From Cetobacterium sp. 8H (GTDB lineage Bacteria; Fusobacteriota; Fusobacteriia; Fusobacteriales; Fusobacteriaceae), in assembly GCF_014250675.1 (NCBI RefSeq), contig NZ_JACHTG010000003.1, positions 124,001-188,000 on the forward strand: DNA of 64,000 nucleotides. Direction: 5' to 3'. Below are positions 1 to 64,000 of the stretch, one piece after another. Under the pieces are notes generated by a model that saw only the letters and a list, made by a program, of their open reading frames with translations, had not been told where the DNA came from and ran no database searches. How positions within the stretch are numbered: position 1 is the stretch's first letter; each line of letters starts with the position of its first letter. Made by a program: the position numbers and the translations under genes.

Positions 1-1791
1 ATCTCTTTTAGATAATAGATTTAAAAAGTATAAGACCATAGATTTTTTTTCTTCTGAGACATTGTTTTGAATAAAATTTCTAACAAAAGCCTTATGAATT
101 GTTTTTTCCGCTTTCACCTCCATTTCAAAAATTTTAATTAATTTATCTCGACTTTCTGTACTCATAAGATTAATAAAAGCAAAAAATTCCTCTTTGCTTT
201 GGTCTTCCCAAACCTTTTTTTCTAGAGTATCACTTAAGGTATAGTAACTTTTTATTTTTTTGTGATGTCTTAGAATATCATCAGTTGTAATCTCCCTATC
301 TAAAGGAATTCCAACTCTTTCATATTGTTCAATGGGAGCTTCAGACTCAAGCATAATCTTTTTCATCCCTTGGAGCATGTATTTTTCTATCTCATAATCT
401 TTTAAGATATTAGATTGTTTTGGATCTTTTGAAATGTCATATAATCTAGTTCCAAATCTAAAATGTTGATTGAAGCCTTTAACAGGTATTTTTAAAACAT
501 TACACCCCTTTGTAAAATTAAATCCTTTAACAAATTCAGCATCTTTCAACTCATCAATAGAGAATCTAGATTTTATATGTGTTGGCATTAGAGTATATTC
601 AAAAAGTGGACTATTTTCTAAAGTTTCAGGCCCTCTCATATACACATATCGTCCATCAGTACAATTGATTTGATTCCCATGCCATCCAATGAGAGCAAAA
701 TCTCTAATTTTTTGATCACTTTCCAAAGTATTCTTTAAAACTTTTCCCTGCATATCCTTTGTTGGAGTAATACCAAAGAATTCAAGGATAGTAGGTGCAA
801 GATCAATAAATTGAACTAAAGAGTCTCTTTGTTCACCTTTTTTTCCTATACGGGGATCCCAGATGAAAAGAGGAGTATTTATTATTTCATTATATGCAGG
901 CATCATATTTTTAGCCCACCAATTATGTTCCCCAAGTAAGAAGCCATGATCTGTACAAACAATAAGCATAGTATCATTCCACATCTTATGTTTATCCATG
1001 AGATCTAATACTTTTCCTAAACTGTTGTCACATTTAGAGAGAAGAGCAGCATATTTATATTTAAGATTATCTTTATCCACCTCATTTTCTGTAACTGGAT
1101 GATAATCTGGCCAATCTAAATCTCTTTTTTTGATTTTATCTTCATATAATCTATCATACTCTTCAGGAACTAAAAATGGTTCATGGGGATCAAAAGATTC
1201 TATTTGTAAAAACCAATTTTCTTTTTCATGATTATTTTCAATAAATTCAAGCCCCAAATCAAAGGTTTTAGATTGAGGGTAATCTTCCTCTTTTTTGAAA
1301 AGTTGTCTATTTTTCCACTCTTGATCCCATATATCTGAAAGTTTCTCTCTAGAAGGAAGAAAAAGTCTTTGTGGAGCTTTAGCATCCTTTGGTACTTCAA
1401 CTTTTCCAACAAAACCTTTCCAAGGGTCTCCTTCTTGTCCTCTTATAATTTCCCATGTTGAATACCTATTGTGGTATGTTGCTCCGCCATCAGCCCAATA
1501 AAGATGGTGATCGCTAATTAAATGTGTAAAAATTCCATTGTTTTTTAGAAGCTCTGGCATAGAATCATCAAATGGTTCTAATGGTCCCCAACTTCTGTGA
1601 AGAAAATTATAACGTCCAGTGTGTAACTCTCTTCTAGCGGGCATACAAGGTAAGCTTCCAGCGTAACAATTTTGGAACTGAATAGCATGTTCTGCAAGTC
1701 TTGTAAAATTATCTGCCTTAACCCAATCATTACCATATGATGGTAAAAAATTTCGATTTAATGAATCAAACATAAGCATTATTACCTTCAA
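1..1791 (-). CDS. Sulfatase (alkaline phosphatase superfamily), 3' end cut by window edge
   Basis: Hydrolyses sulfate esters; the substrate cannot be read from sequence. The frame is open from codon 1 to the left edge (597 codons seen). The start is taken as TTG at 1789-1791, 7 nt after GGGAGG; the first in-frame ATG (codon 5) is less well spaced. Visible family marks are the metal-binding Asp in MLMFDS (D9), the formylglycine signature C49-M-P-A-R, DPHEPF, and TDHGFLLGEHNWW. C49 must be oxidised to formylglycine for activity, which fits the maturase gene across the divergent promoter. There is no signal peptide, so the enzyme should be cytoplasmic and act on an imported sulfated compound. 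Likely repressed by the adjacent ROK protein. Confidence 0.9.
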   Translation of the reverse strand, partial: MKVIMLMFDSLNRNFLPSYGNDWVKADNFTRLAEHAIQFQNCYAGSLPCMPARRELHTGRYNFLHRSWGPLEPFDDSMPELLKNNGIFTHLISDHHLYWADGGATYHNRYSTWEIIRGQEGDPWKGFVGKVEVPKDAKAPQRLFLPSREKLSDIWDQEWKNRQLFKKEEDYPQSKTFDLGLEFIENNHEKENWFLQIESFDPHEPFLVPEEYDRLYEDKIKKRDLDWPDYHPVTENEVDKDNLKYKYAALLSKCDNSLGKVLDLMDKHKMWNDTMLIVCTDHGFLLGEHNWWAKNMMPAYNEIINTPLFIWDPRIGKKGEQRDSLVQFIDLAPTILEFFGITPTKDMQGKVLKNTLESDQKIRDFALIGWHGNQINCTDGRYVYMRGPETLENSPLFEYTLMPTHIKSRFSIDELKDAEFVKGFNFTKGCNVLKIPVKGFNQHFRFGTRLYDISKDPKQSNILKDYEIEKYMLQGMKKIMLESEAPIEQYERVGIPLDREITTDDILRHHKKIKSYYTLSDTLEKKVWEDQSKEEFFAFINLMSTESRDKLIKIFEMEVKAEKTIHKAFVRNFIQNNVSEEKKSMVLYFLNLLSKRD

Positions 1792-1809
1792 AATGTTATC
1801 CTCCCGTTA

Positions 1810-1832
1810 ATTATTTAATTATTTTAAATAAT
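1810..1832. promoter_or_regulatory. Inverted repeat, candidate ROK operator (sulfatase side)
   Basis: Perfect 9-bp inverted repeat ATTATTTAA-N5-TTAAATAAT between the sulfatase start and a TATAAT-like -10 at 1838-1843 on the minus strand. Same half-site and same 5-nt spacer as the repeat at 1926-1954. Position just downstream of the -10 suits repression. Confidence 0.6.
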
Positions 1833-1925
1833 AATTTATTATAATAAACAATAAATATTATAGGTTTAAACCATTTATTTGTATGAGTATAATTTTTTAT
1901 TTTCAAAAAGTCAAGAGTAATTTAA

Positions 1926-1954
1926 ATAATTATTTAATTTTTTTAAATAATTAT
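1926..1954. promoter_or_regulatory. Inverted repeat, candidate ROK operator (regulator side)
   Basis: Perfect 12-bp inverted repeat ATAATTATTTAA-N5-TTAAATAATTAT directly upstream of an extended -10 (TGTTATAAT, 1954-1962) that would drive the ROK gene. Contains the same core as the repeat at 1810-1832. ROK repressors such as NagC and XylR bind AT-rich palindromes of this size. Confidence 0.6.
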
Positions 1955-1992
1955 GTTATAATAGATTTAAAAAATAATAAAGGGGTGATTTT

Positions 1993-3141
1993 ATGAAACA
2001 GTTGACTAAATTAAAATTTAATAATTTCAAATTAGTTTTGGATACACTTAAAAATCATGGATCTATCTCTAAAAAGCAAATCACGTCTATTACAAATTTA
2101 TCTCCTGTGCTGATAACTAGGATTTGTTCAGAGTTGATAGAAAAAAAAATAGTTCTAGAGGGAGAGTTTCTTCCATCAGAAAAAGCAGGGCGAAGGGAAC
2201 AGATATTGTATTTAAACTATAACTTTAAGTATGTTATAGGATTAAGTTTTTTCTCAGATAGCTCTAAAATAACTATTTCAAATCTAAAACCATCACTGAC
2301 TTATTCAAAAGAATATTTAAATCTTGATAAAACTCCAGAGGAATTAATAGTTATGATGCTAGAGGAATTAAAAGAGTGGATGGATAAAAATAATTTAAAA
2401 GAAAATGATTTTTTAGGAATTGGAGTTATATCTAAGGGAACTATAAACCGAATAGAAAACAGTATAGGAATAGATATTTGGGGGAAGGAGCTCTCGATAA
2501 AAAAGGAGATTAAAAAAATTTTCAATCTTCCAGTAGTTGTTGAAAATGATGTAAAATCTTTTGCAGTAGCTCATAACTACTTATATCTAAATTTTCCAGA
2601 TTTCTTTCTCGTACACTATAGCATAAATGGTATTGGTGGAGCTGTTCTTAAAAATGAGTTATTAATAAATGAGGTTGATTCTATAGGGAAGATAGGTCAT
2701 GTAATAATAGATCCAAGTAAAGAATTCTGTCCAATTTGTAAAAGAAGAGGGTGTTTGGAAAGTTTAGTTTCATTGAAAACTATTTTAAAAAAGGCAAGTC
2801 AATATCATGATAACCTGTCTATATCTAAACTATTTGAATTATATGATATGGGCGATATTGAGATTAGTAAGCTATTAAATGAAAGTGCTAAGTATATGGC
2901 TCAATCAATTATAAATGCCTATTCAATTATAGGATCTAAAGATATAATATTACATGGAGATTTATTTTTTAATGAAAATTATTTTTTTAGCTTAATATCG
3001 TATATAAAAAGATACCAATTAGGAGATTTTTATAAAAAAATTATTTTGAGTCCTTTAAAAAAAGAGGAGATAGAATTAGCTCCTAATATTTTAGCAATAG
3101 ATTATTTATTTTTTCAAAATATAGATATTTTGGAGCTATAA
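1993..3141 (+). CDS. ROK-family transcriptional regulator
   Basis: Predicted sugar-responsive repressor of 382 aa. Residues 1-75 form a winged-helix DNA-binding domain (KKQITSITNLSPVLITRICSEL helix-turn-helix region); the rest is a ROK kinase-like fold with the zinc-binding signature CPICKRRGCLE after a GHV motif. The ATG follows AAGGGGTGATTTT. It lies between a divergent sulfatase and a downstream sulfatase maturase, so it most likely controls both, using the paired inverted repeats upstream. The ligand is unknown; a sugar freed by the sulfatase pathway is a reasonable guess. The kinase function seems unlikely given the N-terminal DNA-binding domain. Confidence 0.88.
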   Translation: MKQLTKLKFNNFKLVLDTLKNHGSISKKQITSITNLSPVLITRICSELIEKKIVLEGEFLPSEKAGRREQILYLNYNFKYVIGLSFFSDSSKITISNLKPSLTYSKEYLNLDKTPEELIVMMLEELKEWMDKNNLKENDFLGIGVISKGTINRIENSIGIDIWGKELSIKKEIKKIFNLPVVVENDVKSFAVAHNYLYLNFPDFFLVHYSINGIGGAVLKNELLINEVDSIGKIGHVIIDPSKEFCPICKRRGCLESLVSLKTILKKASQYHDNLSISKLFELYDMGDIEISKLLNESAKYMAQSIINAYSIIGSKDIILHGDLFFNENYFFSLISYIKRYQLGDFYKKIILSPLKKEEIELAPNILAIDYLFFQNIDILEL

Positions 3142-3181
3142 TTAATTTTACACTACTTTGACAATTAGGGGGGTACCTTTT

Positions 3182-4279
3182 ATGAAACATATAAATTTTT
3201 TAATCAAGCCATCATCAAGTCTTTGTAACATAAATTGTGATTATTGTTTTTACAGTGATGTTGCAATTAATAGATCTCATCCTAGTTTTGGCTTTATGAG
3301 CATAGAAACTTTAGAAAAACTAGTAAAAGAAGCTTTCTTCACTGCAAAAAATTCTATTACATTTTCTTTTCAAGGTGGAGAACCTACTTTGATGGGAGTT
3401 GAATTTTATAAAAAATTTCATGATTTTGTAAAAAAATATAATACAAATAATATTTCTGTTAATTTTGCTATCCAAACCAATGGAATTTTATTAAATAAAG
3501 AATGGGCTGATCTATTTAGAGAAGAAAAATATTTAGTTGGTATTTCTTTAGATGGGAATAAAGAAACACATAACTTTTTTAGAAAAGACAAACTAAGAAA
3601 TGGAACTTTTAGTCAAACTTTCAAGAATATTAAACTATTACAAAAAAATAATATCGATTTTAATATCCTTTTTGTAGTTAATAAAAAAACTGTTGAAAAT
3701 TTAAAAGATATCTATCTTTTTTTTAAAAACTCTAAGTTTAAATATTTACAATTTATTCCTTGTTTAGATAAACTTGACAACTCTACCGGAGACTATTCTC
3801 TAACAGAACAAGAATATGGATTTTTCTTAGATGAACTTTTTAAATTATGGAATGATGATTTAAAAAATAAAAAATATACCAGCATTCGTTTTTTTGATAA
3901 CTTATTAGCTATCATTTTAAATAATCAAGTTGAATCTTGTGATATGAATGGTCACTGCAGTGTTAATACTGTTGTTGAAAGCAATGGAAACATATATCCT
4001 TGTGATTTTTATGTGTTAGATGAATTTTTATTAGGAAATATTCACTCTGCTCCTCTAACAGAGATTCTTACTTCTCAAAAAGCTTTTGATTTCATTAAAA
4101 GTTCATTAAAATTTGATTCAGAATGTCAAACTTGTAATTATTTTAATCTTTGTAAAAGCGGATGTAGAAGACATAAAAATTTTCAAGATGGAACTTACAA
4201 AAATAGGTTTTGTAACTCATTTAAGTATTTTTACTCCAAAAATATAAAGGAACTTTTAGAGGTTGCTCATTCTATTTAA
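3182..4279 (+). CDS. Anaerobic sulfatase-maturating enzyme (radical SAM/SPASM)
   Basis: Converts the active-site Cys (or Ser) of sulfatases to formylglycine without oxygen. The radical-SAM cluster motif is C15-N-I-N-C19-D-Y-C22, followed by FQGGEPT. The C-terminal SPASM region carries the expected cysteines (SCDMNGHC, YPCDFY, ECQTCNYFNLCKSGC, RFC), which hold two auxiliary 4Fe-4S clusters. An in-frame TTG at 3158 would add 8 residues, but ATG at 3182 after AGGGGGG fits the family N-terminus (MKHINFLIKP). The gene is 40 nt after the ROK regulator and probably co-transcribed. The target is presumably the C-M-P-A-R sulfatase encoded divergently. Confidence 0.93.
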   Translation: MKHINFLIKPSSSLCNINCDYCFYSDVAINRSHPSFGFMSIETLEKLVKEAFFTAKNSITFSFQGGEPTLMGVEFYKKFHDFVKKYNTNNISVNFAIQTNGILLNKEWADLFREEKYLVGISLDGNKETHNFFRKDKLRNGTFSQTFKNIKLLQKNNIDFNILFVVNKKTVENLKDIYLFFKNSKFKYLQFIPCLDKLDNSTGDYSLTEQEYGFFLDELFKLWNDDLKNKKYTSIRFFDNLLAIILNNQVESCDMNGHCSVNTVVESNGNIYPCDFYVLDEFLLGNIHSAPLTEILTSQKAFDFIKSSLKFDSECQTCNYFNLCKSGCRRHKNFQDGTYKNRFCNSFKYFYSKNIKELLEVAHSI

Positions 4280-4307
4280 TAACTTAATAAAATCAATGAC
4301 TACTTTA

Positions 4308-4370
4308 AAATGGACCCTATAGGATAGATACGTAAAAAAAGCGAGTCTATCTTGTAGGGTCATTTTTATA
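4308..4370. terminator. Bidirectional terminator hairpin
   Basis: Arms 4314-4328 and 4346-4360 pair over 15 positions with two G-U wobbles, followed by ATTTTTAT on the plus strand. It separates the maturase from the convergent L,D-transpeptidase. Confidence 0.7.
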
Positions 4371-4461
4371 TAATAATATTTAAGAAGTGATTTCCTGTCA
4401 AAATCTCTATAATTTTTACATACCAAGAAAGTATTAAAATACCCCAGATCATACAACCACT

Positions 4462-5361
4462 CTACTCAATAACAACAATTAGAGTATTTAAAGGTTTTGC
4501 CCATTCATAGACATATTTAGCATGGGAGGAAGCGTTTCTAACACACATTCTGGATCTAGGTGTTGAGCCTAAAGTTGGAGAATATTCAATAATCTCCCTT
4601 CTAGGTAATTCTACTGGTATACCATGAATATATCCTCCACCTGAAAATCTGGTAGCATATGGTGCAAATCCTGCAATTTCAGAGGAGCTTCCTAACTTTA
4701 AATAGTTCATTCTAGGTTTTTTATCTTGAACAACAAAAGTTCCTAAAGGTGTTGGATAGTTATGAGGTAACTTATCTAATCCTGTAGTAGCTGGATTCAT
4801 ACTTCTAATTAACCATATTCCATTGTATTTCTGTAACGTAACTATATTTTGATTTTTTCTATCTATAAATATCAATTTATCAGTTTGTATATTTGATATT
4901 TGCTTTACATATCTCTTGGGAGTCCACCACTCTCCGTCTATACTTTCTATTTTTATTTTTACAAAGCTATCCTTTTCTTCTAGAATTCCAACTAAAGATC
5001 CATCCCATGCATATCTTATTGGTTTTTTATCTAAAGTTTGATACAAAGGGATCCCTTGGTATCTTCTAACTCCGTATTTATCTCTTTCTGGAGATGTTAA
5101 AAAACTTTTTAGCTGAGCTGGATTCCCATTTGAATTTTTAAAATTTCTTAAAGTTCCTATTTTGGGATATTCTTTTTTTAATTTCTCTATAGCCAATATC
5201 TTATCCTCAATTTTTTTCCATTGAAATTCTCTAGATGTATTTTTATATTTATAAAAATTTTCTAAAGTGTATTTATTATAAGTTAGTTCTTTTTTTAAAA
5301 TAACTTCATTTGAAAAAGTTAAACTAAATAAAACAAAAAGACCAATGATTATTTTTTTCAT
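4462..5361 (-). CDS. L,D-transpeptidase (YkuD fold), exported
   Basis: Periplasmic enzyme that cross-links or modifies peptidoglycan through an active-site Cys. 299 aa: signal peptide 1-17, a middle region with an SH3-like stretch (about 104-155), then the YkuD domain (about 160-299). Catalytic residues are H246 in YIHG and C273 in S270-R-M-C-V-R275. The usual motif is S-x-G-C-x-R; here Met replaces the Gly before Cys273. Start ATG follows GGGAGG. It is monocistronic, facing a shared terminator. The divergence at the motif could mark a lineage-specific form. Confidence 0.85.
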   Translation of the reverse strand: MKKIIIGLFVLFSLTFSNEVILKKELTYNKYTLENFYKYKNTSREFQWKKIEDKILAIEKLKKEYPKIGTLRNFKNSNGNPAQLKSFLTSPERDKYGVRRYQGIPLYQTLDKKPIRYAWDGSLVGILEEKDSFVKIKIESIDGEWWTPKRYVKQISNIQTDKLIFIDRKNQNIVTLQKYNGIWLIRSMNPATTGLDKLPHNYPTPLGTFVVQDKKPRMNYLKLGSSSEIAGFAPYATRFSGGGYIHGIPVELPRREIIEYSPTLGSTPRSRMCVRNASSHAKYVYEWAKPLNTLIVVIE

Positions 5362-5558
5362 AGTTTCCTCCCTACTAAAGTAAAAAATTACTTGATTGCT
5401 TTTTAAGCAAATTTTTCATTAAAAATAATACTTTTAAGCTTTGATGAAATTCAATAATATTATTTACTACTTTAAAATATATTATAATCTTTTTTTATTG
5501 AAGTTAATTTACAAGGATTTTTATTTTTTATTTGAAAAAACTATATTAAGAAAAACTT

Positions 5559-5654
5559 TCAATAATAGCAATAGCATTATAAAATATTCTTGAAGGAATA
5601 GCAGTTGGAGTAAATATATTCTACTTATATATTTGTGGATTGATTAGTCAGTGA
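5559..5654 (+). pseudogene. Decayed fragment resembling a ZIP metal transporter
   Basis: Read in this frame the sequence gives SIIAIAL-stop-NILEGIAVGV then NIFYLYICGLISQ-stop. ZIP-family transporters (ZupT type) carry the metal-binding helix AIALHNIPEGIAVGV; here the His codon is replaced by TAA and Pro by Leu. Only about 30 codons survive. The similarity is from recognition of one conserved helix, so chance cannot be excluded. Confidence 0.4.
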
Positions 5655-5709
5655 TTGTTATGGTTATTAGTTCACTTATTTATTTCAAATTTTATGAAAT
5701 CTTATAGTA

Positions 5710-5740
5710 TTGACCTTAACCTTGGGGTATAGTTTATAAT
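5710..5740 (+). promoter_or_regulatory. MerR-type promoter with 19-bp spacer
   Basis: TTGACC (5710-5715) and TATAAT (5735-5740) are separated by 19 bp instead of 17, with an imperfect dyad (CCTTAACC / GGGGTATAG) in the spacer. This is the layout used by MerR-family activators. It lies 34 nt upstream of the start of the acrylyl-CoA reductase-like gene. No MerR gene is in the window. Confidence 0.65.
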
Positions 5741-5774
5741 TTTAATATGAAATAAAAAATTATGGAGGAAAGTT

Positions 5775-6758
5775 ATGAAATTTAAAGCTTTTTTAGTAAC
5801 AGAAGTTGAAAATTCTTTTGAAAGAACTATTATAGAAAAAAACATTGAAGATTTACCCGACTATGATACTTTAATTAAAGTAAGTTATAGCTCACTAAAT
5901 TATAAGGATGCTTTATCAGCTAGTGGAAATATAGGTGTTACAAAAGTTTATCCTCATACTCCTGGAATTGATGCTGCAGGGATAGTTATAGAAAGTAAAA
6001 ATCCAAATCTGAAATCTGGAACAGAAGTTATTGTAACTGGGTATGATTTTGGAATGAATACTTCAGGTGGTTATCAAGAGTATATAAAAGTTCCTTCTGA
6101 ATGGGTTATCCCTCTTCCTAAAAAGATGACATTAAAAGAGAGTATGATTTATGGAACGGCAGGTTTAACTGCTGCGATTTCGGTTTTTAAGTTAGTTATT
6201 AAAGGTGAAGTTAAGCCCGAAGATGGAGAAATCTTAGTTACTGGAGCTACTGGTGGAGTTGGCTCGATTGCAGTTAAAATTTTAAGCAACCTTGGATATG
6301 ATGTCGTTGGAGTTACTGGTAAAATTGAAGAGAATGACTTTTTATTAAATCTAGGAGCTAAAAGAGTAATTAAAAGATCGGAAGTTGATGATACTTTTAG
6401 ACCTATGTTGAAAGGAATTTATGCTGGAGTTATAGATACAGTGGGAGGAAATATTCTTTCGACAGCTATAAAATCTTTGAAATATAATGGAGTAGCAACA
6501 ACTTGTGGAAATGTTGCGGGAGCTTCTTTTGAATCATCTGTTTATCCCTTTATAATAAGAGGAGTAACTCTTTATGGTGTTGATTCTGTTCAAATAAGTT
6601 CTGCTGAAAGAGAAATTTTATGGGACAAATTATCTACAGAATGGAAAATTGAAGACTTAGAAAAACTTTATACAGAGGTAACATTAGAAGAATTAAATGA
6701 TAAGATTGAGTTAGTATTAAGAGGTAAAAATAAAGGAAGAGTTATTGTTAAGTTATGA
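5775..6758 (+). CDS. acuI: YhdH/AcuI-type zinc-free MDR oxidoreductase (acrylyl-CoA reductase-like)
   Basis: Medium-chain dehydrogenase/reductase of 327 aa that uses NADPH to reduce an activated double bond; the family's best-known member reduces acrylyl-CoA to propionyl-CoA. Marks: SYSSLNYKDALSASG near the N-terminus, PHTPGIDAAG, and the nucleotide-binding GATGGVGSIAVKIL. The zinc-binding Cys set of alcohol dehydrogenases is absent, as expected for this branch. ATG follows GGAGGAAAGTT. The promoter has a MerR-type 19-bp spacer, so induction by a thiol-reactive or electrophilic signal is plausible. The stop overlaps the next small frame by ATGA. The substrate is inferred from family only. Confidence 0.8.
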   Translation: MKFKAFLVTEVENSFERTIIEKNIEDLPDYDTLIKVSYSSLNYKDALSASGNIGVTKVYPHTPGIDAAGIVIESKNPNLKSGTEVIVTGYDFGMNTSGGYQEYIKVPSEWVIPLPKKMTLKESMIYGTAGLTAAISVFKLVIKGEVKPEDGEILVTGATGGVGSIAVKILSNLGYDVVGVTGKIEENDFLLNLGAKRVIKRSEVDDTFRPMLKGIYAGVIDTVGGNILSTAIKSLKYNGVATTCGNVAGASFESSVYPFIIRGVTLYGVDSVQISSAEREILWDKLSTEWKIEDLEKLYTEVTLEELNDKIELVLRGKNKGRVIVKL

Positions 6759-7012
6759 AAAAAGATTTCTATTTAATAGGTGAAATATCAAATTTTAAAA
6801 CTACAAATATTAGTGGAATAACTGGAGATGGACACTTAATGTGTGAAAAGGTTGGAGCAGATTTTATTCAAATGGAATATATTCAAACTTTCCCTATTTC
6901 TAATCCTGAAACTGGAGAGTTATCTCATGTTGGAGGAAATAGATTAGGTGGTAATGCAATAACTGAGATAATTGTTTTTGGAAAAAGAGAAGGTGAAAAT
7001 ATAATTAAATAA
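6755..7012 (+). pseudogene. Internally deleted fumarate reductase/flavocytochrome c flavoprotein remnant
   Basis: 85 codons joining two separated pieces of the family. Residues about 10-57 (SNFKTTNISGITGDGH, then MEYIQTFPISNPETGELS) match the middle of FAD-dependent fumarate reductases; residues about 58-85 (GGNRLGGNAITEIIVFG, then GEN) match their extreme C-terminus. The FAD-binding N-terminus and the catalytic middle are gone, yet the frame is open and translationally coupled (ATGA) to the upstream reductase. It cannot be an active reductase. Either a deletion scar that happens to stay in frame or a small protein kept for another use. Confidence 0.7.
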
Positions 7013-7020
7013 ATAAAACA

Positions 7021-7052
7021 AAAAAGCTGAATTAATTTTCAGCTTTTTTTAC
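7021..7052. terminator. Bidirectional terminator
   Basis: AAAAAGCTGAA-TTAATT-TTCAGCTTTTTTT, a perfect hairpin with runs on both sides, between convergent genes. Confidence 0.85.
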
Positions 7053-7082
7053 AATAACATTAAAGAAAAGAATATAAACCTT

Positions 7083-8594
7083 TTAATCCTCTTTAGCTAA
7101 AGATCTTAGCGAATCATAAAATCCTTCTATATTTTTTCTTGGTACTAAAACACCTATTATATCATTTAATTGGAGTTTCGTTTGCCCTGTAACCTCTACT
7201 ACACTACCCTGTCTTTCTAAAGATGTTATCTGTAATTTTCCTGGTAGTGATAAATCTGCAATTTCTTTCCCTATAAGTTGTGATTCTCTTCCAAGTTCAT
7301 AAACAAGTTCTACTTTTTCTTGAGATTTATCATTCTTAACTAAAACTTCATAAAGTAGATCATAAACTGGATAAACTTTAAAAAAACTACTTATTGTATA
7401 AGCCAGTCCAACAATAATAACCATGCTAGGTAACAACGTAAAGTCTGAAGTCATCTCTAATATCAATATAATCCCTGTGGCTGGAGATCTTACGACCACT
7501 ACAAAAGCAGAGGCCATTCCGAGGAATATAAAGATTCCTAAATTTTCTACTGTTAAAATATTAAAATAAACTAATATCAATCCAAAAAGTTTACCTGAAA
7601 GTCCACCTATAACTAAAAGTGGTAAAAAAATACCTCCTGGAAACCCTGTTGAATAAGATATCGTTGTGAATAATAATTTTAACACTATAAAGAAAATTAA
7701 TATCAAAATACTAGTTGAATTTTCTGTTGCTTCCTTTATTAAAAAACTTTCTCCACCAGCAGTTAGATCTATATAAAAAATTCCTATTATAAAAATCATA
7801 GCTGTGTATAAAAATACTTTTATATATTTTGAAATTCTTATTTCACTATTCTTCTTTTGAAAGAATAATAGCATATTTGAAAAAGCTTTTCCTACCAAAC
7901 TCATAAAGATTGCAAATGCTATCGTTATATAGATATACTCTAAATAGTTTAACCCTTCTGGATAAATTATTTTTATATCCAAGTAATCATTTTTCAAAAA
8001 TATTTTGGACGACATATAACCTGACGTTATTGCTCCTAAAAATGAAAATACTATCAATCTTGAATTAAAATATTTCTGTAGTTCTTCCGCAACAAATATT
8101 GCTGAAGCTAAAGGCGCCGTAAAAGCCGAAGATAATCCAGCACTTGCACCACTCATTATTAAATATTTCCTCTCTACTCTATTTACTTTAAATACTTTAG
8201 ATATCTGTTCACCTATAAGAGCGCCCATTTGAACTGAAGGGCCTTCCCTACCTAAAGAGTACCCAACAGATATTCCCATTACTCCACCTAAAAATTTTAA
8301 AATTATTCCTTTCAAAGAATTTGGAATTGATACTCTTCCATAAATTTGACCTTTTACTTGTGGAATACCACTCCCTCTTATTACCGGCATATCTTCAGCT
8401 ATCTTATTTATAACTAAACCAATTAAATAAATTCCTATAAATGCTAAAATTAAATAGTATTTAGAATTATTTATATCAAACATAATTTCCCTTAGATATA
8501 TTGACTTTCCTATAATCCATCGATAGGGGATTGTAATAACTCCTGTCATAAATCCTGTCAATATTGCTAGTATATAGATTTTAAAAATTCCCAT
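7083..8594 (-). CDS. clcA: ClC-family chloride channel/H+ antiporter with C-terminal TrkA-C-like domain
   Basis: Multi-spanning membrane protein of 503 aa that moves chloride (or a similar anion such as fluoride) across the inner membrane. The three ClC filter motifs are present: GSGIP (74-78), GREGP (115-119, gating Glu E117) and GGIFLP in the second half. The proton-path Glu pair (E170-E171 in FVAEELQKYF) is retained, which points to an H+-coupled antiporter rather than a channel. The last 75 residues resemble a TrkA-C/RCK_C regulatory domain. ATG follows GAAAGGAT. Single gene, divergent from the FetAB pair. Confidence 0.9.
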   Translation of the reverse strand: MGIFKIYILAILTGFMTGVITIPYRWIIGKSIYLREIMFDINNSKYYLILAFIGIYLIGLVINKIAEDMPVIRGSGIPQVKGQIYGRVSIPNSLKGIILKFLGGVMGISVGYSLGREGPSVQMGALIGEQISKVFKVNRVERKYLIMSGASAGLSSAFTAPLASAIFVAEELQKYFNSRLIVFSFLGAITSGYMSSKIFLKNDYLDIKIIYPEGLNYLEYIYITIAFAIFMSLVGKAFSNMLLFFQKKNSEIRISKYIKVFLYTAMIFIIGIFYIDLTAGGESFLIKEATENSTSILILIFFIVLKLLFTTISYSTGFPGGIFLPLLVIGGLSGKLFGLILVYFNILTVENLGIFIFLGMASAFVVVVRSPATGIILILEMTSDFTLLPSMVIIVGLAYTISSFFKVYPVYDLLYEVLVKNDKSQEKVELVYELGRESQLIGKEIADLSLPGKLQITSLERQGSVVEVTGQTKLQLNDIIGVLVPRKNIEGFYDSLRSLAKED

Positions 8595-8739
8595 AGTTCT
8601 TATCCTTTCTGAAATATTCTTCTTAAAATTTTAATACTATTTTTGATAACACTTTCCTTGATTTTATATATTATAATTTTATTTATATTAATAAGTTTTT
8701 ATGATAATATTAAACTATACTTTTTATAAGGAGGAAAAA

Positions 8740-9351
8740 ATGATTACATTTAAAAATATCAGTTTAAAATTTAAAAATAAAATTGTTTTAGAAAATTTTA
8801 ATTTAGATATAAAAAAAGGAGAAAAAATATTAATAACAGGAGAATCTGGAAAAGGAAAAACTACTCTTCTTAGAATACTTTTAGGATTTAACTTTCCAAA
8901 TTCTGGTGAAGTTTATGTAAATAATGATAAACTTGATGAAAAAACTATAACTTCAATCAGAAATATTATTGGATACATGCCTCAATCTACTCCATTTCTG
9001 AATACAAATGTTTTAAAATTAATTAAAACTATTTTAGGGTATAAACAGAATAAAAATATCCCTTTTGACTTAGAAAGAGTTATTAGTCTTCTTGATTTTT
9101 TTTCATTAGAAAAAACAATCTTAGAAAAAGATATAATTAAACTTTCTGGTGGTGAGAAACAAAGACTAGCTTTTATAGTTATTATTCTTTTAGATAGAGA
9201 TATTTGGATTTTAGATGAAATTACTTCCTCTCTTGATCAAACATTAAAGGAAAAAGTTGTGTCTTATATCTTGAATACCGATAAAACTGTTATTTTAGTA
9301 TCTCACGATACAGTTTCATCTTTTGACAAATTTAAGGTGGTGAATTTATAA
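8740..9351 (+). CDS. fetA: ABC transporter ATPase, FetA-type
   Basis: 203-aa ATPase that pairs with the adjacent permease; in E. coli FetAB exports iron and helps resist oxidative stress. Walker A GESGKGKTT (34-42), signature LSGGEKQR (135-142), Walker B WILDE (156-160), H-loop SHD. A longer frame opens at 8701, but ATG at 8740 right after AAGGAGGAAAAA is clearly the start. The stop TAA shares one base with the start of the permease gene, so the two are translationally coupled. Substrate assignment rests on the partner's family. Confidence 0.85.
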   Translation: MITFKNISLKFKNKIVLENFNLDIKKGEKILITGESGKGKTTLLRILLGFNFPNSGEVYVNNDKLDEKTITSIRNIIGYMPQSTPFLNTNVLKLIKTILGYKQNKNIPFDLERVISLLDFFSLEKTILEKDIIKLSGGEKQRLAFIVIILLDRDIWILDEITSSLDQTLKEKVVSYILNTDKTVILVSHDTVSSFDKFKVVNL

Positions 9352-10130
9352 TGGCTCAAGATATTTTTTTACCTAATCTTCTTTACTTTTTGATTTTTTT
9401 AATCCCTATTTTTTTCATTATGAAGTATCTTGAAATAAATATGATCACAAAAGTTATAAAATCAATTTCTAGGATGTTTATTCAACTACTTTTAGTTGGT
9501 ATTTATCTTAAATATATTTTAACTTTAAATAACACATGGATAAATATCATCTATCTTGGATTCATGACTTCTGCTTGTGCATTTACAGTTACTCGTGATG
9601 TAAAAATTAAAGATTTAAAATTTTTCTTTATGGTTTTTATTTCTGCTTTAGTTCCTCTTTTAATTAATATGTTCATTTTTTCTGAATTATTATTGAATTT
9701 AAAAGATCCATTTGATGCGGTATACCTTATTCCAATCTCAGGAATGATATTAGGAAATACACTAAATGGAATGATTGTAGCAATCAATGATTTCTTTAAT
9801 AGTATGAATGCTAATGGCGAAAGCTACTTATTATCATTATCATTTGGAGCTACCAAATTAGAAGCCCTAAAGCCTTTTATTGCTCAATCAGTTACGCTTG
9901 CATTTAAGCCTTCTGTTGCTACTATGGCTAACGTTGGAATTGTTTCTCTTCCTGGGATGATGACTGGACAAATTTTAGGTGGATCTCTTCCTGATGTTGC
10001 AATTAAATATCAAATTGCTATAATGATTGCTCTATTTATAACTAGGTTTCTTTCTTCCTTCACCCTACTTTATTTCTGCATTGTCCATTTTTTCGATAAA
10101 TACTCTATTTGTAAAATAAAAGTTAAATAA
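9351..10130 (+). CDS. fetB: ABC permease, FetB/YbbM (UPF0014) family
   Basis: 259-aa inner-membrane permease with about seven hydrophobic segments. The conserved UPF0014 blocks are present: GMILGNTLNGMIVAINDF in the middle and MANVGIVSLPGMMTGQILGG near the C-terminus. Start ATG overlaps the upstream ATPase stop by one base. Together they form a predicted metal (iron) exporter. Ends at a strong shared terminator. Confidence 0.88.
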   Translation: MAQDIFLPNLLYFLIFLIPIFFIMKYLEINMITKVIKSISRMFIQLLLVGIYLKYILTLNNTWINIIYLGFMTSACAFTVTRDVKIKDLKFFFMVFISALVPLLINMFIFSELLLNLKDPFDAVYLIPISGMILGNTLNGMIVAINDFFNSMNANGESYLLSLSFGATKLEALKPFIAQSVTLAFKPSVATMANVGIVSLPGMMTGQILGGSLPDVAIKYQIAIMIALFITRFLSSFTLLYFCIVHFFDKYSICKIKVK

Positions 10131-10178
10131 AATCAAAAATGACATCCTATTGCTAGGATATCATTTTTGATTTTTTTA
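10130..10178. terminator. Bidirectional terminator
   Basis: Long stem AAATCAAAAATGA-ATCCTA / TAGGAT-TCATTTTTGATTT with one bulged or mismatched position, flanked by A and T runs. It overlaps the last codons of thiM. Confidence 0.85.
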
Positions 10179-10962
10179 TTATCATCTCTTCATTCATTTT
10201 TGAAATATTATCAATTATTGCTACTTTTAAACTACCTGTTCCTTCAAAATTTTCTGAAGCAATCTCTCCAGAAATTCCCATCAATAAAACTCCAGCTACG
10301 GTAGATATATACCTATCTACTTCCACTCCTAAAAAACTAGCTATTAAAGATGTTGTCATACATCCTGTTCCTGTAACTTTAGACATAATAGGTGAGCCAT
10401 TTTCTATTTTTATGTGTCTATCTTTATCTACAATATAGTCTACTTTTCCTGTTATTGCAGCAACTGCACCAAATTCTTTAACCACCATTTCACCCAATAC
10501 TACTCCATCTTCTTCATTTTCTAAAGAATCAACTCCTCTAGTATTTGAATCTAATCCTAGAATAGCTTTTATTTCAGCCATATTTCCTTTTATAACTGAA
10601 AACTTAACTTTAGATAATAAATCTTTCAAGAGATTTTTCCTAGCTTGTGTTGCTCCAGCTCCTACCGGATCTAAAATTATCGGCTTATCTAGTCTGTTCG
10701 CAATCTCTCCAACTTTAACTGCCATTTTAACCATGCTTTTTTCCATAGTTCCAATATTTATAACAACACTTGATGCAAAACCTATAATCTCTTCCATCTC
10801 TTCTAAGCAAAATGACATCAAAGGTGAGCCCCCTACAGCAAGAGTTATGTTTGCACAATCATTAATTGTCACTGTATTAGTCAAGTGATAAACTAGCGGT
10901 ACTCTTTTTCTGACTTTCTCTAAACTTGATATAATTTCATGAAAATTATTCTCTCTATTCAT
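10153..10962 (-). CDS. thiM: Hydroxyethylthiazole kinase
   Basis: Phosphorylates 4-methyl-5-(2-hydroxyethyl)thiazole to salvage the thiazole half of thiamine. About 269 aa with the ThiM blocks VYHLTNTVTINDCANITLAVGGSP (N-terminal, substrate site), ILDPVGAGAT and KVTGTGCMTT (anion hole and catalytic Cys). The ATG at 10962 lies inside the end of thiD and follows GCGGGTG; an upstream GTG at 10971 is possible. Overlap with thiD is 8 nt, so translation is coupled. Controlled by the TPP riboswitch upstream of thiD. Confidence 0.93.
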   Translation of the reverse strand: MNRENNFHEIISSLEKVRKRVPLVYHLTNTVTINDCANITLAVGGSPLMSFCLEEMEEIIGFASSVVINIGTMEKSMVKMAVKVGEIANRLDKPIILDPVGAGATQARKNLLKDLLSKVKFSVIKGNMAEIKAILGLDSNTRGVDSLENEEDGVVLGEMVVKEFGAVAAITGKVDYIVDKDRHIKIENGSPIMSKVTGTGCMTTSLIASFLGVEVDRYISTVAGVLLMGISGEIASENFEGTGSLKVAIIDNISKMNEEMIIKKSKMIS

Positions 10963-11761
10963 AATCAACACCCGCTTTTTTATACAATTCTATAAAATGA
11001 CCTACTGGTCCAACTCCCTCTCCTATTGAAAACGAGTTCTCAATTGCTTTTGTTATATAGTTTTTCCCTTGTTTCACTGAATCTTCTATACTCATACCTT
11101 TTCCAATGTAAGAAGCTATTGTTGATGACAATGTACATCCTGTACCATGAGTATTTTTTGTCTCAAATCTTTCACCTAAAAATTTAACAATCTCTCCATT
11201 TTCTGTTAAAAGTATGTCTGTACAACTATCATTTCTATGTCCACCTTTAATTAATACATTTTTTACACCTAATTTTTTTATTACAAACGCACTATCTATC
11301 ATATCCTTTTCTGTTTCTATTTTCATACCAGAAAGAATCTCTGCTTCTGGTATATTTGGAGTAACTAAAGTTCCTATTTTTAAAAACTTTTTCAATGCTT
11401 CAATTGCTGATTCTTTCAATAAATAATACCCGCTTTTCGAAACCATAACCGGATCTATAATTATATTTTTAGCATTAACTTTTTCTAGTGTTTGTGCAAT
11501 AGTTTCTATTATTTCTGTACTTGAAAGCATTCCAATTTTTACTGCATCAACTTCAATATCCTCATATATGACCTCTATTTGTTTTCGAATAATATCATTT
11601 TCAATCTCTTGAACTGCAAATACTCCCTTTGTATTTTGAGCTGTTATTGCTGTAATTACGCTCATCCCATAAACTCCTTGAGCACTCATAGCTTTTAAAT
11701 CTGCTTGTATTCCAGCACCTCCACACGAATCTGATCCTGCTATTGTTAATATTTTTTTCAT
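10955..11761 (-). CDS. thiD: Hydroxymethylpyrimidine (phosphate) kinase
   Basis: Phosphorylates HMP and HMP-P to the pyrophosphate used in thiamine synthesis. 268 aa, ribokinase-like fold: AGSDSCGGAGIQADLKAMSA at the N-terminus, DPVMVSKSG, and THGTGCTLSS near the C-terminus with the catalytic Cys. First gene after the TPP riboswitch. With thiM it gives salvage of both thiamine halves; thiE, needed to join them, is not in the window. Confidence 0.95.
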   Translation of the reverse strand: MKKILTIAGSDSCGGAGIQADLKAMSAQGVYGMSVITAITAQNTKGVFAVQEIENDIIRKQIEVIYEDIEVDAVKIGMLSSTEIIETIAQTLEKVNAKNIIIDPVMVSKSGYYLLKESAIEALKKFLKIGTLVTPNIPEAEILSGMKIETEKDMIDSAFVIKKLGVKNVLIKGGHRNDSCTDILLTENGEIVKFLGERFETKNTHGTGCTLSSTIASYIGKGMSIEDSVKQGKNYITKAIENSFSIGEGVGPVGHFIELYKKAGVDYE

Positions 11762-11785
11762 TCTCCCACCTCTATAAATTTTTCA

Positions 11786-11816
11786 TAAAAAAAAGCTATC
11801 CCAAAAGGATAGCTTC
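11786..11816 (-). terminator. Riboswitch-controlled intrinsic terminator
   Basis: On the minus strand AAGCTATCC-TTTT-GGATAGCTT (with one extra G) followed by a run of T, located between the TPP aptamer and thiD. It is the likely expression platform: TPP binding should favour termination. Confidence 0.85.
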
Positions 11817-11860
11817 AAATATACAAAGTCTATAACAAAAATATGTTTAACTTCAATTTG

Positions 11861-11940
11861 ATACTTCCCTACGCTGGTACTATCCAGATCAGGTTCAAAG
11901 GGTCAGTTAAAAACTTCTCAGCCTATTGGCTCCCCTAGTA
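11861..11940 (-). ncRNA. TPP riboswitch aptamer (THI box)
   Basis: On the minus strand the aptamer runs from ACTAGGGGAGCC through GGCTGAGA, CTGACCCTTTGAACCTGAT and CTGGATAGTACCAGCGTAGGGAAGT (written here in overlapping pieces). These are the hallmark conserved blocks of the THI element, including CUGAGA in the pyrimidine-sensor arm. It controls thiD-thiM. Confidence 0.97.
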
Positions 11941-11964
11941 ATCTTTTATATTTATTTTTAACAC

Positions 11965-11993
11965 AATATACTACAATTAGTTTTCAATGTCAA
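11965..11993 (-). promoter_or_regulatory. Promoter of the thiD-thiM operon
   Basis: TTGACA (11988-11993), 17-bp spacer, TATATT (11965-11970) on the minus strand, about 25 nt upstream of the TPP aptamer. Confidence 0.75.
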
Positions 11994-11994
11994 T

Positions 11995-12597
11995 CTATAT
12001 CTCCATAGTTATAGCATTTCTAACTTTATCTCTATAGGAATTGATTCTTTTTTCCCAACCTTTCCCATATGTAACCCAACTTTCAAGAGTTTTATAATAA
12101 TTTATTCTCTCTTCAGTTATTAAATCTATAAACTTCTCATGATTTTGAATTTTATTTAGCAGAGTAATACTTTTACTTCCAAGTACTCCATCTACTTCTA
12201 TCTCTTCTGAAGAGTGATATTTTTTTAATGCCCTTTGGGTTATAACTGCTCCTGCCTTATACCCACCATTAAAAAATATATCAAATATCATCATTTGAGA
12301 ATATGAATTTTTAATTTCATTTAGTCTATATTCTACTAATAAATGTTCTGCAATCTCTCTTGCTTGTTCCTCTGTTAAACTTTTTACAGAGTACTCTTTA
12401 TTAAATTTTTTATTATAATCTAATAATAAAAAATTTCTTATTCCATATTTTGACATCTCTTTTTGATTTTTAACCAATTTATCCCCTTCATGAGATAAAA
12501 CTTCACTTATGATTAGCTCTCTAACCTTAGTGTCTTCCGCCCCAAATATGGCAATTGAATAAAATAAAGTAATTATAACGACAAATTTTTCTAGCAT
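11995..12597 (-). CDS. GH108 (DUF847) N-acetylmuramidase-like protein, exported
   Basis: 200 aa: signal peptide about 1-19 (ending FGA), a glycosyl hydrolase 108 domain and the companion PG_binding_3 domain. The family's catalytic Glu motif EGG appears as HEGDKLV, keeping the Glu but changing the second Gly; YGIRNFLL follows as in family members. The second domain is marked by MMIFDIFFNGGYKAGAVITQ and DGVLGSKSI. Related proteins are phage endolysins or secretion-linked lysozymes, but a signal peptide and lack of phage genes suggest a cell's own wall hydrolase. The GGGAGG lies 14 nt before the ATG, which is far, so expression may be weak. Confidence 0.78.
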   Translation of the reverse strand: MLEKFVVIITLFYSIAIFGAEDTKVRELIISEVLSHEGDKLVKNQKEMSKYGIRNFLLLDYNKKFNKEYSVKSLTEEQAREIAEHLLVEYRLNEIKNSYSQMMIFDIFFNGGYKAGAVITQRALKKYHSSEEIEVDGVLGSKSITLLNKIQNHEKFIDLITEERINYYKTLESWVTYGKGWEKRINSYRDKVRNAITMEI

Positions 12598-12682
12598 GCT
12601 TTATTTACTTTCCTCCCTAAATTCAAATAAGTTTTTCAACTTTTTAAAAACAGGGTATATTATAACATAATTTTTACTAATT

Positions 12683-14077
12683 TTATAGAGTATCAGCCAC
12701 TTTTTGAACTTTTTCTTTAAAATCAGTAATATCTTTTATTGATTTTTTTACATCTACAGTTTTTAATTGTTTATTATCAACTATAATTTTACCATTAACT
12801 ATTACTGTTTCAACATTACTTGCATTAGCAGAATAAACAAGCGCTGAATAAGGATCAAATATTGGATTCATGTTTACTGAAGATGTTTCAACTATGACAA
12901 TATCTGCTAACTTTCCATTTTCTAAACTTCCTAACTCATTTTCTCTATGAATTGCTCTTGCACCACCTATTGTAGCCATCTCAACCACTTTTTTTGGTGG
13001 CATTGCAGATCTATCTTTATTTGCAAGTTTATGTAATTTAGCAACATATCCCATCTGTCCAATTATATCTAATGTATTCCCACTCATTGGTCCATCCGTT
13101 CCTAAACCTACTCTTAAACCATCATCATGCATTTTTAATGCTGGTGATATTCCTTTAGCAGATTTAATATTAGCAACCATATTATGTGCCACTCCAACGT
13201 CTCTTTTTTTCATAAGTTCAATATCACTATCAGTTACAAATATATTATGAGCTGATATAAATCTCTCATTTAAAAGTCCTAATGAATCTAAGTACTCCAC
13301 TGGTGTCATTCCAAAATCTTTTTTAATTTTATTAAACTCTACATCTGTTTCTGCTACATGCATAGAAACAGGAACATTATATTTTTTAGAAAGCTCTTTT
13401 ATTTTTAAAAGCTCTTCTTTTGTCACAGTATGTGGTCCATGTGGTCCAAAACCAGGTGTTATTAATTCGTCATTTTTATATTTTTCAACAAATGCGATTG
13501 CTCTATTTAAAGTTTCACCTTTATTTTGCCCATCTGCTGTAGGATATTTAATAATATTTTGTGTCATTATTCCTCTAAGTCCAACTTCTTTTACAGCTAT
13601 TGCTGCATTTTCTTCATACAAATACATATCTACCATAGTTGTAACTCCACCTAAAGCCATCTCCATTGCTCCATGCTTTGCACCTAAATATGATAACTCA
13701 GGTGTTACCATTTTAGCTTCTAAAGGAAAAATATATCTATTTAATCTATCTGGTACATCATCCGCTAGGGATCTAAATACTGTCATTGAAGCGTGCGTAT
13801 GAGTATTTATCATTCCTGGCATAATAATTCCATTCTTAGCATCTATTATTTTTTTAGCTGAATAATTTTTTAGTAAACTTTCATCCCCTACTGAAATTAT
13901 TTTGTTATTTTTTATAACAACAACTCCATTCTTTATTATTTCTCTCTCACTATTCATTGTTAAAAGAGTTCCGTTCTTAATTATAATACTCGCTTCTTCC
14001 TTTTGATTTTGTAATGATGTACACCCTAACAATAAAAAACTTCCTAGCAATAAAGCTCCTTTTAAATACTTCTTCAT
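12683..14077 (-). CDS. Lipoprotein amidohydrolase (MTA/SAH deaminase-like, ATZ/TRZ family)
   Basis: Metal-dependent deaminase of the subtype-III amidohydrolases, 464 aa. Metal and catalytic residues are in place: H93 and H95 (NTHTH), H240 and E243 (MHVAE), H277 (SAHN) and D328 (GTDGP). Unusually it has a lipoprotein signal with lipobox LLLGC (C19), so it should be anchored outside the cytoplasm. A longer frame opens at 14107, but ATG at 14077 after GGGAGGATTTT is the start and gives the lipobox. The leader carries a guanine-type purine riboswitch, so the physiological substrate may be a guanine-type base or nucleoside, not S-adenosylhomocysteine. Closest known reactions are MTA/SAH, guanine and 8-oxoguanine deamination. 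Confidence 0.85.
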   Translation of the reverse strand: MKKYLKGALLLGSFLLLGCTSLQNQKEEASIIIKNGTLLTMNSEREIIKNGVVVIKNNKIISVGDESLLKNYSAKKIIDAKNGIIMPGMINTHTHASMTVFRSLADDVPDRLNRYIFPLEAKMVTPELSYLGAKHGAMEMALGGVTTMVDMYLYEENAAIAVKEVGLRGIMTQNIIKYPTADGQNKGETLNRAIAFVEKYKNDELITPGFGPHGPHTVTKEELLKIKELSKKYNVPVSMHVAETDVEFNKIKKDFGMTPVEYLDSLGLLNERFISAHNIFVTDSDIELMKKRDVGVAHNMVANIKSAKGISPALKMHDDGLRVGLGTDGPMSGNTLDIIGQMGYVAKLHKLANKDRSAMPPKKVVEMATIGGARAIHRENELGSLENGKLADIVIVETSSVNMNPIFDPYSALVYSANASNVETVIVNGKIIVDNKQLKTVDVKKSIKDITDFKEKVQKVADTL

Positions 14078-14091
14078 AAAATCCTCCCAAA

Positions 14092-14124
14092 TAAAAAATC
14101 CCAGCAAGCAAAAGCCTACTGGGT
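14092..14124 (-). terminator. Purine-riboswitch terminator
   Basis: On the minus strand CCCAGTAGGC-TTTTG-CTTGCTGGG followed by ATTTTTTAT. It lies between the aptamer and the amidohydrolase ribosome site, as in OFF-type purine riboswitches. Confidence 0.8.
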
Positions 14125-14143
14125 ATCATCCCAATTTACTTTT

Positions 14144-14208
14144 ACTTATAGTGCTAAATTTACGGTTTAGCGTAGAAACTTTCGTCCTTATTACGAATTT
14201 ATATAAGT
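14144..14208 (-). ncRNA. Purine riboswitch aptamer, guanine-type (C74)
   Basis: All three helices can be read on the minus strand: P1 ACTTATA/TATAAGT, P2 TTCGT/ACGAA with loop AATAAGG, P3 GCTAAA/TTTAGC with loop CCGTAAA. J2/3 is AGTTTCTAC and J3/1 is AC, so the specificity base is C, as in guanine/hypoxanthine riboswitches. Loop 2 differs slightly from the usual ATATGG. Confidence 0.93.
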
Positions 14209-14229
14209 TAATAAATATTTCACAAGAAG

Positions 14230-14258
14230 ATTTTATCATATCTTAGAAATAAAATCAA
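14230..14258 (-). promoter_or_regulatory. Promoter of the riboswitch-controlled amidohydrolase
   Basis: TTGATT (14253-14258), 17-bp spacer, TAAAAT (14230-14235) on the minus strand, about 20 nt before the aptamer. Confidence 0.65.
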
Positions 14259-14328
14259 AATAAATAGCTTATTGTTCTATAAAAAATATTTAAGTTCATT
14301 TTTCTGGATAAAATAATTTTTTTTAGTA

Positions 14329-14378
14329 TTGTAATTCTAGAATAAATAGCATAGAATCTAACTAGATTAAGTTAGATT
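14329..14378 (+). promoter_or_regulatory. Promoter with overlapping operator-like inverted repeat
   Basis: TTGTAA (14329-14334), 17-bp spacer, TAGAAT (14352-14357). A perfect 9-bp inverted repeat AATCTAACT-N6-AGTTAGATT (14355-14378) begins inside the -10, where a bound repressor would block transcription of the DUF218 gene and perhaps the importer behind it. Confidence 0.6.
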
Positions 14379-14407
14379 TAACAAAATTTTAATTTTAGGA
14401 GGAAATT

Positions 14408-15469
14408 ATGAAGAAAAAAATTATACTACTTTCGAGTATTATTGGATTCATTCTTTTGACAGGATGTACATCTACAAATAAATATCCATCTTCAGAAGAG
14501 CAAAACAAAATAGCTCACTTGACTCAAACTGGTATTCATTATTATTGGCATGGTGGAGATTTGAGTAAAGTTGAAAAAGAATTTTTTAAAGGTATAACAT
14601 TAAAAGGAAAATATGATGTTGTTGAGAATTCTTTTAAAGAGGCAAGTCTTATAAGTCCGTATAGAACCGATCTAAGATTTAGCATAGCATCTACACAAAT
14701 TATCCAGAAAAAAACTGAAGATGCTTTAAATACATATAAAGATATTTTAGCAATTTATCCTGATAATTTTGAAGCAGGAATTCTTTTAGCTGGATACTCC
14801 AAACAAATTGGGGATATGCAAACCTATTCTAGTACTATTGAAAATTTAAAAAAGACCCATCCAGAAAAAACTCAAACTTATTTAAATAAGTTTGAAAACA
14901 CCGATAAAAATATGAATATCCAATTAAATACTGAAGCTTTCAAAGTAAATGATAATCACGCTATCGTTATATTAGGATATGCTCTTGGAGATAATGGGGT
15001 TATGAAACCTACTTTAATTGAAAGACTTAAGCAAGGACTGGCTCTCCATAGAAAAAATCCAAGATCACCTATTATAGTTTCTGGCGGAGTGCAAAAAGGT
15101 GGAGTTACTGAAGCTTTTGTTATGAAAAATTGGTTGGTTTCAAATGGTGTTCCATCTTATCTAATTTATATGGATGATCAGGCAAAAGACACTGTAGGAA
15201 ATGCTCTTTATTCAACTGAAATATTAGCTAATTTAGCTCCTAAAAATGTCACTCTTATATCTAGTGCAAGCCATATTCGAAGAGGACTTTCTGTTTTTGA
15301 AGAAGCAGCTAGTATAAAAGGCTTAAAACTTAAATATACTAATTTAGTTCATCTAGATTATCCAACACTTAAAGAGGCTCAGAAAGTTTCTGAAGCTGAA
15401 AAATTAGTTATCTATAGAGATTTGATTAGAACTTCTGGAATTTGGGCTTATCCTGGAATTCAACAATAA
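14408..15469 (+). CDS. Lipoprotein with TPR-like region and DUF218 (YdcF/SanA) domain
   Basis: 353 aa. Lipobox LLTGC at Cys20. Residues about 60-170 look like two or three helical TPR-type repeats (FKEASLISPYRTDLRFSIAS, ALNTYKDILAIYPDNFEAG). The C-terminal half is a DUF218 domain: AIVILGYALG, PIIVSGGV, TEAFVMKNWLVSNGV, KDTVGNALYS and ISSASHIRRG. Proteins of this group (SanA, ElyC, YdcF) are tied to envelope integrity but have no settled reaction. ATG follows AGGAGG. It lies 38 nt upstream of the importer genes and may share their transcript. Confidence 0.8.
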   Translation: MKKKIILLSSIIGFILLTGCTSTNKYPSSEEQNKIAHLTQTGIHYYWHGGDLSKVEKEFFKGITLKGKYDVVENSFKEASLISPYRTDLRFSIASTQIIQKKTEDALNTYKDILAIYPDNFEAGILLAGYSKQIGDMQTYSSTIENLKKTHPEKTQTYLNKFENTDKNMNIQLNTEAFKVNDNHAIVILGYALGDNGVMKPTLIERLKQGLALHRKNPRSPIIVSGGVQKGGVTEAFVMKNWLVSNGVPSYLIYMDDQAKDTVGNALYSTEILANLAPKNVTLISSASHIRRGLSVFEEAASIKGLKLKYTNLVHLDYPTLKEAQKVSEAEKLVIYRDLIRTSGIWAYPGIQQ

Positions 15470-15507
15470 TTTAAAATAACTTTTCAAATAAAAAAGGAGG
15501 GTAATAA

Positions 15508-16530
15508 ATGAAAAAATTAAAAAATCTTTTAATCAGTTCGGTAACACTTCTATTAATAGCTTGTGGGGGATCTAAAGAACCTGAAAAAACTTTCACATTT
15601 TATGCAGGTCTTCAAGATGATCATGCCGCTATGATTGCTAAAGAGTTCCAAGCTAAAACAGGTATCAAAACTGACTATGTTAGAATGAGTAGTGGTGAAG
15701 TTTTAGCTAGACTTAAGGCTGAAAAGAATAATATGACAGCTTCAGTTTGGTATGGGGGTCCTGCTGATGCATTTGTCGCTGCTCAAGCAGAAGGTCTTTT
15801 AGAACCTTACAAATCTAAAGAGGATCAATATATTCCAGCTAATTTAAAAGACCCAGGTAATTACTGGACAGGTATATATGTTGGATATTTGGGATTTGTT
15901 GGAAATCAAAAGATGCTAGCAGAAAAAGGACTTGAAATGCCAAAATCTTGGAACGATCTTCTAGATCCTAAATTTAAAGGTGAGATTGTTGTTGCACATC
16001 CTGGTTCGTCTGGAACTGCTTATACAATGGTTGCAACTCTTGTTCAATTAATGGGTGAAGATCAGGCTATGGAATATTTAAAGCAACTAAATCAAAATAT
16101 AAGACAATATACTAAATCTGGTACAGCTCCTGGTAGAATGGCTGGTCAAGGAGAAGTGACTGTTGGTATAACTTTCTTGCATGACGCTATCAAATATAAA
16201 AAAGAAGGATTTACTGATATTATAATTTCTGCACCAGAAGAAGGAACAGGATTTGAAATTGGTGGAGTTGCTCTACTAAAAAATGCTCCAAATCCAGAAG
16301 CTGGTAAAATGTTTATTGATTGGGTTCTTTCAAAAGAAGTACAAGAACTTGGTAAAACTGTAGGTTCTTATCAATTCTTAACTAATTCTAATGCTAATCC
16401 TCCTGAAGAAGCTATGCAACTAAAAGGTACAAAACTTATTGACTACGATTTCGATTGGGCTGGTAACAATAGAGTTAGACTTGTTGAAAGATTTACAAAT
16501 GAAACTAATACTGATATCCCACAAAAATAA
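15508..16530 (+). CDS. ABC importer substrate-binding lipoprotein, AfuA/FbpA-like
   Basis: 340-aa periplasmic binding protein of the iron(III)/AfuA cluster. Lipoprotein signal with lipobox LLIAC (Cys19). Typical blocks: VRMSSGEVLARLKAEK, VWYGGPADAF, EMPKSWNDLLDPKFKGEIV, SGTAYTMVATLVQL. The neighbouring Tyr pair that binds ferric iron in FbpA is not evident. The VWYGG-x-AD block and the overall pattern look closer to AfuA, which in Actinobacillus binds sugar phosphates. Substrate is therefore open: ferric iron or a phosphorylated sugar. First gene of a three-gene importer; AAGGAGG precedes the ATG. Confidence 0.82.
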   Translation: MKKLKNLLISSVTLLLIACGGSKEPEKTFTFYAGLQDDHAAMIAKEFQAKTGIKTDYVRMSSGEVLARLKAEKNNMTASVWYGGPADAFVAAQAEGLLEPYKSKEDQYIPANLKDPGNYWTGIYVGYLGFVGNQKMLAEKGLEMPKSWNDLLDPKFKGEIVVAHPGSSGTAYTMVATLVQLMGEDQAMEYLKQLNQNIRQYTKSGTAPGRMAGQGEVTVGITFLHDAIKYKKEGFTDIIISAPEEGTGFEIGGVALLKNAPNPEAGKMFIDWVLSKEVQELGKTVGSYQFLTNSNANPPEEAMQLKGTKLIDYDFDWAGNNRVRLVERFTNETNTDIPQK

Positions 16531-16541
16531 AAAAAGGATCT

Positions 16542-18266
16542 GTGAAAAAAATGATAAATAAAATAAACTCAACAATAGGTTATAAAAAAAAGCTTTTGAA
16601 AGAGTTATATAAAGATAAATTTTTATTTTTTTCCATATTATTTTCTATTTTGGTAGTAGCATTTTTTGTGCTACTACCTCTATATAATGTTTTTTTAGAA
16701 AGTATAACCTTTAAAGGTCAATACAGTTTACAAAATTATATAGATTCATTTTCAAGAAGTGGAAATATAACAATTATCTGGAACACGCTAAAATTAGGAT
16801 TTGTTTCTTCAACTCTTTCTTTAATTTTTGGTTTCATTTTTGCATATGCAACATCATATTTAGATATAAAAGGTAAAAAAGTTTTTGATTTTATAGCTAC
16901 TTTACCTATTATCTCTCCACCATTTGTTGTTGCAATGTCAGCAATTCTTCTTTTCGGAAGAGTTGGACTTATCACCAGAGGTCTTCTAGGACTTCGTAAT
17001 TTTGAAATATACGGATTTCACGGGTTAGTTCTGGTTCAAGTATTAAGTTTTTTTCCTATTGCCTATTTGATGCTTGTAGGACTGTTTAAAAACATAGACC
17101 CTTCTGTTGAAGAAGCTGCAAGAGATTTAGGTGCCTCTAGAGGTAAGGTCTTTTCGACTATAACTCTTCCTCTTATGCTTCCAGGAATAGCTAATGCTTT
17201 TCTACTTGTATTTATTCAATCTATTGCTGATTTTTCGAATCCAGTTGTTATTGGTGGAAATTTCACTACAATCTCTGTTAAAATTTATCAAGAAGGAATT
17301 GGAAACTTTCAACTTGGAGTTGCAACGGCTCTCGCTATGATATTATTGACAATTTCAATAAAAATTTTCGTTCTTCAAAGAAATTATATCAATAAAAAAT
17401 CCTATATTACTGTTACTGGTAAAGCTTCTAGAGCTAGAGATTTAATAACTGAAAAGAATATCGTGAGACCTATTTATTATTCTCTTATAGTTTTAACTGC
17501 CTTTGTTTTTTTAATGTATGCCTTAATCCCAATTGGATCTTTTGTTAATCTTTGGGGAGTTGATTATGGATTTACTTTAAAACACTATAAATATATCTTT
17601 GATTTTGGGACTACCCCTATATATCAAACAACCTATTTATCTGTTATAGCTACTATAATTACCGGAATTGCTTCTATGATTATTGCATTTTTAATTGCAA
17701 GAAAGGAGTTTATAGGAAAATCATTTCTTGAATTCACAACAATTATGGCTCTAGCTATTCCTGGTACTATTATTGGTTTAGGATATGTTATTAGCTATAA
17801 TGTTACTTATAACATTCCTTTTACAAATTTTGTTGTTATTCCTACCCTAACAGGAACAGCTTTTATTATTATAATGGCCTTTATCATTAGAAATCTTCCT
17901 GTGGGTATAAGATCTGGAATTAGTTCATTGCAACAAATAGATCCCTCTATAGAAGAAGCCGCTCAAATTTTAGGAGCTTCTAGTAGTACAGTTATCAGAA
18001 CAGTTACTATCCCTATGATAAAAGATGCTTTTTTTAGTGGTTTAATCTATTCTTTTGCTCGTAGCATGACCTTAGTAAGTACGATCATTTTTTTAATTTC
18101 TGCTAAGTGGAAGCTTTTAACTCCAGCTATTATGAATAATATAGATACTGGTAGAATCGGAGTTGCTTCTGCATACTGTACTATTCTTATTGTTATCGTT
18201 TCACTTGTTATGTTTGTAATAAAGTTAACACTAGATTTTAAAAAACAGGAGCTGAACAATGAATAA
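16542..18266 (+). CDS. ABC importer permease, two fused permease domains (AfuB/FbpB-like)
   Basis: 574-aa inner-membrane protein made of two homologous permease halves of about six helices each. Each half has an EAA loop that contacts the ATPase: EEAARDLGASRGKVF and EEAAQILGASSSTVI. Such fused permeases are typical of the ferric-iron/AfuB group. The start is GTG at 16542 close after AAAGGATCT; ATG at 16551 (3 codons on) is an alternative. The 3' end overlaps the ATPase gene by 8 nt. Confidence 0.87.
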   Translation: MKKMINKINSTIGYKKKLLKELYKDKFLFFSILFSILVVAFFVLLPLYNVFLESITFKGQYSLQNYIDSFSRSGNITIIWNTLKLGFVSSTLSLIFGFIFAYATSYLDIKGKKVFDFIATLPIISPPFVVAMSAILLFGRVGLITRGLLGLRNFEIYGFHGLVLVQVLSFFPIAYLMLVGLFKNIDPSVEEAARDLGASRGKVFSTITLPLMLPGIANAFLLVFIQSIADFSNPVVIGGNFTTISVKIYQEGIGNFQLGVATALAMILLTISIKIFVLQRNYINKKSYITVTGKASRARDLITEKNIVRPIYYSLIVLTAFVFLMYALIPIGSFVNLWGVDYGFTLKHYKYIFDFGTTPIYQTTYLSVIATIITGIASMIIAFLIARKEFIGKSFLEFTTIMALAIPGTIIGLGYVISYNVTYNIPFTNFVVIPTLTGTAFIIIMAFIIRNLPVGIRSGISSLQQIDPSIEEAAQILGASSSTVIRTVTIPMIKDAFFSGLIYSFARSMTLVSTIIFLISAKWKLLTPAIMNNIDTGRIGVASAYCTILIVIVSLVMFVIKLTLDFKKQELNNE

Positions 18267-19323
18267 TCCAAAGAAAGTAACTATAAAAAATTTAACTAAA
18301 GTTTTCACTTCAAATAAAAAAGAAGTCACTGCCGTAGATAATATTGATCTTGAAATTCAACCTGGTGAATTCGTTTGTCTTCTAGGACCTTCTGGATGTG
18401 GAAAAACCACAACTTTAAGAATGCTTGCAGGTTTTGAAGTCCCTACATCTGGAAATATTTTTATAGGGGATAAAGATATTGCTAACTTAACTCCAGATAA
18501 AAGAAATACTGCAATGGTTTTTCAGAACTATGCTCTTTTTCCTCATATGAATGTTTATGATAATATATCATATGGCTTGAAGATTCAAAAAAGGCCAAAG
18601 GCTGAAATTGAAGAAAGAGTTAAAGAAATTTTAAAAATTATGAAAATGGAAGATTTTGCCAATAGAGTCCCTTCTCAAATGTCCGGTGGGCAACAGCAAA
18701 GAGTATCTCTAGCTAGGGCACTTATTATGAACTCTGAAGTCCTTCTTTTTGATGAACCTCTATCAAATTTGGATGCTAAATTAAGATTACATATGAGAGA
18801 TGAAATTAGAAAGTTACAACAAAGAATTGGGATTACTTCTATCTATGTTACTCATGACCAAGCTGAGGCTATGGCACTTTCTGATAAAATAGTTATAATG
18901 AAAGATGGAAAAATTATGCAGGTTGGAAGTCCTAAGGAGATCTATCAAAAACCTAATAGTGAATTTATAGCAAAATTTATTGGAAGAGCTAATATAGTCA
19001 AAGGAGTTGTTGTTAATCAAGACTCAAATTTTAAAGATATTGATATCTATGGAACAATTTATAAGGTTGAGAGTGATAAAATTTTAAATATTGGTGATAG
19101 TGTTGAAATTGTTATTAGACCTGAATCCATTATTACAAATCAACCAGGTCATTCTGGAAAAGTTGTAAAAAGTATTTTTATGGGTGAAGTTCACGAATAT
19201 GAAGTTATCTTAAATAATCAGGTAATTGAAATTTGTGTTCATAGTCCCCTTGGAAAAATCATAAAAAATGTTGATGAAATACTAGATTTTAAATTTGATA
19301 ATTTAGCAATGCATATAATTTAA
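18259..19323 (+). CDS. ABC importer ATPase, FbpC/PotA-like
   Basis: 354 aa. Walker A GPSGCGKT (43-50), Q-loop MVFQNYALFPHM, signature MSGGQQQR, Walker B LLFDEPLSNLD, H-loop THDQAEA. The region after about 240 is a TOBE-type regulatory domain. Overlaps the permease gene by 8 nt, closing the operon, which ends at a hairpin terminator. Powers uptake of the substrate captured by the upstream lipoprotein. Confidence 0.9.
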   Translation: MNNPKKVTIKNLTKVFTSNKKEVTAVDNIDLEIQPGEFVCLLGPSGCGKTTTLRMLAGFEVPTSGNIFIGDKDIANLTPDKRNTAMVFQNYALFPHMNVYDNISYGLKIQKRPKAEIEERVKEILKIMKMEDFANRVPSQMSGGQQQRVSLARALIMNSEVLLFDEPLSNLDAKLRLHMRDEIRKLQQRIGITSIYVTHDQAEAMALSDKIVIMKDGKIMQVGSPKEIYQKPNSEFIAKFIGRANIVKGVVVNQDSNFKDIDIYGTIYKVESDKILNIGDSVEIVIRPESIITNQPGHSGKVVKSIFMGEVHEYEVILNNQVIEICVHSPLGKIIKNVDEILDFKFDNLAMHII

Positions 19324-19325
19324 CT

Positions 19326-19368
19326 TTGAACCCATCCTCTTAAATTAATAAAAGGATGGGTTTTCTAT
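19326..19368. terminator. Terminator between convergent genes
   Basis: AACCCATCCT (19329-19338) pairs perfectly with AGGATGGGTT (19353-19362), followed by TTCTATT on the plus strand. Confidence 0.75.
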
Positions 19369-20096
19369 TAAAAATTTTCTGCTAAAAGCTTAAATTTATA
19401 TTTTTTTTGATTATAATAAACTTTTGAATACTCCAAAACTATTCCATTTTTTAAATAAGTTATATTTTGTGCGAGCAGTATTGGTTCGTTACGCTTTAAC
19501 TTTAAAGCACTTGCAACATAATCACTTGGTATTTCTGCCGATATCTCCCTTTCACTATTTCCTATATTCAGTCCTAAACTTTTAATATAAGCGAACTTTG
19601 ATTTTAATAAGTTTTCTTCTTTTAAATCTGGTAGCAAAGCTATACTTATGTAACTTTCTTCAAAAACAGCTGGAATATCTTCTATCTGTCTGACTCTTTC
19701 CATTCTCCAAACTATATCTCCTTCTTTAATCCCTAAAATTTTACTAATTTTTTTAGGACATGATATCTTTTCTAAAACTAGTACTTTATTTTCAGGTATC
19801 AAGCCCATTTCACAAACTCTTTGGGTAAATCCACGAAGTCTATTCAAAGGTAATTCTATTCTTTTTTCACAACTTGAAACATACGTTCCTTTTCCTTGAA
19901 CTCTTTCTACTAACCCTTTTATTGTCAAAGAATCTATAGCTTTTTTAGCTGTCATTCTACTAATCATATATTTTTTTGAAAGTTCATTTTCTGATGGAAT
20001 CAAATCCCCAGATTTTAGTTCTCCACTCTCTATCATATCTAAAAGAACGCCTTCAAGCTGAGCATATATTGGAATATGTGAATTCTTATCTATCAT
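19368..20096 (-). CDS. GntR/HutC-family regulator with UTRA domain
   Basis: 242-aa sugar-responsive repressor. N-terminal winged helix: PIYAQLEGVLLDMIESGELKSG, SENELSKKYMISRMTAKKAI, GKGTYV; the C-terminal UTRA ligand domain holds ESYISIALLPDL and AQNITYLKNG. The frame extends to 20165, but ATG at 20096 after AGGAGG gives the family start MIDKNSHIPIYAQLE. It follows the PTS gene, separated by a terminator. The only strong GntR-type palindrome nearby is on the sugar-operon promoter at 26611, so that operon is the likely target. The ligand is probably a phosphosugar from this PTS. Confidence 0.88.
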   Translation of the reverse strand: MIDKNSHIPIYAQLEGVLLDMIESGELKSGDLIPSENELSKKYMISRMTAKKAIDSLTIKGLVERVQGKGTYVSSCEKRIELPLNRLRGFTQRVCEMGLIPENKVLVLEKISCPKKISKILGIKEGDIVWRMERVRQIEDIPAVFEESYISIALLPDLKEENLLKSKFAYIKSLGLNIGNSEREISAEIPSDYVASALKLKRNEPILLAQNITYLKNGIVLEYSKVYYNQKKYKFKLLAENF

Positions 20097-20149
20097 TATT
20101 AAAAGCCTCCTAATGCTTTGAATTTTATAACATTTTAACATATTTTTAA

Positions 20150-20186
20150 AAAAAGAAGCTAGCATTTTATGCTAGCTTCTTGATTT
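20150..20186 (-). terminator. Terminator of the sugar (PTS) operon
   Basis: AAGAAGCTAGCAT / ATGCTAGCTTCTT hairpin followed by a T run on the minus strand, between the PTS gene and the GntR gene. Confidence 0.85.
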
Positions 20187-20212
20187 CAATCAACTTTAAT
20201 TTTCTTAAACTC

Positions 20213-21829
20213 TTATACTTTTGCTGCAAACATATAGTCATCGATTAAATTTCTCATTTTTGTTACTCTTCCACCATAAACTATATGAATGTTATTTTCA
20301 TCAGGAATTATAATTCCATTAGGTTTTGATTTTTTTATCATTCCTTCATCAATTAAAGACTTATCTTTAATCTCTATTCTAAGTCTAGAAATACAGTTGT
20401 CCACATCAACTATATTTTTTATTCCTCCAAGACCCCTAATTAACTCTTCTGCAATTTTATTTTTTTCAGGATCTAAAGTTTCGTTATTTGCTACCACCAC
20501 ATCAGAATCTTCAAAATCACTTTCATTTCTTCCTAATGTCATAACATTAAACTTTTTAATTATAATACTATATGTGAAATAATATAGTCCAAAGAATATT
20601 GGCCCTAAGAATAGGAATATATACCACTTTGTCCCAACACCCTGTAAAACACCAAATACAAGCCAATCTATTATTCCACCTTGAATATTTCCAATTGTAG
20701 CTCCAAACATTGCAGGTATCATGAAAGAAAGACCTGCCAAGATTGAATTAACAAACCAAAGAATTGGAGATATAAATATAAATGTAAATTCTATTGGTTC
20801 TGTTATACCTGTTAAAATTACAGCTGTTAGTCCAGGAATAAAATATTTTACTAATTTTTCTCTCTGCTGAGAAAGTGCACATTTATACATTGCAAATATA
20901 ACTGCTGGCATTCCAAATACCATATGTAATATTTTTCCTTGAGCTAGATATTGTGTTGCTTTTGGAGAAAATGGAACATGATTTTCTAGTTCTGCAAAGT
21001 ATATATTTAATGCTCCTACTTGACTATGTCCTGCTACATTCTCTATCCCACCAAGTGCTGTAAATCTAAATGCTTGATTTAAAATATGATGTAGACCTGT
21101 TGGATTAATGGCCTTTTCCAAGAAACCATATAAGAATACTCCAACTATTTCCAATTTAGATATAATTGTTCCTAAGCTCATGATTGCATCATTTATAAGC
21201 GGCCAAATATAAACTAATGCCATCCCTACCAAAGGCATAAATAATGCTGCTGCTATTGGAACAAATCTTTTTCCACTGTAAAAACTCAATGATGGATGTA
21301 ATTCTACTTGTCTAAATTTATTGTGTATTACTACTCCTAAAAGTCCAGCTACCATTCCACCTATTACATTCATGTTATAAACAAAAACTCCTAAAACATT
21401 TACAAATAGTGAGTTATGAAGTGTTGCCTCAATTTGAGTCATCCCTTTTATATCCATTAAATATTTTATATTTGTTGTTGCTGGCGTGTATCCTTGAACT
21501 CCTAAAAGATAGTTCATTCCAACTAACATTGCTATATATCCAACAACAGATGAATAAACTGCAACTTCTTTATCTCTTTTTACTACTCCAAGTGGAATCG
21601 CCATCGCAAAAAGTAATGGTAATTGACCAAATGGAATTCCTGCTAATTTTCTAATAAAACCTAAAATTGTTTGTACTTCACTCCCCTGAAGAAAAGGTAA
21701 AAATTTTACTATATTTGGATTTTGGAGTGCTGCTGATAGCCCTAAAAATATAGCCATAAATGACAATATTGATATTGGGAATAATAGAGTTTTTCCAAAA
21801 CTTTGAAGATCCTTTTTAAATTTTTGCAT
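20213..21829 (-). CDS. PTS EIICB, alpha-glucoside/glucose superfamily
   Basis: 538-aa sugar permease and phosphotransfer protein. EIIC with about ten membrane segments occupies 1-420, including FGQLPLLFAMAIPLG and the GITEPIEFTF motif. EIIB follows a linker and carries the phospho-Cys C479 (DNCISRLR). No EIIA domain is fused or adjacent, so EIIA comes from elsewhere. Start ATG follows AAAGGGG. It is the last gene of the operon, 17 nt after the GH38 gene. It imports and phosphorylates a sugar that the GH4 and GH38 enzymes then cleave. Confidence 0.92.
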   Translation of the reverse strand: MQKFKKDLQSFGKTLLFPISILSFMAIFLGLSAALQNPNIVKFLPFLQGSEVQTILGFIRKLAGIPFGQLPLLFAMAIPLGVVKRDKEVAVYSSVVGYIAMLVGMNYLLGVQGYTPATTNIKYLMDIKGMTQIEATLHNSLFVNVLGVFVYNMNVIGGMVAGLLGVVIHNKFRQVELHPSLSFYSGKRFVPIAAALFMPLVGMALVYIWPLINDAIMSLGTIISKLEIVGVFLYGFLEKAINPTGLHHILNQAFRFTALGGIENVAGHSQVGALNIYFAELENHVPFSPKATQYLAQGKILHMVFGMPAVIFAMYKCALSQQREKLVKYFIPGLTAVILTGITEPIEFTFIFISPILWFVNSILAGLSFMIPAMFGATIGNIQGGIIDWLVFGVLQGVGTKWYIFLFLGPIFFGLYYFTYSIIIKKFNVMTLGRNESDFEDSDVVVANNETLDPEKNKIAEELIRGLGGIKNIVDVDNCISRLRIEIKDKSLIDEGMIKKSKPNGIIIPDENNIHIVYGGRVTKMRNLIDDYMFAAKV

Positions 21830-21846
21830 ATTAATATACCCCTTTA

Positions 21847-24414
21847 CTATTTTCTCTCAATTAATAAATTTAAAATCCCCTGACTTTTCAACTTATATTC
21901 GTATAATTTATTTAACTTTTCCTCAAACATATTACTAAGGAAAATATTTTTATCAAATACTAATTCAACCTCTTTTTCATTTGGATTAAATATCCTTATA
22001 AATAATAATCCTTCTGCATTTTTACTCTCTTTTATAGCACTTACAACACATCCATTTAGCTCTAGATTTAAATAAGTCTCTATCTTTTTTCTGACATTAG
22101 GAATATTTATATTAAACCTATTAAATTCTTTTAATTGATATCCTTCTATCGGAGTTAAAAACTCACGAGCTTTCTCACTATTATTTTTTTTATTTTTAAT
22201 GAAATCAAATGCTAAATTAAAATTAAACTTCTCTTTATATAATTGGTTATCTGGAGTTTCAATCTCTATTCCAGATGGTCTTCCAGGCCTATTTATTAAC
22301 TCTCTTTTTCCTAAATGTGAGAACGTTCTGAAAAGAGTTATATATATTTTTTTATTTACTACTTCATATTCTTTTAATCCGTATGAATACATTGTAGCTT
22401 CTTTATCATTTGATTTTAGTGAAACATAGGAATTAAATGTTTCAATAGAAACTGGTTTTTCTGCCCACTTATCTTTTTCCCAAATGCTCAATTCATTTTC
22501 AAAATAAACAGGTTTTTTTACAACACACAAATGAGAATCTGATTCCACCTGATCAGTTGTAATTTCTGTATTTAAAACTGCTCTAAATCTAGTATCCTCT
22601 ACACCATTTTCATGTTCTATTTTTACCTTTACAACTTCACTCTCTCCTAAAGAAATAACTACATCAAATTTAACTTCTTTGTCTAAAACTTTGTCGTCTC
22701 TTGAAATTTGATTTTTAGGTAATTTATATATTAAACTATATTTCAATATAGATTCAACTTTCGATTTTAAAACTTTATAGTTATCTATTTTTACATTTTT
22801 AAAATCTATTATTAAATCTTTATGAGGAGGTGAATAGTCATAACTATCTCCAGCATCACCACTAGTTTCAATATAAAAAATATTTTCTATAACTCTATTT
22901 TCATTTTTTATAAGTAAGTTTAGGCTATTATCTTTTACAAATATTTTATAAAATTCATTTTCAATTATATTTTCTTCTACCTCTTCATTTCTTAATGAAT
23001 AATTTTTCCCTTCTTCATAACCTAGATATTTTACAGATAATCCATCCATTTCATCAATCATAAATGAAACCTTACTTTTAAATACTTTTATATCTAAAAG
23101 TCTTGCTGCAACTTGTCTGTCTATAAGACCTGCATCTACAATTTCTTGATTTAATAATATATATTCTAACTCTTGATTTCCATTAAAAATCTTAAAATCA
23201 CTTGTTCTTGTGATAAACTCCATCTCTATTTTCTCTTTATACCTTTTATGTGGTAAATAGTTATACAAAGTTACAACATTTTTATTTTCATTTATAGAAG
23301 ATAATGATATTAATCTCATATAAAGTTCAATTTGAGTATCCAGTATCTCTTTAATTTGTATAAGTCTCTGTTTTATATCTCTATTTACTAAATCAGAGTT
23401 ACAACCACCGATACTGTCGTGAGCATGGGCTCCAAACATCTCTTTTAAACATTTCTCAAAAATTTCATGAGGATAATCTATATTTAATTCTTTTCCTAAA
23501 ATTGCAAGCGGTTCCAAAACATTATATATTTTATACTCAAGTTCTGTATTTAAAAGTTTTATATCCATTCTAGTTGAAGTTATTGTTTTATGAATTCTAG
23601 CATGCTTGCTATGATTTAGCTCTCCTTCTACAGTTTCTAAAACTATATTTTTTAAACTATCTATATAACTTTCAAAATCTCCGACTGAAACTTTATCTTC
23701 TTTATAAAACTCTCTTATATTTTGCATTATTGAATGAATATTTTTTTGAATTGGCATTTGGTCATGACCATTCATTATAAGCCTAGCATTTCCTGCTGAA
23801 TAATTATCTAGAACTTTCATTATTTTATCCATTCTTACTTTCAATTCATCTTTATCACTCTCTAAATATTTAGCTCCTTGATATCCTGTCGCTAAATTTA
23901 CTCCAAATATTACGCTTCCATCTATGCCTTTCCATAGAAAATCTGACTTTTCTCCTTTTAACTCACTATAACCTCTCCAGAAAAAAGTACTTTCTATGCC
24001 AAACTGTGAATATATCTGAGGCATTTGAGCTGAATGTCCAAAAGTATCTGGAGTATATCCTACTTTCATTACATCGCCATATTCCATTGCCTTTTTCATT
24101 CCATAATATAAATTTCTTATAATTGATTCTCCATGAACTAATAATAGGTCTGTTTGTGTATACCAAGGACCTACTCGAAGAGCTCCTCTTTCTACTAAAA
24201 CTTTAGTTCTTTTTTTCCACATTGGTGCAAACTCTATAAAATCATCTAACATAACGCTTTGTCCATCTAGAATATATACTATATCTTCATTTTTTTCCAA
24301 AAATTCTATTACTTCAAACATATGATTTCTAAGAAGTACTTGTGTTTCTGCTTTTGTAAAATACCATTCTCTATCCCAATGTGTATGCATTAATATTTTT
24401 ATATCTCTACTCAT
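21847..24414 (-). CDS. GH38 alpha-mannosidase, MngB-like
   Basis: 855-aa cytoplasmic glycosidase. The metal-binding N-terminal block HTHWDREWYFT (H12, D14) and the predicted nucleophile D123 in GYTPDTFGHSAQ closely resemble E. coli MngB, which cleaves mannosyl-6-phosphate-glycerate after PTS uptake. Further shared blocks are VGPWYTQTD, ESIIRNLYYGM, FFWRGYSE and NGHDQMPIQ. The C-terminal half is beta-rich, as usual. It sits just upstream of a PTS EIICB, which supports a phosphorylated alpha-mannoside substrate. E. coli pairs MngB with a fructose-type PTS; here the PTS is of the alpha-glucoside type. Confidence 0.88.
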   Translation of the reverse strand: MSRDIKILMHTHWDREWYFTKAETQVLLRNHMFEVIEFLEKNEDIVYILDGQSVMLDDFIEFAPMWKKRTKVLVERGALRVGPWYTQTDLLLVHGESIIRNLYYGMKKAMEYGDVMKVGYTPDTFGHSAQMPQIYSQFGIESTFFWRGYSELKGEKSDFLWKGIDGSVIFGVNLATGYQGAKYLESDKDELKVRMDKIMKVLDNYSAGNARLIMNGHDQMPIQKNIHSIMQNIREFYKEDKVSVGDFESYIDSLKNIVLETVEGELNHSKHARIHKTITSTRMDIKLLNTELEYKIYNVLEPLAILGKELNIDYPHEIFEKCLKEMFGAHAHDSIGGCNSDLVNRDIKQRLIQIKEILDTQIELYMRLISLSSINENKNVVTLYNYLPHKRYKEKIEMEFITRTSDFKIFNGNQELEYILLNQEIVDAGLIDRQVAARLLDIKVFKSKVSFMIDEMDGLSVKYLGYEEGKNYSLRNEEVEENIIENEFYKIFVKDNSLNLLIKNENRVIENIFYIETSGDAGDSYDYSPPHKDLIIDFKNVKIDNYKVLKSKVESILKYSLIYKLPKNQISRDDKVLDKEVKFDVVISLGESEVVKVKIEHENGVEDTRFRAVLNTEITTDQVESDSHLCVVKKPVYFENELSIWEKDKWAEKPVSIETFNSYVSLKSNDKEATMYSYGLKEYEVVNKKIYITLFRTFSHLGKRELINRPGRPSGIEIETPDNQLYKEKFNFNLAFDFIKNKKNNSEKAREFLTPIEGYQLKEFNRFNINIPNVRKKIETYLNLELNGCVVSAIKESKNAEGLLFIRIFNPNEKEVELVFDKNIFLSNMFEEKLNKLYEYKLKSQGILNLLIERK

Positions 24415-24492
24415 ATTTTTACCTCTTTGTTCTTTTTTTAAAACTATTATAACCTAACAGAACAAAAAAGCTTAATCCTTTTTTGTGGATAA

Positions 24493-25209
24493 TTATCCAT
24501 TTTGAATCCTATTTATTAACTCATTTACCATAATTATCATATGTAGCTGTTGTTCTCGTGATATTGCATCCAATTTATCTATTGAAATATTATGGGTGAA
24601 TGAAAGAGTACACAATTCATAAAGAGAACTACCAAATTTTGTAATTGCTACAACTGTTTCTCCTTTATCCTTAAAGCTTTTAGCCACATGTCTCACTCTT
24701 AGTGTTTCGCCTGAACTAGATAATATAAACAATGTAAAACCACTAAACTGTTCTATCATTCTCTCTTCACCCACTATAATAGCTTGAAACCCTAGATATA
24801 GTAGTTGTCTTTGAAAATATGAAGCTGTTATTTGTGAAGCTCCTAGTCCATATATCAAAATTTTTCTATTATTTTTTAATCCTACTACAACACTTTGAAC
24901 ATCTTGAAAATTTATATTTTCTATATAGAAGAATACATTATTTATATTTGAATTTTTAGATCCTTCCATTTTTTTTAAATCCTGTTCAATGGAGTATTTA
25001 AGTTCACTAAATCCCTTAAATCCTAATTTTTTACAAACTCTATTTACACTTGCTTGAGATGCATATGCATCTTCACATAATTTTATTACAGAATATTTCG
25101 GAATTTCACTAAAATTTTTTTCAATAAAATCCAAAATATTTTCTTCACTTTTTGTAAATTTTGCCTTTAATTCTCTTGTTTGTAAAATATTTATAACTCT
25201 ATACTCCAT
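24493..25209 (-). CDS. RpiR-family regulator (HTH + SIS domain)
   Basis: 238 aa. The N-terminal HTH_6 domain (KFTKSEENILDFIEKN, ASQASVNRVCKKLGFKGFSEL) is followed by a SIS phosphosugar-binding domain (KILIYGLGASQITASYF, LSSSGETLRV, VAITKFGSSLYEL). ATG at 25209 is preferred over GTG at 25218 because AAGGGTGG lies just upstream. Within the sugar operon, 42 nt after the GH4 gene, so it probably tunes the same pathway. A second regulator (GntR/UTRA) lies at the end of the operon. Confidence 0.88.
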   Translation of the reverse strand: MEYRVINILQTRELKAKFTKSEENILDFIEKNFSEIPKYSVIKLCEDAYASQASVNRVCKKLGFKGFSELKYSIEQDLKKMEGSKNSNINNVFFYIENINFQDVQSVVVGLKNNRKILIYGLGASQITASYFQRQLLYLGFQAIIVGEERMIEQFSGFTLFILSSSGETLRVRHVAKSFKDKGETVVAITKFGSSLYELCTLSFTHNISIDKLDAISREQQLHMIIMVNELINRIQNG

Positions 25210-25251
25210 TGAAACCACCCTTTTATTTTAAATTAATTAAATATTAACATA

Positions 25252-26580
25252 TTATTTTAATATTGGCCAATATTCCTTATTTGCTTCAATTAATTTATCT
25301 AAAATTTTTCTGGCTTTTTTTGCATCAACTATTGTTCTATTTAATGTTAAAGCTTGAAGTGCTTTAGCATATGAACCTTCAAACCAAGCTTCTACAGTTA
25401 ATCTTTCATATGCAAATTGCTGTTCTATAAGACCCTTATAGAACGTTCCTATTTTTCCAACTCCAAATGGTCTAGGTCCATTGATACCTAAATTAGCTGC
25501 TACTTCTACCATCACATCATTGTCTAAATTAGATATTAATCCATTATTTTGAACTATAACTATATATATTTTATTTTCATTAAAAGCTATTGATTCCGCT
25601 ACTTCTACTATCATCTCTCCGTGAGCATCATTATGAACAACATTTGATTCACCCATATTGCCTCTTCTTGCAATCTCTTTACATTCTTCAAAAACTCTTT
25701 TCTCTCTTCCATTCATAACTTCATTAGCTCTTGTATAGTCTGGATCAAGCTTCGCTTTTTTATACTCAGGATAATAATAATATTGTAAATATGTATTTGG
25801 CATATAATCTGGAAAATCTACTAGCATATCTCTTACCATAGCATATGTATCTAACCAAGATTGATCTCTTTGCTCTGCATCTGCTGGTTTAAATCCAGAG
25901 TTTAATGTTATATCTTTTAATTTAGGAACTAAATCTACTCCATTTTTATCATATATATTTGTAAACCATCCGAAGTGATTTAACCCAAAATATACAGGTT
26001 CAAATTCACTTGAGTCCATTCCTAAAAGTCTTCCATATGATCTTAAAAGATTCACTGGCTGATCACAAATATTCAGAATTTTTTTATCATCTGGGAAAGC
26101 TTTTTTTAAAGCATCTGCTACTATTGCTGCTGGATTAGTGTAGTTCAAAAACCAAGCTTCAGGCGAATACTTTCTCACTTCTTTTATCAGATTTATCATA
26201 TCTCCAATAGAACGCATTCCATAAGCAAAACCACCTGCTCCACAAGTTTCTTGTCCTATAGCTCCAAGACTTAATGGTATTTTTTCATCTAATTCTCTCA
26301 TTTTATATCCACCAGTTCTAATCTGACATAATACAAAATCTACACCTTTAAAAGCCACTTCTGCTGATGTTGTATATTCAAATTCTACTGTTGGATACTC
26401 CTCTTTAAAAAGAATCTTTGCAAACTCTCCAATAACCTCTTGTCTTTCTGGATTATTATCAAAAAGAACGATTCTTTTTAATGGAAATGTTCCCTTTCTT
26501 TTACAAAGAGCTTTTAAAAGTCCTGGCGTCCAAGTACTTCCTCCACCTGCAATCGCTACTGTATATTCTTTTTTATTCAT
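25252..26580 (-). CDS. GH4 6-phospho-alpha-glycosidase (GlvA/MalH-like)
   Basis: 442-aa NAD+- and Mn2+-dependent hydrolase of PTS-imported 6-phospho-disaccharides. NAD-binding GGGSTWTPG (12-20), IGQETCGAGGFAYGMRS, metal/active-site C172-D-Q-P and N201-H202-F-G-W. The C-D-x-P pattern belongs to the alpha-glucoside branch, whose usual form is CDMP; here Gln replaces Met. ATG at 26580 after AAGGGGTGAG is preferred over GTG at 26586. First gene of the operon, behind a TreR-like operator. Confidence 0.9.
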   Translation of the reverse strand: MNKKEYTVAIAGGGSTWTPGLLKALCKRKGTFPLKRIVLFDNNPERQEVIGEFAKILFKEEYPTVEFEYTTSAEVAFKGVDFVLCQIRTGGYKMRELDEKIPLSLGAIGQETCGAGGFAYGMRSIGDMINLIKEVRKYSPEAWFLNYTNPAAIVADALKKAFPDDKKILNICDQPVNLLRSYGRLLGMDSSEFEPVYFGLNHFGWFTNIYDKNGVDLVPKLKDITLNSGFKPADAEQRDQSWLDTYAMVRDMLVDFPDYMPNTYLQYYYYPEYKKAKLDPDYTRANEVMNGREKRVFEECKEIARRGNMGESNVVHNDAHGEMIVEVAESIAFNENKIYIVIVQNNGLISNLDNDVMVEVAANLGINGPRPFGVGKIGTFYKGLIEQQFAYERLTVEAWFEGSYAKALQALTLNRTIVDAKKARKILDKLIEANKEYWPILK

Positions 26581-26610
26581 AATCACTCACCCCTTAAAAA
26601 ATTTGTATAG

Positions 26611-26653
26611 TTGTATATACAAGTAATATATATTAAAAATTTAAAATTGTCAA
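26611..26653 (-). promoter_or_regulatory. Sugar-operon promoter with TreR-like operator
   Basis: TTGACA (26648-26653), 17-bp spacer, TATATT (26625-26630) on the minus strand. The perfect palindrome TTGTATATACAA (26611-26622) overlaps the expected transcription start, with a partial second copy (CTATACAA) next to it. This palindrome is the known operator of GntR/UTRA repressors of the TreR type. Confidence 0.8.
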
Positions 26654-26663
26654 ATTTTTTTTA

Positions 26664-26713
26664 ATAAAAAAAGTATCTATAAAGAATCATTCTCCTTCAT
26701 AGATACTTTTATT
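26664..26713 (-). terminator. Terminator of recQ
   Basis: AAAAGTATCTAT / ATAGATACTTTTTTT hairpin on the minus strand immediately after recQ. Confidence 0.8.
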
Positions 26714-26717
26714 TTTA

Positions 26718-28640
26718 TCAATTTTTAACTTTAGCTTTTAATGCCTTGTATATTACATTAAATTCAATATTTTCAAACTTTCCAAAATAAGGATCTGTCC
26801 CTTTATTTCCAAATTTAGGTGTATTTATTCCACTTAAATATTTTATAACTCCTATTAAGCTCCAAAACTCTCCCATAACATCTTTTAAATATAGAAGTTC
26901 TTCAAAACTTAATCTTTCTAATTCCAGTAACTCTTTGGAATTTATCTCAGGTATTTTAGTAGTATTCTTATTACAAACAGAGCAATGTCCACAATTTTCA
27001 ATCTCATTTCTCTCTCCAAAATGAGATGATAATCCCATACTTAAACATTTATTACTTTCGAAAAATGATATCATTTTATCAAATCTTTCGATTTCATTTT
27101 TTACATTATTTATAAATAAATTATATATTGTTTCAAGTATCGAACTAATTTCTGATGGTTTTTTTATTATTTTAAATAGCTGATATGTTTCTTTTACTCT
27201 ATATTCTATCAAATCACCTTTTTCTAAAATTTTTATAATTTCAGTTAAGTCACTTTTTTTAATTCTTTGCTCTTTGTCTTCAAAGCTATCTACATCTAAA
27301 TAATTCCAAACTTTCTTTCTATCTAAACAACTGAAAAAATATTCAATAGTATTTTGTGGAAGATGATTTCTAAGGGCATCCTTTATATTTTGATCCTCTT
27401 CTAAAAATCTTAGCTGTAATTTTTTAAATGAGTAGGATACAGGCTCTAAAACTCCATTCATCTCCAAATATACCATCAGTGTTTTTAATGGTAAAACTTT
27501 TATATTATAATCTCTACTTGCATGGTATTCGCTAAGTTCAAAAAAATCACTTTCACTTTTTTCTAGGTCATTTATAAATTTTTTCAAAGTATTTTTTTCT
27601 ATAAAATCTCCATATATAAAGTTTTTAAGTATTGCTAAATCCTCTTTCGTAGCAAATACTTTACAATAGGATTTCTCACCATCTCTTCCAGCTCTTCCAA
27701 TCTCTTGTGCATAATTTTCTAAAGATTTTGGTAAGTTATAATGAATAATATTTCTTATATCACTCTTATCAATTCCCATTCCAAAAGCTATTGTCGCAAC
27801 AATAATCTTTACTTCTCCATCCATAAACTTATTTTGTATTTTTTCTCTTTGTTCATTATTTTTACCAGCATGATATGATTCAGAATTAAAACCATTATTG
27901 TTTAAAAAACTAGATAATCTATCTGCCGTCTTTTGTTGAGTTACATACACAATCGTCGATTCTTTTTCCTTTAACCTTAGTTCTTCAAGCAATTTTTCAT
28001 CTTTTAAGTAGCTTTCTATTCCTTCTACATTTAGGTCCAAATTACTTCTATAAAAACCTGTCACAACAACATTTTCATCTTCAATATCAAATTGTTTTTT
28101 CATATCTTCAATGACTTTTGGTGTAGCTGTTGCAGTAAGTAATAACACATTTTTTATATTAAACTCTTTTTTATAAATAGGTAGCTTCAAATAATCTGGT
28201 CGGAAATTATGCCCCCACTCAGAAATTGAATGAGCTTCGTCAATAACCATCAAATCAATTTTCATATCTTTTAAATGTGATCTAAATATCTCATTTTTAA
28301 ATCTTTCCGGACTAATCATCAGTATCTTAACTTGATTCTTTTTAGCCAATTCTATCGCTTTTATAAATTCTTCTCTTGTCTGTGAAGAATCTATTCTTAC
28401 TGCGGGTATATTTTTTCTATTTAAAAAATCTAATTGATCTTGCATTAAACTTACTAGTGGAGATACTACTAAGGTTATATTATCTAATTTTAATGCCGGA
28501 AGCTGATAGCAAAGAGATTTTCCACTTCCTGTTGCAAATATAGCTATAGCTGATTTATTATTTAAAATTTTATCTATTACTTCTTCTTGACCTTGTCTAA
28601 AATAGGTAAATCCAAAATATTTTTGTAATGCCTCTTTCAT
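26718..28640 (-). CDS. recQ: ATP-dependent DNA helicase RecQ
   Basis: 640-aa 3'-5' helicase for recombination repair. Walker A ATGSGKS (36-42), DEAH 134-137, SATs-like TATATP, motif VI QEIGRAGRDG, and the RecQ zinc site (CLSMGLSSHFGE with NCGHCSVC). The RQC region follows; an HRDC domain is not obvious at the C-terminus. ATG follows AAAGGGAG. Single gene with its own terminator. Confidence 0.95.
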   Translation of the reverse strand: MKEALQKYFGFTYFRQGQEEVIDKILNNKSAIAIFATGSGKSLCYQLPALKLDNITLVVSPLVSLMQDQLDFLNRKNIPAVRIDSSQTREEFIKAIELAKKNQVKILMISPERFKNEIFRSHLKDMKIDLMVIDEAHSISEWGHNFRPDYLKLPIYKKEFNIKNVLLLTATATPKVIEDMKKQFDIEDENVVVTGFYRSNLDLNVEGIESYLKDEKLLEELRLKEKESTIVYVTQQKTADRLSSFLNNNGFNSESYHAGKNNEQREKIQNKFMDGEVKIIVATIAFGMGIDKSDIRNIIHYNLPKSLENYAQEIGRAGRDGEKSYCKVFATKEDLAILKNFIYGDFIEKNTLKKFINDLEKSESDFFELSEYHASRDYNIKVLPLKTLMVYLEMNGVLEPVSYSFKKLQLRFLEEDQNIKDALRNHLPQNTIEYFFSCLDRKKVWNYLDVDSFEDKEQRIKKSDLTEIIKILEKGDLIEYRVKETYQLFKIIKKPSEISSILETIYNLFINNVKNEIERFDKMISFFESNKCLSMGLSSHFGERNEIENCGHCSVCNKNTTKIPEINSKELLELERLSFEELLYLKDVMGEFWSLIGVIKYLSGINTPKFGNKGTDPYFGKFENIEFNVIYKALKAKVKN

Positions 28641-28699
28641 AATATCTCCCTTTTATTCTCAATTCGTTCTTTATATTATAACATAAAAAACAATAAAGA

Positions 28700-29161
28700 C
28701 TAATATTTCTTATCATCATACTCTTTTTTCTTGACTATATGATAAAAAATTTGAGAAAAAGTTGAAACACTAAGTATTCCAATAGCTATTGAACCAGATA
28801 TTATAAAAGTTTCAATTCCCTTTCCAACAGCTTGAGAAATATTATCTTGAACTATGTAGTACATGGTATAGTAGATTCCACCACCTGGAACAAGTGGGAT
28901 CATGCCTGGATATAAAAAAGCTACTGTTGGAACTTTCATTTTTCTTGATAAAAGTTCTGAATAAATAGTTATTGTTGCAGCAGCAGCAGTATAAGATATA
29001 AAGTAAGTAAATCCTTTTTCATTTAATAAGCTGTATACTAGCCAACCTATCCCGGCTCCAAAGCTCCCAAATAAATTTTTTCCTCCTCTAACATTAAAAA
29101 TTATTCCAAATCCATATGTTGCAAATATTGCTGATATAACCTGAATTGCTATATAGTTCAT
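28700..29161 (-). CDS. ThrE-type exporter, small subunit (YjjB/DUF3815)
   Basis: 153-aa membrane protein with four to five hydrophobic segments. The conserved block PGMIPLVPGGGIYYTMYYIV identifies the C-terminal half of ThrE, the threonine/serine exporter. Its start overlaps the stop of the larger half by 4 nt, so both halves are probably made in equal amounts and work as one exporter. In E. coli the YjjP/YjjB pair exports succinate, so the substrate could be an amino acid or a dicarboxylate. Confidence 0.87.
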   Translation of the reverse strand: MNYIAIQVISAIFATYGFGIIFNVRGGKNLFGSFGAGIGWLVYSLLNEKGFTYFISYTAAAATITIYSELLSRKMKVPTVAFLYPGMIPLVPGGGIYYTMYYIVQDNISQAVGKGIETFIISGSIAIGILSVSTFSQIFYHIVKKKEYDDKKY

Positions 29162-29946
29162 AGGAATCCTCCTAGTGTTTTTATGATCGATAGTGTTATT
29201 CCAGAACCAATGGCAAGAGCTGTTCCAATCATAAAAGCCTCTACTCCACGGGCTATTCCAGAAACTAAATCGCCAGCTATTAAATCTCTTATTGAGTTAG
29301 TAAACGCTATTCCTGGAACTAAAAGCATTAATGTTGAAATAACTGAAACTGAAATATTAAAAATTATTCCCCACTTAAAACAAATATATGCTGAAAGTGA
29401 GCAGACCATACCACCGACTAAATTTAAAAAGAAATTATTTATTTGGAGTTTAGCTGAATAATATCCTAACATTGAAATTGAGAGTGCACCAATTATTGAA
29501 GCAATACAATCTCTATAGCTCCCGTTAAAATAAAAAGCAAACGCTCCTGCTGCTAAACAATTTCCTATTAAGGTATACATAAATCTATTTGTTTTTTGCT
29601 CATCAATCTCCTGAATTTGTGATAAAAATTCTTTAAAGGTATATTTATCTATATCTCTTACTAATTTGCTTAGTCTTGTTATCTTTTCTACATTGATCGT
29701 CCTCATCCTTATTTTTTCTATATTTGTAAAAAACCTACGTTCTTTACCTCTTATCGTTGTCAGAATACTTGATAAAACTGCAAAAGAATTTGATTGAAGG
29801 CCATAATAGCTACATATTTTATCTACCATATCCTCTGCCCTGTAAGTTTCACCACCTGATTCTAATATTAATTTCCCAACATAACTAGCTAAATAAAGAA
29901 TATCGTTTTCATTCACAGCTGTTAAGTTATCATTTAGTTTATCCAT
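29158..29946 (-). CDS. ThrE-type exporter, large subunit (YjjP/DUF1212)
   Basis: 262 aa: a cytoplasmic N-terminal portion (about 1-115; LILESGGETYRAEDMV and SFAVLSSILTT are family marks) followed by five hydrophobic segments with LVPGIAFTNSIRDLIAGD. First gene of a two-gene unit with the small half. ATG follows AGGGGAAG. Confidence 0.87.
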   Translation of the reverse strand: MDKLNDNLTAVNENDILYLASYVGKLILESGGETYRAEDMVDKICSYYGLQSNSFAVLSSILTTIRGKERRFFTNIEKIRMRTINVEKITRLSKLVRDIDKYTFKEFLSQIQEIDEQKTNRFMYTLIGNCLAAGAFAFYFNGSYRDCIASIIGALSISMLGYYSAKLQINNFFLNLVGGMVCSLSAYICFKWGIIFNISVSVISTLMLLVPGIAFTNSIRDLIAGDLVSGIARGVEAFMIGTALAIGSGITLSIIKTLGGFL

Positions 29947-30066
29947 AAATCTTCCCCTTAAAAATAAGTTATAAATAAATATTCACATGTTTAAGTTTGT
30001 TTCCTTGAAAAATTTTAAAATATGTTTTATAATATAAGTAATTTTTATATAGATTGGAGAAATATT

Positions 30067-30408
30067 ATGACAAATTTACCAAATTGCCCAAAATGCAATT
30101 CAGAATATACTTATGAGGATGGAAATCTTCTTGTTTGTCCTGAATGCAGTTACGAATGGTCTGCAGAATCTACTGAAGATAACTCTGATGATGCTCTTAT
30201 AGTTAAAGATGCTAACGGAACTCTTTTAGTTGATGGAGATACTGTTTCAGTTATCAAGGACTTAAAAATAAAAGGTAGTTCATCAGTTGTTAAAATTGGT
30301 ACAAAAGTAAAAAATATCAGATTAGTTGAAGGCGATCATAACATCGATTGTAGAATTGATGGTATTGGAGCTATGAAATTAAAATCTGAATTCGTAAAAA
30401 AAATCTAA
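30067..30408 (+). CDS. YjdM/PhnA-family zinc-ribbon protein
   Basis: 113 aa. An N-terminal zinc ribbon ([11 protein letters not shown] and CPECSYEW) is followed by the family's domain ([39 protein letters not shown]). Named PhnA from the E. coli phosphonate locus, but unrelated to phosphonate breakdown there; role unknown. The frame opens at 30022, but ATG at 30067 after GGAGAAATATT matches the family start. Confidence 0.9.
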
Positions 30409-30436
30409 GAGAGCGTTAAGCTCTCTTATTTTTTTA
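30405..30436. terminator. Terminator between yjdM-like gene and mgtA
   Basis: AAGAGAGC (30407-30414) pairs with GCTCTCTT (30420-30427), then ATTTTTTT. Confidence 0.85.
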
Positions 30437-33049
30437 CAGCCAATTTTTAAATTTTTTAATGTAATATCTTTTCATAATTAAAATAAGAAAAAAATAACCA
30501 AATAACATAAAAAGAATCCATACAAAATATAGCGGTACTAGTGGAACGAATTCTAAACTGATATTTAATTTTGTATATGGAACACAAATAGCAAAAATCA
30601 TTATTGCTGATGTCAATAAAATTACTTTTATATTGGCATTAGATTGTATAAATGGTATTTTTCTTGTTCTAATTAAATGAATTATCAATGTCTGCGAAAG
30701 TATACTTTCTATAAACCACCCTGTATGGAAAAGTGCTTGTGTCTCAATGCTATTTGCTTTAAATACGTAAAACATCAACAAGAATGTTAAAATATCAAAA
30801 ATAGAGCTTACAGGTCCTATGTAAATCATAAATGTCCCTATATTTTCAGCACTCCAATTTTTAGGTTTTAGAATCTCGTCTTCATCCACATTATCCCAAG
30901 GAATCGATATTTGCGAAATATCATATAAAAGATTTTGAAATAAAATTTGAATTGGTAACATTGGTAAAAATGGTAGAAACGCACTCGCTATAACTACACT
31001 AAATACATTTCCAAAATTTGAAGAAGCTGTCATTTTTAGATATTTTGTCATATTTGTAAATACTTTTCTTCCACCTATAACTCCTTCTAATAAAACTGTT
31101 AAGTCCTTTTCTAAAAGGATTATTTCAGCAGATTCTTTTGCAATATCTACCCCTGTATCTACAGAGATTCCAACATCTGCTTGTCTCAATGCAGGTGAAT
31201 CATTTATCCCATCGCCCATAAATCCTACTGTATTACCCATCTCTTGTAATAATTTTATAATTCTTGATTTATTTGATGGGGATAGTTTACAAAATATTGT
31301 AGTCTCACCCAAAAGTTTTTTTAGCTCTATATCTTCTAATTTATCAATCAGCTCTCCATCGATTGTATTGCTTGTATCTATACCAATATCTCTACAAACT
31401 TTTTTTGTTACTAATTCATTATCTCCTGTAAGTATTTTTATATTTACACCATATCCATTTAATGATTTTAAAATTTCACCAACCCCTTCTTTAGCGGGAT
31501 CTAAAAATCCTAAGATACCTATAAATGTTACATCTACTTCATCCTTAACTGCAAAATTTAACTCTCTTTCTTTTGAAAGTAATTTTTTACTTATACCAAT
31601 AACTCTCATCCCATCGTTGTTTAATTCATTAACTAAATCCTTTATTCTATTTCCTATCTTTTCTTCTAAAGGTATTATTTCTCCATCAACCTCAGCAAAC
31701 TTAGAAATTGATAACATCTCCTCTATAGCACCTTTGGTTATCATAATTCTTTGTTTAGAATTATCCTCTAAAATAACTGACATTCTCCTTCTATCAAAAT
31801 CAAAGGGAAGCTCATCTATTTTTTTATATTCATTTTTTATATGTGCATGCTGATCCTCAAAATCTAATATTGCTCTGTCCATAAGATTTTTCAATCCTGT
31901 CTGAAAAAAACTATTTAAATATCCAAAATATAAAACATTATCATCTTGTTCTCCATGTAGATTTAAATATTTTACAACTGATACCTTATCCAAGGTTAGT
32001 GTTCCTGTTTTATCTGTACATAAAATATTCATCGCTCCAAAATTATGAATAGAATCCAATTTTTTTACTATTGTCTTTTTCTTTGATAGCTCAATTGCTC
32101 CTTTTGTAAGATTTCCTGTAACTATCATAGGTAACATTTCTGGTGTTAATCCAATTGCAACAGATAAACTAAAAAGAAGTGATTCAAACCATTCATGCTT
32201 CAAGTATCCATTTATAAAAAATACAATTGGAACCATTACAAACATAAATTTTATTAAAAGTTTTGAAATATCATCAATTCCTTTTTCAAAACTTGTTTCA
32301 ACTTTTAAACCACTTAAATTTTCACTTATCGTACTTAAAAATGCCATCCCTCCTGTATGCAAAACTATCCCCGTAGCTGAGCCACTAAGTATATTTGTTC
32401 CCATTAATGCTAAATTAGATATCTCTGAAATTATATTACTACCTTTTATTAATTTTTCAGATTTTTCTACAGGATCAGATTCTCCTGTTAAAACCGATTG
32501 ACTTATAAACAAATCTTTACTTTTTATAATTCTCAAATCACCTGGAACAATATCTCCCGCTGCTAATTTTACAATATCTCCTGGAACAATTTTTTTTAAA
32601 TCAATCTCTCTCCAATCTCCGTCTCTTAATACAGTTACTTTTGTTACTATTAATCCCTTTAAACGTTGAGCCGTCTTACTAGAGTTATACTCTTGTATAA
32701 ATTTTATTAAGCTACTTATCAGTATCATAGATAATATAAAAAATATTGAGACCCAGCTTCTCTCTTCTGCCCTTACAAATATTATATCTGTAAATACTGA
32801 AACTATGGCTAAAGTTCCTAATATTAAGTTGAACGGATTTAAAAAAGCTAAAAACAATTGAACATACCATGCTTTGGGTTTTTGATTTGAAATTTCATTT
32901 AACCCATATTTTTTTATTTTCTTTTCTACAGAGCTTGAGCTAAGGCCTTCTACTCCACTTTCTAGCTCTTGATATATTGTTGTTATTTCTGCTTCTGAAT
33001 ATAGCTTTAAAGAGCCTTTTATCTGTTTCTCTACTTCATATTTTTCCAT
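30434..33049 (-). CDS. mgtA: P-type ATPase, magnesium importer MgtA
   Basis: 871-aa P3B-type ATPase. TGES (188-191) in the actuator, phosphorylated Asp D346 in CTDKTGT, TGDN, and GDGINDSPAL in the hinge; M4 has the MgtA-type LTPEMLPMIV. About ten membrane segments. The start is ATG at 33049 after AGGGTGG. The 120-nt upstream region shows no recognisable M-box riboswitch. Confidence 0.93.
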   Translation of the reverse strand: MEKYEVEKQIKGSLKLYSEAEITTIYQELESGVEGLSSSSVEKKIKKYGLNEISNQKPKAWYVQLFLAFLNPFNLILGTLAIVSVFTDIIFVRAEERSWVSIFFILSMILISSLIKFIQEYNSSKTAQRLKGLIVTKVTVLRDGDWREIDLKKIVPGDIVKLAAGDIVPGDLRIIKSKDLFISQSVLTGESDPVEKSEKLIKGSNIISEISNLALMGTNILSGSATGIVLHTGGMAFLSTISENLSGLKVETSFEKGIDDISKLLIKFMFVMVPIVFFINGYLKHEWFESLLFSLSVAIGLTPEMLPMIVTGNLTKGAIELSKKKTIVKKLDSIHNFGAMNILCTDKTGTLTLDKVSVVKYLNLHGEQDDNVLYFGYLNSFFQTGLKNLMDRAILDFEDQHAHIKNEYKKIDELPFDFDRRRMSVILEDNSKQRIMITKGAIEEMLSISKFAEVDGEIIPLEEKIGNRIKDLVNELNNDGMRVIGISKKLLSKERELNFAVKDEVDVTFIGILGFLDPAKEGVGEILKSLNGYGVNIKILTGDNELVTKKVCRDIGIDTSNTIDGELIDKLEDIELKKLLGETTIFCKLSPSNKSRIIKLLQEMGNTVGFMGDGINDSPALRQADVGISVDTGVDIAKESAEIILLEKDLTVLLEGVIGGRKVFTNMTKYLKMTASSNFGNVFSVVIASAFLPFLPMLPIQILFQNLLYDISQISIPWDNVDEDEILKPKNWSAENIGTFMIYIGPVSSIFDILTFLLMFYVFKANSIETQALFHTGWFIESILSQTLIIHLIRTRKIPFIQSNANIKVILLTSAIMIFAICVPYTKLNISLEFVPLVPLYFVWILFMLFGYFFLILIMKRYYIKKFKNWL

Positions 33050-33180
33050 AAACACCACCCTTTATTGCTCCTCTTTTACTCTATAGTACCTATAAAATCT
33101 ATTTTATCCTTTAAAAGAGTTCTATATAAAAAAGCTCTTTAGCTATATAAAACAATAACTAAAAAGCACTATAAAATATT

Positions 33181-34797
33181 TTATTCAATTTTTTGTAAGA
33201 AATATATATATATAATTTTATTTCTATTTTTAAATCTATAAAAATCATCTACTAACTCTACATTATAATTTTCAAATTTCTCTTGATCTAATGGTTTTTC
33301 ACTTAAATAATAAAATTTATCTGGCAACTCTTTTTCAGGTGTATGTTTAACTATCTGTTTTCCTACACTCCAAACATCTTCAATTGAAAAATTTTCAGAG
33401 TATACAGGATAATCCAACTTCGTTTTTTGTAATGTTTCTAGAAGTAGATGTTCTTTATTCTTTTTTCCTCTTATATCCTGCTCAATTATCCAAGTTAAAC
33501 TTACATTTACTAATACCAATACCAATCCACTATACAGTATTATTTTCTTCTTAAAGTTGTTTTTTTCTTTAAAATAATTTTTGAATAAGTCACCTATTAT
33601 GAATATAAAAAAACCTATAAAGATTAAAAATAACCAAAAATTTTTAAAATTAATTAAGTAGCTCTTCCATTTTAATAATACTATTCCTAAAAAACTAGCG
33701 ATTACTATTAAAGCAAATTGAATATAAAAAATAATTCTATCAAACTTTTTTAGGAACTTCCATTTTTTATTTAAGTAATAATCTAAAATAACTCCAATAG
33801 GTATTGTAGCAACAATATAAATTGGAAGACCATATCTCTCTTTTTTCATTTTAACAAAAGAAAGAAATAGTAATGTTAAGATATTCCAACTAATACCAAA
33901 TTTAAAAAATCTATTTTTTTTACCATCTCCAAAATCCCATTTTTTTAAAAATGGAATTATTGAAAATACTGCCCAAGAACCCATATAAACAAAGTAGTTA
34001 AAGTAGTAAAAAAATCCTCGTACATGTCTAGTTGTCCAAGTATTTTTTTCTTTATTTAAAACCGACATGAATAGTTGCTTATTTTCAATTATCATTCCTA
34101 CTGGCCAAATCATTGCTAATGAAACTCCCATTAAAAGCGCTAATAGTATTCTTTTTTTACTATTTTTAATCTCATCACATCTATAAACAAATATATATGA
34201 AATTATAAATGGAATAAACATTCCATAAATAGCTACTGGCCCCTTACTTAAAAGAGAACATGCAAATAAAAATCCACTTATTAAAAAAGGGGCTATATTT
34301 TGATTTTTTAATCCTATTATCATATACGTTATTGCTCCAAACATAAATACATATGGATATGTATCCCATGCATTTTCAGCTCCAATTTTTGTTAACATAA
34401 ACGTTGAGGATGCTACAAAAGAAGTTATAAATGCCAAATTTTCAGAATCTGAAGATATTTTCACTAACTTGTAGATATAAAAAACTAATAACAAACAGAT
34501 TAGAGCTACTGGTATCCTAAGTAACCATTCATCCGAAAAATTATTAAAAATTTTCATAACTAATGCGGTTAACCAAGTTGGCAACGGTGGTTTTTCAAAC
34601 CTGTATTCTCCATTAAGTGTTGTCACAAACCATTCGTTATTTAAAACTATCTCTCTTGCTGAAATAAAATTTCGAGATTCCATTAAGTCTGCACTTCTTA
34701 TCCACAAGGTACTAAAAAAAGATACAAAACTCAATAATGATATTAGTAATATTTTTTTATTTCTTGACACAAATCCTCCAGGTTTTTTATTTTCCAT
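33181..34797 (-). CDS. ArnT-like glycosyltransferase (GT83/PMT superfamily)
   Basis: 538-aa inner-membrane enzyme with about 11-12 hydrophobic segments and a C-terminal periplasmic part. The ArnT signature is present: RSADLMESRNFISAREIV followed by NGEYRFEKPPLPTWLTAL (acidic residues and EKPP in the first periplasmic loop). Such enzymes move a sugar from undecaprenyl phosphate to lipid A or core. Last of six overlapping LPS-sugar genes; start and stop of neighbours touch at 34797. Confidence 0.85.
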   Translation of the reverse strand: MENKKPGGFVSRNKKILLISLLSFVSFFSTLWIRSADLMESRNFISAREIVLNNEWFVTTLNGEYRFEKPPLPTWLTALVMKIFNNFSDEWLLRIPVALICLLLVFYIYKLVKISSDSENLAFITSFVASSTFMLTKIGAENAWDTYPYVFMFGAITYMIIGLKNQNIAPFLISGFLFACSLLSKGPVAIYGMFIPFIISYIFVYRCDEIKNSKKRILLALLMGVSLAMIWPVGMIIENKQLFMSVLNKEKNTWTTRHVRGFFYYFNYFVYMGSWAVFSIIPFLKKWDFGDGKKNRFFKFGISWNILTLLFLSFVKMKKERYGLPIYIVATIPIGVILDYYLNKKWKFLKKFDRIIFYIQFALIVIASFLGIVLLKWKSYLINFKNFWLFLIFIGFFIFIIGDLFKNYFKEKNNFKKKIILYSGLVLVLVNVSLTWIIEQDIRGKKNKEHLLLETLQKTKLDYPVYSENFSIEDVWSVGKQIVKHTPEKELPDKFYYLSEKPLDQEKFENYNVELVDDFYRFKNRNKIIYIYFLQKIE

Positions 34798-36191
34798 TAA
34801 TTTGTTTTTATTAAAATACTATATTCTTTATTCTTATAAACCTCTTCTAATCTAAAATTGCCAAGATCTGATTTATTTTTATTTTTTACTAAAATCAAAT
34901 CTCCTTCTGAAAGTTCTTCTATTCTATTTAAAGATATATTTTCTATATTTTTTCTTTTAATTTCATAAGCCATATTTTTGGCATCTGTAAATTTATAACT
35001 AAAAACTCTATCATTTGATTCACTCAAAGAATCAACTATAGGTTTTAGGGTGTAATTTTGATTATAGTAAGGTAATGCTATCGATACTATCGATAAAATA
35101 ACTATATTTATGTATAATATTTTTTTTAATATTTTTTCCTTTGTCCCACTCCAAGTTTTTTCTATAAATCTTAATGAAATAATAACTATTGCTGGATATA
35201 AAGGCAGCATATATATATCCAACTTTCCACTTAAAATACTAAAGAATATAAAATTTGGAATAAACCAACAAAAACTTACTTTATCAATATTTTTCCATTT
35301 TTTAAAATCTTTTATTTTTTTTAAAAGTGAGTAAACTCCCATTATAAAAAATGGAGCGATTGGTAAAGTTGTTAGTGGCAATTGCCTAAGATAAAAATAT
35401 AATGGTTTTGTATGTGTTTTAGCCCGCACCATTCTTCCTAACGTCTCTTGTCCTAACAATAATTTTATATATTCTTTTCCTTCAGCGTTTATAAACAAGA
35501 AATAAAACCATATTCCCAAGATAAGTCCTAAAATCAAAACTCCTAATAATGGCTTAAGTTTTCTGAAAAAACTTATATTTTTATCTAAAAATAAAAATGT
35601 TAATATAGTTATTACAGGAATTGCAAATGCTGCTCCACCTTTCACCAAAATGCCTAAAGCAATTGATACATAAAAAACAGTTAATCGTTTTATGTTAATC
35701 TCATTTTTGCTATAGTATAAATCAAAAAATATATACAGTGCTATAGATATGAACATCATCATTAAATAATCCATTCGCATAACTAGAGAAATTCCAAATA
35801 AATACGGAAGAGTTACTAAAACAGCTGTTGATATAAACGCCATTTTTTCACCCCATATTTTTTTAGAAATTTTAAAACTAAAAAAAGCAGATACTCCTGC
35901 TGGAATTACTCCACCAAATATTAATGCTACTGGATAGAAATTCTCTTGAAATATCGATCTAATAAGAGCTAATAACCAAAAATATATAGGTGGCTTATCT
36001 GGATAAAGCTCATCAAAGTACTTTAGCACTAAAAATCTATGATTTTCTAACATTTGATCGGTTATAACAAAGTATTTTAGTTCATTTCTAATATCTGGAA
36101 ATCTAAAAAAAGCAATTCCTACAATTAATGCAAAATAACCTATAAAAAAAAGTTTATACTTTTCTTTAAGTGTATCATCTATTCTTTCCAT
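34797..36191 (-). CDS. Second ArnT/PMT-type glycosyltransferase
   Basis: 464-aa membrane enzyme of the same superfamily, with LYPDKPPIYFWLLALI in place of the EKPP block and about 11 hydrophobic segments. Only weakly alike outside this region, so it likely adds the sugar at a different position. ATG at 36191 after AGGAGAGAAT is preferred over 36206. It starts 8 nt after the ugd stop. Confidence 0.83.
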   Translation of the reverse strand: MERIDDTLKEKYKLFFIGYFALIVGIAFFRFPDIRNELKYFVITDQMLENHRFLVLKYFDELYPDKPPIYFWLLALIRSIFQENFYPVALIFGGVIPAGVSAFFSFKISKKIWGEKMAFISTAVLVTLPYLFGISLVMRMDYLMMMFISIALYIFFDLYYSKNEINIKRLTVFYVSIALGILVKGGAAFAIPVITILTFLFLDKNISFFRKLKPLLGVLILGLILGIWFYFLFINAEGKEYIKLLLGQETLGRMVRAKTHTKPLYFYLRQLPLTTLPIAPFFIMGVYSLLKKIKDFKKWKNIDKVSFCWFIPNFIFFSILSGKLDIYMLPLYPAIVIISLRFIEKTWSGTKEKILKKILYINIVILSIVSIALPYYNQNYTLKPIVDSLSESNDRVFSYKFTDAKNMAYEIKRKNIENISLNRIEELSEGDLILVKNKNKSDLGNFRLEEVYKNKEYSILIKTN

Positions 36192-36199
36192 ATTCTCTC

Positions 36200-37522
36200 C
36201 TAACATTGACCAACAGGAAAGTATCTAAATATCTTCCTAACATTGTCATCTTTGCTGTGTACATTTCTTAAATCAAAATAAAAATTATCTTTCATTCTAT
36301 TTTTTAACTCTTCCAAGTCCATACCTCTAAATTGATTCCACTCTGTCATAAGAACTATAGCATCTGAGCCTTTTGAACACTCAACTTCATTTTCACAAAA
36401 TTCAATATCTCTATTTAAATCCTTTAGTCTCCATTTAGCTTCTTCAATTCCTTTAGGACAATAAGCTTTTATTTTTGCACCATTTATTACTAATCCTCTT
36501 ATTATATCTATACTAGGAGCATCTCTCATATCATCTGTTTCGGGCTTAAATGTTAAACCTAAAATACCTATAGTTTTTCTAGAAACACCACTCATCTCTT
36601 TTATTATTTTCTCTACCATTTTCTGTTTCTGTTTCTCATTTGCGCTAATAGCCGCTGCTATTACAGACATATTTTCTCCATATTCTTTTCCTATCTCAAC
36701 AATTGCCTTTGTATCTTTTGGAAAACATGACCCTCCATATCCCGGACCACAATGTAAAAACTTTGGAGAAATTCTTCCATCCATTCCCATAGCCTGAGCT
36801 ATTTCTTGAGTATTTGCTCCAACTTTCTCGGCTAAAAGTGCCATCTCATTAATATATGATATTTTTACTGCTAAAAATGCATTTGAAGCATATTTTATCA
36901 TCTCTGAAGTTCTTCTATTTGTAAAAACAAATGGAGTTTTATTTATATATAAAACGTCATAAATTTTCTTCATTATATCCAGTGCTTTTGTGCTCTCCGA
37001 ACCAATAACTACTCTATCAGGTCTTAGACAATCATTTACAGCTTTACCCTCTCTTAAAAACTCTGGATTTGAAACAACATCAAATTTAAATTTCACTCCT
37101 CTTTTTCCTAAAACCTTTTCTATTTCTTTTTCCACTAAATCACCTGTTCCTACAGGTACCGTAGATTTGTTAACTATCACTTTATAACCATTCAAATTTT
37201 CACCTATATTTTTAGCACATTCTAAAACATATTTTAAATCTGCTGATCCATCATCCGAAGGTGGAGTTCCAACAGCTATAAATATAACTTCAGAATTTAA
37301 AATAGCTTCTTTTATATCTGTTGTAAAGGATAATCTTTTTTCATTGACATTATGTTCTAAGATATCTTTCAGTCCTGGTTCATAGATGGGCAATATCCCT
37401 TTATTTAAGTTTTCAATCTTTGTTTTGTCTATATCCATACAAATTACTTTATGTCCAAATTCACTTAAAATAACCCCTTGAACAAGTCCTACATATCCCG
37501 TTCCAATTACAGTAACATTCAT
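36200..37522 (-). CDS. ugd: UDP-glucose 6-dehydrogenase
   Basis: 440 aa. Oxidises UDP-glucose to UDP-glucuronate with two NAD+. N-terminal Rossmann GTGYVGLVQG, then VGTPPSDDGSADL, VNKSTVPVGT, VSNPEFLREG, the catalytic Cys in GGSCFPKDTKA, and GLTFKPETDDMRDAPS. Its last codons precede the second glycosyltransferase, and its start meets the epimerase stop at 37522. Supplies UDP-glucuronate to the epimerase. Confidence 0.96.
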   Translation of the reverse strand: MNVTVIGTGYVGLVQGVILSEFGHKVICMDIDKTKIENLNKGILPIYEPGLKDILEHNVNEKRLSFTTDIKEAILNSEVIFIAVGTPPSDDGSADLKYVLECAKNIGENLNGYKVIVNKSTVPVGTGDLVEKEIEKVLGKRGVKFKFDVVSNPEFLREGKAVNDCLRPDRVVIGSESTKALDIMKKIYDVLYINKTPFVFTNRRTSEMIKYASNAFLAVKISYINEMALLAEKVGANTQEIAQAMGMDGRISPKFLHCGPGYGGSCFPKDTKAIVEIGKEYGENMSVIAAAISANEKQKQKMVEKIIKEMSGVSRKTIGILGLTFKPETDDMRDAPSIDIIRGLVINGAKIKAYCPKGIEEAKWRLKDLNRDIEFCENEVECSKGSDAIVLMTEWNQFRGMDLEELKNRMKDNFYFDLRNVHSKDDNVRKIFRYFPVGQC

Positions 37523-38559
37523 TATTTCCCTCCCAAATACCAGTTAACGAAATTTTGTATTCCATCCTTGAAATCCATTTTAGGATTATATCCCAAAATA
37601 GACTTTGCCTTATTTATATTTGCAAATGTTCTTTTTACATCTCCTGGTTGCATTGGTAATCTCTCTAAAGTGGCTTTTTTATTCAGTGTATTCTCAATTA
37701 TTTGAACCATTTCCTTTAATGAGATTGCATTTGCTTCCCCTAAATTAATGATTTCATATACTCCTTTATTTTTCTCTAGATATAAAACACCTTTTGAAAT
37801 CCCATCTATAATATCATCTATATATGTATAATCTCTATAGGTATCCCCATCTCCAAAAAATGGAATACTCTCCCCTTTTAAAATTTTATCTACAAATTTA
37901 TGAATCGCTAAATCCGGTCTTTGTCTTGGACCATAAACTGTAAAAAATCTAAATTGTAATGTATCTATAGCATAAAGATTGAAATAAACATGCCCAAAAA
38001 CTTCACACGATTTTTTTGTAGCTGCATATGGTGAAATTGCAAAGTCTACAATTGCATCTTCACTAAAAGGTACATCTTTATTATTTCCATAAACAGAACT
38101 TGAAGATGCTTGAATAAATTTTTTAACCCCATATTTTTTACAACATTCAAGTAAATTTAAATACCCCTTAACGTTAACTTCTTCATATTCCATAGGTTTT
38201 TCTAAAGATGGCCTAACTCCTGCAAGTCCAGCTAAATTGATTATTAAATCTATCTTATTTTCTTTAAAAATTCTATCTAAAACATCAATATCTCTAAGAT
38301 CTGAAAAACTAAGATAGTATCTATCACAATGTGTAATTTTAACTAATTTTTTGATTTTTTTCTCTCTATCTTCTTCCATTAATACTTCAGAAAGTCTTTC
38401 AACTTTATTTAAACTCTCAAGAACATTTTTTATTTTAATATCTTCCGAATAAAATTCATGAAAATTATCAATGCCAATAACTTTGTGTCCTTGATTTAAT
38501 AATTTTTCTACTAGATGTGATCCGATAAATCCTGCAGCACCTGTTACAATTATTTTCAT
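37522..38559 (-). CDS. NAD-dependent epimerase, probable UDP-glucuronate 4-epimerase
   Basis: 345-aa short-chain dehydrogenase: TGAAGFIGSHLVEKLL at the N-terminus, LAGLAGVRPSLEKP, catalytic Ser/Tyr/Lys in SSSSVYG and YAATKKSCE, and RFFTVYGPRQRPDLA, the pattern of UDP-GlcA 4-epimerases. Placed right upstream of ugd, it should yield UDP-galacturonate. Overlaps the LAB_N gene by 4 nt. Confidence 0.87.
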   Translation of the reverse strand: MKIIVTGAAGFIGSHLVEKLLNQGHKVIGIDNFHEFYSEDIKIKNVLESLNKVERLSEVLMEEDREKKIKKLVKITHCDRYYLSFSDLRDIDVLDRIFKENKIDLIINLAGLAGVRPSLEKPMEYEEVNVKGYLNLLECCKKYGVKKFIQASSSSVYGNNKDVPFSEDAIVDFAISPYAATKKSCEVFGHVYFNLYAIDTLQFRFFTVYGPRQRPDLAIHKFVDKILKGESIPFFGDGDTYRDYTYIDDIIDGISKGVLYLEKNKGVYEIINLGEANAISLKEMVQIIENTLNKKATLERLPMQPGDVKRTFANINKAKSILGYNPKMDFKDGIQNFVNWYLGGK

Positions 38560-38834
38560 TTTTTTCCTCCAAGTTTTTCTCTTTTTATTAAATATATATT
38601 TCTTGAATAAATTAAGACATTCGGAGCTTGTCCTAAAATAAATACTGGATCTTTTTTGTATAATGCATATATCAATAAAAGTATACTTCCAAATAGACTA
38701 AATATCCAAAATGAAAAAGGAATTATACTTTTTTTTGCTTTTTCACTAGCAATCCATTGAATAATAAACCTCATAGAAAAAAGTCCTTGACCAACAAATC
38801 CAATAATTAGAAAAATATTCCAGTTATCAAACAT
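38556..38834 (-). CDS. LAB_N small membrane protein
   Basis: 92 aa, three membrane helices, with the Lipid A biosynthesis N-terminal domain: MRFIIQWIASEKAKKSIIP, then FGSILLLIYALYKKDPVFILGQ. Overlaps the GT2 gene by 8 nt. Such proteins often accompany polyprenyl-phosphate glycosyltransferases; here the GT2 lacks its own membrane anchor, so this protein may supply it. Confidence 0.85.
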   Translation of the reverse strand: MFDNWNIFLIIGFVGQGLFSMRFIIQWIASEKAKKSIIPFSFWIFSLFGSILLLIYALYKKDPVFILGQAPNVLIYSRNIYLIKREKLGGKK

Positions 38835-39540
38835 TTGACTCTCCCTCTATTTTCCAATTTAATATTCTATTTTTCATCCACCTAACCGCGAAAACATCTT
38901 TAAAAGCTTTAAGTCCTCTTCCAAAAACTTTATATTTCGATTGCCCATGAAGCCTATCATAATGTCTTACTGGTACCTCTTTTACTTTGTAACCCATATA
39001 TCTTGCAAGAGTTGGTAAAAATCTATGCATTCCATTAAACATTTTATATGATTTTACAACCTCTTTTTTAAATAGTTTTAATGGACAACCAGTATCTTGA
39101 ATATTATCTCCAGTAACAAAATTTCTAAATCCATTTCCAATTTTTGATGCTAACTTTCTTTTAAATCCATCCTCTCTTGTTGCTCTTTTCCCATTTACCA
39201 TATCGTATTCTGGAATATATTTTAATAGTTCATACACATCTTCTGGATCAGTTTGTAAATCTCCATCCATCATAAGCACTAAATTCCCCTTAGATTTTTT
39301 AAATCCAGCTTCTATTGCAGCACTTTGTCCATTATTTTTTGTAAAATGATATACTCTAACATTTAAGTTATTGTTTTTTAGCTCTTCTAAAATTTCGTAG
39401 CTTCCATCTTTACTTCCATCATTTACAAATATAATTTCATAATTTTTAAACCCTTTTTTTAATGCTACTTCTACAGCTTCTGCCATAGGATAGATATTCT
39501 CCTTCTCATTGTAAACGGGAATTACTGCTGATATCTCCAT
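38827..39540 (-). CDS. GT2 polyprenyl-phosphate sugar synthase (DPM1/ArnC-like)
   Basis: 237 aa. SAVIPVYNEKENI, VNDGSKDGS, NGQSAAIEAGF, MDGDLQTDPED and the H-x-R-x-GQSKY block (RHYDRLHGQSKYK) mark a dolichol/undecaprenyl-phosphate sugar synthase. ArnC and GtrB have two C-terminal membrane helices; these are missing here, as in soluble Dpm1. It likely loads uronic acid from a UDP donor onto the lipid carrier. First gene of the six-gene operon; ATG follows TGGAGGAAAA. Confidence 0.88.
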   Translation of the reverse strand: MEISAVIPVYNEKENIYPMAEAVEVALKKGFKNYEIIFVNDGSKDGSYEILEELKNNNLNVRVYHFTKNNGQSAAIEAGFKKSKGNLVLMMDGDLQTDPEDVYELLKYIPEYDMVNGKRATREDGFKRKLASKIGNGFRNFVTGDNIQDTGCPLKLFKKEVVKSYKMFNGMHRFLPTLARYMGYKVKEVPVRHYDRLHGQSKYKVFGRGLKAFKDVFAVRWMKNRILNWKIEGESNV

Positions 39541-39624
39541 TTTTCCTCCATAAATTTAAGTAGTTTTTTTTATTGTATATTCCAAAAATAAATTTTTGGT
39601 AAATTTTTAAAATTATTCTATATT

Positions 39625-39653
39625 TATATACCCCAGAAAAATACCGTTGTCAA
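39625..39653 (-). promoter_or_regulatory. Promoter of the LPS-sugar operon
   Basis: TTGACA (39648-39653), 17-bp spacer, TATATA (39625-39630) on the minus strand, leaving a leader of about 75 nt before the GT2 gene. Confidence 0.7.
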
Positions 39654-39675
39654 TATTAGAGCACCCATATAAAAA

Positions 39676-39713
39676 ATAAAAATCCACCAATTTTTAATCA
39701 GTGGATTTTTTTA
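39676..39713. terminator. Terminator after the AtpR-like gene
   Basis: AAAATCCAC (39679-39687) pairs with GTGGATTTT (39701-39709), with T runs on both strands. Confidence 0.8.
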
Positions 39714-39974
39714 TTATTTACTATTTTTAAAAAAATAAATAATTGCAAATTTAGCAATAACAGATCCTAATAAAGCAGCTAAAAATCGCTGTCCATCATT
39801 TCCAGATATGAAGTAAAATCCAACTAAAAGTACAACCATTCTTAAAAGTGAAGTACTTATCATAAACATCGAAGGTTTTTCCATGTCACCCATTTTACGA
39901 ATACTCCAATATAGACTCGCAAAGAACATGAACCCGAGTATAAATCCACCTATCAACGACAATAATATAATCAT
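39714..39974 (-). CDS. AtpR-like subunit of N-type ATPase (orphan)
   Basis: About 86 aa with three hydrophobic segments. The pattern GFMFFASLYWSIRK, then SLLRMVVLLVGFYFISG and RFLAALLGSVIAKFAIIYF matches AtpR (F1F0 type 'subunit 2') and, more loosely, AtpI. N-ATPase operons carry it beside AtpQ and the ring subunit, but no ATP synthase gene is near. Start ATG at 39974 lies about 9 nt after AAGGGGAG; ATG at 39983 is too close and the frame reaches 40019. It is divergent from a Ca2+-type P-ATPase. Confidence 0.68.
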   Translation of the reverse strand: MIILLSLIGGFILGFMFFASLYWSIRKMGDMEKPSMFMISTSLLRMVVLLVGFYFISGNDGQRFLAALLGSVIAKFAIIYFFKNSK

Positions 39975-40125
39975 ATTTCTCATCTCCCCTTCTTTATCTA
40001 TTATGCATTTATCATACAATTTTTTTTCAAAATTTCCTTTTATTATTCTCTTAAATAAAGGAGATAATCTTTTTCTAAGTACATTATTAAATATACTATT
40101 TCTGATTTATAAGAGGTGATAATAG

Positions 40126-42696
40126 ATGGATTCCACATTTTCAAAAGAAATCAATGAGCTTTTAAAAAATTTAAATAGCTCTTCTCAAGGATTAAGCCTA
40201 TCAATCTTAGAATCAAAAGAAAATAAGTTTGGTAAAAATATAATTACTAAAATTCCAGAAAAAACTTTTCTAAGAAGAGTTCTAATTGCTCTTTCAGAAC
40301 CTATGGTTAAAATCTTAGTCTTTGCAATTTTCCTAACTATCATAATAAATTTTTTAAAAATATCTAAAGGAGAAAAACCTGATTGGCCTGAAACCATAGG
40401 AATTACCTTATCTGTAATCTTAGCCACTTCTATTACTGTTCTTATGGAGATGAAATCTCAAAAATCTTTCAATCTTCTTAAAGAGATTGGAGAAAAAACA
40501 TTTGTTAAAACAATTCGAGATGGAAATGTTTTAGAAGTTTCTAAAGAAAATATTTATCCAGGAGATATTATTATTTTAAGCATTGGAGATAAAATTCCAG
40601 CTGATGGTATTGTTATTGAAAACTTCAATCTAGAAGTAGAAGAGGGTATTTTAACAGGTGAAAGTTTTGCTGTTAAAAAACACATATTTCCTCTAGAACC
40701 GACTACAGATTTTAAAATATTTGGTGGAACATATGTTGTTGATGGAACTGGAAAATTTGTTATAACAAAAACCGGAGATGATACTGAATTTGGAAAAATT
40801 TCTAAATCTGTTCAAAAAGATTATGAAACTTTAACTCCGTTGCAACAAGAATTAGGTATTTTAGGCAAAAAAATTGCTTTAATTGGAATTTCAATAGCAA
40901 TTATCGTGTTTTTATTAAAAATATTTAACTTTAGTGTTCATCAAAAAATATCTTTAGAAAATATTATTGAAGCATTGACATTAAGTATTGTTTTAATTGT
41001 TTCTACTATTCCTGAAGGACTCTCAACTATGGTCGCTACAACTCTTGCACTATCAATGATTAAACTTAGTAAAGAAAATGCCCTCATTAAAAAACTTACT
41101 TCCTGTGAAGCTATAGGTTCTATTGATTTAATTTGTTCTGATAAAACTGGAACGATAACTCAAAATAAAATGGTAGTTACAGAATCTTTAGTTATCAATG
41201 AGCACTTTCTCTTTCTTAATATAAAATTTAATAATAATTCTTTTTTAAAAGAGGAAAATGGAATTCAAAAATATTTTGGAAATCCGACTGAAGTAGCTCT
41301 TTTAAACTATACTTTTGCTAAAGAAACTCCTAGAAACATTTCAATTATTCATAAATATCCATTTAGTTCTGAAAAGAAAAAAATGGGTACAATTATACAA
41401 GTAGATAATGCTTATGTCTATTTAACTAAAGGAGCTCCTGAAATTATTTTAGAAAGTCTTCACGAAATAAATCCTAAAGAAAAAAAGGATATTGAAGAAA
41501 AAATTCAAATATGCCAAAAACAAGCTAAAAGAATAATTGCTTTTGCACATTCTATTATTAAAGAGGATTTTATTTCATGTGAAGAGATAGATTTTCAAAA
41601 ATCTTTAATTTTTGATGGGTTTATGGCTATAACTGATCCTATTCGACCAGAAGTTTTTCCAGCAGTTAGTGTGTGTAAAGAAGCCGGAATTGATATAAAA
41701 ATATTGACAGGGGATAATCTGTTTACTGCAACTTCAATCGCCAAAGAATTAAACTTAATCAAACCTAATAGTCAAATACTAGAAGCTACTGAGATTGATA
41801 AAATGACAGATAATGAGCTTCAATTAAATCTAGAAAATATCTCTGTTATTGCAAGAAGCACTCCAATGACAAAATTTAGAATTATAGATTTATTGATGAA
41901 ATCTGGAAAATCTGTAGCTGTAACTGGTGATGGAGTAAATGATGCTCCTGCTCTTAAAAGAGCTGAAGTAGGTATATCAATGGGTATAACTGGAACTGAA
42001 GTAGCTAAAGAAACTGCTGATATAATACTTTTAAATGACTCTTTTGCTACTATTGTTAAAGCAATAAAAGAGGGAAGAGGTCTTTATGAAAACTTCCAAA
42101 AGTTTATTCAATTTCAACAAACTGTTAATTTAGGGGCACTTTTCTTGATACTTCTTTTTGAAATTTTTGACTGGGCGACTCCATTAAGGCCTATACAGAT
42201 ACTTTGGATAAATATAATGATGGACGGACCTTTAGCTATCTCTCTAGGATTTGAAAAAACTAGAGATAATATTATGCAAGAAAAACCCCGTAGTAAAAAA
42301 AGTAGTATTTTAACAGTTAATATGTGGATAAATACTCTTAGTAATGCCCTTTTTATTGTTTGCTTTTCCACATTTATCATTAGATTTTTAAGAATTCCTC
42401 ATGACTATATTCCTACTTATGTTTTCAATTTCTTCACATTTATGGTCATAATAAATGTTTTTAATTGCAAAGGTATTGATAAGACATCAATTTTAAATAG
42501 AATTTTTGATAACAAAAACCTTAATATTGTTTTTTGTGTAATGTTTTTTATACAAATTATTATAAATATAACTCTTCCAGAATTTTTTTCTGTGTATGAG
42601 CTTAACTTTTTTGAATATTTAAAGATCATTTTTTTTAGCAGTAGTATTATTTTTTTCAATGAATTTGTTAGATTGATTAGACGAAATATTAATTAA
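40126..42696 (+). CDS. P2A-type calcium-transporting P-type ATPase
   Basis: 856-aa cation pump. TGES (177-180), phosphorylated Asp D339 in CSDKTGT, TGDN, GDGVNDAPAL, about ten membrane segments. M4 contains IPEGL (295-299), whose Glu binds Ca2+ in SERCA-type pumps. ATG follows AAGAGGTGATAATAG. The next gene begins 15 nt downstream, so they may be co-transcribed. Confidence 0.9.
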   Translation: MDSTFSKEINELLKNLNSSSQGLSLSILESKENKFGKNIITKIPEKTFLRRVLIALSEPMVKILVFAIFLTIIINFLKISKGEKPDWPETIGITLSVILATSITVLMEMKSQKSFNLLKEIGEKTFVKTIRDGNVLEVSKENIYPGDIIILSIGDKIPADGIVIENFNLEVEEGILTGESFAVKKHIFPLEPTTDFKIFGGTYVVDGTGKFVITKTGDDTEFGKISKSVQKDYETLTPLQQELGILGKKIALIGISIAIIVFLLKIFNFSVHQKISLENIIEALTLSIVLIVSTIPEGLSTMVATTLALSMIKLSKENALIKKLTSCEAIGSIDLICSDKTGTITQNKMVVTESLVINEHFLFLNIKFNNNSFLKEENGIQKYFGNPTEVALLNYTFAKETPRNISIIHKYPFSSEKKKMGTIIQVDNAYVYLTKGAPEIILESLHEINPKEKKDIEEKIQICQKQAKRIIAFAHSIIKEDFISCEEIDFQKSLIFDGFMAITDPIRPEVFPAVSVCKEAGIDIKILTGDNLFTATSIAKELNLIKPNSQILEATEIDKMTDNELQLNLENISVIARSTPMTKFRIIDLLMKSGKSVAVTGDGVNDAPALKRAEVGISMGITGTEVAKETADIILLNDSFATIVKAIKEGRGLYENFQKFIQFQQTVNLGALFLILLFEIFDWATPLRPIQILWINIMMDGPLAISLGFEKTRDNIMQEKPRSKKSSILTVNMWINTLSNALFIVCFSTFIIRFLRIPHDYIPTYVFNFFTFMVIINVFNCKGIDKTSILNRIFDNKNLNIVFCVMFFIQIIINITLPEFFSVYELNFFEYLKIIFFSSSIIFFNEFVRLIRRNIN

Positions 42697-42711
42697 AAAG
42701 GAGTTCAAACT

Positions 42712-43638
42712 ATGGAGAATTTATTAAAAAGAAAATTAAGAATTGGAATTGCTGCCTGTCAATTTGGATCAAAAGTTAGGTACAATGGTAAAGGTATTGA
42801 TTTAACTCAATGTTTAGGACGTGATCGTGGACAATTCATTTGGACTCCTGTTTGCCCTGAAATTATGAGTGGAATGGGAGTCCCTAGAGCTAGTATTAAA
42901 CTTTCTGGAGGAAATGGTTTTGATTTTTGGGAAGGAAAAGCTACTATTAAAAATAAAGATGGTGAAAATAAAGCTGAAATGGTCAGAAAAGGAGCCCTTG
43001 CATGCCTTGAAACTCTTGAAAGAGCAAATATTGATGCCTATATTTTTATGGAAGGAAGTCCTTCTTGTGGCGTTTATAGAACAAGTCTAAAAAATCAAAG
43101 GCTTGGTAATCCACCTGGAGTTTTTGGAGCACTTTTACTTAATAAAGATATTTTTTTAATAAGTTCTATAGATTTACAGAGCCCAATTAGATGGTGGGAT
43201 TGGAAAAGAAGACTCGTAGCCTTCACTTGGGTAAAAGAACAAGAAATCACTTCAAAAGAAGCTTTAAAAGAGATTTGGGATAAAATTAAATACGTTTTAT
43301 ATGAACTGCATGAAGAAGAAACAATTAAAGTAAAAAATAAGTTACATGAAATCTTAAAAGAAGAAACTCCTATTTATGATGAATTCGAGAATATAAAAAA
43401 AGAAATTTTAATACTTCTAAGAAAACCTGCTGAATTAGAAAATATAAAACAACATCTTTGGAAAAATTATGTTGATTTTAAAAAGAAAGAGGGAATTGAA
43501 GTTGACAATATTTTAGAGCCACATATTTTAAGAAATATGACTCATGTTGCTGAAGAACTTCTTGGCGTTGAAAAAGAAGCTAAAAAAGCTAATCTATTTT
43601 TTAGAAGTTCACCTATAAATTATAAACCCGATAGATAA
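42712..43638 (+). CDS. DUF523 protein, TudS-like thiouracil desulfidase with C-terminal extension
   Basis: 308 aa. The N-terminal 160 residues are DUF523: the three Cys that hold an Fe-S cluster in TudS are seen at C16 (IAACQFG), C48 (TPVCPE) and C119 (GSPSCG). TudS removes sulfur from thiouracil. The C-terminal 150 residues are helical and charged, and I do not recognise them; the DUF1722 domain sometimes fused to DUF523 is not evident. AAAAGGAG precedes the ATG. Confidence 0.82.
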   Translation: MENLLKRKLRIGIAACQFGSKVRYNGKGIDLTQCLGRDRGQFIWTPVCPEIMSGMGVPRASIKLSGGNGFDFWEGKATIKNKDGENKAEMVRKGALACLETLERANIDAYIFMEGSPSCGVYRTSLKNQRLGNPPGVFGALLLNKDIFLISSIDLQSPIRWWDWKRRLVAFTWVKEQEITSKEALKEIWDKIKYVLYELHEEETIKVKNKLHEILKEETPIYDEFENIKKEILILLRKPAELENIKQHLWKNYVDFKKKEGIEVDNILEPHILRNMTHVAEELLGVEKEAKKANLFFRSSPINYKPDR

Positions 43639-43646
43639 TTGATGAA

Positions 43647-43686
43647 ATAAAAAAAGACTGTGTCTACTCAGTCTTTTTTTATTTCA
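43647..43686. terminator. Bidirectional terminator
   Basis: AAAAAAGACTG-TGTCTACT-CAGTCTTTTTT hairpin, between the DUF523 gene and the small secreted protein. Confidence 0.88.
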
Positions 43687-43710
43687 TCATCACACTTTAT
43701 CTAAAATAGT

Positions 43711-43953
43711 TTATCTCATTTTATTAATTATAAAACTTACATTTTGATTACTTACATCTGAAAGATTCTCTTCAGTTATTGGTTTTAACTCTGAATTTTT
43801 ATTTAAATAGTTAAAGATCTCTGTAGTTTTTACAATTGTAGAATTTTTCAAAGAAAATTGTTTATCCTCAGCAGTATCACTCTTCAAACCTCTTGCGTAC
43901 ATATTAATTGCTACAGCCAAACCTAAAATAATATATACAATTTTCTTATTCAT
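43711..43953 (-). CDS. Small exported protein of unknown function
   Basis: 80 aa. Signal peptide about 1-21 (MNKKIVYIILGLAVAINMYA), then a polar segment rich in Lys, Ser and Asn without Cys or known motif. It has a strong GGAGGA ribosome site and a canonical promoter upstream, which supports it as real. Not recognised. Confidence 0.65.
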   Translation of the reverse strand: MNKKIVYIILGLAVAINMYARGLKSDTAEDKQFSLKNSTIVKTTEIFNYLNKNSELKPITEENLSDVSNQNVSFIINKMR

Positions 43954-43986
43954 TTATATCTTCCTCCATCTATTTTCTATAGAGTA

Positions 43987-44015
43987 AATATACCTCTTTT
44001 CATATAAATTGTCAA
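43987..44015 (-). promoter_or_regulatory. Promoter of the small exported protein
   Basis: TTGACA (44010-44015), 17-bp spacer, TATATT (43987-43992) on the minus strand. Confidence 0.7.
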
Positions 44016-44069
44016 TGTTATTATATAAATAATGAATAGTTTAATCATTGATGAAATATATAGTTTGTA

Positions 44070-44103
44070 TATTAAAAATAAATGTTTTGTAAAACTACAT
44101 TTA
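44070..44103 (-). terminator. Terminator of the cobalamin operon
   Basis: TAAATGT / ACATTTA (7 bp, 11-nt loop) followed by TTTTTAAT on the minus strand, after the last operon gene. Confidence 0.65.
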
Positions 44104-44111
44104 ACGTTTTT

Positions 44112-44393
44112 TTAATACTCTTTTATTATTTTTTCGACATCATCATATGAAGATTTGCCTTTTATTAAAATTTCATCCATTTTAGATTCTTTTAGTTTAT
44201 AAGAGCTTCTACAGTTAGGACATAGCAATACATGCATCTTTTTCAATGTTATAACCGGTATAAAAAATATTTCAAGCACTTTTCTAAAAATATATAAATC
44301 CATCTCTTTAGAAAGACAGCCTGTACAATCAAAATCAATTTTTCTTAATTCTTCTTCTGTTTCTTTAATTCCAAAAATACCTATAAATAGCAT
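44112..44393 (-). CDS. Zinc-ribbon-like small protein at the end of the cob operon
   Basis: 93 aa. Two Cys pairs (DCTGC at about 23-27 and LCPNC at about 57-61) flank a hydrophobic stretch (FRKVLEIFFIPVITL), resembling small zinc-ribbon/membrane-associated proteins. ATG at 44393 after GGGGGAAG; 18 nt after cbiJ and before the operon terminator, so it is co-transcribed with cobalamin genes. Role unknown; metal binding is inferred from the Cys pairs. Confidence 0.6.
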   Translation of the reverse strand: MLFIGIFGIKETEEELRKIDFDCTGCLSKEMDLYIFRKVLEIFFIPVITLKKMHVLLCPNCRSSYKLKESKMDEILIKGKSSYDDVEKIIKEY

Positions 44394-44411
44394 TTCTTCC
44401 CCCATATTTAT

Positions 44412-45152
44412 TTATTTCATATATTTTAAAAGTTCAAAAAGATTTGAAAATTCTAGTGGATATTCTATCTCTGGTCTGGATAATAAAATAGATTTAGCTC
44501 CTACTTCTAATGTAGCATCTAGCTTTTCTTTTTCTCCTCCAGTATTTCCACCTTTTTTACTTATCATATATTTTATATCAAGTTGTCTCATCATTGCAAC
44601 ATTTAATTCTTTACTAAATGGACCTTGCATCGCAATTATATTCTTTGGCAAAACGCCTATATCTTCTGCCTTTTTTATCATATCCCATTTTGGTAAAATT
44701 CTAAAATATATCTTTTGTAAATTTTTTAATCCTTTAAATTTTTGAATATTATTGCTTCCCAACGTCACTAATACATTTCCGTCAAGCTCTTCAATATACT
44801 TAACTAAAGGGTCAACCTCTTTAAATTCTAAGATTCCATTTTCATGAAAAAGATTTTCTCTTTCAAATCTTATATATTCCAATTCCAAAATTTTAGAACA
44901 TTCAATTGCATTTCTAGAAACTTCTACAGCATATGGATGGGATAAGTCTACTATTTTTTCTATTCTCATCTCTTTTATAAACTCAATCATCTCTTTTTGG
45001 TCCATTCTTTTACAAAACACTTTTAACTCTTCAAACTCTTCCAATAATTTCCCACCATATTCTGTTGCAGTAGTAACTATTAACTTTTCTTTAAAAGGAA
45101 AGGACTCTATAAAATCTCTAGAGTCCTTTGTTCCACCTATAACCCAAATCAT
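44412..45152 (-). CDS. cbiJ: Cobalt-precorrin-6A reductase
   Basis: 246 aa. Reduces cobalt-precorrin-6A with NADPH. WVIGGTKDSRDFIE at the N-terminus, TATEYGGKLLE, DLSHPYAVEVS and MISKKGGNTGGEKEKLDA near the C-terminus are CbiJ/CobK marks. Overlaps cbiH by 4 nt. Confidence 0.9.
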   Translation of the reverse strand: MIWVIGGTKDSRDFIESFPFKEKLIVTTATEYGGKLLEEFEELKVFCKRMDQKEMIEFIKEMRIEKIVDLSHPYAVEVSRNAIECSKILELEYIRFERENLFHENGILEFKEVDPLVKYIEELDGNVLVTLGSNNIQKFKGLKNLQKIYFRILPKWDMIKKAEDIGVLPKNIIAMQGPFSKELNVAMMRQLDIKYMISKKGGNTGGEKEKLDATLEVGAKSILLSRPEIEYPLEFSNLFELLKYMK

Positions 45153-45880
45153 ATATGATATCCTCTTGGAGTTATCATTCTATTATTTGAAATGTATGTT
45201 TTAGAATTTCCTACTACAACCACAGTAAACATATCTATGTCATGAGTTAAAAATTCACCTAAATTTGTTAAAGTGTAATTCTCTTCATCTCTTCCTACAT
45301 GTCTTAATAGAGCTACTGGTGTTTCTTCTGATTTATGTTTTAACATCAATTCTCTAGCCTCTACTATTTGAGTTGTTCTCCCTTTACTTTTTGGGTTATA
45401 AAGAGATATTATGAAGTCTCCTTCAGCTGCTTTATCTATTCTTTTTGTTATTACATCCCAATCAGTTAAAAGATCACTTAAACTTATTGTAGCATGGTCA
45501 TGCATCAGTGGTGCCCCTACTAGAGCAGCTCCTGCTACTGAAGAAGTAACTCCAGGAATAACTTCAACCTCATATCCTTCCTTTTGTGCAACCTCTATCA
45601 TTATTCCTGCCATACCATATATTCCAGCGTCTCCACTACTTATAAGAGCAACATCTTTACCAGATTTTGCAATTTCTAGAACTTGCTCACATCTAGCTAC
45701 TTCTTTTTTCATTCCAGAAACATAAAACTCTTTTTCTGAAAACTCATCTCTTACTAAATCAATATATGTTATGTATCCTGCAATAACGTCGACATTTTTT
45801 AATGTATTATATGCTCTTACAGTAATATCTTGCATATTTCCTGGTCCAATTCCTACTACGTATATCTTACCTTTTTTCAT
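45149..45880 (-). CDS. cbiH: Cobalt-precorrin-3B C17-methyltransferase
   Basis: 243 aa, SAM-dependent tetrapyrrole methylase carrying out ring contraction with C17 methylation. VVGIGPGNMQDITVRAY, ALISSGDAGIYGMAG and EVIPGVTSSVAGAALVGAPLMHDHATISLSD (read as overlapping blocks) are typical. Start ATG at 45880 after GAGGAGAG; a longer frame opens at 45898. Confidence 0.93.
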   Translation of the reverse strand: MKKGKIYVVGIGPGNMQDITVRAYNTLKNVDVIAGYITYIDLVRDEFSEKEFYVSGMKKEVARCEQVLEIAKSGKDVALISSGDAGIYGMAGIMIEVAQKEGYEVEVIPGVTSSVAGAALVGAPLMHDHATISLSDLLTDWDVITKRIDKAAEGDFIISLYNPKSKGRTTQIVEARELMLKHKSEETPVALLRHVGRDEENYTLTNLGEFLTHDIDMFTVVVVGNSKTYISNNRMITPRGYHI

Positions 45881-46856
45881 ATATAAATCTCTCCTCATAA
45901 ATTGAAAGGGTTACACCCTTATATTTTGCTTTCATTTCTAAAAATTTACCATCTTTTGAAGAAGTTAAAAAAGCACATGGTTCTGATACTGCCCTAACTC
46001 CTATCTCTTTTTTTACAAAATCTGATCCTTCAAATAAATTTTCAACCTCTAAAATTTCATTTCGAGAAACAATTTTTAACTCTTTACCTAACTCTTTTAC
46101 TACCTCTAAAATCCCAACTTCATCAGCCTTTAAATCTACTGTAGCAAAATGTTTAATACTTTTTAAGGAAAGATTGTTCTTTTTAAATATCTCTTTTAAA
46201 AAATCAAAAATAATCTCTTTTTCGATGCCTCTTCTAGCACCTATACCTACTATTATATTTTTAGGATATAGCTGTATCATTTCTAATTTCTCACGATTTG
46301 AAACAACTATAACCCCTTCACTAAAGCCCTCTGAACATATATTTTTGGGCAGATGTAATTCTACATCTTTCCCATCCACTATTAAAGCTGTTACATTTTT
46401 GGCTTTCTCAAGCGATTCCAGTTGACATTTTAATTTTTGAGATAAAGTATCAACTGCTATTTTACCTGTTACATCTGAGCTTGTTGTCACTATAGGTACT
46501 ACTCCTAAGCGATTCCCTAAATATTCTACAAGTTCATTTGCCCCACCTAAATGCCCTGATAAAAGAGATATTGCAAAATTTAAACCTTCATCTATTACAA
46601 CAACTGCAGGATCTACATCTTTAGAAATAATTAATTTAGATATCTTTCTAATCACAATTCCTGTTGCCATTATAAATATATGTCCATCAAATTCATGAAA
46701 TTTTTCATTTAAAGTTTCTGTAAAGTTTTCCATTTGAATACTTTCATCTATATTAAATTTACTTAGTGTAAATAGAGTGGAGTTTGGAATTTTTTTTGAA
46801 ATTCCAACTCCAATAAATCCTGCTCCTCTTGTTACACTCCATATAGCTAGTTTCAT
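45867..46856 (-). CDS. cbiG: Cobalt-precorrin-5A hydrolase
   Basis: 329 aa. Opens the lactone of cobalt-precorrin-5A, releasing acetaldehyde. N-terminal part KLAIWSVTRGAGFIGVGISKK, middle SLLSGHLGGANELVEYLG, C-terminal GIGARRGIEKE and AVSEPCAFLTS are family marks. Start ATG at 46856 directly after the cbiF stop. Overlaps cbiH by 14 nt. Confidence 0.92.
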   Translation of the reverse strand: MKLAIWSVTRGAGFIGVGISKKIPNSTLFTLSKFNIDESIQMENFTETLNEKFHEFDGHIFIMATGIVIRKISKLIISKDVDPAVVVIDEGLNFAISLLSGHLGGANELVEYLGNRLGVVPIVTTSSDVTGKIAVDTLSQKLKCQLESLEKAKNVTALIVDGKDVELHLPKNICSEGFSEGVIVVSNREKLEMIQLYPKNIIVGIGARRGIEKEIIFDFLKEIFKKNNLSLKSIKHFATVDLKADEVGILEVVKELGKELKIVSRNEILEVENLFEGSDFVKKEIGVRAVSEPCAFLTSSKDGKFLEMKAKYKGVTLSIYEERFIYEKR

Positions 46857-46857
46857 T

Positions 46858-47613
46858 TTAGATTCCTTTTCTATATTCATGTGTAAAGTGCTTATCATAT
46901 AATAATGACTTTTCGTACTCGTCTCCTAAAAAATCTCCTACTAGAATTTGAGCTGTTTTTGTTATATTAGCCTCTTTTACTTTTTGCTCGATTGTCTCTA
47001 AAGTTCCTAGAACAATCTTTTGATCATCCCAAGTTGCTCTTTGAACAATAGCAATAGGAGTTGTCATTGGGTAATGTACTCCTAATTTTTTTACAACATC
47101 TCCAATCATATGAACTGATAAGAATATTGCCATTGAAGCTCTATGAGAAGCAAGAGACTCTAAGCTCTCTTTTTCCGGAACAGGTGTTCTTCCCTCTAAT
47201 CTTGTACAAATAACTGTTTGAGAAATACTTGGTAATGTAAATTCTTTTTTCACTGCTGCTGCAGATGCTAAGAATGAACTTACTCCAGGTACAACTTCAT
47301 ACTCGATTCCATACTCATCTAGCATGTCCATTTGCTCTCTGTGAGCTCCAAATATTGCTGGGTCTCCTGTATGAACTCTAGCTACTTTTTTACCTGCTTT
47401 TATTGCTTTTACAGTTACATCTATAACCTCTTCTAAAGTCATTGACGCCGAATTATGTATTTCAGCCCCCTCTTTATGACATTCTATTACTTGTCTTGGT
47501 ACTAAAGACCCTGCATATATAATTACATCTGCTTCCTTTACAAGTCTTTGTCCTTTTACCGTGATTAACTCAGGATCTCCTGGTCCTGCTCCTATGAAAT
47601 AAACTTTTTCCAT
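46858..47613 (-). CDS. cbiF: Cobalt-precorrin-4 C11-methyltransferase
   Basis: 251 aa, SAM-dependent. KVYFIGAGPGDPELITVKGQ at the N-terminus, YAGSLVPRQVIE, VHTGDPAIFGAHREQMD and VPGVSSFLASAAAVKKEFTLP. The frame extends to 47718, but ATG at 47613 gives the family N-terminus; it overlaps the end of cbiL by 22 nt. Confidence 0.95.
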   Translation of the reverse strand: MEKVYFIGAGPGDPELITVKGQRLVKEADVIIYAGSLVPRQVIECHKEGAEIHNSASMTLEEVIDVTVKAIKAGKKVARVHTGDPAIFGAHREQMDMLDEYGIEYEVVPGVSSFLASAAAVKKEFTLPSISQTVICTRLEGRTPVPEKESLESLASHRASMAIFLSVHMIGDVVKKLGVHYPMTTPIAIVQRATWDDQKIVLGTLETIEQKVKEANITKTAQILVGDFLGDEYEKSLLYDKHFTHEYRKGI

Positions 47614-48317
47614 TGATTGATACCGCCTTTTTTTAGTATTAAAGTTGTGAAGTAAGGAATATTTTCCTCTTCTATTTTTGTTAAATCGAAATTGATTTCT
47701 TGTGTCTCTTTTCCACAATTTGAAACCATTATTACATTTTCTAAATTCCCAGTAGCTTCTAATCCAGCTCTTAGTTTATTGAAATTTCTAGAAACTTTCA
47801 TAAATACAATATTATCTGCTGAATTAATTTCCTCAACTATCTCTGTTTCTCCATTTAAAGAAACAACCTTTAAAGATTCTTCTCCCATTACTAGTGGTAG
47901 ATTAAATCTTGATGACATATCTGAAAAAGATGATATTCCTGGTACAGTTTCTACTGGAATTATTCCATCTAAATGCTCTAATATATAAACATAAGTACTG
48001 TATGTCATTGGATCTCCAATTGTTAAGAATCCAACTTTTTTACCTGCATTTAAATGTGCAATTATTTCTTCAGCATTTTTTTGTCTAAACTCTTTTCTTG
48101 CTTCAACACATTTTAACATTGGAAACTCAACAAATAAAGTTTCTACACCCTCTTTTAAATATTCTTTTGCTATTTCATAGGCTGTACTTCCCTCAGTTTT
48201 TTTAGCTTCAGGTAAAACTACCACATCTAGTTCCTTAAAAGCCTTTATAGCCTTTAGTGTTAACATATCTGGATCTCCTACCCCTACTCCTATTCCATAA
48301 AACTTTCCTGTTGACAT
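47592..48317 (-). CDS. cbiL: Cobalt-precorrin-2 C20-methyltransferase
   Basis: 241 aa, SAM-dependent. FYGIGVGVGDPDMLTLKAIK, FLTIGDPMTYSTYVYILE and ETVPGISSFSDMSSRFNLPL are typical of CbiL/CobI. First methyltransferase after cobalt insertion. Its start touches the cbiT stop. Confidence 0.94.
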   Translation of the reverse strand: MSTGKFYGIGVGVGDPDMLTLKAIKAFKELDVVVLPEAKKTEGSTAYEIAKEYLKEGVETLFVEFPMLKCVEARKEFRQKNAEEIIAHLNAGKKVGFLTIGDPMTYSTYVYILEHLDGIIPVETVPGISSFSDMSSRFNLPLVMGEESLKVVSLNGETEIVEEINSADNIVFMKVSRNFNKLRAGLEATGNLENVIMVSNCGKETQEINFDLTKIEEENIPYFTTLILKKGGINQWKKFIS

Positions 48318-48892
48318 TACTTTGTTTCCTCCTTATCTGCTGTTATTATATAAATTGGATTTTCTCCATACATCATTGTATACGGACCTATGTTCTTTCC
48401 TCTTGATACAACAACATTTACAACTTCTATATTTTTAAAATTTAACTCTCTTAACAACTTTGTAGCATCTGCTAAAGTTTCTAATGTTATCGCATTTATA
48501 ACGATTCTTCCTTCTGCTTTAGCATACTTTTTAAAATGATCTAAAATGCTTCTCATTGATCCAGTTGATCCTCCGATAAACATTCTATCATAACTTATTT
48601 CTGGAATAGCTTCTGGTGCTCTTCCTACAACAACTTCTATATTTTCTAAATTAAACCTTTTAATATTTTCTTTAAGAGTTTCAATTCCCTTTTCCTCTTT
48701 TTCAATAGAGTAAACCATACCATTTCTAAGATATGTAGCACCTTCAATTCCTATAGTTCCAGTTCCTGCACCCACATCAATAAGAATAGAGTCATCTTTT
48801 AACTGTAGTTTGGCTATTGAGATTGCTCTTATCTCTTGTTTTGTCATAGGTAACTCTTTTTGAATAAAATCCTTATCATAAATATGTCCCAT
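48317..48892 (-). CDS. cbiT: Cobalt-precorrin-6B C15-methyltransferase (decarboxylating)
   Basis: 191 aa. Opens with the CbiT form DKDFIQKELPMTKQEIRA, then the SAM site DVGAGTGTIGIEGA and MFIGGSTGSM. Separate from cbiE, unlike fused CobL. Confidence 0.94.
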   Translation of the reverse strand: MGHIYDKDFIQKELPMTKQEIRAISIAKLQLKDDSILIDVGAGTGTIGIEGATYLRNGMVYSIEKEEKGIETLKENIKRFNLENIEVVVGRAPEAIPEISYDRMFIGGSTGSMRSILDHFKKYAKAEGRIVINAITLETLADATKLLRELNFKNIEVVNVVVSRGKNIGPYTMMYGENPIYIITADKEETK

Positions 48893-48900
48893 ATAAACAC

Positions 48901-49533
48901 CTATATCTTTCTTAAAATTGTTACATTCATAAGGTACTCTCTATCATACCCTTTGTAATCTTTTACATCAAATCTTGTTATACACTCATCTTCGTAAGAT
49001 AATCTCTCTCCTACAATAACTTCTACATTTTTAATTCCATTTTTTAAAAGTACCTTTGATATTTCAATTGGATTATTAATACTATCTGTCAAAAGTATAA
49101 CTCCATTTTTACTACTCTCTAGAGCTTTTATATAATCAAATTCTCTTCCATGAACACTATGAGGTGAAAAATATTCCCATGTCATCTCTAATTTTGAAAA
49201 AAGATACTGAAATGAAGATATTCCTGGTATAACACCAAATTTGATATCCATAAAATTATTTTTTAAATATGTTAACAAACTATAATATCCAGTATCACCA
49301 GAAACTATAAATGTGATCCTTTTATCTAGATTCTCTAAAACAAACTCTTTCATCAATTGAAGTTTTCCAAGTGTATATCTCTCTTGATTTTTCAAAAGAG
49401 TTTCTATCTCTTCTAGTTGTCTTTTTCCACCTATAATAATCTCGGATTCTTGGATTGCTTTTATTCCAGCCCCAGTTATATAATCTAGGTTTCCAGGACC
49501 TAATCCTACGACCTTTATATCTCTATCATTCAC
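48901..49533 (-). CDS. cbiE: Cobalt-precorrin-7 C5-methyltransferase
   Basis: 210 aa. VVGLGPGNLDYITGAGIKAI, IIGGKRQLEE, VSGDTGYYSLLTYL and PGISSFQYLFSKL are CbiE marks. Overlaps cbiD by 8 nt. Confidence 0.93.
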   Translation of the reverse strand: MNDRDIKVVGLGPGNLDYITGAGIKAIQESEIIIGGKRQLEEIETLLKNQERYTLGKLQLMKEFVLENLDKRITFIVSGDTGYYSLLTYLKNNFMDIKFGVIPGISSFQYLFSKLEMTWEYFSPHSVHGREFDYIKALESSKNGVILLTDSINNPIEISKVLLKNGIKNVEVIVGERLSYEDECITRFDVKDYKGYDREYLMNVTILRKI

Positions 49534-50647
49534 TTTTTAACTCCTCTATCATGCTATAAAAGCCATCACTATATCCTAAACTTTCGCCTTTATAGTTAAA
49601 CATCATATTTTCAAATTGAATTTCTCCTCTTGAAAAATCTTTACATCTATCAGCTACCTTGTTTGCTAATAATTTGAACAGCTCATCTCTTTTACTAATA
49701 TATTCACAAGCTTCTTCGGCAGTATTAGATGACATTACTTTCAATATATTTTCTCTAGGCTCATCTATTAAAACTGCATTTGCTGCTAATGTTTCTAGTC
49801 TTCCATCAGCTACCCTACTATGTGTATTAAATATTCCACCAGCAATTTTTATAGCTTTTCCTATATGTCCGATTAAAAGAACTCTTTTAAATCCTAACTT
49901 TACCGCTGAATCAATCATAAATCCTATATAATTACTAGTTACAACCATATGATCAATATCAATCTTATTATCTATACAAAATTGTTTACCATGATTTCCA
50001 AAAGCAAATATCACCCAATCTCGAGCACTATTTTCTTTTAAGACTTTTAATTCTGCAAACATAGACTTTGTTAAGGCATCTTCACTCATAGGTTTCACTA
50101 TTCCTGTAGAACCTAAAATTGATATTCCACCTAGTATACCTAATTTACCATTGAATGTTTTCAAAGCTTTTTCTCTTCCCTTAGGAACATATATAGTAAC
50201 AATAATATTTGTATTTTCATCTAATATTGTTTTTAGAGCTTTTACAATCATCTCTTGTGGTCCAGGATTTATAGCTGATTTTCCAGGTTCAACTTTTAAT
50301 CCTTTTTTTGTAACTCGTCCAACCCCTCGTCCACCAACTATCAAAATATTTGAATATTTGTGCCCTCTTTTTATCTCAGGAAGCTCTTTTACTAACTTAA
50401 CCTTAGCACAAATTTCAATTCCATTTGTAACATCAGGGTCATCTCCTGCATCCTTTAAAATAACTCCTCTTGCCCAACCATTTCCAAGTTTTTTAGAGTG
50501 AACCGGAACTTTCAAAGTTATTCCATTTAGGGTTACAATTTCGACCTCATTTTCTATTTTTTTACCAAGTAATAAACTAAGAGCAACATATGCAGCAACA
50601 CTAGCGCAAGTTCCAGTTGTATAACCGGATCTTAGTTCTTTATCCAT
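49526..50647 (-). CDS. cbiD: Cobalt-precorrin-5B C1-methyltransferase
   Basis: 373 aa. RSGYTTGTCASVAAYVAL at the N-terminus, KDAGDDPDVTNG, INPGPQEMI and GHIGKAIKIAGGIFNTHS near the C-terminus. CbiD is specific to the anaerobic (cobalt-early) route. Confidence 0.95.
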   Translation of the reverse strand: MDKELRSGYTTGTCASVAAYVALSLLLGKKIENEVEIVTLNGITLKVPVHSKKLGNGWARGVILKDAGDDPDVTNGIEICAKVKLVKELPEIKRGHKYSNILIVGGRGVGRVTKKGLKVEPGKSAINPGPQEMIVKALKTILDENTNIIVTIYVPKGREKALKTFNGKLGILGGISILGSTGIVKPMSEDALTKSMFAELKVLKENSARDWVIFAFGNHGKQFCIDNKIDIDHMVVTSNYIGFMIDSAVKLGFKRVLLIGHIGKAIKIAGGIFNTHSRVADGRLETLAANAVLIDEPRENILKVMSSNTAEEACEYISKRDELFKLLANKVADRCKDFSRGEIQFENMMFNYKGESLGYSDGFYSMIEELKSE

Positions 50648-50648
50648 A

Positions 50649-51293
50649 TTAGAATCCTTCTCTCTTATATATTTGATATAAAATTCCGTGTAATATTGAA
50701 ACGGCTACTGGACTTCCACCTTTTCTTCCCTTCACAATTATATATGGAATCCCACTTCCTGGTAAAATTTCTTTAGATTCTGCTGCTCCTACAAATCCTA
50801 CAGGAACTCCTACTATAAGAGATGGCTTTTCAACCTCTCCACTTTCTATTAACTCTTTTAATCTAAATAGAGCTGTTGGTGCATTTCCAATTAAATATAT
50901 TTTTGTTTCAGGATCTTTAGCTGCATGTTCTATTCCTACAATCGATCTTGTTACTCCTCTTTCTTTGGCTTCAGCGGCAACATCCTTATCCGATACAAGT
51001 GAATATGCTGAGTACCCAAATTTATCTAAAGTTATTTTACTAAGTCCATTTACAATCATATTCGTATCACAATATATTTTTCCACCATCTTTTAAGGCTT
51101 TTATACATGATTCTATAGCATCCTCAGAAAATTCTAATAGATCTGCATACTCAAAATCCGCTGTTGTATGTATAACTCTTTTTACAACCGGTAGATGCTC
51201 TGCTAAAAACTCTTTAGCTTTTTCTCCCATTTCCTCTTCAATAATTTCAAAACTTCTTATTTCTATATCTTGTGGTCTTTTTATATATGACAT
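50649..51293 (-). CDS. cbiC: Cobalt-precorrin-8 methylmutase
   Basis: 214 aa. Moves the C11 methyl to C12 giving cobyrinate. KRPQDIEIRSFEIIEEE, RVIHTTADFEYADLLEFS (catalytic His) and VGVPVGFVGAAESKE are typical. Overlaps the end of cbiA by 13 nt. Confidence 0.95.
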   Translation of the reverse strand: MSYIKRPQDIEIRSFEIIEEEMGEKAKEFLAEHLPVVKRVIHTTADFEYADLLEFSEDAIESCIKALKDGGKIYCDTNMIVNGLSKITLDKFGYSAYSLVSDKDVAAEAKERGVTRSIVGIEHAAKDPETKIYLIGNAPTALFRLKELIESGEVEKPSLIVGVPVGFVGAAESKEILPGSGIPYIIVKGRKGGSPVAVSILHGILYQIYKREGF

Positions 51294-52609
51294 CTTTTTA
51301 CTCCTTCTAATATTTCTAAAATTATATCTAAACTTTTAAAAAAGTGTATATGAGGATAACCAGCTATTAAATTTTTATTTTTATACCCGCACATCCATTC
51401 TCTTCCATCTTGTTTTATTAACTTAAAAACTCTTTCATCTAAACCTTGATCATCTATTGTAGAATAGTGAAATTCATGAGCTTTTCCCTTTAAATCTCCC
51501 CACTCTACATCCACATAGCCAAATCTTTTTATAAAAAGTTTTCCTGTCATCTTAACATCACAATCTAAAAGATTTGACATTGTGTATCTTTGTCCCGATA
51601 GATCTTTTATTGCAGAACTTAAGTACATAAATCCACCACACTCTCCATATATGAATCCACCTTTTTCATGGTAAGATTTTAGAGAATCTAAAAATGATGT
51701 ATTTCCAGAAAGTTCTAATAAATAATTTTCAGGATATCCTCCACCAAAATACAACAAATCTACATCTGGAACTTTCTTGTCTTTTATCGGTGAAAATTCT
51801 AAAATATCAATTCCCATCTTTTGAAGTAGCTCTACATTATCTTCATAATAAAATGAAAATGCTGAATCCTTTGCCACCCCTACTTTTAAACCTTTATATC
51901 TATTTTCAAACTCATTAAATAGGTCTATCTCTTTTTTAAAAGAGATATTTGTAGCAATCTCTTCTATTTTTTTTAAGTCTATTGTTTTTTTTATCTCTTC
52001 TTTTAAAATTGATTTTTTTTCTTCTAAATCTTCTATCTCTTCAGCCTGTAAAAGCCCTAAATGTCTGCTACTTATTGCTAATTTTTCATCATTTTTCAAA
52101 TAACCTACACAAGGAATTCCAGTATATTTTTCCACAGCTTCCTTCAACATAGAGTAAAGTTTTTCACTATTCACTTTATTTATGATAACTCCTGCTATAT
52201 TAACTCTTGGGTCTAATAACTTATATCCCAAAACTTCTGCTGCTATACTTGTGCTTTTTCCTCCAGAATCTACAACCAATATAACTGGAAGATTAAGAAC
52301 TCTCGAAAGATGTGCTGTACTGAAGTTATCTAAATCATTTCCCAACCCGTCATATAAGCCCATAACACCCTCTACAATTGACAAATGTTTTGAATGCTTA
52401 TAAAAACTGTACTTTACACCATCTTCGCCCATTAAAAAAAGATCTAAATTATAACTTTTATTCCCTGTCACAAATTTATGAAAACTTGGGTCTATATAAT
52501 CAGGTCCAACCTTAAAAGGTGAAACATCTTCAAAAGCAGACATAATTCCCATTGAAAGAGTCGTTTTTCCTATTCCACTTTTTGTTCCTGCTAAAACAAA
52601 TCCTTTCAT
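51281..52609 (-). CDS. cbiA: Cobyrinate a,c-diamide synthase
   Basis: 442 aa. ATP- and glutamine-dependent amidation of cobyrinate. N-terminal P-loop domain AGTKSGIGKTTLSMGI and KVGPDYIDPSFH; C-terminal class-I amidotransferase with nucleophile Cys in GFIYGECGGFMYL. Overlaps cobD by 4 nt. Confidence 0.95.
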   Translation of the reverse strand: MKGFVLAGTKSGIGKTTLSMGIMSAFEDVSPFKVGPDYIDPSFHKFVTGNKSYNLDLFLMGEDGVKYSFYKHSKHLSIVEGVMGLYDGLGNDLDNFSTAHLSRVLNLPVILVVDSGGKSTSIAAEVLGYKLLDPRVNIAGVIINKVNSEKLYSMLKEAVEKYTGIPCVGYLKNDEKLAISSRHLGLLQAEEIEDLEEKKSILKEEIKKTIDLKKIEEIATNISFKKEIDLFNEFENRYKGLKVGVAKDSAFSFYYEDNVELLQKMGIDILEFSPIKDKKVPDVDLLYFGGGYPENYLLELSGNTSFLDSLKSYHEKGGFIYGECGGFMYLSSAIKDLSGQRYTMSNLLDCDVKMTGKLFIKRFGYVDVEWGDLKGKAHEFHYSTIDDQGLDERVFKLIKQDGREWMCGYKNKNLIAGYPHIHFFKSLDIILEILEGVKRCHI

Positions 52610-53661
52610 CCTGCAATCACCTTTTTTAAAGCGTCTAAAACTTTTTGATTTTTTGCTCTATCTTTAATTGCAAGTCTTATATAGGATTCATCTAAAAACA
52701 TAAAATTAGATGCATCTCTAACTAAAACTCCTACTTCTATCATTTTTTTTCTGAATGTTTTAGCATTATCTTTCAGAAGCTTTACAAGTATAAAATTCGT
52801 TTCTGTAGGACTTACTTCAATCTCTTTTATTTTTGATAACTCCTCGTAAAACCATATTTTCTCTTCTTTTATCCACTGTTCTGTGTCTCTTATGTACTCT
52901 TTATCTAAAAGCATTGTTTTTCCAGCAATTTCAGCTACCCCATTTACACTCCAAGGCTCTCTGATATCTTTTATTTTTTCTAAAAGCTCTAAATCTAAAG
53001 TTATTCCATAACCTAATCTTACTCCTGGAAGAGCAAAAAACTTAGTTAAAGCTCTCAATATAAATATATTTTTATGCTGAAGAAGTGCTGCTGTCTTTTC
53101 TTGCCAATCATCTACAAATTCAACAAAGGCTTCATCTATAAATAATTTTTTCCCTTTTTTTTCTAAAGCTTTGGCAATTCTTTCTATCTTGTCTAAACTT
53201 TGAAATTTTCCAGTAGGATTATTCGGATTGCACATAACAACAACCTCTTCATCCGTTATAAAGTCTAATAATAAACTCTCATTCAAAGAAAAATCTTTAC
53301 TTAGAGGAAAAAAGTTAACATCTCTTCCTGCAGATCTTGCTGCTCTTTCATATTCTGCAAATGTTGGCGCTATTATTAAAACTTTTTTAGCAGCAATGGC
53401 CTTCATATATAAAAATAAAACTTCCGTTGCTCCATTTCCAACAACTATATTTCCAACTAAACATTTATTGTATTTTGCAATCGCTTCTCTTAGCTCTGCA
53501 TAGTCTATATCTGGATATCTCTCTAAAGAGTCAAAGTTTTTTATTACCGCTTCCTTGAAGCTCTCAGGAACTCCTAAAGGATTTATGTTTGAACTATAAT
53601 CCAAAACCTCTATTCCATTTTCTCTTTTTAATTTATAAATATTTCCTCCGTGTAAATCCAT
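52606..53661 (-). CDS. cobD: Threonine-phosphate decarboxylase
   Basis: 351-aa PLP enzyme making (R)-1-amino-2-propanol phosphate, the linker of cobalamin. HGGNIYKLKRENG and DYSSNINPLGVP at the N-terminus separate it from the related HisC; the PLP Lys is in RALTKFFALPGVRLGYG. Located between cbiB and cbiA, consistent with linker attachment. Confidence 0.92.
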   Translation of the reverse strand: MDLHGGNIYKLKRENGIEVLDYSSNINPLGVPESFKEAVIKNFDSLERYPDIDYAELREAIAKYNKCLVGNIVVGNGATEVLFLYMKAIAAKKVLIIAPTFAEYERAARSAGRDVNFFPLSKDFSLNESLLLDFITDEEVVVMCNPNNPTGKFQSLDKIERIAKALEKKGKKLFIDEAFVEFVDDWQEKTAALLQHKNIFILRALTKFFALPGVRLGYGITLDLELLEKIKDIREPWSVNGVAEIAGKTMLLDKEYIRDTEQWIKEEKIWFYEELSKIKEIEVSPTETNFILVKLLKDNAKTFRKKMIEVGVLVRDASNFMFLDESYIRLAIKDRAKNQKVLDALKKVIAG

Positions 53662-53672
53662 CTTTTCACTTC

Positions 53673-54620
53673 CTATATTATTTGAATTAAAGTTGAAAAT
53701 AAAATTATTCCAACTAAAGAAGTTGTAAACATAATTTTATAAGATTTTTTTATATCTTCAGCTTCAAATTCTTTTATTTTATCTCCTATTGTAGGCTTAT
53801 CAAAATATTTTCCAAAATACTTTGTTTTTCCTCCAAATTGAACTCCTATTGCTCCTGCAAATGCCGCCTCTGGATGTCCTGAGTTTGGACTTGCGTGATT
53901 TTTTCTATCTCTTAAAAATATTTTTATAGGATTTTTAAATCCCATTCCTAAAATTGATGTAGCTAGCGGTATTATTATCAATCCAGAAATTCTTGCGGGT
54001 ATAAGATTAAAGAAATCATCAACTTTTGCTGAAACCATACCAAAATCAATATACTTTTCATTTTTATATCCTAACATTGAATCTAATGTATTTACAGCTT
54101 TATAACCCATTGCAAATGGTAATGCCAGACTAGCTCCACCCACACTAATTAAACTTCCAACAAATGCATAAAACATTGGTGCTATAATTCCATCTACACT
54201 ATTTTCTGCTATTGTTTCCATAGTACTTCTAACCACTTGGATCTCATCCATCTCTCCTGTATCTCTGCTAACAAGATACGAAAGTTCTTTTTGAGCCTTT
54301 TCCAAGTCTCCACTTTTTAATATATTGTAGACTTTTATTCCTTCTGAACCCAAACTATTAGTAGCTAGTGTTGTATAAAGAAAAAATATTTCTAAATATT
54401 TTGATATTTTACTCACATAGTAAGATAAAAACATTGTTGTTAAAATAACTATTATTGCTAAAATTCCACCCCAAAACTTTTTATTTTTTCTTTTATAGAA
54501 AAGATTTTCTAAAAAGCTTATATACTTTCCTATTATTCTCACTGGATGTGGAAACCAGTATGGATCACCTAATATTAAATCCAAAATATATGCTATCCAA
54601 AACTTTAGAATAAAACTCAT
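53673..54620 (-). CDS. cbiB: Adenosylcobinamide-phosphate synthase
   Basis: 315-aa membrane protein attaching the aminopropanol linker. LDLILGDPYWFPHPVRIIG at the N-terminus, ENSVDGIIAPMFYAF, and HASPNSGHPEAAFAGAIG are family marks. Starts 1 nt after the cbiP stop. Confidence 0.94.
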   Translation of the reverse strand: MSFILKFWIAYILDLILGDPYWFPHPVRIIGKYISFLENLFYKRKNKKFWGGILAIIVILTTMFLSYYVSKISKYLEIFFLYTTLATNSLGSEGIKVYNILKSGDLEKAQKELSYLVSRDTGEMDEIQVVRSTMETIAENSVDGIIAPMFYAFVGSLISVGGASLALPFAMGYKAVNTLDSMLGYKNEKYIDFGMVSAKVDDFFNLIPARISGLIIIPLATSILGMGFKNPIKIFLRDRKNHASPNSGHPEAAFAGAIGVQFGGKTKYFGKYFDKPTIGDKIKEFEAEDIKKSYKIMFTTSLVGIILFSTLIQII

Positions 54621-56105
54621 TTAATTTTCCTCCAAAATTTTATAAATAGCTTTCATATCCACATTATCTCTGAATATTTTTTCAAGTTTATCCAGCTCTT
54701 TCAATCTATATTCATCAAAACTTATTTCACTATTCTTAGCCTCTAAACCTTTCTTTTCTCTAATTTTATTTAAAATAAAATCTGTAAATTCAAGATTATC
54801 AAATATTCCATGAAGATAAGTTCCTATTATATTTTCCTTTGCCACCGCTACGAATCTTTCATCTTCTGTTATCGAAACTTCATTTCCAGTAGTAACACCT
54901 TGATGTATCTCATATCCATTTATAGATATACTCCCTAAACCTTCAAGCAAACCTACTTTTCCTAGTAATGTCCCCGAATATTGTTTAGTTAATTTTTCTC
55001 TCTCCATAACAGTTTCCATATCTAGTAATCCCAGTCCTGGCAACTCTTTTATATCTCCTTCTATTCCGTAAGGATCAAGAACTTTTTGCCCTAAGATCTG
55101 GAATCCACCACATACTCCAATAATAGGTGTTCCTTTTCTCGAGGCTTTTATAATCTCTTGAGCAATCCCTTTTTCTTTTATATCCTTCAAGTCATCTATC
55201 GTATTTTTTGATCCAGGAATTATGATTAGATCTTCATCCCCAATCTCATGAAATGATGTCACATAATTTATATTTACATCTTTATTTACCATCAAAGCAT
55301 CAATGTCTGTAAAATTAGATATATGTTTTAACTTTATAACAGAAATATTTATTTGCCCTTTTTTATCTTTTATCTTATTAAATTTTTCAGTTACTCCATC
55401 CTCATCCTCTATGTCTAGTTCAAAGTATGGCATTACTCCTAAAATCGGAACCCCTGTCAACTCTTCAATTTTCTTAAGTCCAGGCCTTAATATATCTACA
55501 TTTCCTCTAAATTTATTTACTATTACACCTTTTACTCTTTTTTTCTCATCTGGATCCATAAGCTCAATTGTTCCATAAATCGAAGCAAAAACTCCACCTC
55601 TATCTATGTCTGCAACTAATATAACGGGGGCATCAACCATTTCAGCAAGTCCCATATTTACAATATCATCGTGTTTCATATTTAATTCCACAGGGCTTCC
55701 CGCACCTTCAACAACACATATATCATAATTATTTTTTATCCCACTATAAGCTTCTAATATTTCCTTTTTTAATTCCCCCTTATACTCTCCATATTCAAAC
55801 CCACCCATATTTCCTATAGATTTTCCGTTTACTATGACCTGTATCCTTCTGTCTCCTGTGGGTTTTAATAAAATTGGATTCATTGAATAATGAGCATCTA
55901 TCTCACATGCCATAGCTTGTAAAGCTTGAGCTCTTCCCATCTCGTGCCCATCTTTTGTTATGTAAGAGTTTAATGCCATATTTTGTGATTTAAAAGGGGC
56001 TACAGTATACCCATCCTTAAAAAAAGCTCTACATAAGCCTGTTACTGTTATACTCTTCCCTGCTCCTGAAGATGTTCCAACAACCATTATGTTCTTATGT
56101 TTCAT
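54621..56105 (-). CDS. cbiP: Cobyric acid synthase (CobQ/CbiP)
   Basis: 494 aa. Amidates positions b, d, e and g of the corrin ring. N-terminal VVGTSSGAGKSITVTGLCR and PFKSQNMALNSYIT; amidotransferase Cys in PIIGVCGGFQILG; C-terminal GTYLHGIFDN. First gene after the B12 riboswitch. ATG at 56105 after AGGAGAAATAAAT is preferred over the longer frame from 56135. Confidence 0.95.
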   Translation of the reverse strand: MKHKNIMVVGTSSGAGKSITVTGLCRAFFKDGYTVAPFKSQNMALNSYITKDGHEMGRAQALQAMACEIDAHYSMNPILLKPTGDRRIQVIVNGKSIGNMGGFEYGEYKGELKKEILEAYSGIKNNYDICVVEGAGSPVELNMKHDDIVNMGLAEMVDAPVILVADIDRGGVFASIYGTIELMDPDEKKRVKGVIVNKFRGNVDILRPGLKKIEELTGVPILGVMPYFELDIEDEDGVTEKFNKIKDKKGQINISVIKLKHISNFTDIDALMVNKDVNINYVTSFHEIGDEDLIIIPGSKNTIDDLKDIKEKGIAQEIIKASRKGTPIIGVCGGFQILGQKVLDPYGIEGDIKELPGLGLLDMETVMEREKLTKQYSGTLLGKVGLLEGLGSISINGYEIHQGVTTGNEVSITEDERFVAVAKENIIGTYLHGIFDNLEFTDFILNKIREKKGLEAKNSEISFDEYRLKELDKLEKIFRDNVDMKAIYKILEEN

Positions 56106-56200
56106 ATTTATTTCTCCTAGTTTGAATTTAGTCAAAATATAAAAAGTGCAAAATGAATAGAAAATTGATATTAGAAATGATTTTAAACAAATCTAAATAC

Positions 56201-56221
56201 AAATCTGTTCACCGCAGATTT
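56201..56221 (-). promoter_or_regulatory. Stem-loop downstream of the B12 aptamer
   Basis: AAATCTG-CGGTGAA-CAGATTT, a perfect 7-bp hairpin without a T run, between the aptamer and cbiP. It may form part of the expression platform, but this is uncertain. Confidence 0.4.
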
Positions 56222-56227
56222 TATATT

Positions 56228-56392
56228 TGTTAGTATTTGTGGCAGATATCCTGACTTAGAATCACTCTACTCTTAGGCCTTCCCATATAACAAATACAGT
56301 GGCATAGTCTAATTTCGTCATCTTTACAGTGGCGGGACCGTGTGAGAATTGCACTCATCTTTCCTTTTAATCACATTTGAACCATAAATAAT
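56228..56392 (-). ncRNA. Cobalamin (B12) riboswitch
   Basis: On the minus strand the aptamer starts near GGTTCAAATGTG and contains GGGAAGGCCTAAGAG-like and CGCCACTGTAAAG blocks, ending with the B12 box AGTCAGGATATCTGCC. It lies 120 nt upstream of cbiP and should shut off the operon when B12 is plentiful. Confidence 0.95.
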
Positions 56393-56408
56393 ATACATAT
56401 TTATTATG

Positions 56409-56437
56409 ATTATACATAATGATAATACACAAGTCAA
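56409..56437 (-). promoter_or_regulatory. Promoter of the cobalamin operon
   Basis: TTGACT (56432-56437), 17-bp spacer, TATAAT (56409-56414) on the minus strand, just upstream of the B12 riboswitch. Confidence 0.78.
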
Positions 56438-56467
56438 TCTTTTTCAAATTTTTTTATATAAATAAAT

Positions 56468-56510
56468 AAAAAATAAAGACAGAGATTTACAGATCTCTGC
56501 CTTTATTTTA
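56468..56510 (-). terminator. Terminator of the glycine-zipper lipoprotein gene
   Basis: AAAATAAAG-CAGAGAT / ATCTCTG-CTTTATTTT hairpin with one mismatch and a T-rich tail on the minus strand. Confidence 0.75.
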
Positions 56511-56846
56511 ATATCCTCTATTATAGTTGTATCCCGAATTATATTGTTGCTGATTGTATTGAGGTTGTTGATTGTAATACTGTGGTTGATTATATGGTCT
56601 TGAGTTATTATAGTTGTTATCTTTAATAGCTTGTGTTTGATCTTGAACTGACCCCACTAAAGCTCCCGCAGCAGCTCCTATTCCAGCCCCTAATAATGTA
56701 GCTTTACTATCTCCACCAATAACTTGTCCTAATAATGCACCCGTTCCTGCTCCAACAGTAGTAGAACCTATTGTGTTAGAACCAACATTAGAGCATCCTG
56801 TTAAAAGTACAACTGATAATAGAGACAATATCAAATACTTCTTCAT
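56508..56846 (-). CDS. Glycine-zipper lipoprotein with Gln/Tyr/Asn-rich tail
   Basis: 112 aa. Lipobox VLLTGC (Cys18), then a glycine-zipper region (GAGTGALLGQVIGG, LGAGIGAAAGALVG) and a low-complexity tail of repeated Y-N-Q-Q/P-Q-Y units. Glycine-zipper lipoproteins such as SlyB/YMGG types sit in the outer membrane. ATG at 56846 after AAAGGAG is preferred over 56879. Exact role unknown. Confidence 0.8.
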   Translation of the reverse strand: MKKYLILSLLSVVLLTGCSNVGSNTIGSTTVGAGTGALLGQVIGGDSKATLLGAGIGAAAGALVGSVQDQTQAIKDNNYNNSRPYNQPQYYNQQPQYNQQQYNSGYNYNRGY

Positions 56847-57048
56847 AGCGTTCTCCTTTTCGGCATCATAATATGCCAATTTTTCTTTAAAAATATAGAT
56901 TAGTATACAATAATATTAATAAATTTTAAAGAGATTCTTTTTTTTACCATTTTTTCAATTTTAAAAGTAAACTTTTAGATCAAAAAGTTTATTGATCCCA
57001 CTATAATTTAAAGGAAAAAAATTAAAATCTATTATCATTTCATAACTC

Positions 57049-57077
57049 TAGACATAAAATAATATATCATGTATAAT
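57049..57077 (+). promoter_or_regulatory. Promoter of the flavin reductase gene
   Basis: TAGACA (57049-57054), 17-bp spacer, TATAAT (57072-57077). Confidence 0.65.
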
Positions 57078-57085
57078 ATAAGGAA

Positions 57086-57111
57086 GATGCGATTTTTTTT
57101 ATGTCGCATCT
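57086..57111 (+). promoter_or_regulatory. 5'-leader hairpin
   Basis: AGATGCGA and TCGCATCT pair perfectly over 8 bp around a loop of TTTTTTTTATG. It lies at the expected 5' end of the transcript and may stabilise it or act as an attenuator. Confidence 0.5.
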
Positions 57112-57133
57112 ATCTATTTTAAGGAGTTGAGTT

Positions 57134-57835
57134 ATGAGTAAAGAACTATTTAAAGGAAGCGTTTTTTTAAACCCAGTTCCTGCTGTTATAATTACATCTA
57201 AAAACAAAGAAGGTAAAGAAAACGCCTTTACTGTAGCATGGACAGGTACCATTTGTACAAACCCGCCTATGTTATCAATCGCAATTAGACCAGAAAGATT
57301 ATCATATGAATATATAAAAGAAACTATGGAATTTACAGTTAACCTTCCTAATAGTTTCCAGGTTAGAGAAACCGATTACTGTGGTGTTGTTTCTGGAAGA
57401 GATATCGATAAAATTAAGCATTTAAAATTAACATCTAAACCAGGGCATCATATAGAGGCACCTTATATAGAAGAGTGTCCTGTTAACATAGAGTGTAAAG
57501 TTAAACAAATTATCCCTCTTGGAACACATGATCTTTTTCTTGCAGAGGTTGCTGGTTCACATATAGATAAAAAAATTATTGATGAAAAAGGTAAAATCCA
57601 TTTCGAATGGGCTAATCTCATAAATTATTGTCATGGAGAATATTTCCCAATGTCTAAAAAGCCTATAGGCCAATTTGGATTCTCTGTAGCAAAAAATCCA
57701 GCTTTAATTGAGAAATATAGTCATATCAAATCATATGTGGAATACACTGAAGAAAAGAAAATTAAAAAGATAGTTCCTGATAAAAAGAAAAAAGATGCTA
57801 AAAAAACAAAAAATAAAAAGAAAAAAATAAAGTAA
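57134..57835 (+). CDS. Flavin reductase-like FMN-binding protein
   Basis: 233 aa. The flavoredoxin/DIM6-NTAB fold spans about 1-190: PVPAVIITSKNKEGKENAF, TGTICTNPPMLSIAIRPERL, FTVNLPNSFQV, DYCGVVSGRDIDK. It should bind FMN and pass electrons from NAD(P)H or a redox partner. The final 30 residues are almost all Lys, Asp and Ala (KKKKDAKKTKNKKKKIK), an unusual basic tail of unknown use. ATG follows AAGGAG. Ends at a strong terminator. Confidence 0.87.
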   Translation: MSKELFKGSVFLNPVPAVIITSKNKEGKENAFTVAWTGTICTNPPMLSIAIRPERLSYEYIKETMEFTVNLPNSFQVRETDYCGVVSGRDIDKIKHLKLTSKPGHHIEAPYIEECPVNIECKVKQIIPLGTHDLFLAEVAGSHIDKKIIDEKGKIHFEWANLINYCHGEYFPMSKKPIGQFGFSVAKNPALIEKYSHIKSYVEYTEEKKIKKIVPDKKKKDAKKTKNKKKKIK

Positions 57836-57840
57836 ATAGA

Positions 57841-57878
57841 AAAAGCAGATGGGCAGCTTATAACCCATCTGCTTTTTT
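57841..57878 (+). terminator. Terminator of the flavin reductase gene
   Basis: AAAAGCAGATGGG / CCCATCTGCTTTTTT perfect hairpin with T run. Confidence 0.9.
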
Positions 57879-57897
57879 CTTGCAGAAGGAGTGTTTT

Positions 57898-59253
57898 ATG
57901 TTACAAAAATTTAAGTTTGAAAAAAGTTTTGTAAAGATGTTAATGTCTTTAGCCATCCCTATTATTTTGCAAAGTTTAATTACAGCGTCACTTAACTTGC
58001 TTGATAATATTATGGTTGGAAAACTAGGAGAAAATGAAATTGCTGCTGTAGGACTTTCAAATCAGTTTTACATGATTTTCTTTTATTCTGTAGCTGGTAT
58101 TGGAATGGGAGCATCTATTTTCATGTCGCAACTATGGGGTAAAAGAGATGTTAAAAAAATTCATGAGTTTCTTGATCTATCTCTTCTTATTTCTGTTGTG
58201 GTTTCAATAATTTTTGCTGCTGTAGCATTTATTTTCCCAGAAAATATTATCCATATTTTCTTAAAAGATCCTAATGTTACTGCCTTGGGTGTCAGCTATT
58301 TAAAAATTGTCGCTGTCAGTTATATTATTTCATCTATAACATTAGCTTATTCAATGGCTCTTAGAAGTACAGCTCAAACAAAAATTCCTATGTATGGAAG
58401 TATTGTAGGAATTATTTTTAATGGTATTTTAAATTATTTACTTATCTTTGGTAAATTTGGATTCCCACAAATGGGTGTTTCCGGTGCTGCTTTAGGTACA
58501 ACAATATCTAGAATAATGGAATTATCTTTTGTTTTACTTATGATCTATAAATTTGATAATATTATAGCTACTAAATTTACAAGTTTAAAACAACTAACAC
58601 TTAACAAATTTAGAGAGTTCTTCAAAATTGCATCTCCTGTAATTTTTAATGATATTATGTGGATTTTAGGAATTTCTACATATTCTATTGCTTACGCTAA
58701 ACTTGGTGTAAATGCGACTGCTACTATGCAAATAGCAATTACAGTTAATAACATGTTTAATATTTTTGCTATTGGTATTGGTGCTGCTTCAGCTATAATT
58801 ATAGGAAATAAAATCGGTGAAGGAAAGCCAAAAGAGGCTTATTCTTTATCTATTAAAATATCTCAGTTCGGTATTTTATTAGGATTAGTTATAGGTATAA
58901 TTTTTTACTTTATGTCACCTTTAGTTGTTGGAGTTTTCAAAATCACTCCTGAAACTGCTAAAAATGTTATAATTGTTCTAAAGATAATGGCTATATTTAT
59001 TCCAGCTAGATTCTATGCTATCATACAGGTTATTGGTACGTTAAGAGGTGGAGGAGATGTTGTATATGCTATAGCAACCGAAATGATAGGTATTTGGATT
59101 ATAGGAATTCCTATGGCTTTTGCTGCAATATATTTTATTCCTGGACTTTCAATCACAACTTTATATTTTATAATTTGCCTTGAAGAAATAGTAAAATGTT
59201 TTATCACTTATCCAAGAGTTACATCTTATAAGTGGATTAAAAGTTTAGTTTAA
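57898..59253 (+). CDS. MATE-family efflux pump
   Basis: 451-aa inner-membrane exporter with about 12 helices, moving organic cations or drugs in exchange for Na+ or H+. LMSLAIPIILQSLITASLN and DNIMVGKLGENEIAAVGLS at the N-terminus, GVSGAALGTTISR, and a second repeat half with IGIGAASAIIIGNKIGEG. ATG at 57898 after AGAAGGAG; the longer frame from 57880 lies in the terminator. Followed after 15 nt by the Na+/Ca2+ exchanger. Confidence 0.9.
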   Translation: MLQKFKFEKSFVKMLMSLAIPIILQSLITASLNLLDNIMVGKLGENEIAAVGLSNQFYMIFFYSVAGIGMGASIFMSQLWGKRDVKKIHEFLDLSLLISVVVSIIFAAVAFIFPENIIHIFLKDPNVTALGVSYLKIVAVSYIISSITLAYSMALRSTAQTKIPMYGSIVGIIFNGILNYLLIFGKFGFPQMGVSGAALGTTISRIMELSFVLLMIYKFDNIIATKFTSLKQLTLNKFREFFKIASPVIFNDIMWILGISTYSIAYAKLGVNATATMQIAITVNNMFNIFAIGIGAASAIIIGNKIGEGKPKEAYSLSIKISQFGILLGLVIGIIFYFMSPLVVGVFKITPETAKNVIIVLKIMAIFIPARFYAIIQVIGTLRGGGDVVYAIATEMIGIWIIGIPMAFAAIYFIPGLSITTLYFIICLEEIVKCFITYPRVTSYKWIKSLV

Positions 59254-59268
59254 TCATTAGGAGGTATT

Positions 59269-60213
59269 ATGATTTCTGTTCTTATTTTAATTGTAGGTGT
59301 TATATTTTTAGTTTTTGGTGCTAACTTTCTAGTTGATGGAGCTTCAGTTATTGCTAAAAAGTTCAATATTCCTAATATTGTTATAGGTTTAACTATTGTG
59401 GCCTTTGGAACATCCGCTCCTGAGCTTGTTGTTAATATAATTTCCGCATTAAATGGACATTCAGCAATAACTTTAGGAAATGTTATTGGAAGTAATATAA
59501 TAAACATATTCATCATATTGGGGATAACAGCTCTGATTTATCCTCTAACTGTCTCTAGAAATACAGTTAGATACGAAATTCCAATCGCTCTTTTTTCGGC
59601 TGTTTTAACATTTGTTTTAGCTAACGACAATAGATTTTTTAGCGGAACTGAGAACATTATAGGTAGATTAGATGGATGTATTTTACTTTTTTTCTTTATT
59701 TTATTTTTAGGTTATAATGCGTACTTAACTGTAACAAACCGTGAAGAAAGTGAGTTAGAAGTTAAAAACTATACCGTTCCTATAGCTTGTTTAGTTACTT
59801 TATCTGGATTTGTACTTTTAGTTTTTGGCGGAAAGTTTATAGTTGATTCTGCAGTTAATCTTGCGAGAAGCTTTGGAATTTCAGAGAGAATAATTTCTGT
59901 CACTGTTGTTTCTTTAGGAACATCTCTTCCTGAACTAGCTACATCGGTTGTCGCTGCTTTTAAAAAGAATACAGATATTGCTATAGGAAATGTTGTAGGG
60001 TCTAACATTTTTAATACCCTTTTCATTTTAGGAACTTCTGTTGTTATAGCTCCTATCGATATACCGGCAAGCTCTAATATTGATTTAATTTTAAATATTA
60101 CTTCTGCATTGCTTTTGTTTATTTTTATTATAAAAAAACAAACATTGAATAGAGCTCACGGATTGTTCTTTTTAACAGTTTATTCAGTATATCTATACTC
60201 TTTATTCAAATAG
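59269..60213 (+). CDS. Na+/Ca2+ exchanger family protein (CaCA, YrbG-like)
   Basis: 314 aa, ten helices in two inverted repeats. Each repeat carries an alpha motif with the ion-binding Glu: TIVAFGTSAPELVVN with GNVIGSNIINI, and VVSLGTSLPELATS with GNVVGSNIFN. Translated from AGGAGGT just after the MATE gene. Exports Ca2+ against Na+ (or H+). This is a second Ca2+ system besides the P-ATPase at 40.1 kb. Confidence 0.92.
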   Translation: MISVLILIVGVIFLVFGANFLVDGASVIAKKFNIPNIVIGLTIVAFGTSAPELVVNIISALNGHSAITLGNVIGSNIINIFIILGITALIYPLTVSRNTVRYEIPIALFSAVLTFVLANDNRFFSGTENIIGRLDGCILLFFFILFLGYNAYLTVTNREESELEVKNYTVPIACLVTLSGFVLLVFGGKFIVDSAVNLARSFGISERIISVTVVSLGTSLPELATSVVAAFKKNTDIAIGNVVGSNIFNTLFILGTSVVIAPIDIPASSNIDLILNITSALLLFIFIIKKQTLNRAHGLFFLTVYSVYLYSLFK

Positions 60214-60219
60214 AATCAT

Positions 60220-60256
60220 AAAAAAAATGGAAGATGAAAATCCTCCATTTTTTATT
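60220..60256. terminator. Bidirectional terminator
   Basis: AAAAAAATGGA-GAT / ATC-TCCATTTTTT hairpin with one mismatch, between convergent genes. Confidence 0.8.
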
Positions 60257-60910
60257 TTATTTAAAAATTTTACCTTTTAGTATAAGAATTTCAGACACAA
60301 CACTTCTATGTTCTAATGTTTTTATATCTTGATTATTTAGCTTAAAGAAAAACTGAATAAGAGGGCCCACACAAAGCGATGAGATAACTGTACCTATTCC
60401 TACAGTGCCTCCTAAAAAATAACCCAACCCTAAAGCTACAATCTCTATACACGTTTTTATTTTCCATAATGGATATTTCATTCGTTTTGTTAAAACAACC
60501 ATCAATCCATCTCTTGGACCACACCCTAATCCTGTAGAAATATAAAAATAACATCCATAACTAAAAATTCCTATTCCTAGTATCAATATTACAATTTTTT
60601 CTAGAAGACTATCTCCTTTCGGTAAAAAATCTATATATATACATAAATCTATAAAAATTCCTACTGTTAAGAAGTTTAGAATAGTTCCACTTCCTATAGG
60701 TTGTTTTAAAAAGATACTAAACAGAACTACAAATGCTCCAACCAATAAATTAGCTTGCCCTAAAGTTACTCCTAGAACTCTATTGAGCCCTTGATTTAAA
60801 ACATCCCAAGGAGATAGACCTAAATTTGAATTCAAGATAGTTACAACTCCTACAGCACAAAATATTAATCCCAACATTAATTTTAAATACTTAAGTATTT
60901 CCTTTTTCAT
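60257..60910 (-). CDS. YczE/YyaS-like membrane protein (COG2364)
   Basis: 217 aa, five to six hydrophobic segments. SNLGLSPWDVLNQGLNR, VGAFVVLFSIFL, NFLTVGIFIDL and TGLGCGPRDGLMVVLTKR are the conserved blocks of this family, whose function is not established. ATG follows GAGGGGAAAATT. Convergent with the Ca2+ exchanger; just downstream of the tRNA operon terminator. Confidence 0.85.
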   Translation of the reverse strand: MKKEILKYLKLMLGLIFCAVGVVTILNSNLGLSPWDVLNQGLNRVLGVTLGQANLLVGAFVVLFSIFLKQPIGSGTILNFLTVGIFIDLCIYIDFLPKGDSLLEKIVILILGIGIFSYGCYFYISTGLGCGPRDGLMVVLTKRMKYPLWKIKTCIEIVALGLGYFLGGTVGIGTVISSLCVGPLIQFFFKLNNQDIKTLEHRSVVSEILILKGKIFK

Positions 60911-60943
60911 AATTTTCCCCTCTTTTTCTTCATAAAAAATAAA

Positions 60944-60971
60944 AAAAAAGCATAGCTTTTATACTATGCTT
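60944..60971 (-). terminator. Terminator of the tRNA operon
   Basis: AAGCATAG / CTATGCTT hairpin followed by nine T on the minus strand, after the tRNA-Met gene. Confidence 0.88.
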
Positions 60972-60983
60972 AAATTATCTAAA

Positions 60984-61060
60984 TGGTGCCTAGAAAAGGA
61001 TTCGAACCTTCGACCGCTCGGGTATGAACCGAGTGCTCTAGCCAACTGAGCTATCTAGGC
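60984..61060 (-). tRNA. tRNA-Met (CAT), probably elongator
   Basis: 77 nt with encoded CCA. Acceptor GCCTAGA/TCTAGGC, D arm TAGCTCAGTTGGC, anticodon loop TTCATAC, T arm GGTTCGAATCC. The initiator marks (GGG/CCC anticodon stem, unpaired position 1) are missing; an Ile(CAT) identity cannot be fully excluded. Confidence 0.92.
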
Positions 61061-61063
61061 AAA

Positions 61064-61138
61064 TGGCTGGGGTGGCTGGATTCGAACCAACGCATGACGG
61101 AGTCAAAGTCCGTTGCCTTACCGCTTGGCGACACCCCA
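61064..61138 (-). tRNA. tRNA-Gln (TTG)
   Basis: 75 nt with CCA. Starts with T as usual for tRNA-Gln (TGGGGTG/CACCCCA), anticodon loop CTTTGAC, T arm GGTTCGAATCC. Confidence 0.96.
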
Positions 61139-61141
61139 TAA

Positions 61142-61217
61142 TGGTGCGTCATACTGGGCTCGAACCAGTGACAACACGATTAAAAGTCGTGTGCTCTACC
61201 ATCTGAGCTAATGACGC
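61142..61217 (-). tRNA. tRNA-Lys (TTT)
   Basis: 76 nt with CCA. Acceptor GCGTCAT/ATGACGC, anticodon loop CTTTTAA, T arm GGTTCGAGCC. Confidence 0.96.
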
Positions 61218-61225
61218 ATCTTTAT

Positions 61226-61301
61226 TGGAGCGGGAGACGAGGGTCGAACTCGCGACATTCAGCTTGGAAGGCTGACGCTCTACCAACTGAGCTACTCCCG
61301 C
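61226..61301 (-). tRNA. tRNA-Gly (TCC)
   Basis: 76 nt with CCA. Acceptor GCGGGAG/CTCCCGC with discriminator T, anticodon loop CTTCCAA. Confidence 0.96.
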
Positions 61302-61321
61302 AAAAGATAAATATAAATTGT

Positions 61322-61398
61322 TGGGGTGATCGACGGGGCTCGAACCCGCGACAACCAGATCCACAAACTGGCGCTCTACCAACTGAACTACGATCACC
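61322..61398 (-). tRNA. tRNA-His (GTG)
   Basis: 77 nt with CCA, including the extra G at -1 paired with discriminator C. Acceptor GTGATCG/CGATCAC, anticodon loop TTGTGGA. Confidence 0.95.
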
Positions 61399-61402
61399 AC
61401 AT

Positions 61403-61490
61403 TGGTGCCTGGGGCCGGAATCGAACCGGCACGCTATCAGATAGCTCAGGATTTTAAGTCCTGTGCGTCTACCTATTCCGCCACCCAGGC
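61403..61490 (-). tRNA. tRNA-Leu (TAA)
   Basis: 88 nt with CCA and a long variable arm (class II). Acceptor GCCTGGG/CCCAGGC, anticodon loop CTTAAAA. First gene of the six-tRNA transcript (Leu-His-Gly-Lys-Gln-Met). Confidence 0.96.
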
Positions 61491-61525
61491 AGGGTTTGTT
61501 GTTTGCTTTCGCTCTCAACAAAATA

Positions 61526-61554
61526 ATAGTATCATTTTTTTCAGGAAAAGTCAA
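61526..61554 (-). promoter_or_regulatory. Promoter of the tRNA operon
   Basis: TTGACT (61549-61554), 17-bp spacer, TACTAT (61526-61531) on the minus strand, upstream of tRNA-Leu. Confidence 0.75.
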
Positions 61555-61587
61555 CAAGTTTTTTTATTTTTTTAAAAATTTTTTTTA

Positions 61588-61616
61588 TTGAAAGTTTATA
61601 TCAGTTATGGTACTAT
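61588..61616 (+). promoter_or_regulatory. Promoter of glmS
   Basis: TTGAAA (61588-61593), 17-bp spacer, TACTAT (61611-61616). Back-to-back with the tRNA promoter. Confidence 0.7.
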
Positions 61617-61639
61617 AAAGTGACTTTTAGAAGAGGATT

Positions 61640-61776
61640 AAAAGAAAAAAAGCGCCAGAACTTATTTCATAAGTTGACGAGGACTGGAATTATCGAAATT
61701 TCGGCGGATATTCCAGAGGTAGTTACAACCTAAGACTTTTTACAAAACTAAGAGGGTGACCTTTAGGACAAAAAAA
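61640..61776 (+). ncRNA. glmS ribozyme (GlcN6P-activated self-cleaving riboswitch)
   Basis: Core blocks match the known ribozyme: AGCGCCAGAAC at the 5' end, AAGTTGACGAGG, TTATCGAAATTTCGGCGGAT, and AGAGGGTGACCTTTAGGAC at the 3' end. Cleavage is expected between A61651 and G61652. Glucosamine-6-phosphate triggers cleavage and decay of the glmS message. Confidence 0.97.
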
Positions 61777-61837
61777 AGTAAGTAACGATTCTCTTTAAAA
61801 GAACATTGAAAATTAAATATTTTTAGGAGGTTTTTTT

Positions 61838-63658
61838 ATGTGTGGAATTGTAGGTTATGTAGGACAAGGAAGAGCTAAAACTGTTATACTTGAAGGTTTA
61901 GAGAAACTAGAGTATAGAGGATATGATTCAGCAGGAATTGCAGTTATTAAAGATTCTGAAATTACCATTGAAAAGAAAAAAGGGAAACTTCAAAATCTTG
62001 AAGATCATCTAAAAAATGTTGAACTTAAGTCTAATATAGGAATAGGACATACTAGATGGGCAACTCATGGAGAACCATCTGATAGAAACTCACACCCGCA
62101 TTATAACAAAGATAAATCTATTGCTGTAGTTCATAATGGAATTATTGAAAATTATTCTTCAATAAAAAAGGACTTGCAAGAAAAAGGGTATGTTTTTGAA
62201 TCTGATACAGATACAGAAGTTGTAGCGCATCTTTTAGATTATTTCTACGAAGGAGATCTATTTAATGCTGTTACAAGAATGCTAGAAGTTATAAAAGGTA
62301 GCTATGCTTTAGGAATTATTCATAAAGATTACCCTAACGAACTTATTTGTACGAGAAAAGATAGCCCTCTTGTTATAGGTATTGGAAACAATGAAAACTT
62401 TATTGCCTCAGATGTTCCAGCAATACTTAAGTACACTAAGAATGTGCATTTCTTGGAAGATGGTGACATCGCTAGAATCAGTGCTGAATCTATCAAAATT
62501 TTCGATAAAACTCTGACTCCTGTAGAGAGAGAAGTTAAAGTTATCGAATGGGATTACGAGCAAGCAACAAAAGGTGGATACCCTCATTTTATGATTAAAG
62601 AGATTCTTGAACAACCAAAATCTATCGAAGAAACTTTAAACAGAAGAATTAAAGATAATGCTCCTGATTTCTCTGATATCTTAACTGATGAAGAGATAAA
62701 AAAAATCAACATGGTTCATATTGTTGCTTGTGGTACGGCATATCATGCAGGTCTTCAAGGACAATTTGCTCTTAGAACATTAGCTAAAACGAACTCTTAT
62801 GTTGAGATAGCTTCTGAATATAGATATATGAATCCTTTTGTTGATGAAAATACTCTTGCTATTTTTGTTAGCCAGTCTGGTGAAACTTTAGATACTTTGG
62901 CAGCTTTAAAAGAAGCAAAAGCTAGAGGAGCTAAAACAATCGCTATTACTAATGTTGTTGGTTCGACTATTTCAAGAGAAGCTGACAAAACTATCTATAC
63001 AATGGCTGGACCTGAAATTGCAGTTGCATCAACAAAGGCTTATACTACACAAGTTATTATGTTACAACTTTTAGCTATTTATTTAGCTGAAAAAAAATAC
63101 GTTATGAATAAAGAAGAGGTTGCAAAAGCAATCAACACTTTATATAGCATTCCAAAAAAAATAGAATTTACTTTAAATAAAATTGAAGAGATCAAACCGA
63201 TTGCTGAAACTTTAAAAAACAAAGTAAATGGTTTTTATATTGGAAGAGGATTAGATTTTTCTATAGCTCTTGAAGGTTCTTTAAAAATGAAAGAAATTTC
63301 ATATATTCATACTGAAGCTTTCCCTGCTGGTGAGTTAAAACATGGTTCTATAGCACTTATCGAACCAGGAACACCAGTTGTAGTTGTCGGTATGCAATCT
63401 AATTTATTAGAGAAAACTATTTCTAATATAAAAGAATTAAAAGCTAGAGGAGCTTACATTATTTCTGTTGGAAGAGAAAATGATCACGAATTAAAAAGTG
63501 TTTCAGATAACTTCATCGGAATTCAAGATATCGAAGATGTCTTCTCGGGTGTATTATCTATCATCCCTTTACAACTACTTTCTTATTATACATCAATCGC
63601 TAAAGGAATTGATGTCGATAAACCTAGAAATTTAGCAAAATCTGTTACTGTTGAATAA
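61838..63658 (+). CDS. glmS: Glutamine-fructose-6-phosphate aminotransferase
   Basis: 606 aa. Makes glucosamine-6-phosphate for peptidoglycan and LPS. N-terminal class-II amidotransferase with nucleophile C2 (CGIVGYVG) and RWATHGEPSDRNSHPH; two SIS domains follow (VACGTAYHAG, SQSGETLDT, GRGLDFSIALEGSLKMKEI), ending KPRNLAKSVTVE. Controlled by its own leader ribozyme. AGGAGG precedes the ATG. Confidence 0.98.
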   Translation: MCGIVGYVGQGRAKTVILEGLEKLEYRGYDSAGIAVIKDSEITIEKKKGKLQNLEDHLKNVELKSNIGIGHTRWATHGEPSDRNSHPHYNKDKSIAVVHNGIIENYSSIKKDLQEKGYVFESDTDTEVVAHLLDYFYEGDLFNAVTRMLEVIKGSYALGIIHKDYPNELICTRKDSPLVIGIGNNENFIASDVPAILKYTKNVHFLEDGDIARISAESIKIFDKTLTPVEREVKVIEWDYEQATKGGYPHFMIKEILEQPKSIEETLNRRIKDNAPDFSDILTDEEIKKINMVHIVACGTAYHAGLQGQFALRTLAKTNSYVEIASEYRYMNPFVDENTLAIFVSQSGETLDTLAALKEAKARGAKTIAITNVVGSTISREADKTIYTMAGPEIAVASTKAYTTQVIMLQLLAIYLAEKKYVMNKEEVAKAINTLYSIPKKIEFTLNKIEEIKPIAETLKNKVNGFYIGRGLDFSIALEGSLKMKEISYIHTEAFPAGELKHGSIALIEPGTPVVVVGMQSNLLEKTISNIKELKARGAYIISVGRENDHELKSVSDNFIGIQDIEDVFSGVLSIIPLQLLSYYTSIAKGIDVDKPRNLAKSVTVE

Positions 63659-63686
63659 AATTTAAAAAACAAAGGAGGAATTCAAA

Positions 63687-64000
63687 ATTAATAATACATT
63701 AAAAGGTGCCATTTGGATGTGTATTTCGGCTCTTGGAATGGCTTTAATGGGAGCGACCGTTAAATTTATCGGAAGTGACATTTCAACTTTTGAAAAACTC
63801 TTTTTTAGAAATTTAATTGGTGTTTTTCTTCTACTTTACTCTATAAGAGGTAAAAATATTAATATTTGGGGAAGTAGCCCTCACAGTCGATTATTTATGG
63901 TGTATAGATGTGTTGCCGGACTTACAGGTGCCGTTCTTTACTTCTATTGTATAAACAAGCTTTATTTAGCTGATTCATCTTTACTAAATAAACTTTCACC
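63687..64000 (+). CDS. EamA/DMT-family transporter, 3' end cut by window edge, probable ATT start
   Basis: At least 104 codons, open to the right edge. Reads as an EamA drug/metabolite transporter: TLKGAIWMCISALGMALMGA as helix 1, FEKLFFRNLIGVFLLLYSI as helix 2, and YRCVAGLTGAVLYFYCINKL. Between the in-frame stop at 63663 and the first ATG (63717) no ATG, GTG or TTG exists. A perfect AAAGGAGG ends 8 nt before an ATT at 63687, which would restore the family N-terminus (MNNTLKG). Starting at the ATG would cut into helix 1. The gene is 28 nt after glmS and probably shares its transcript. Confidence 0.75.
   Translation, partial: MNNTLKGAIWMCISALGMALMGATVKFIGSDISTFEKLFFRNLIGVFLLLYSIRGKNINIWGSSPHSRLFMVYRCVAGLTGAVLYFYCINKLYLADSSLLNKLS

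Follow-up and report, generated by a model that had tools for sequence, protein, structure and literature searches.

On balance, we consider it probable that a guanine-sensing OFF switch in Cetobacterium sp. 8H controls a periplasm-facing lipoprotein, a deaminase of the (deoxy)adenosine type that would supply the guanine branch. The elements involved lie on the minus strand of the window, by which the whole stretch of 64,000 nucleotides analysed here is meant, in the order promoter-like site, purine aptamer, terminator and amidohydrolase gene. The aptamer, the switch anatomy, the export signal, the clade and the active-site residues were computed directly; the predicted sensor and export have good comparative support, and ligand binding, substrate and direction of flux are what we infer.

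The aptamer (14129..14226, minus strand) comprises P1, P2, P3, kissing loops and C74, and was assigned by RF00167 and covariation. The match to RF00167 Purine at 14226..14129 scored 67.5 bits, where the gathering score is 37 (E=1.1e-9 for the 64 kb searched), and the model is covered end to end (1-102/102). J2/3 is GUUUCUAC, identical to the consensus, and the GG/CC pair between the loops is there as well. J3/1 reads AC; thus position 74 is C and the aptamer belongs to the guanine class. C74 was found in all 15 leaders compared. The folding energy of the aptamer on its own is unexceptional (z=-0.08), and the case for it rests on the conserved core and covariation rather than on folding energy. 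False matches to the purine aptamer model in AU-rich sequence have been cautioned against (PMC2258182); here, core conservation and covariation together rule out a chance match of this kind. An 8-oxoguanine riboswitch variant was also set aside, because the core equals the guanine consensus. Counted over P1, P2, P3, kissing loops and terminator in the 15 leaders, 96.9% of cells are paired, and 14 pairs carry double-sided changes, compared to 3.7 in shuffles (0/500).

Behind the aptamer lies an intrinsic terminator (14100..14123, minus strand) with a 10-bp stem followed by a U-tract, at -18.0 kcal/mol (z=-5.6). Its stem covaries, and 14123..14100 is the sole terminator-like site found (0.1 expected). 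Both the guanine-type aptamer with C at the specificity position and the terminator after it, as claimed in an earlier sequence-only reading, are thereby borne out. A candidate antiterminator spans 14106..14148 on the same strand, in which AAGUAAAAG, the P1 3' strand and its tail, pairs with CUUUUGCUU, the terminator loop and 3' arm. This pairing is incompatible with both P1 and the terminator. It is possible in 15/15 leaders, with 95.6% of cells paired as against 33-68% in slid controls; despite this conservation, no double-sided changes were observed in it among the 15 leaders. The promoter-like site (14230..14258, minus strand) was found by consensus scan and is of the extended -10 type (TTGATT-17-TAAAAT, with TG ahead of the -10). 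With 5 such sites against 3.6 expected, it is weak alone, but it is well placed just upstream of the aptamer. Overall, the leader has the usual design of a guanine-OFF attenuator, an anatomy from which we infer guanine binding and control of termination; expression when guanine is short, as previously proposed, would agree with it. Other RNAs seen in the window are a TPP riboswitch (11849-11946) before thiamine salvage genes, a cobalamin riboswitch (56224-56401) ahead of genes clustered at about 44-56 kb, and a glmS ribozyme (61640-61789).

The gene under this leader (12683..14077, minus strand; ATG at 14077, stop at 12683, RBS GGGAGG) encodes a predicted (deoxy)adenosine-type deaminase of 464 aa with an export signal, recognized as an amidohydrolase by PF01979 (E=5.7e-75) and by Foldseek. 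ORF calling gave a 474-aa reading from TTG 14107, which was discarded because that start falls inside the terminator. The predicted lipoprotein signal peptide (14021..14077, minus strand), read from the sequence, has the lipobox LLLG followed by Cys19. The N-terminus, MKKYLKGALLLGSFLLLG before that C, has a basic n-region, a hydrophobic h-region and a canonical lipobox with its Cys, and lipobox and Cys are kept in the Cetobacterium copies and paralogs. Asp at position +2 is the usual lipoprotein signal for the inner membrane; the residue here is Thr, and thus not that signal. The protein is probably lipidated and extracytoplasmic. Export signals throughout were called by visual inspection together with a simple rule based on hydrophobicity and lipobox.

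All metal ligands of the amidohydrolase (H93, H95, H240, H277 and D328) are present, which upholds the earlier description of a deaminase-type active site. E120, H213 and E243 (numbering of the 464-aa protein), which we take to be the substrate residues of MTA/adenosine deaminases, are also present, and do not vary across the exported clade or in 4f0r. Gln173 stands where the MTA/SAH-type proteins L066 and L067 have Arg, presumably the substrate-binding Arg of TM0936. The structure model has a mean pLDDT of 83 and a pTM of 0.85, and its best Foldseek matches (3lnp, 4f0r, 4f0s, 4dzh, 4dyk and 4gbd) are MTA/adenosine deaminases. The nearest solved proteins by sequence and fold include complexes with inosine and methylthio-coformycin. 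Guanine deaminases appear in the fold ranking only from place 35 on, so that the suggestion of guanine or guanosine as substrate is not supported. Pfam reported PF01979 and PF07969 only. Equivalog cut-offs were missed for PRK15493 (MTA/SAH deaminase, MtaD type; 235.6 bits against 779), TIGR02967 (guanine deaminase; 148 against 375 bits) and PRK08203 (8-oxoguanine deaminase; 242 against 532 bits). A 5'-deoxyadenosine deaminase model was among the best NCBIfam scores, yet below its cut-off. As for the Add family, Pfam gave no PF00962, and TIGR01430 was absent among the 25 NCBIfam matches listed. By sequence, fold and pocket residues the enzyme is grouped with MTA/adenosine deaminases, and the SAH-binding Arg is absent. 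The inner exported clade has a 2-residue deletion after ADD, has lost a Trp, and carries DGPMSGN for DGAASNN (SGN for SNN); this changed substrate loop means that the substrate may have shifted. The most likely substrate is a 6-aminopurine nucleoside, with room for such a shift.

The link between riboswitch and gene was surveyed in 98 Fusobacteriota genomes, where the subfamily is separable by score (about 480-900 bits; next match 334). This copy is preceded by a purine leader in 11 of the 11 genomes in which it occurs: nine of nine in the genus Cetobacterium, together with G003 and G023, which represent two neighbouring genera. Additionally, a second lipoprotein paralog has a purine riboswitch upstream in each of its 4 Cetobacterium copies. 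Beyond the genome of the window, the leader recurs in 10 other Fusobacteriaceae genomes and at the 4 paralog loci, which speaks against chance. In the other Fusobacteriaceae scanned, a purine riboswitch was absent before the subfamily gene. The riboswitch label requires three changes on the deaminase tree, indicating that gene and riboswitch became linked on three branches, either newly or along with a copied leader. The leader of L056 is strongly divergent in sequence, which implies at least two distinct leaders. The paralogs (L072-L075, in genomes G009, G006, G004 and G005) are about 51% identical lipoprotein amidohydrolases located downstream of an RpiR-type regulator, and their pocket is altered (GEE for ADD, Tyr for His298). 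In Cetobacterium somerae, counterparts of the window genes (contig C3, 459 kb) lie near glyA on records of 664-705 kb called plasmids; plasmid records of 128-137 kb carry the paralog. Viral carriage was considered and dropped, as no relative was found among viral contigs.

Export can be followed on the same tree. The exported set and three nested cytosolic copies form one branch (support 95/93) apart from the cytosolic enzymes. All subfamily homologs have an exported N-terminus, with a lipobox or a Sec-type signal, except in three genomes of one genus; the one locus of a nested cytosolic copy that was examined adjoins an adenine deaminase. Export requires two changes on the tree, and is best read as having been gained once and lost once. 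The type of signal (lipoprotein, Sec or none) requires seven changes over three states, and a Sec-type signal instead of a lipobox is found in several homologs, including the riboswitch-controlled L030 and L056. From these counts, periplasmic location is the conserved property and the lipid anchor a local form. The earlier picture of an extracytoplasmic enzyme is supported by the export signal and the lipobox; a lipid anchor as the conserved trait was considered and rejected. The exported clade ranges over Fusobacteriota, Acidobacteria and some Gammaproteobacteria, among them Proteus, Photobacterium and Vibrio. Its gammaproteobacterial homologs from Proteus mirabilis (L096), Photobacterium (L095) and Vibrio (L097/L098) are 43-56% identical, and come from records without annotation in the stretch. 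The tag '8oxoG' on three tree rows is a label only; the three cytosolic paralogs so tagged reached no NCBIfam cut-off.

Outside Fusobacteria, the neighbourhoods of exported relatives are often rich in nucleoside-salvage genes. In L130 the order is deoA-nupC-pnp-cdd-deaminase, and the L133 cluster holds the deaminase, deoA, nupC, a nucleoside hydrolase and a ribokinase. The deaminase adjoins deoB and nupC in L134, deoB and an NCS2 permease in L132, and deoC in L131; L023 has a NupG-type symporter and a member of the ADP-ribosylglycohydrolase family. L138 and L139 (the same as L031 and L032) contain a nucleoside hydrolase with a signal-like N-terminus, a ribokinase and a CDA-like lipoprotein. 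The clearest of these contexts are found in deeper branches, as well as in Gammaproteobacteria and Acidobacteria. No nucleoside-gene neighbours were seen at the exported relatives L024 and L095-L098, and the deaminase gene of Cetobacterium stands alone. In the cytosolic sister clade, contexts judged by eye comprise ubiG and mupP/gph-like genes, often with mtnA (methionine salvage) adjoining. This contrast between exported and cytosolic neighbourhoods is the main support for the proposed nucleoside substrate. The L031/L032 lipoproteins have two CDA-like halves, the first with an HAE...CGDC motif. Their Pfam match was not significant (dCMP_cyt_deam_1, E=0.07) and phmmer gave a cytidine deaminase at E=0.003; since the Pfam match fails, the name CDA-like rests on the HAE...CxxC-type motif only. 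The acidobacterial L031/L032 loci are possibly a set for periplasmic nucleoside degradation.

Ten purine aptamers were found in the 2.57-Mb genome, eight with C74 and two with U74; some of the regulon products were named by eye from sequence. The C74 aptamers precede the gene of the 464-aa deaminase, purE-purK, guaA, three loci starting with an NCS2 permease (one of which continues into xanthine dehydrogenase-like genes), a cytosolic amidohydrolase followed by an NCS2 permease, and a pair formed by a Crp-like regulator and an MFS protein. The U74 aptamers precede add, whose product is a cytosolic TIGR01430 adenosine deaminase, and a further NCS2 permease. The view that deaminases are normally not under purine riboswitches is thus contradicted within the same genome, by add under U74 and the cytosolic amidohydrolase, of the same superfamily as the exported enzyme, under C74. 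The idea that the exported enzyme feeds purine salvage is supported. The genome also encodes two lipoprotein 5'-nucleotidases, NupC, Bmp proteins, PNP-family enzymes and a nucleoside hydrolase, which would be components of a route leading from external nucleotides to guanine nucleotides. Several of the aptamers L009-L017 have G, U or C at position 73, and in place of U48 in J2/3 there is an A in add and guaA and a C in L014. In L014 an aptamer of the guanine class stands before the Crp-like regulator and an MFS_2-type sugar transporter. Within the window, an ABC transporter occupies 15508-19323, and its binding protein is closest to 2-aminoethylphosphonate models, below their cut-offs.

On the proposed mechanism, bound guanine would close P1, the terminator would form and the gene would be silent; when guanine is absent, the P1 3' strand would pair with the terminator loop and 3' arm, and transcription would proceed. 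The protein would follow the Sec route, undergo lipoprotein processing and be tethered at Cys19. It would convert adenosine, 2'-deoxyadenosine and possibly MTA to inosine-type products, which would be taken up, cleaved to hypoxanthine, and passed on to IMP, XMP and GMP. An inosine-making enzyme expressed when guanine is short fits the supply of IMP, XMP and GMP, and the C74 switch that guaA itself has points the same way.

Several points weigh against this explanation. A cytosolic add is already present in the genome, and the formation of inosine before uptake is not obviously needed; the nucleoside-gene contexts are clearest in other and deeper lineages, the Cetobacterium gene is solitary, and nucleoside neighbours are lacking at the exported relatives L024 and L095-L098. 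The altered loop of the exported clade and the antiterminator without double-sided covariation also count against it. The enzyme may instead be a periplasmic MTA or 5'-deoxyadenosine deaminase, by which thio- or deoxynucleoside by-products, whether exported or encountered in the gut, are recovered and their hypoxanthine part reclaimed. Its nearest neighbours of known structure bind MTA or methylthio-coformycin, the 5'-deoxyadenosine deaminase model scores high below its cut-off, and a Cys/Met PLP enzyme lies near some relatives (L024, L025). However, the contexts of the exported clade mostly concern nucleoside catabolism, mtnA is a neighbour in the cytosolic clade and the Arg of MTA/SAH-type enzymes is absent, so this alternative is regarded as unlikely. 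The loop change could also have moved the substrate altogether, to an amidohydrolase reaction other than nucleoside deamination. The derived loop and the SGN motif are common to the inner clade, as such a departure would have it, yet the substrate-contact residues of nucleoside deaminases are all kept and nucleoside genes are neighbours; we hold this to be very unlikely.

Deamination of guanine, 8-oxoguanine or guanosine, the view of the sequence-only reading, is highly improbable. It would suit a guanine riboswitch and a superfamily common to guanine and 8-oxoguanine deaminases; against this, guanine deaminases rank far lower by sequence and fold, the pocket H213/E120/E243 is of the 6-aminopurine nucleoside type, and destroying guanine during a guanine shortage would oppose the switch. 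It is also improbable, to a marked degree, that the enzyme chiefly clears adenosine or toxic nucleoside analogues from outside the cell, in host signalling or competition, with purine supply secondary. An extracytoplasmic site and the records of Cetobacterium somerae from fish would suit that role, but guanine control and membership of a purine-supply regulon fit nutrition better, and relatives also occur in taxa not known as gut-bound.

Compared to known systems, the leader shares with the guanine riboswitch of the xpt type (RF00167) the three-helix aptamer, the kissing loops, C74, the J2/3 sequence and the guanine-OFF terminator design; it differs in governing a predicted exported enzyme. 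Like the add adenine riboswitch, it is a purine riboswitch before a purine deaminase, but U74 and the cytosolic Add family are found there, and C74 and an unrelated exported enzyme here. The MTA/adenosine deaminases of Chromobacterium (4f0r/4f0s), Pseudomonas (4dyk/4gbd), Oleispira (3lnp) and Xanthomonas (4dzh) have the same fold (TM 0.87-0.88 by query), the metal ligands and E120/H213/E243. At about 30% identity, the Cetobacterium enzyme is set apart from them by export, a loop 2 residues shorter, the lost Trp, SGN for SNN and other gene neighbours. The MTA/SAH deaminases of the TM0936 type (MtaD) share the superfamily and the catalytic set, and differ by the exported state of the Cetobacterium enzyme and by its Gln173 for the substrate-contacting Arg. 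In the literature searched, no riboswitch for a cytoplasmic base was found to control an enzyme active outside the cytoplasm, and no description of periplasmic purine nucleoside deamination was found.

A broader proposal, tentative and somewhat short of probable, is that compartment and riboswitch class together divide purine salvage. Cytosolic add under an adenine-type U74 switch would stand opposite the exported deaminase clade under C74, and periplasmic deamination would supply guanine nucleotides. On this view, the exported deaminases would make up a family not yet described, which acts on purine nucleosides in the periplasm and came under guanine riboswitches on three branches. The finding marks the whole exported deaminase clade, whose members were annotated merely as 'amidohydrolase' where annotation was present. 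It also suggests that Cetobacterium starts to convert scavenged nucleosides before uptake, and offers a testable prediction of substrate and physiology for this fish-gut genus.
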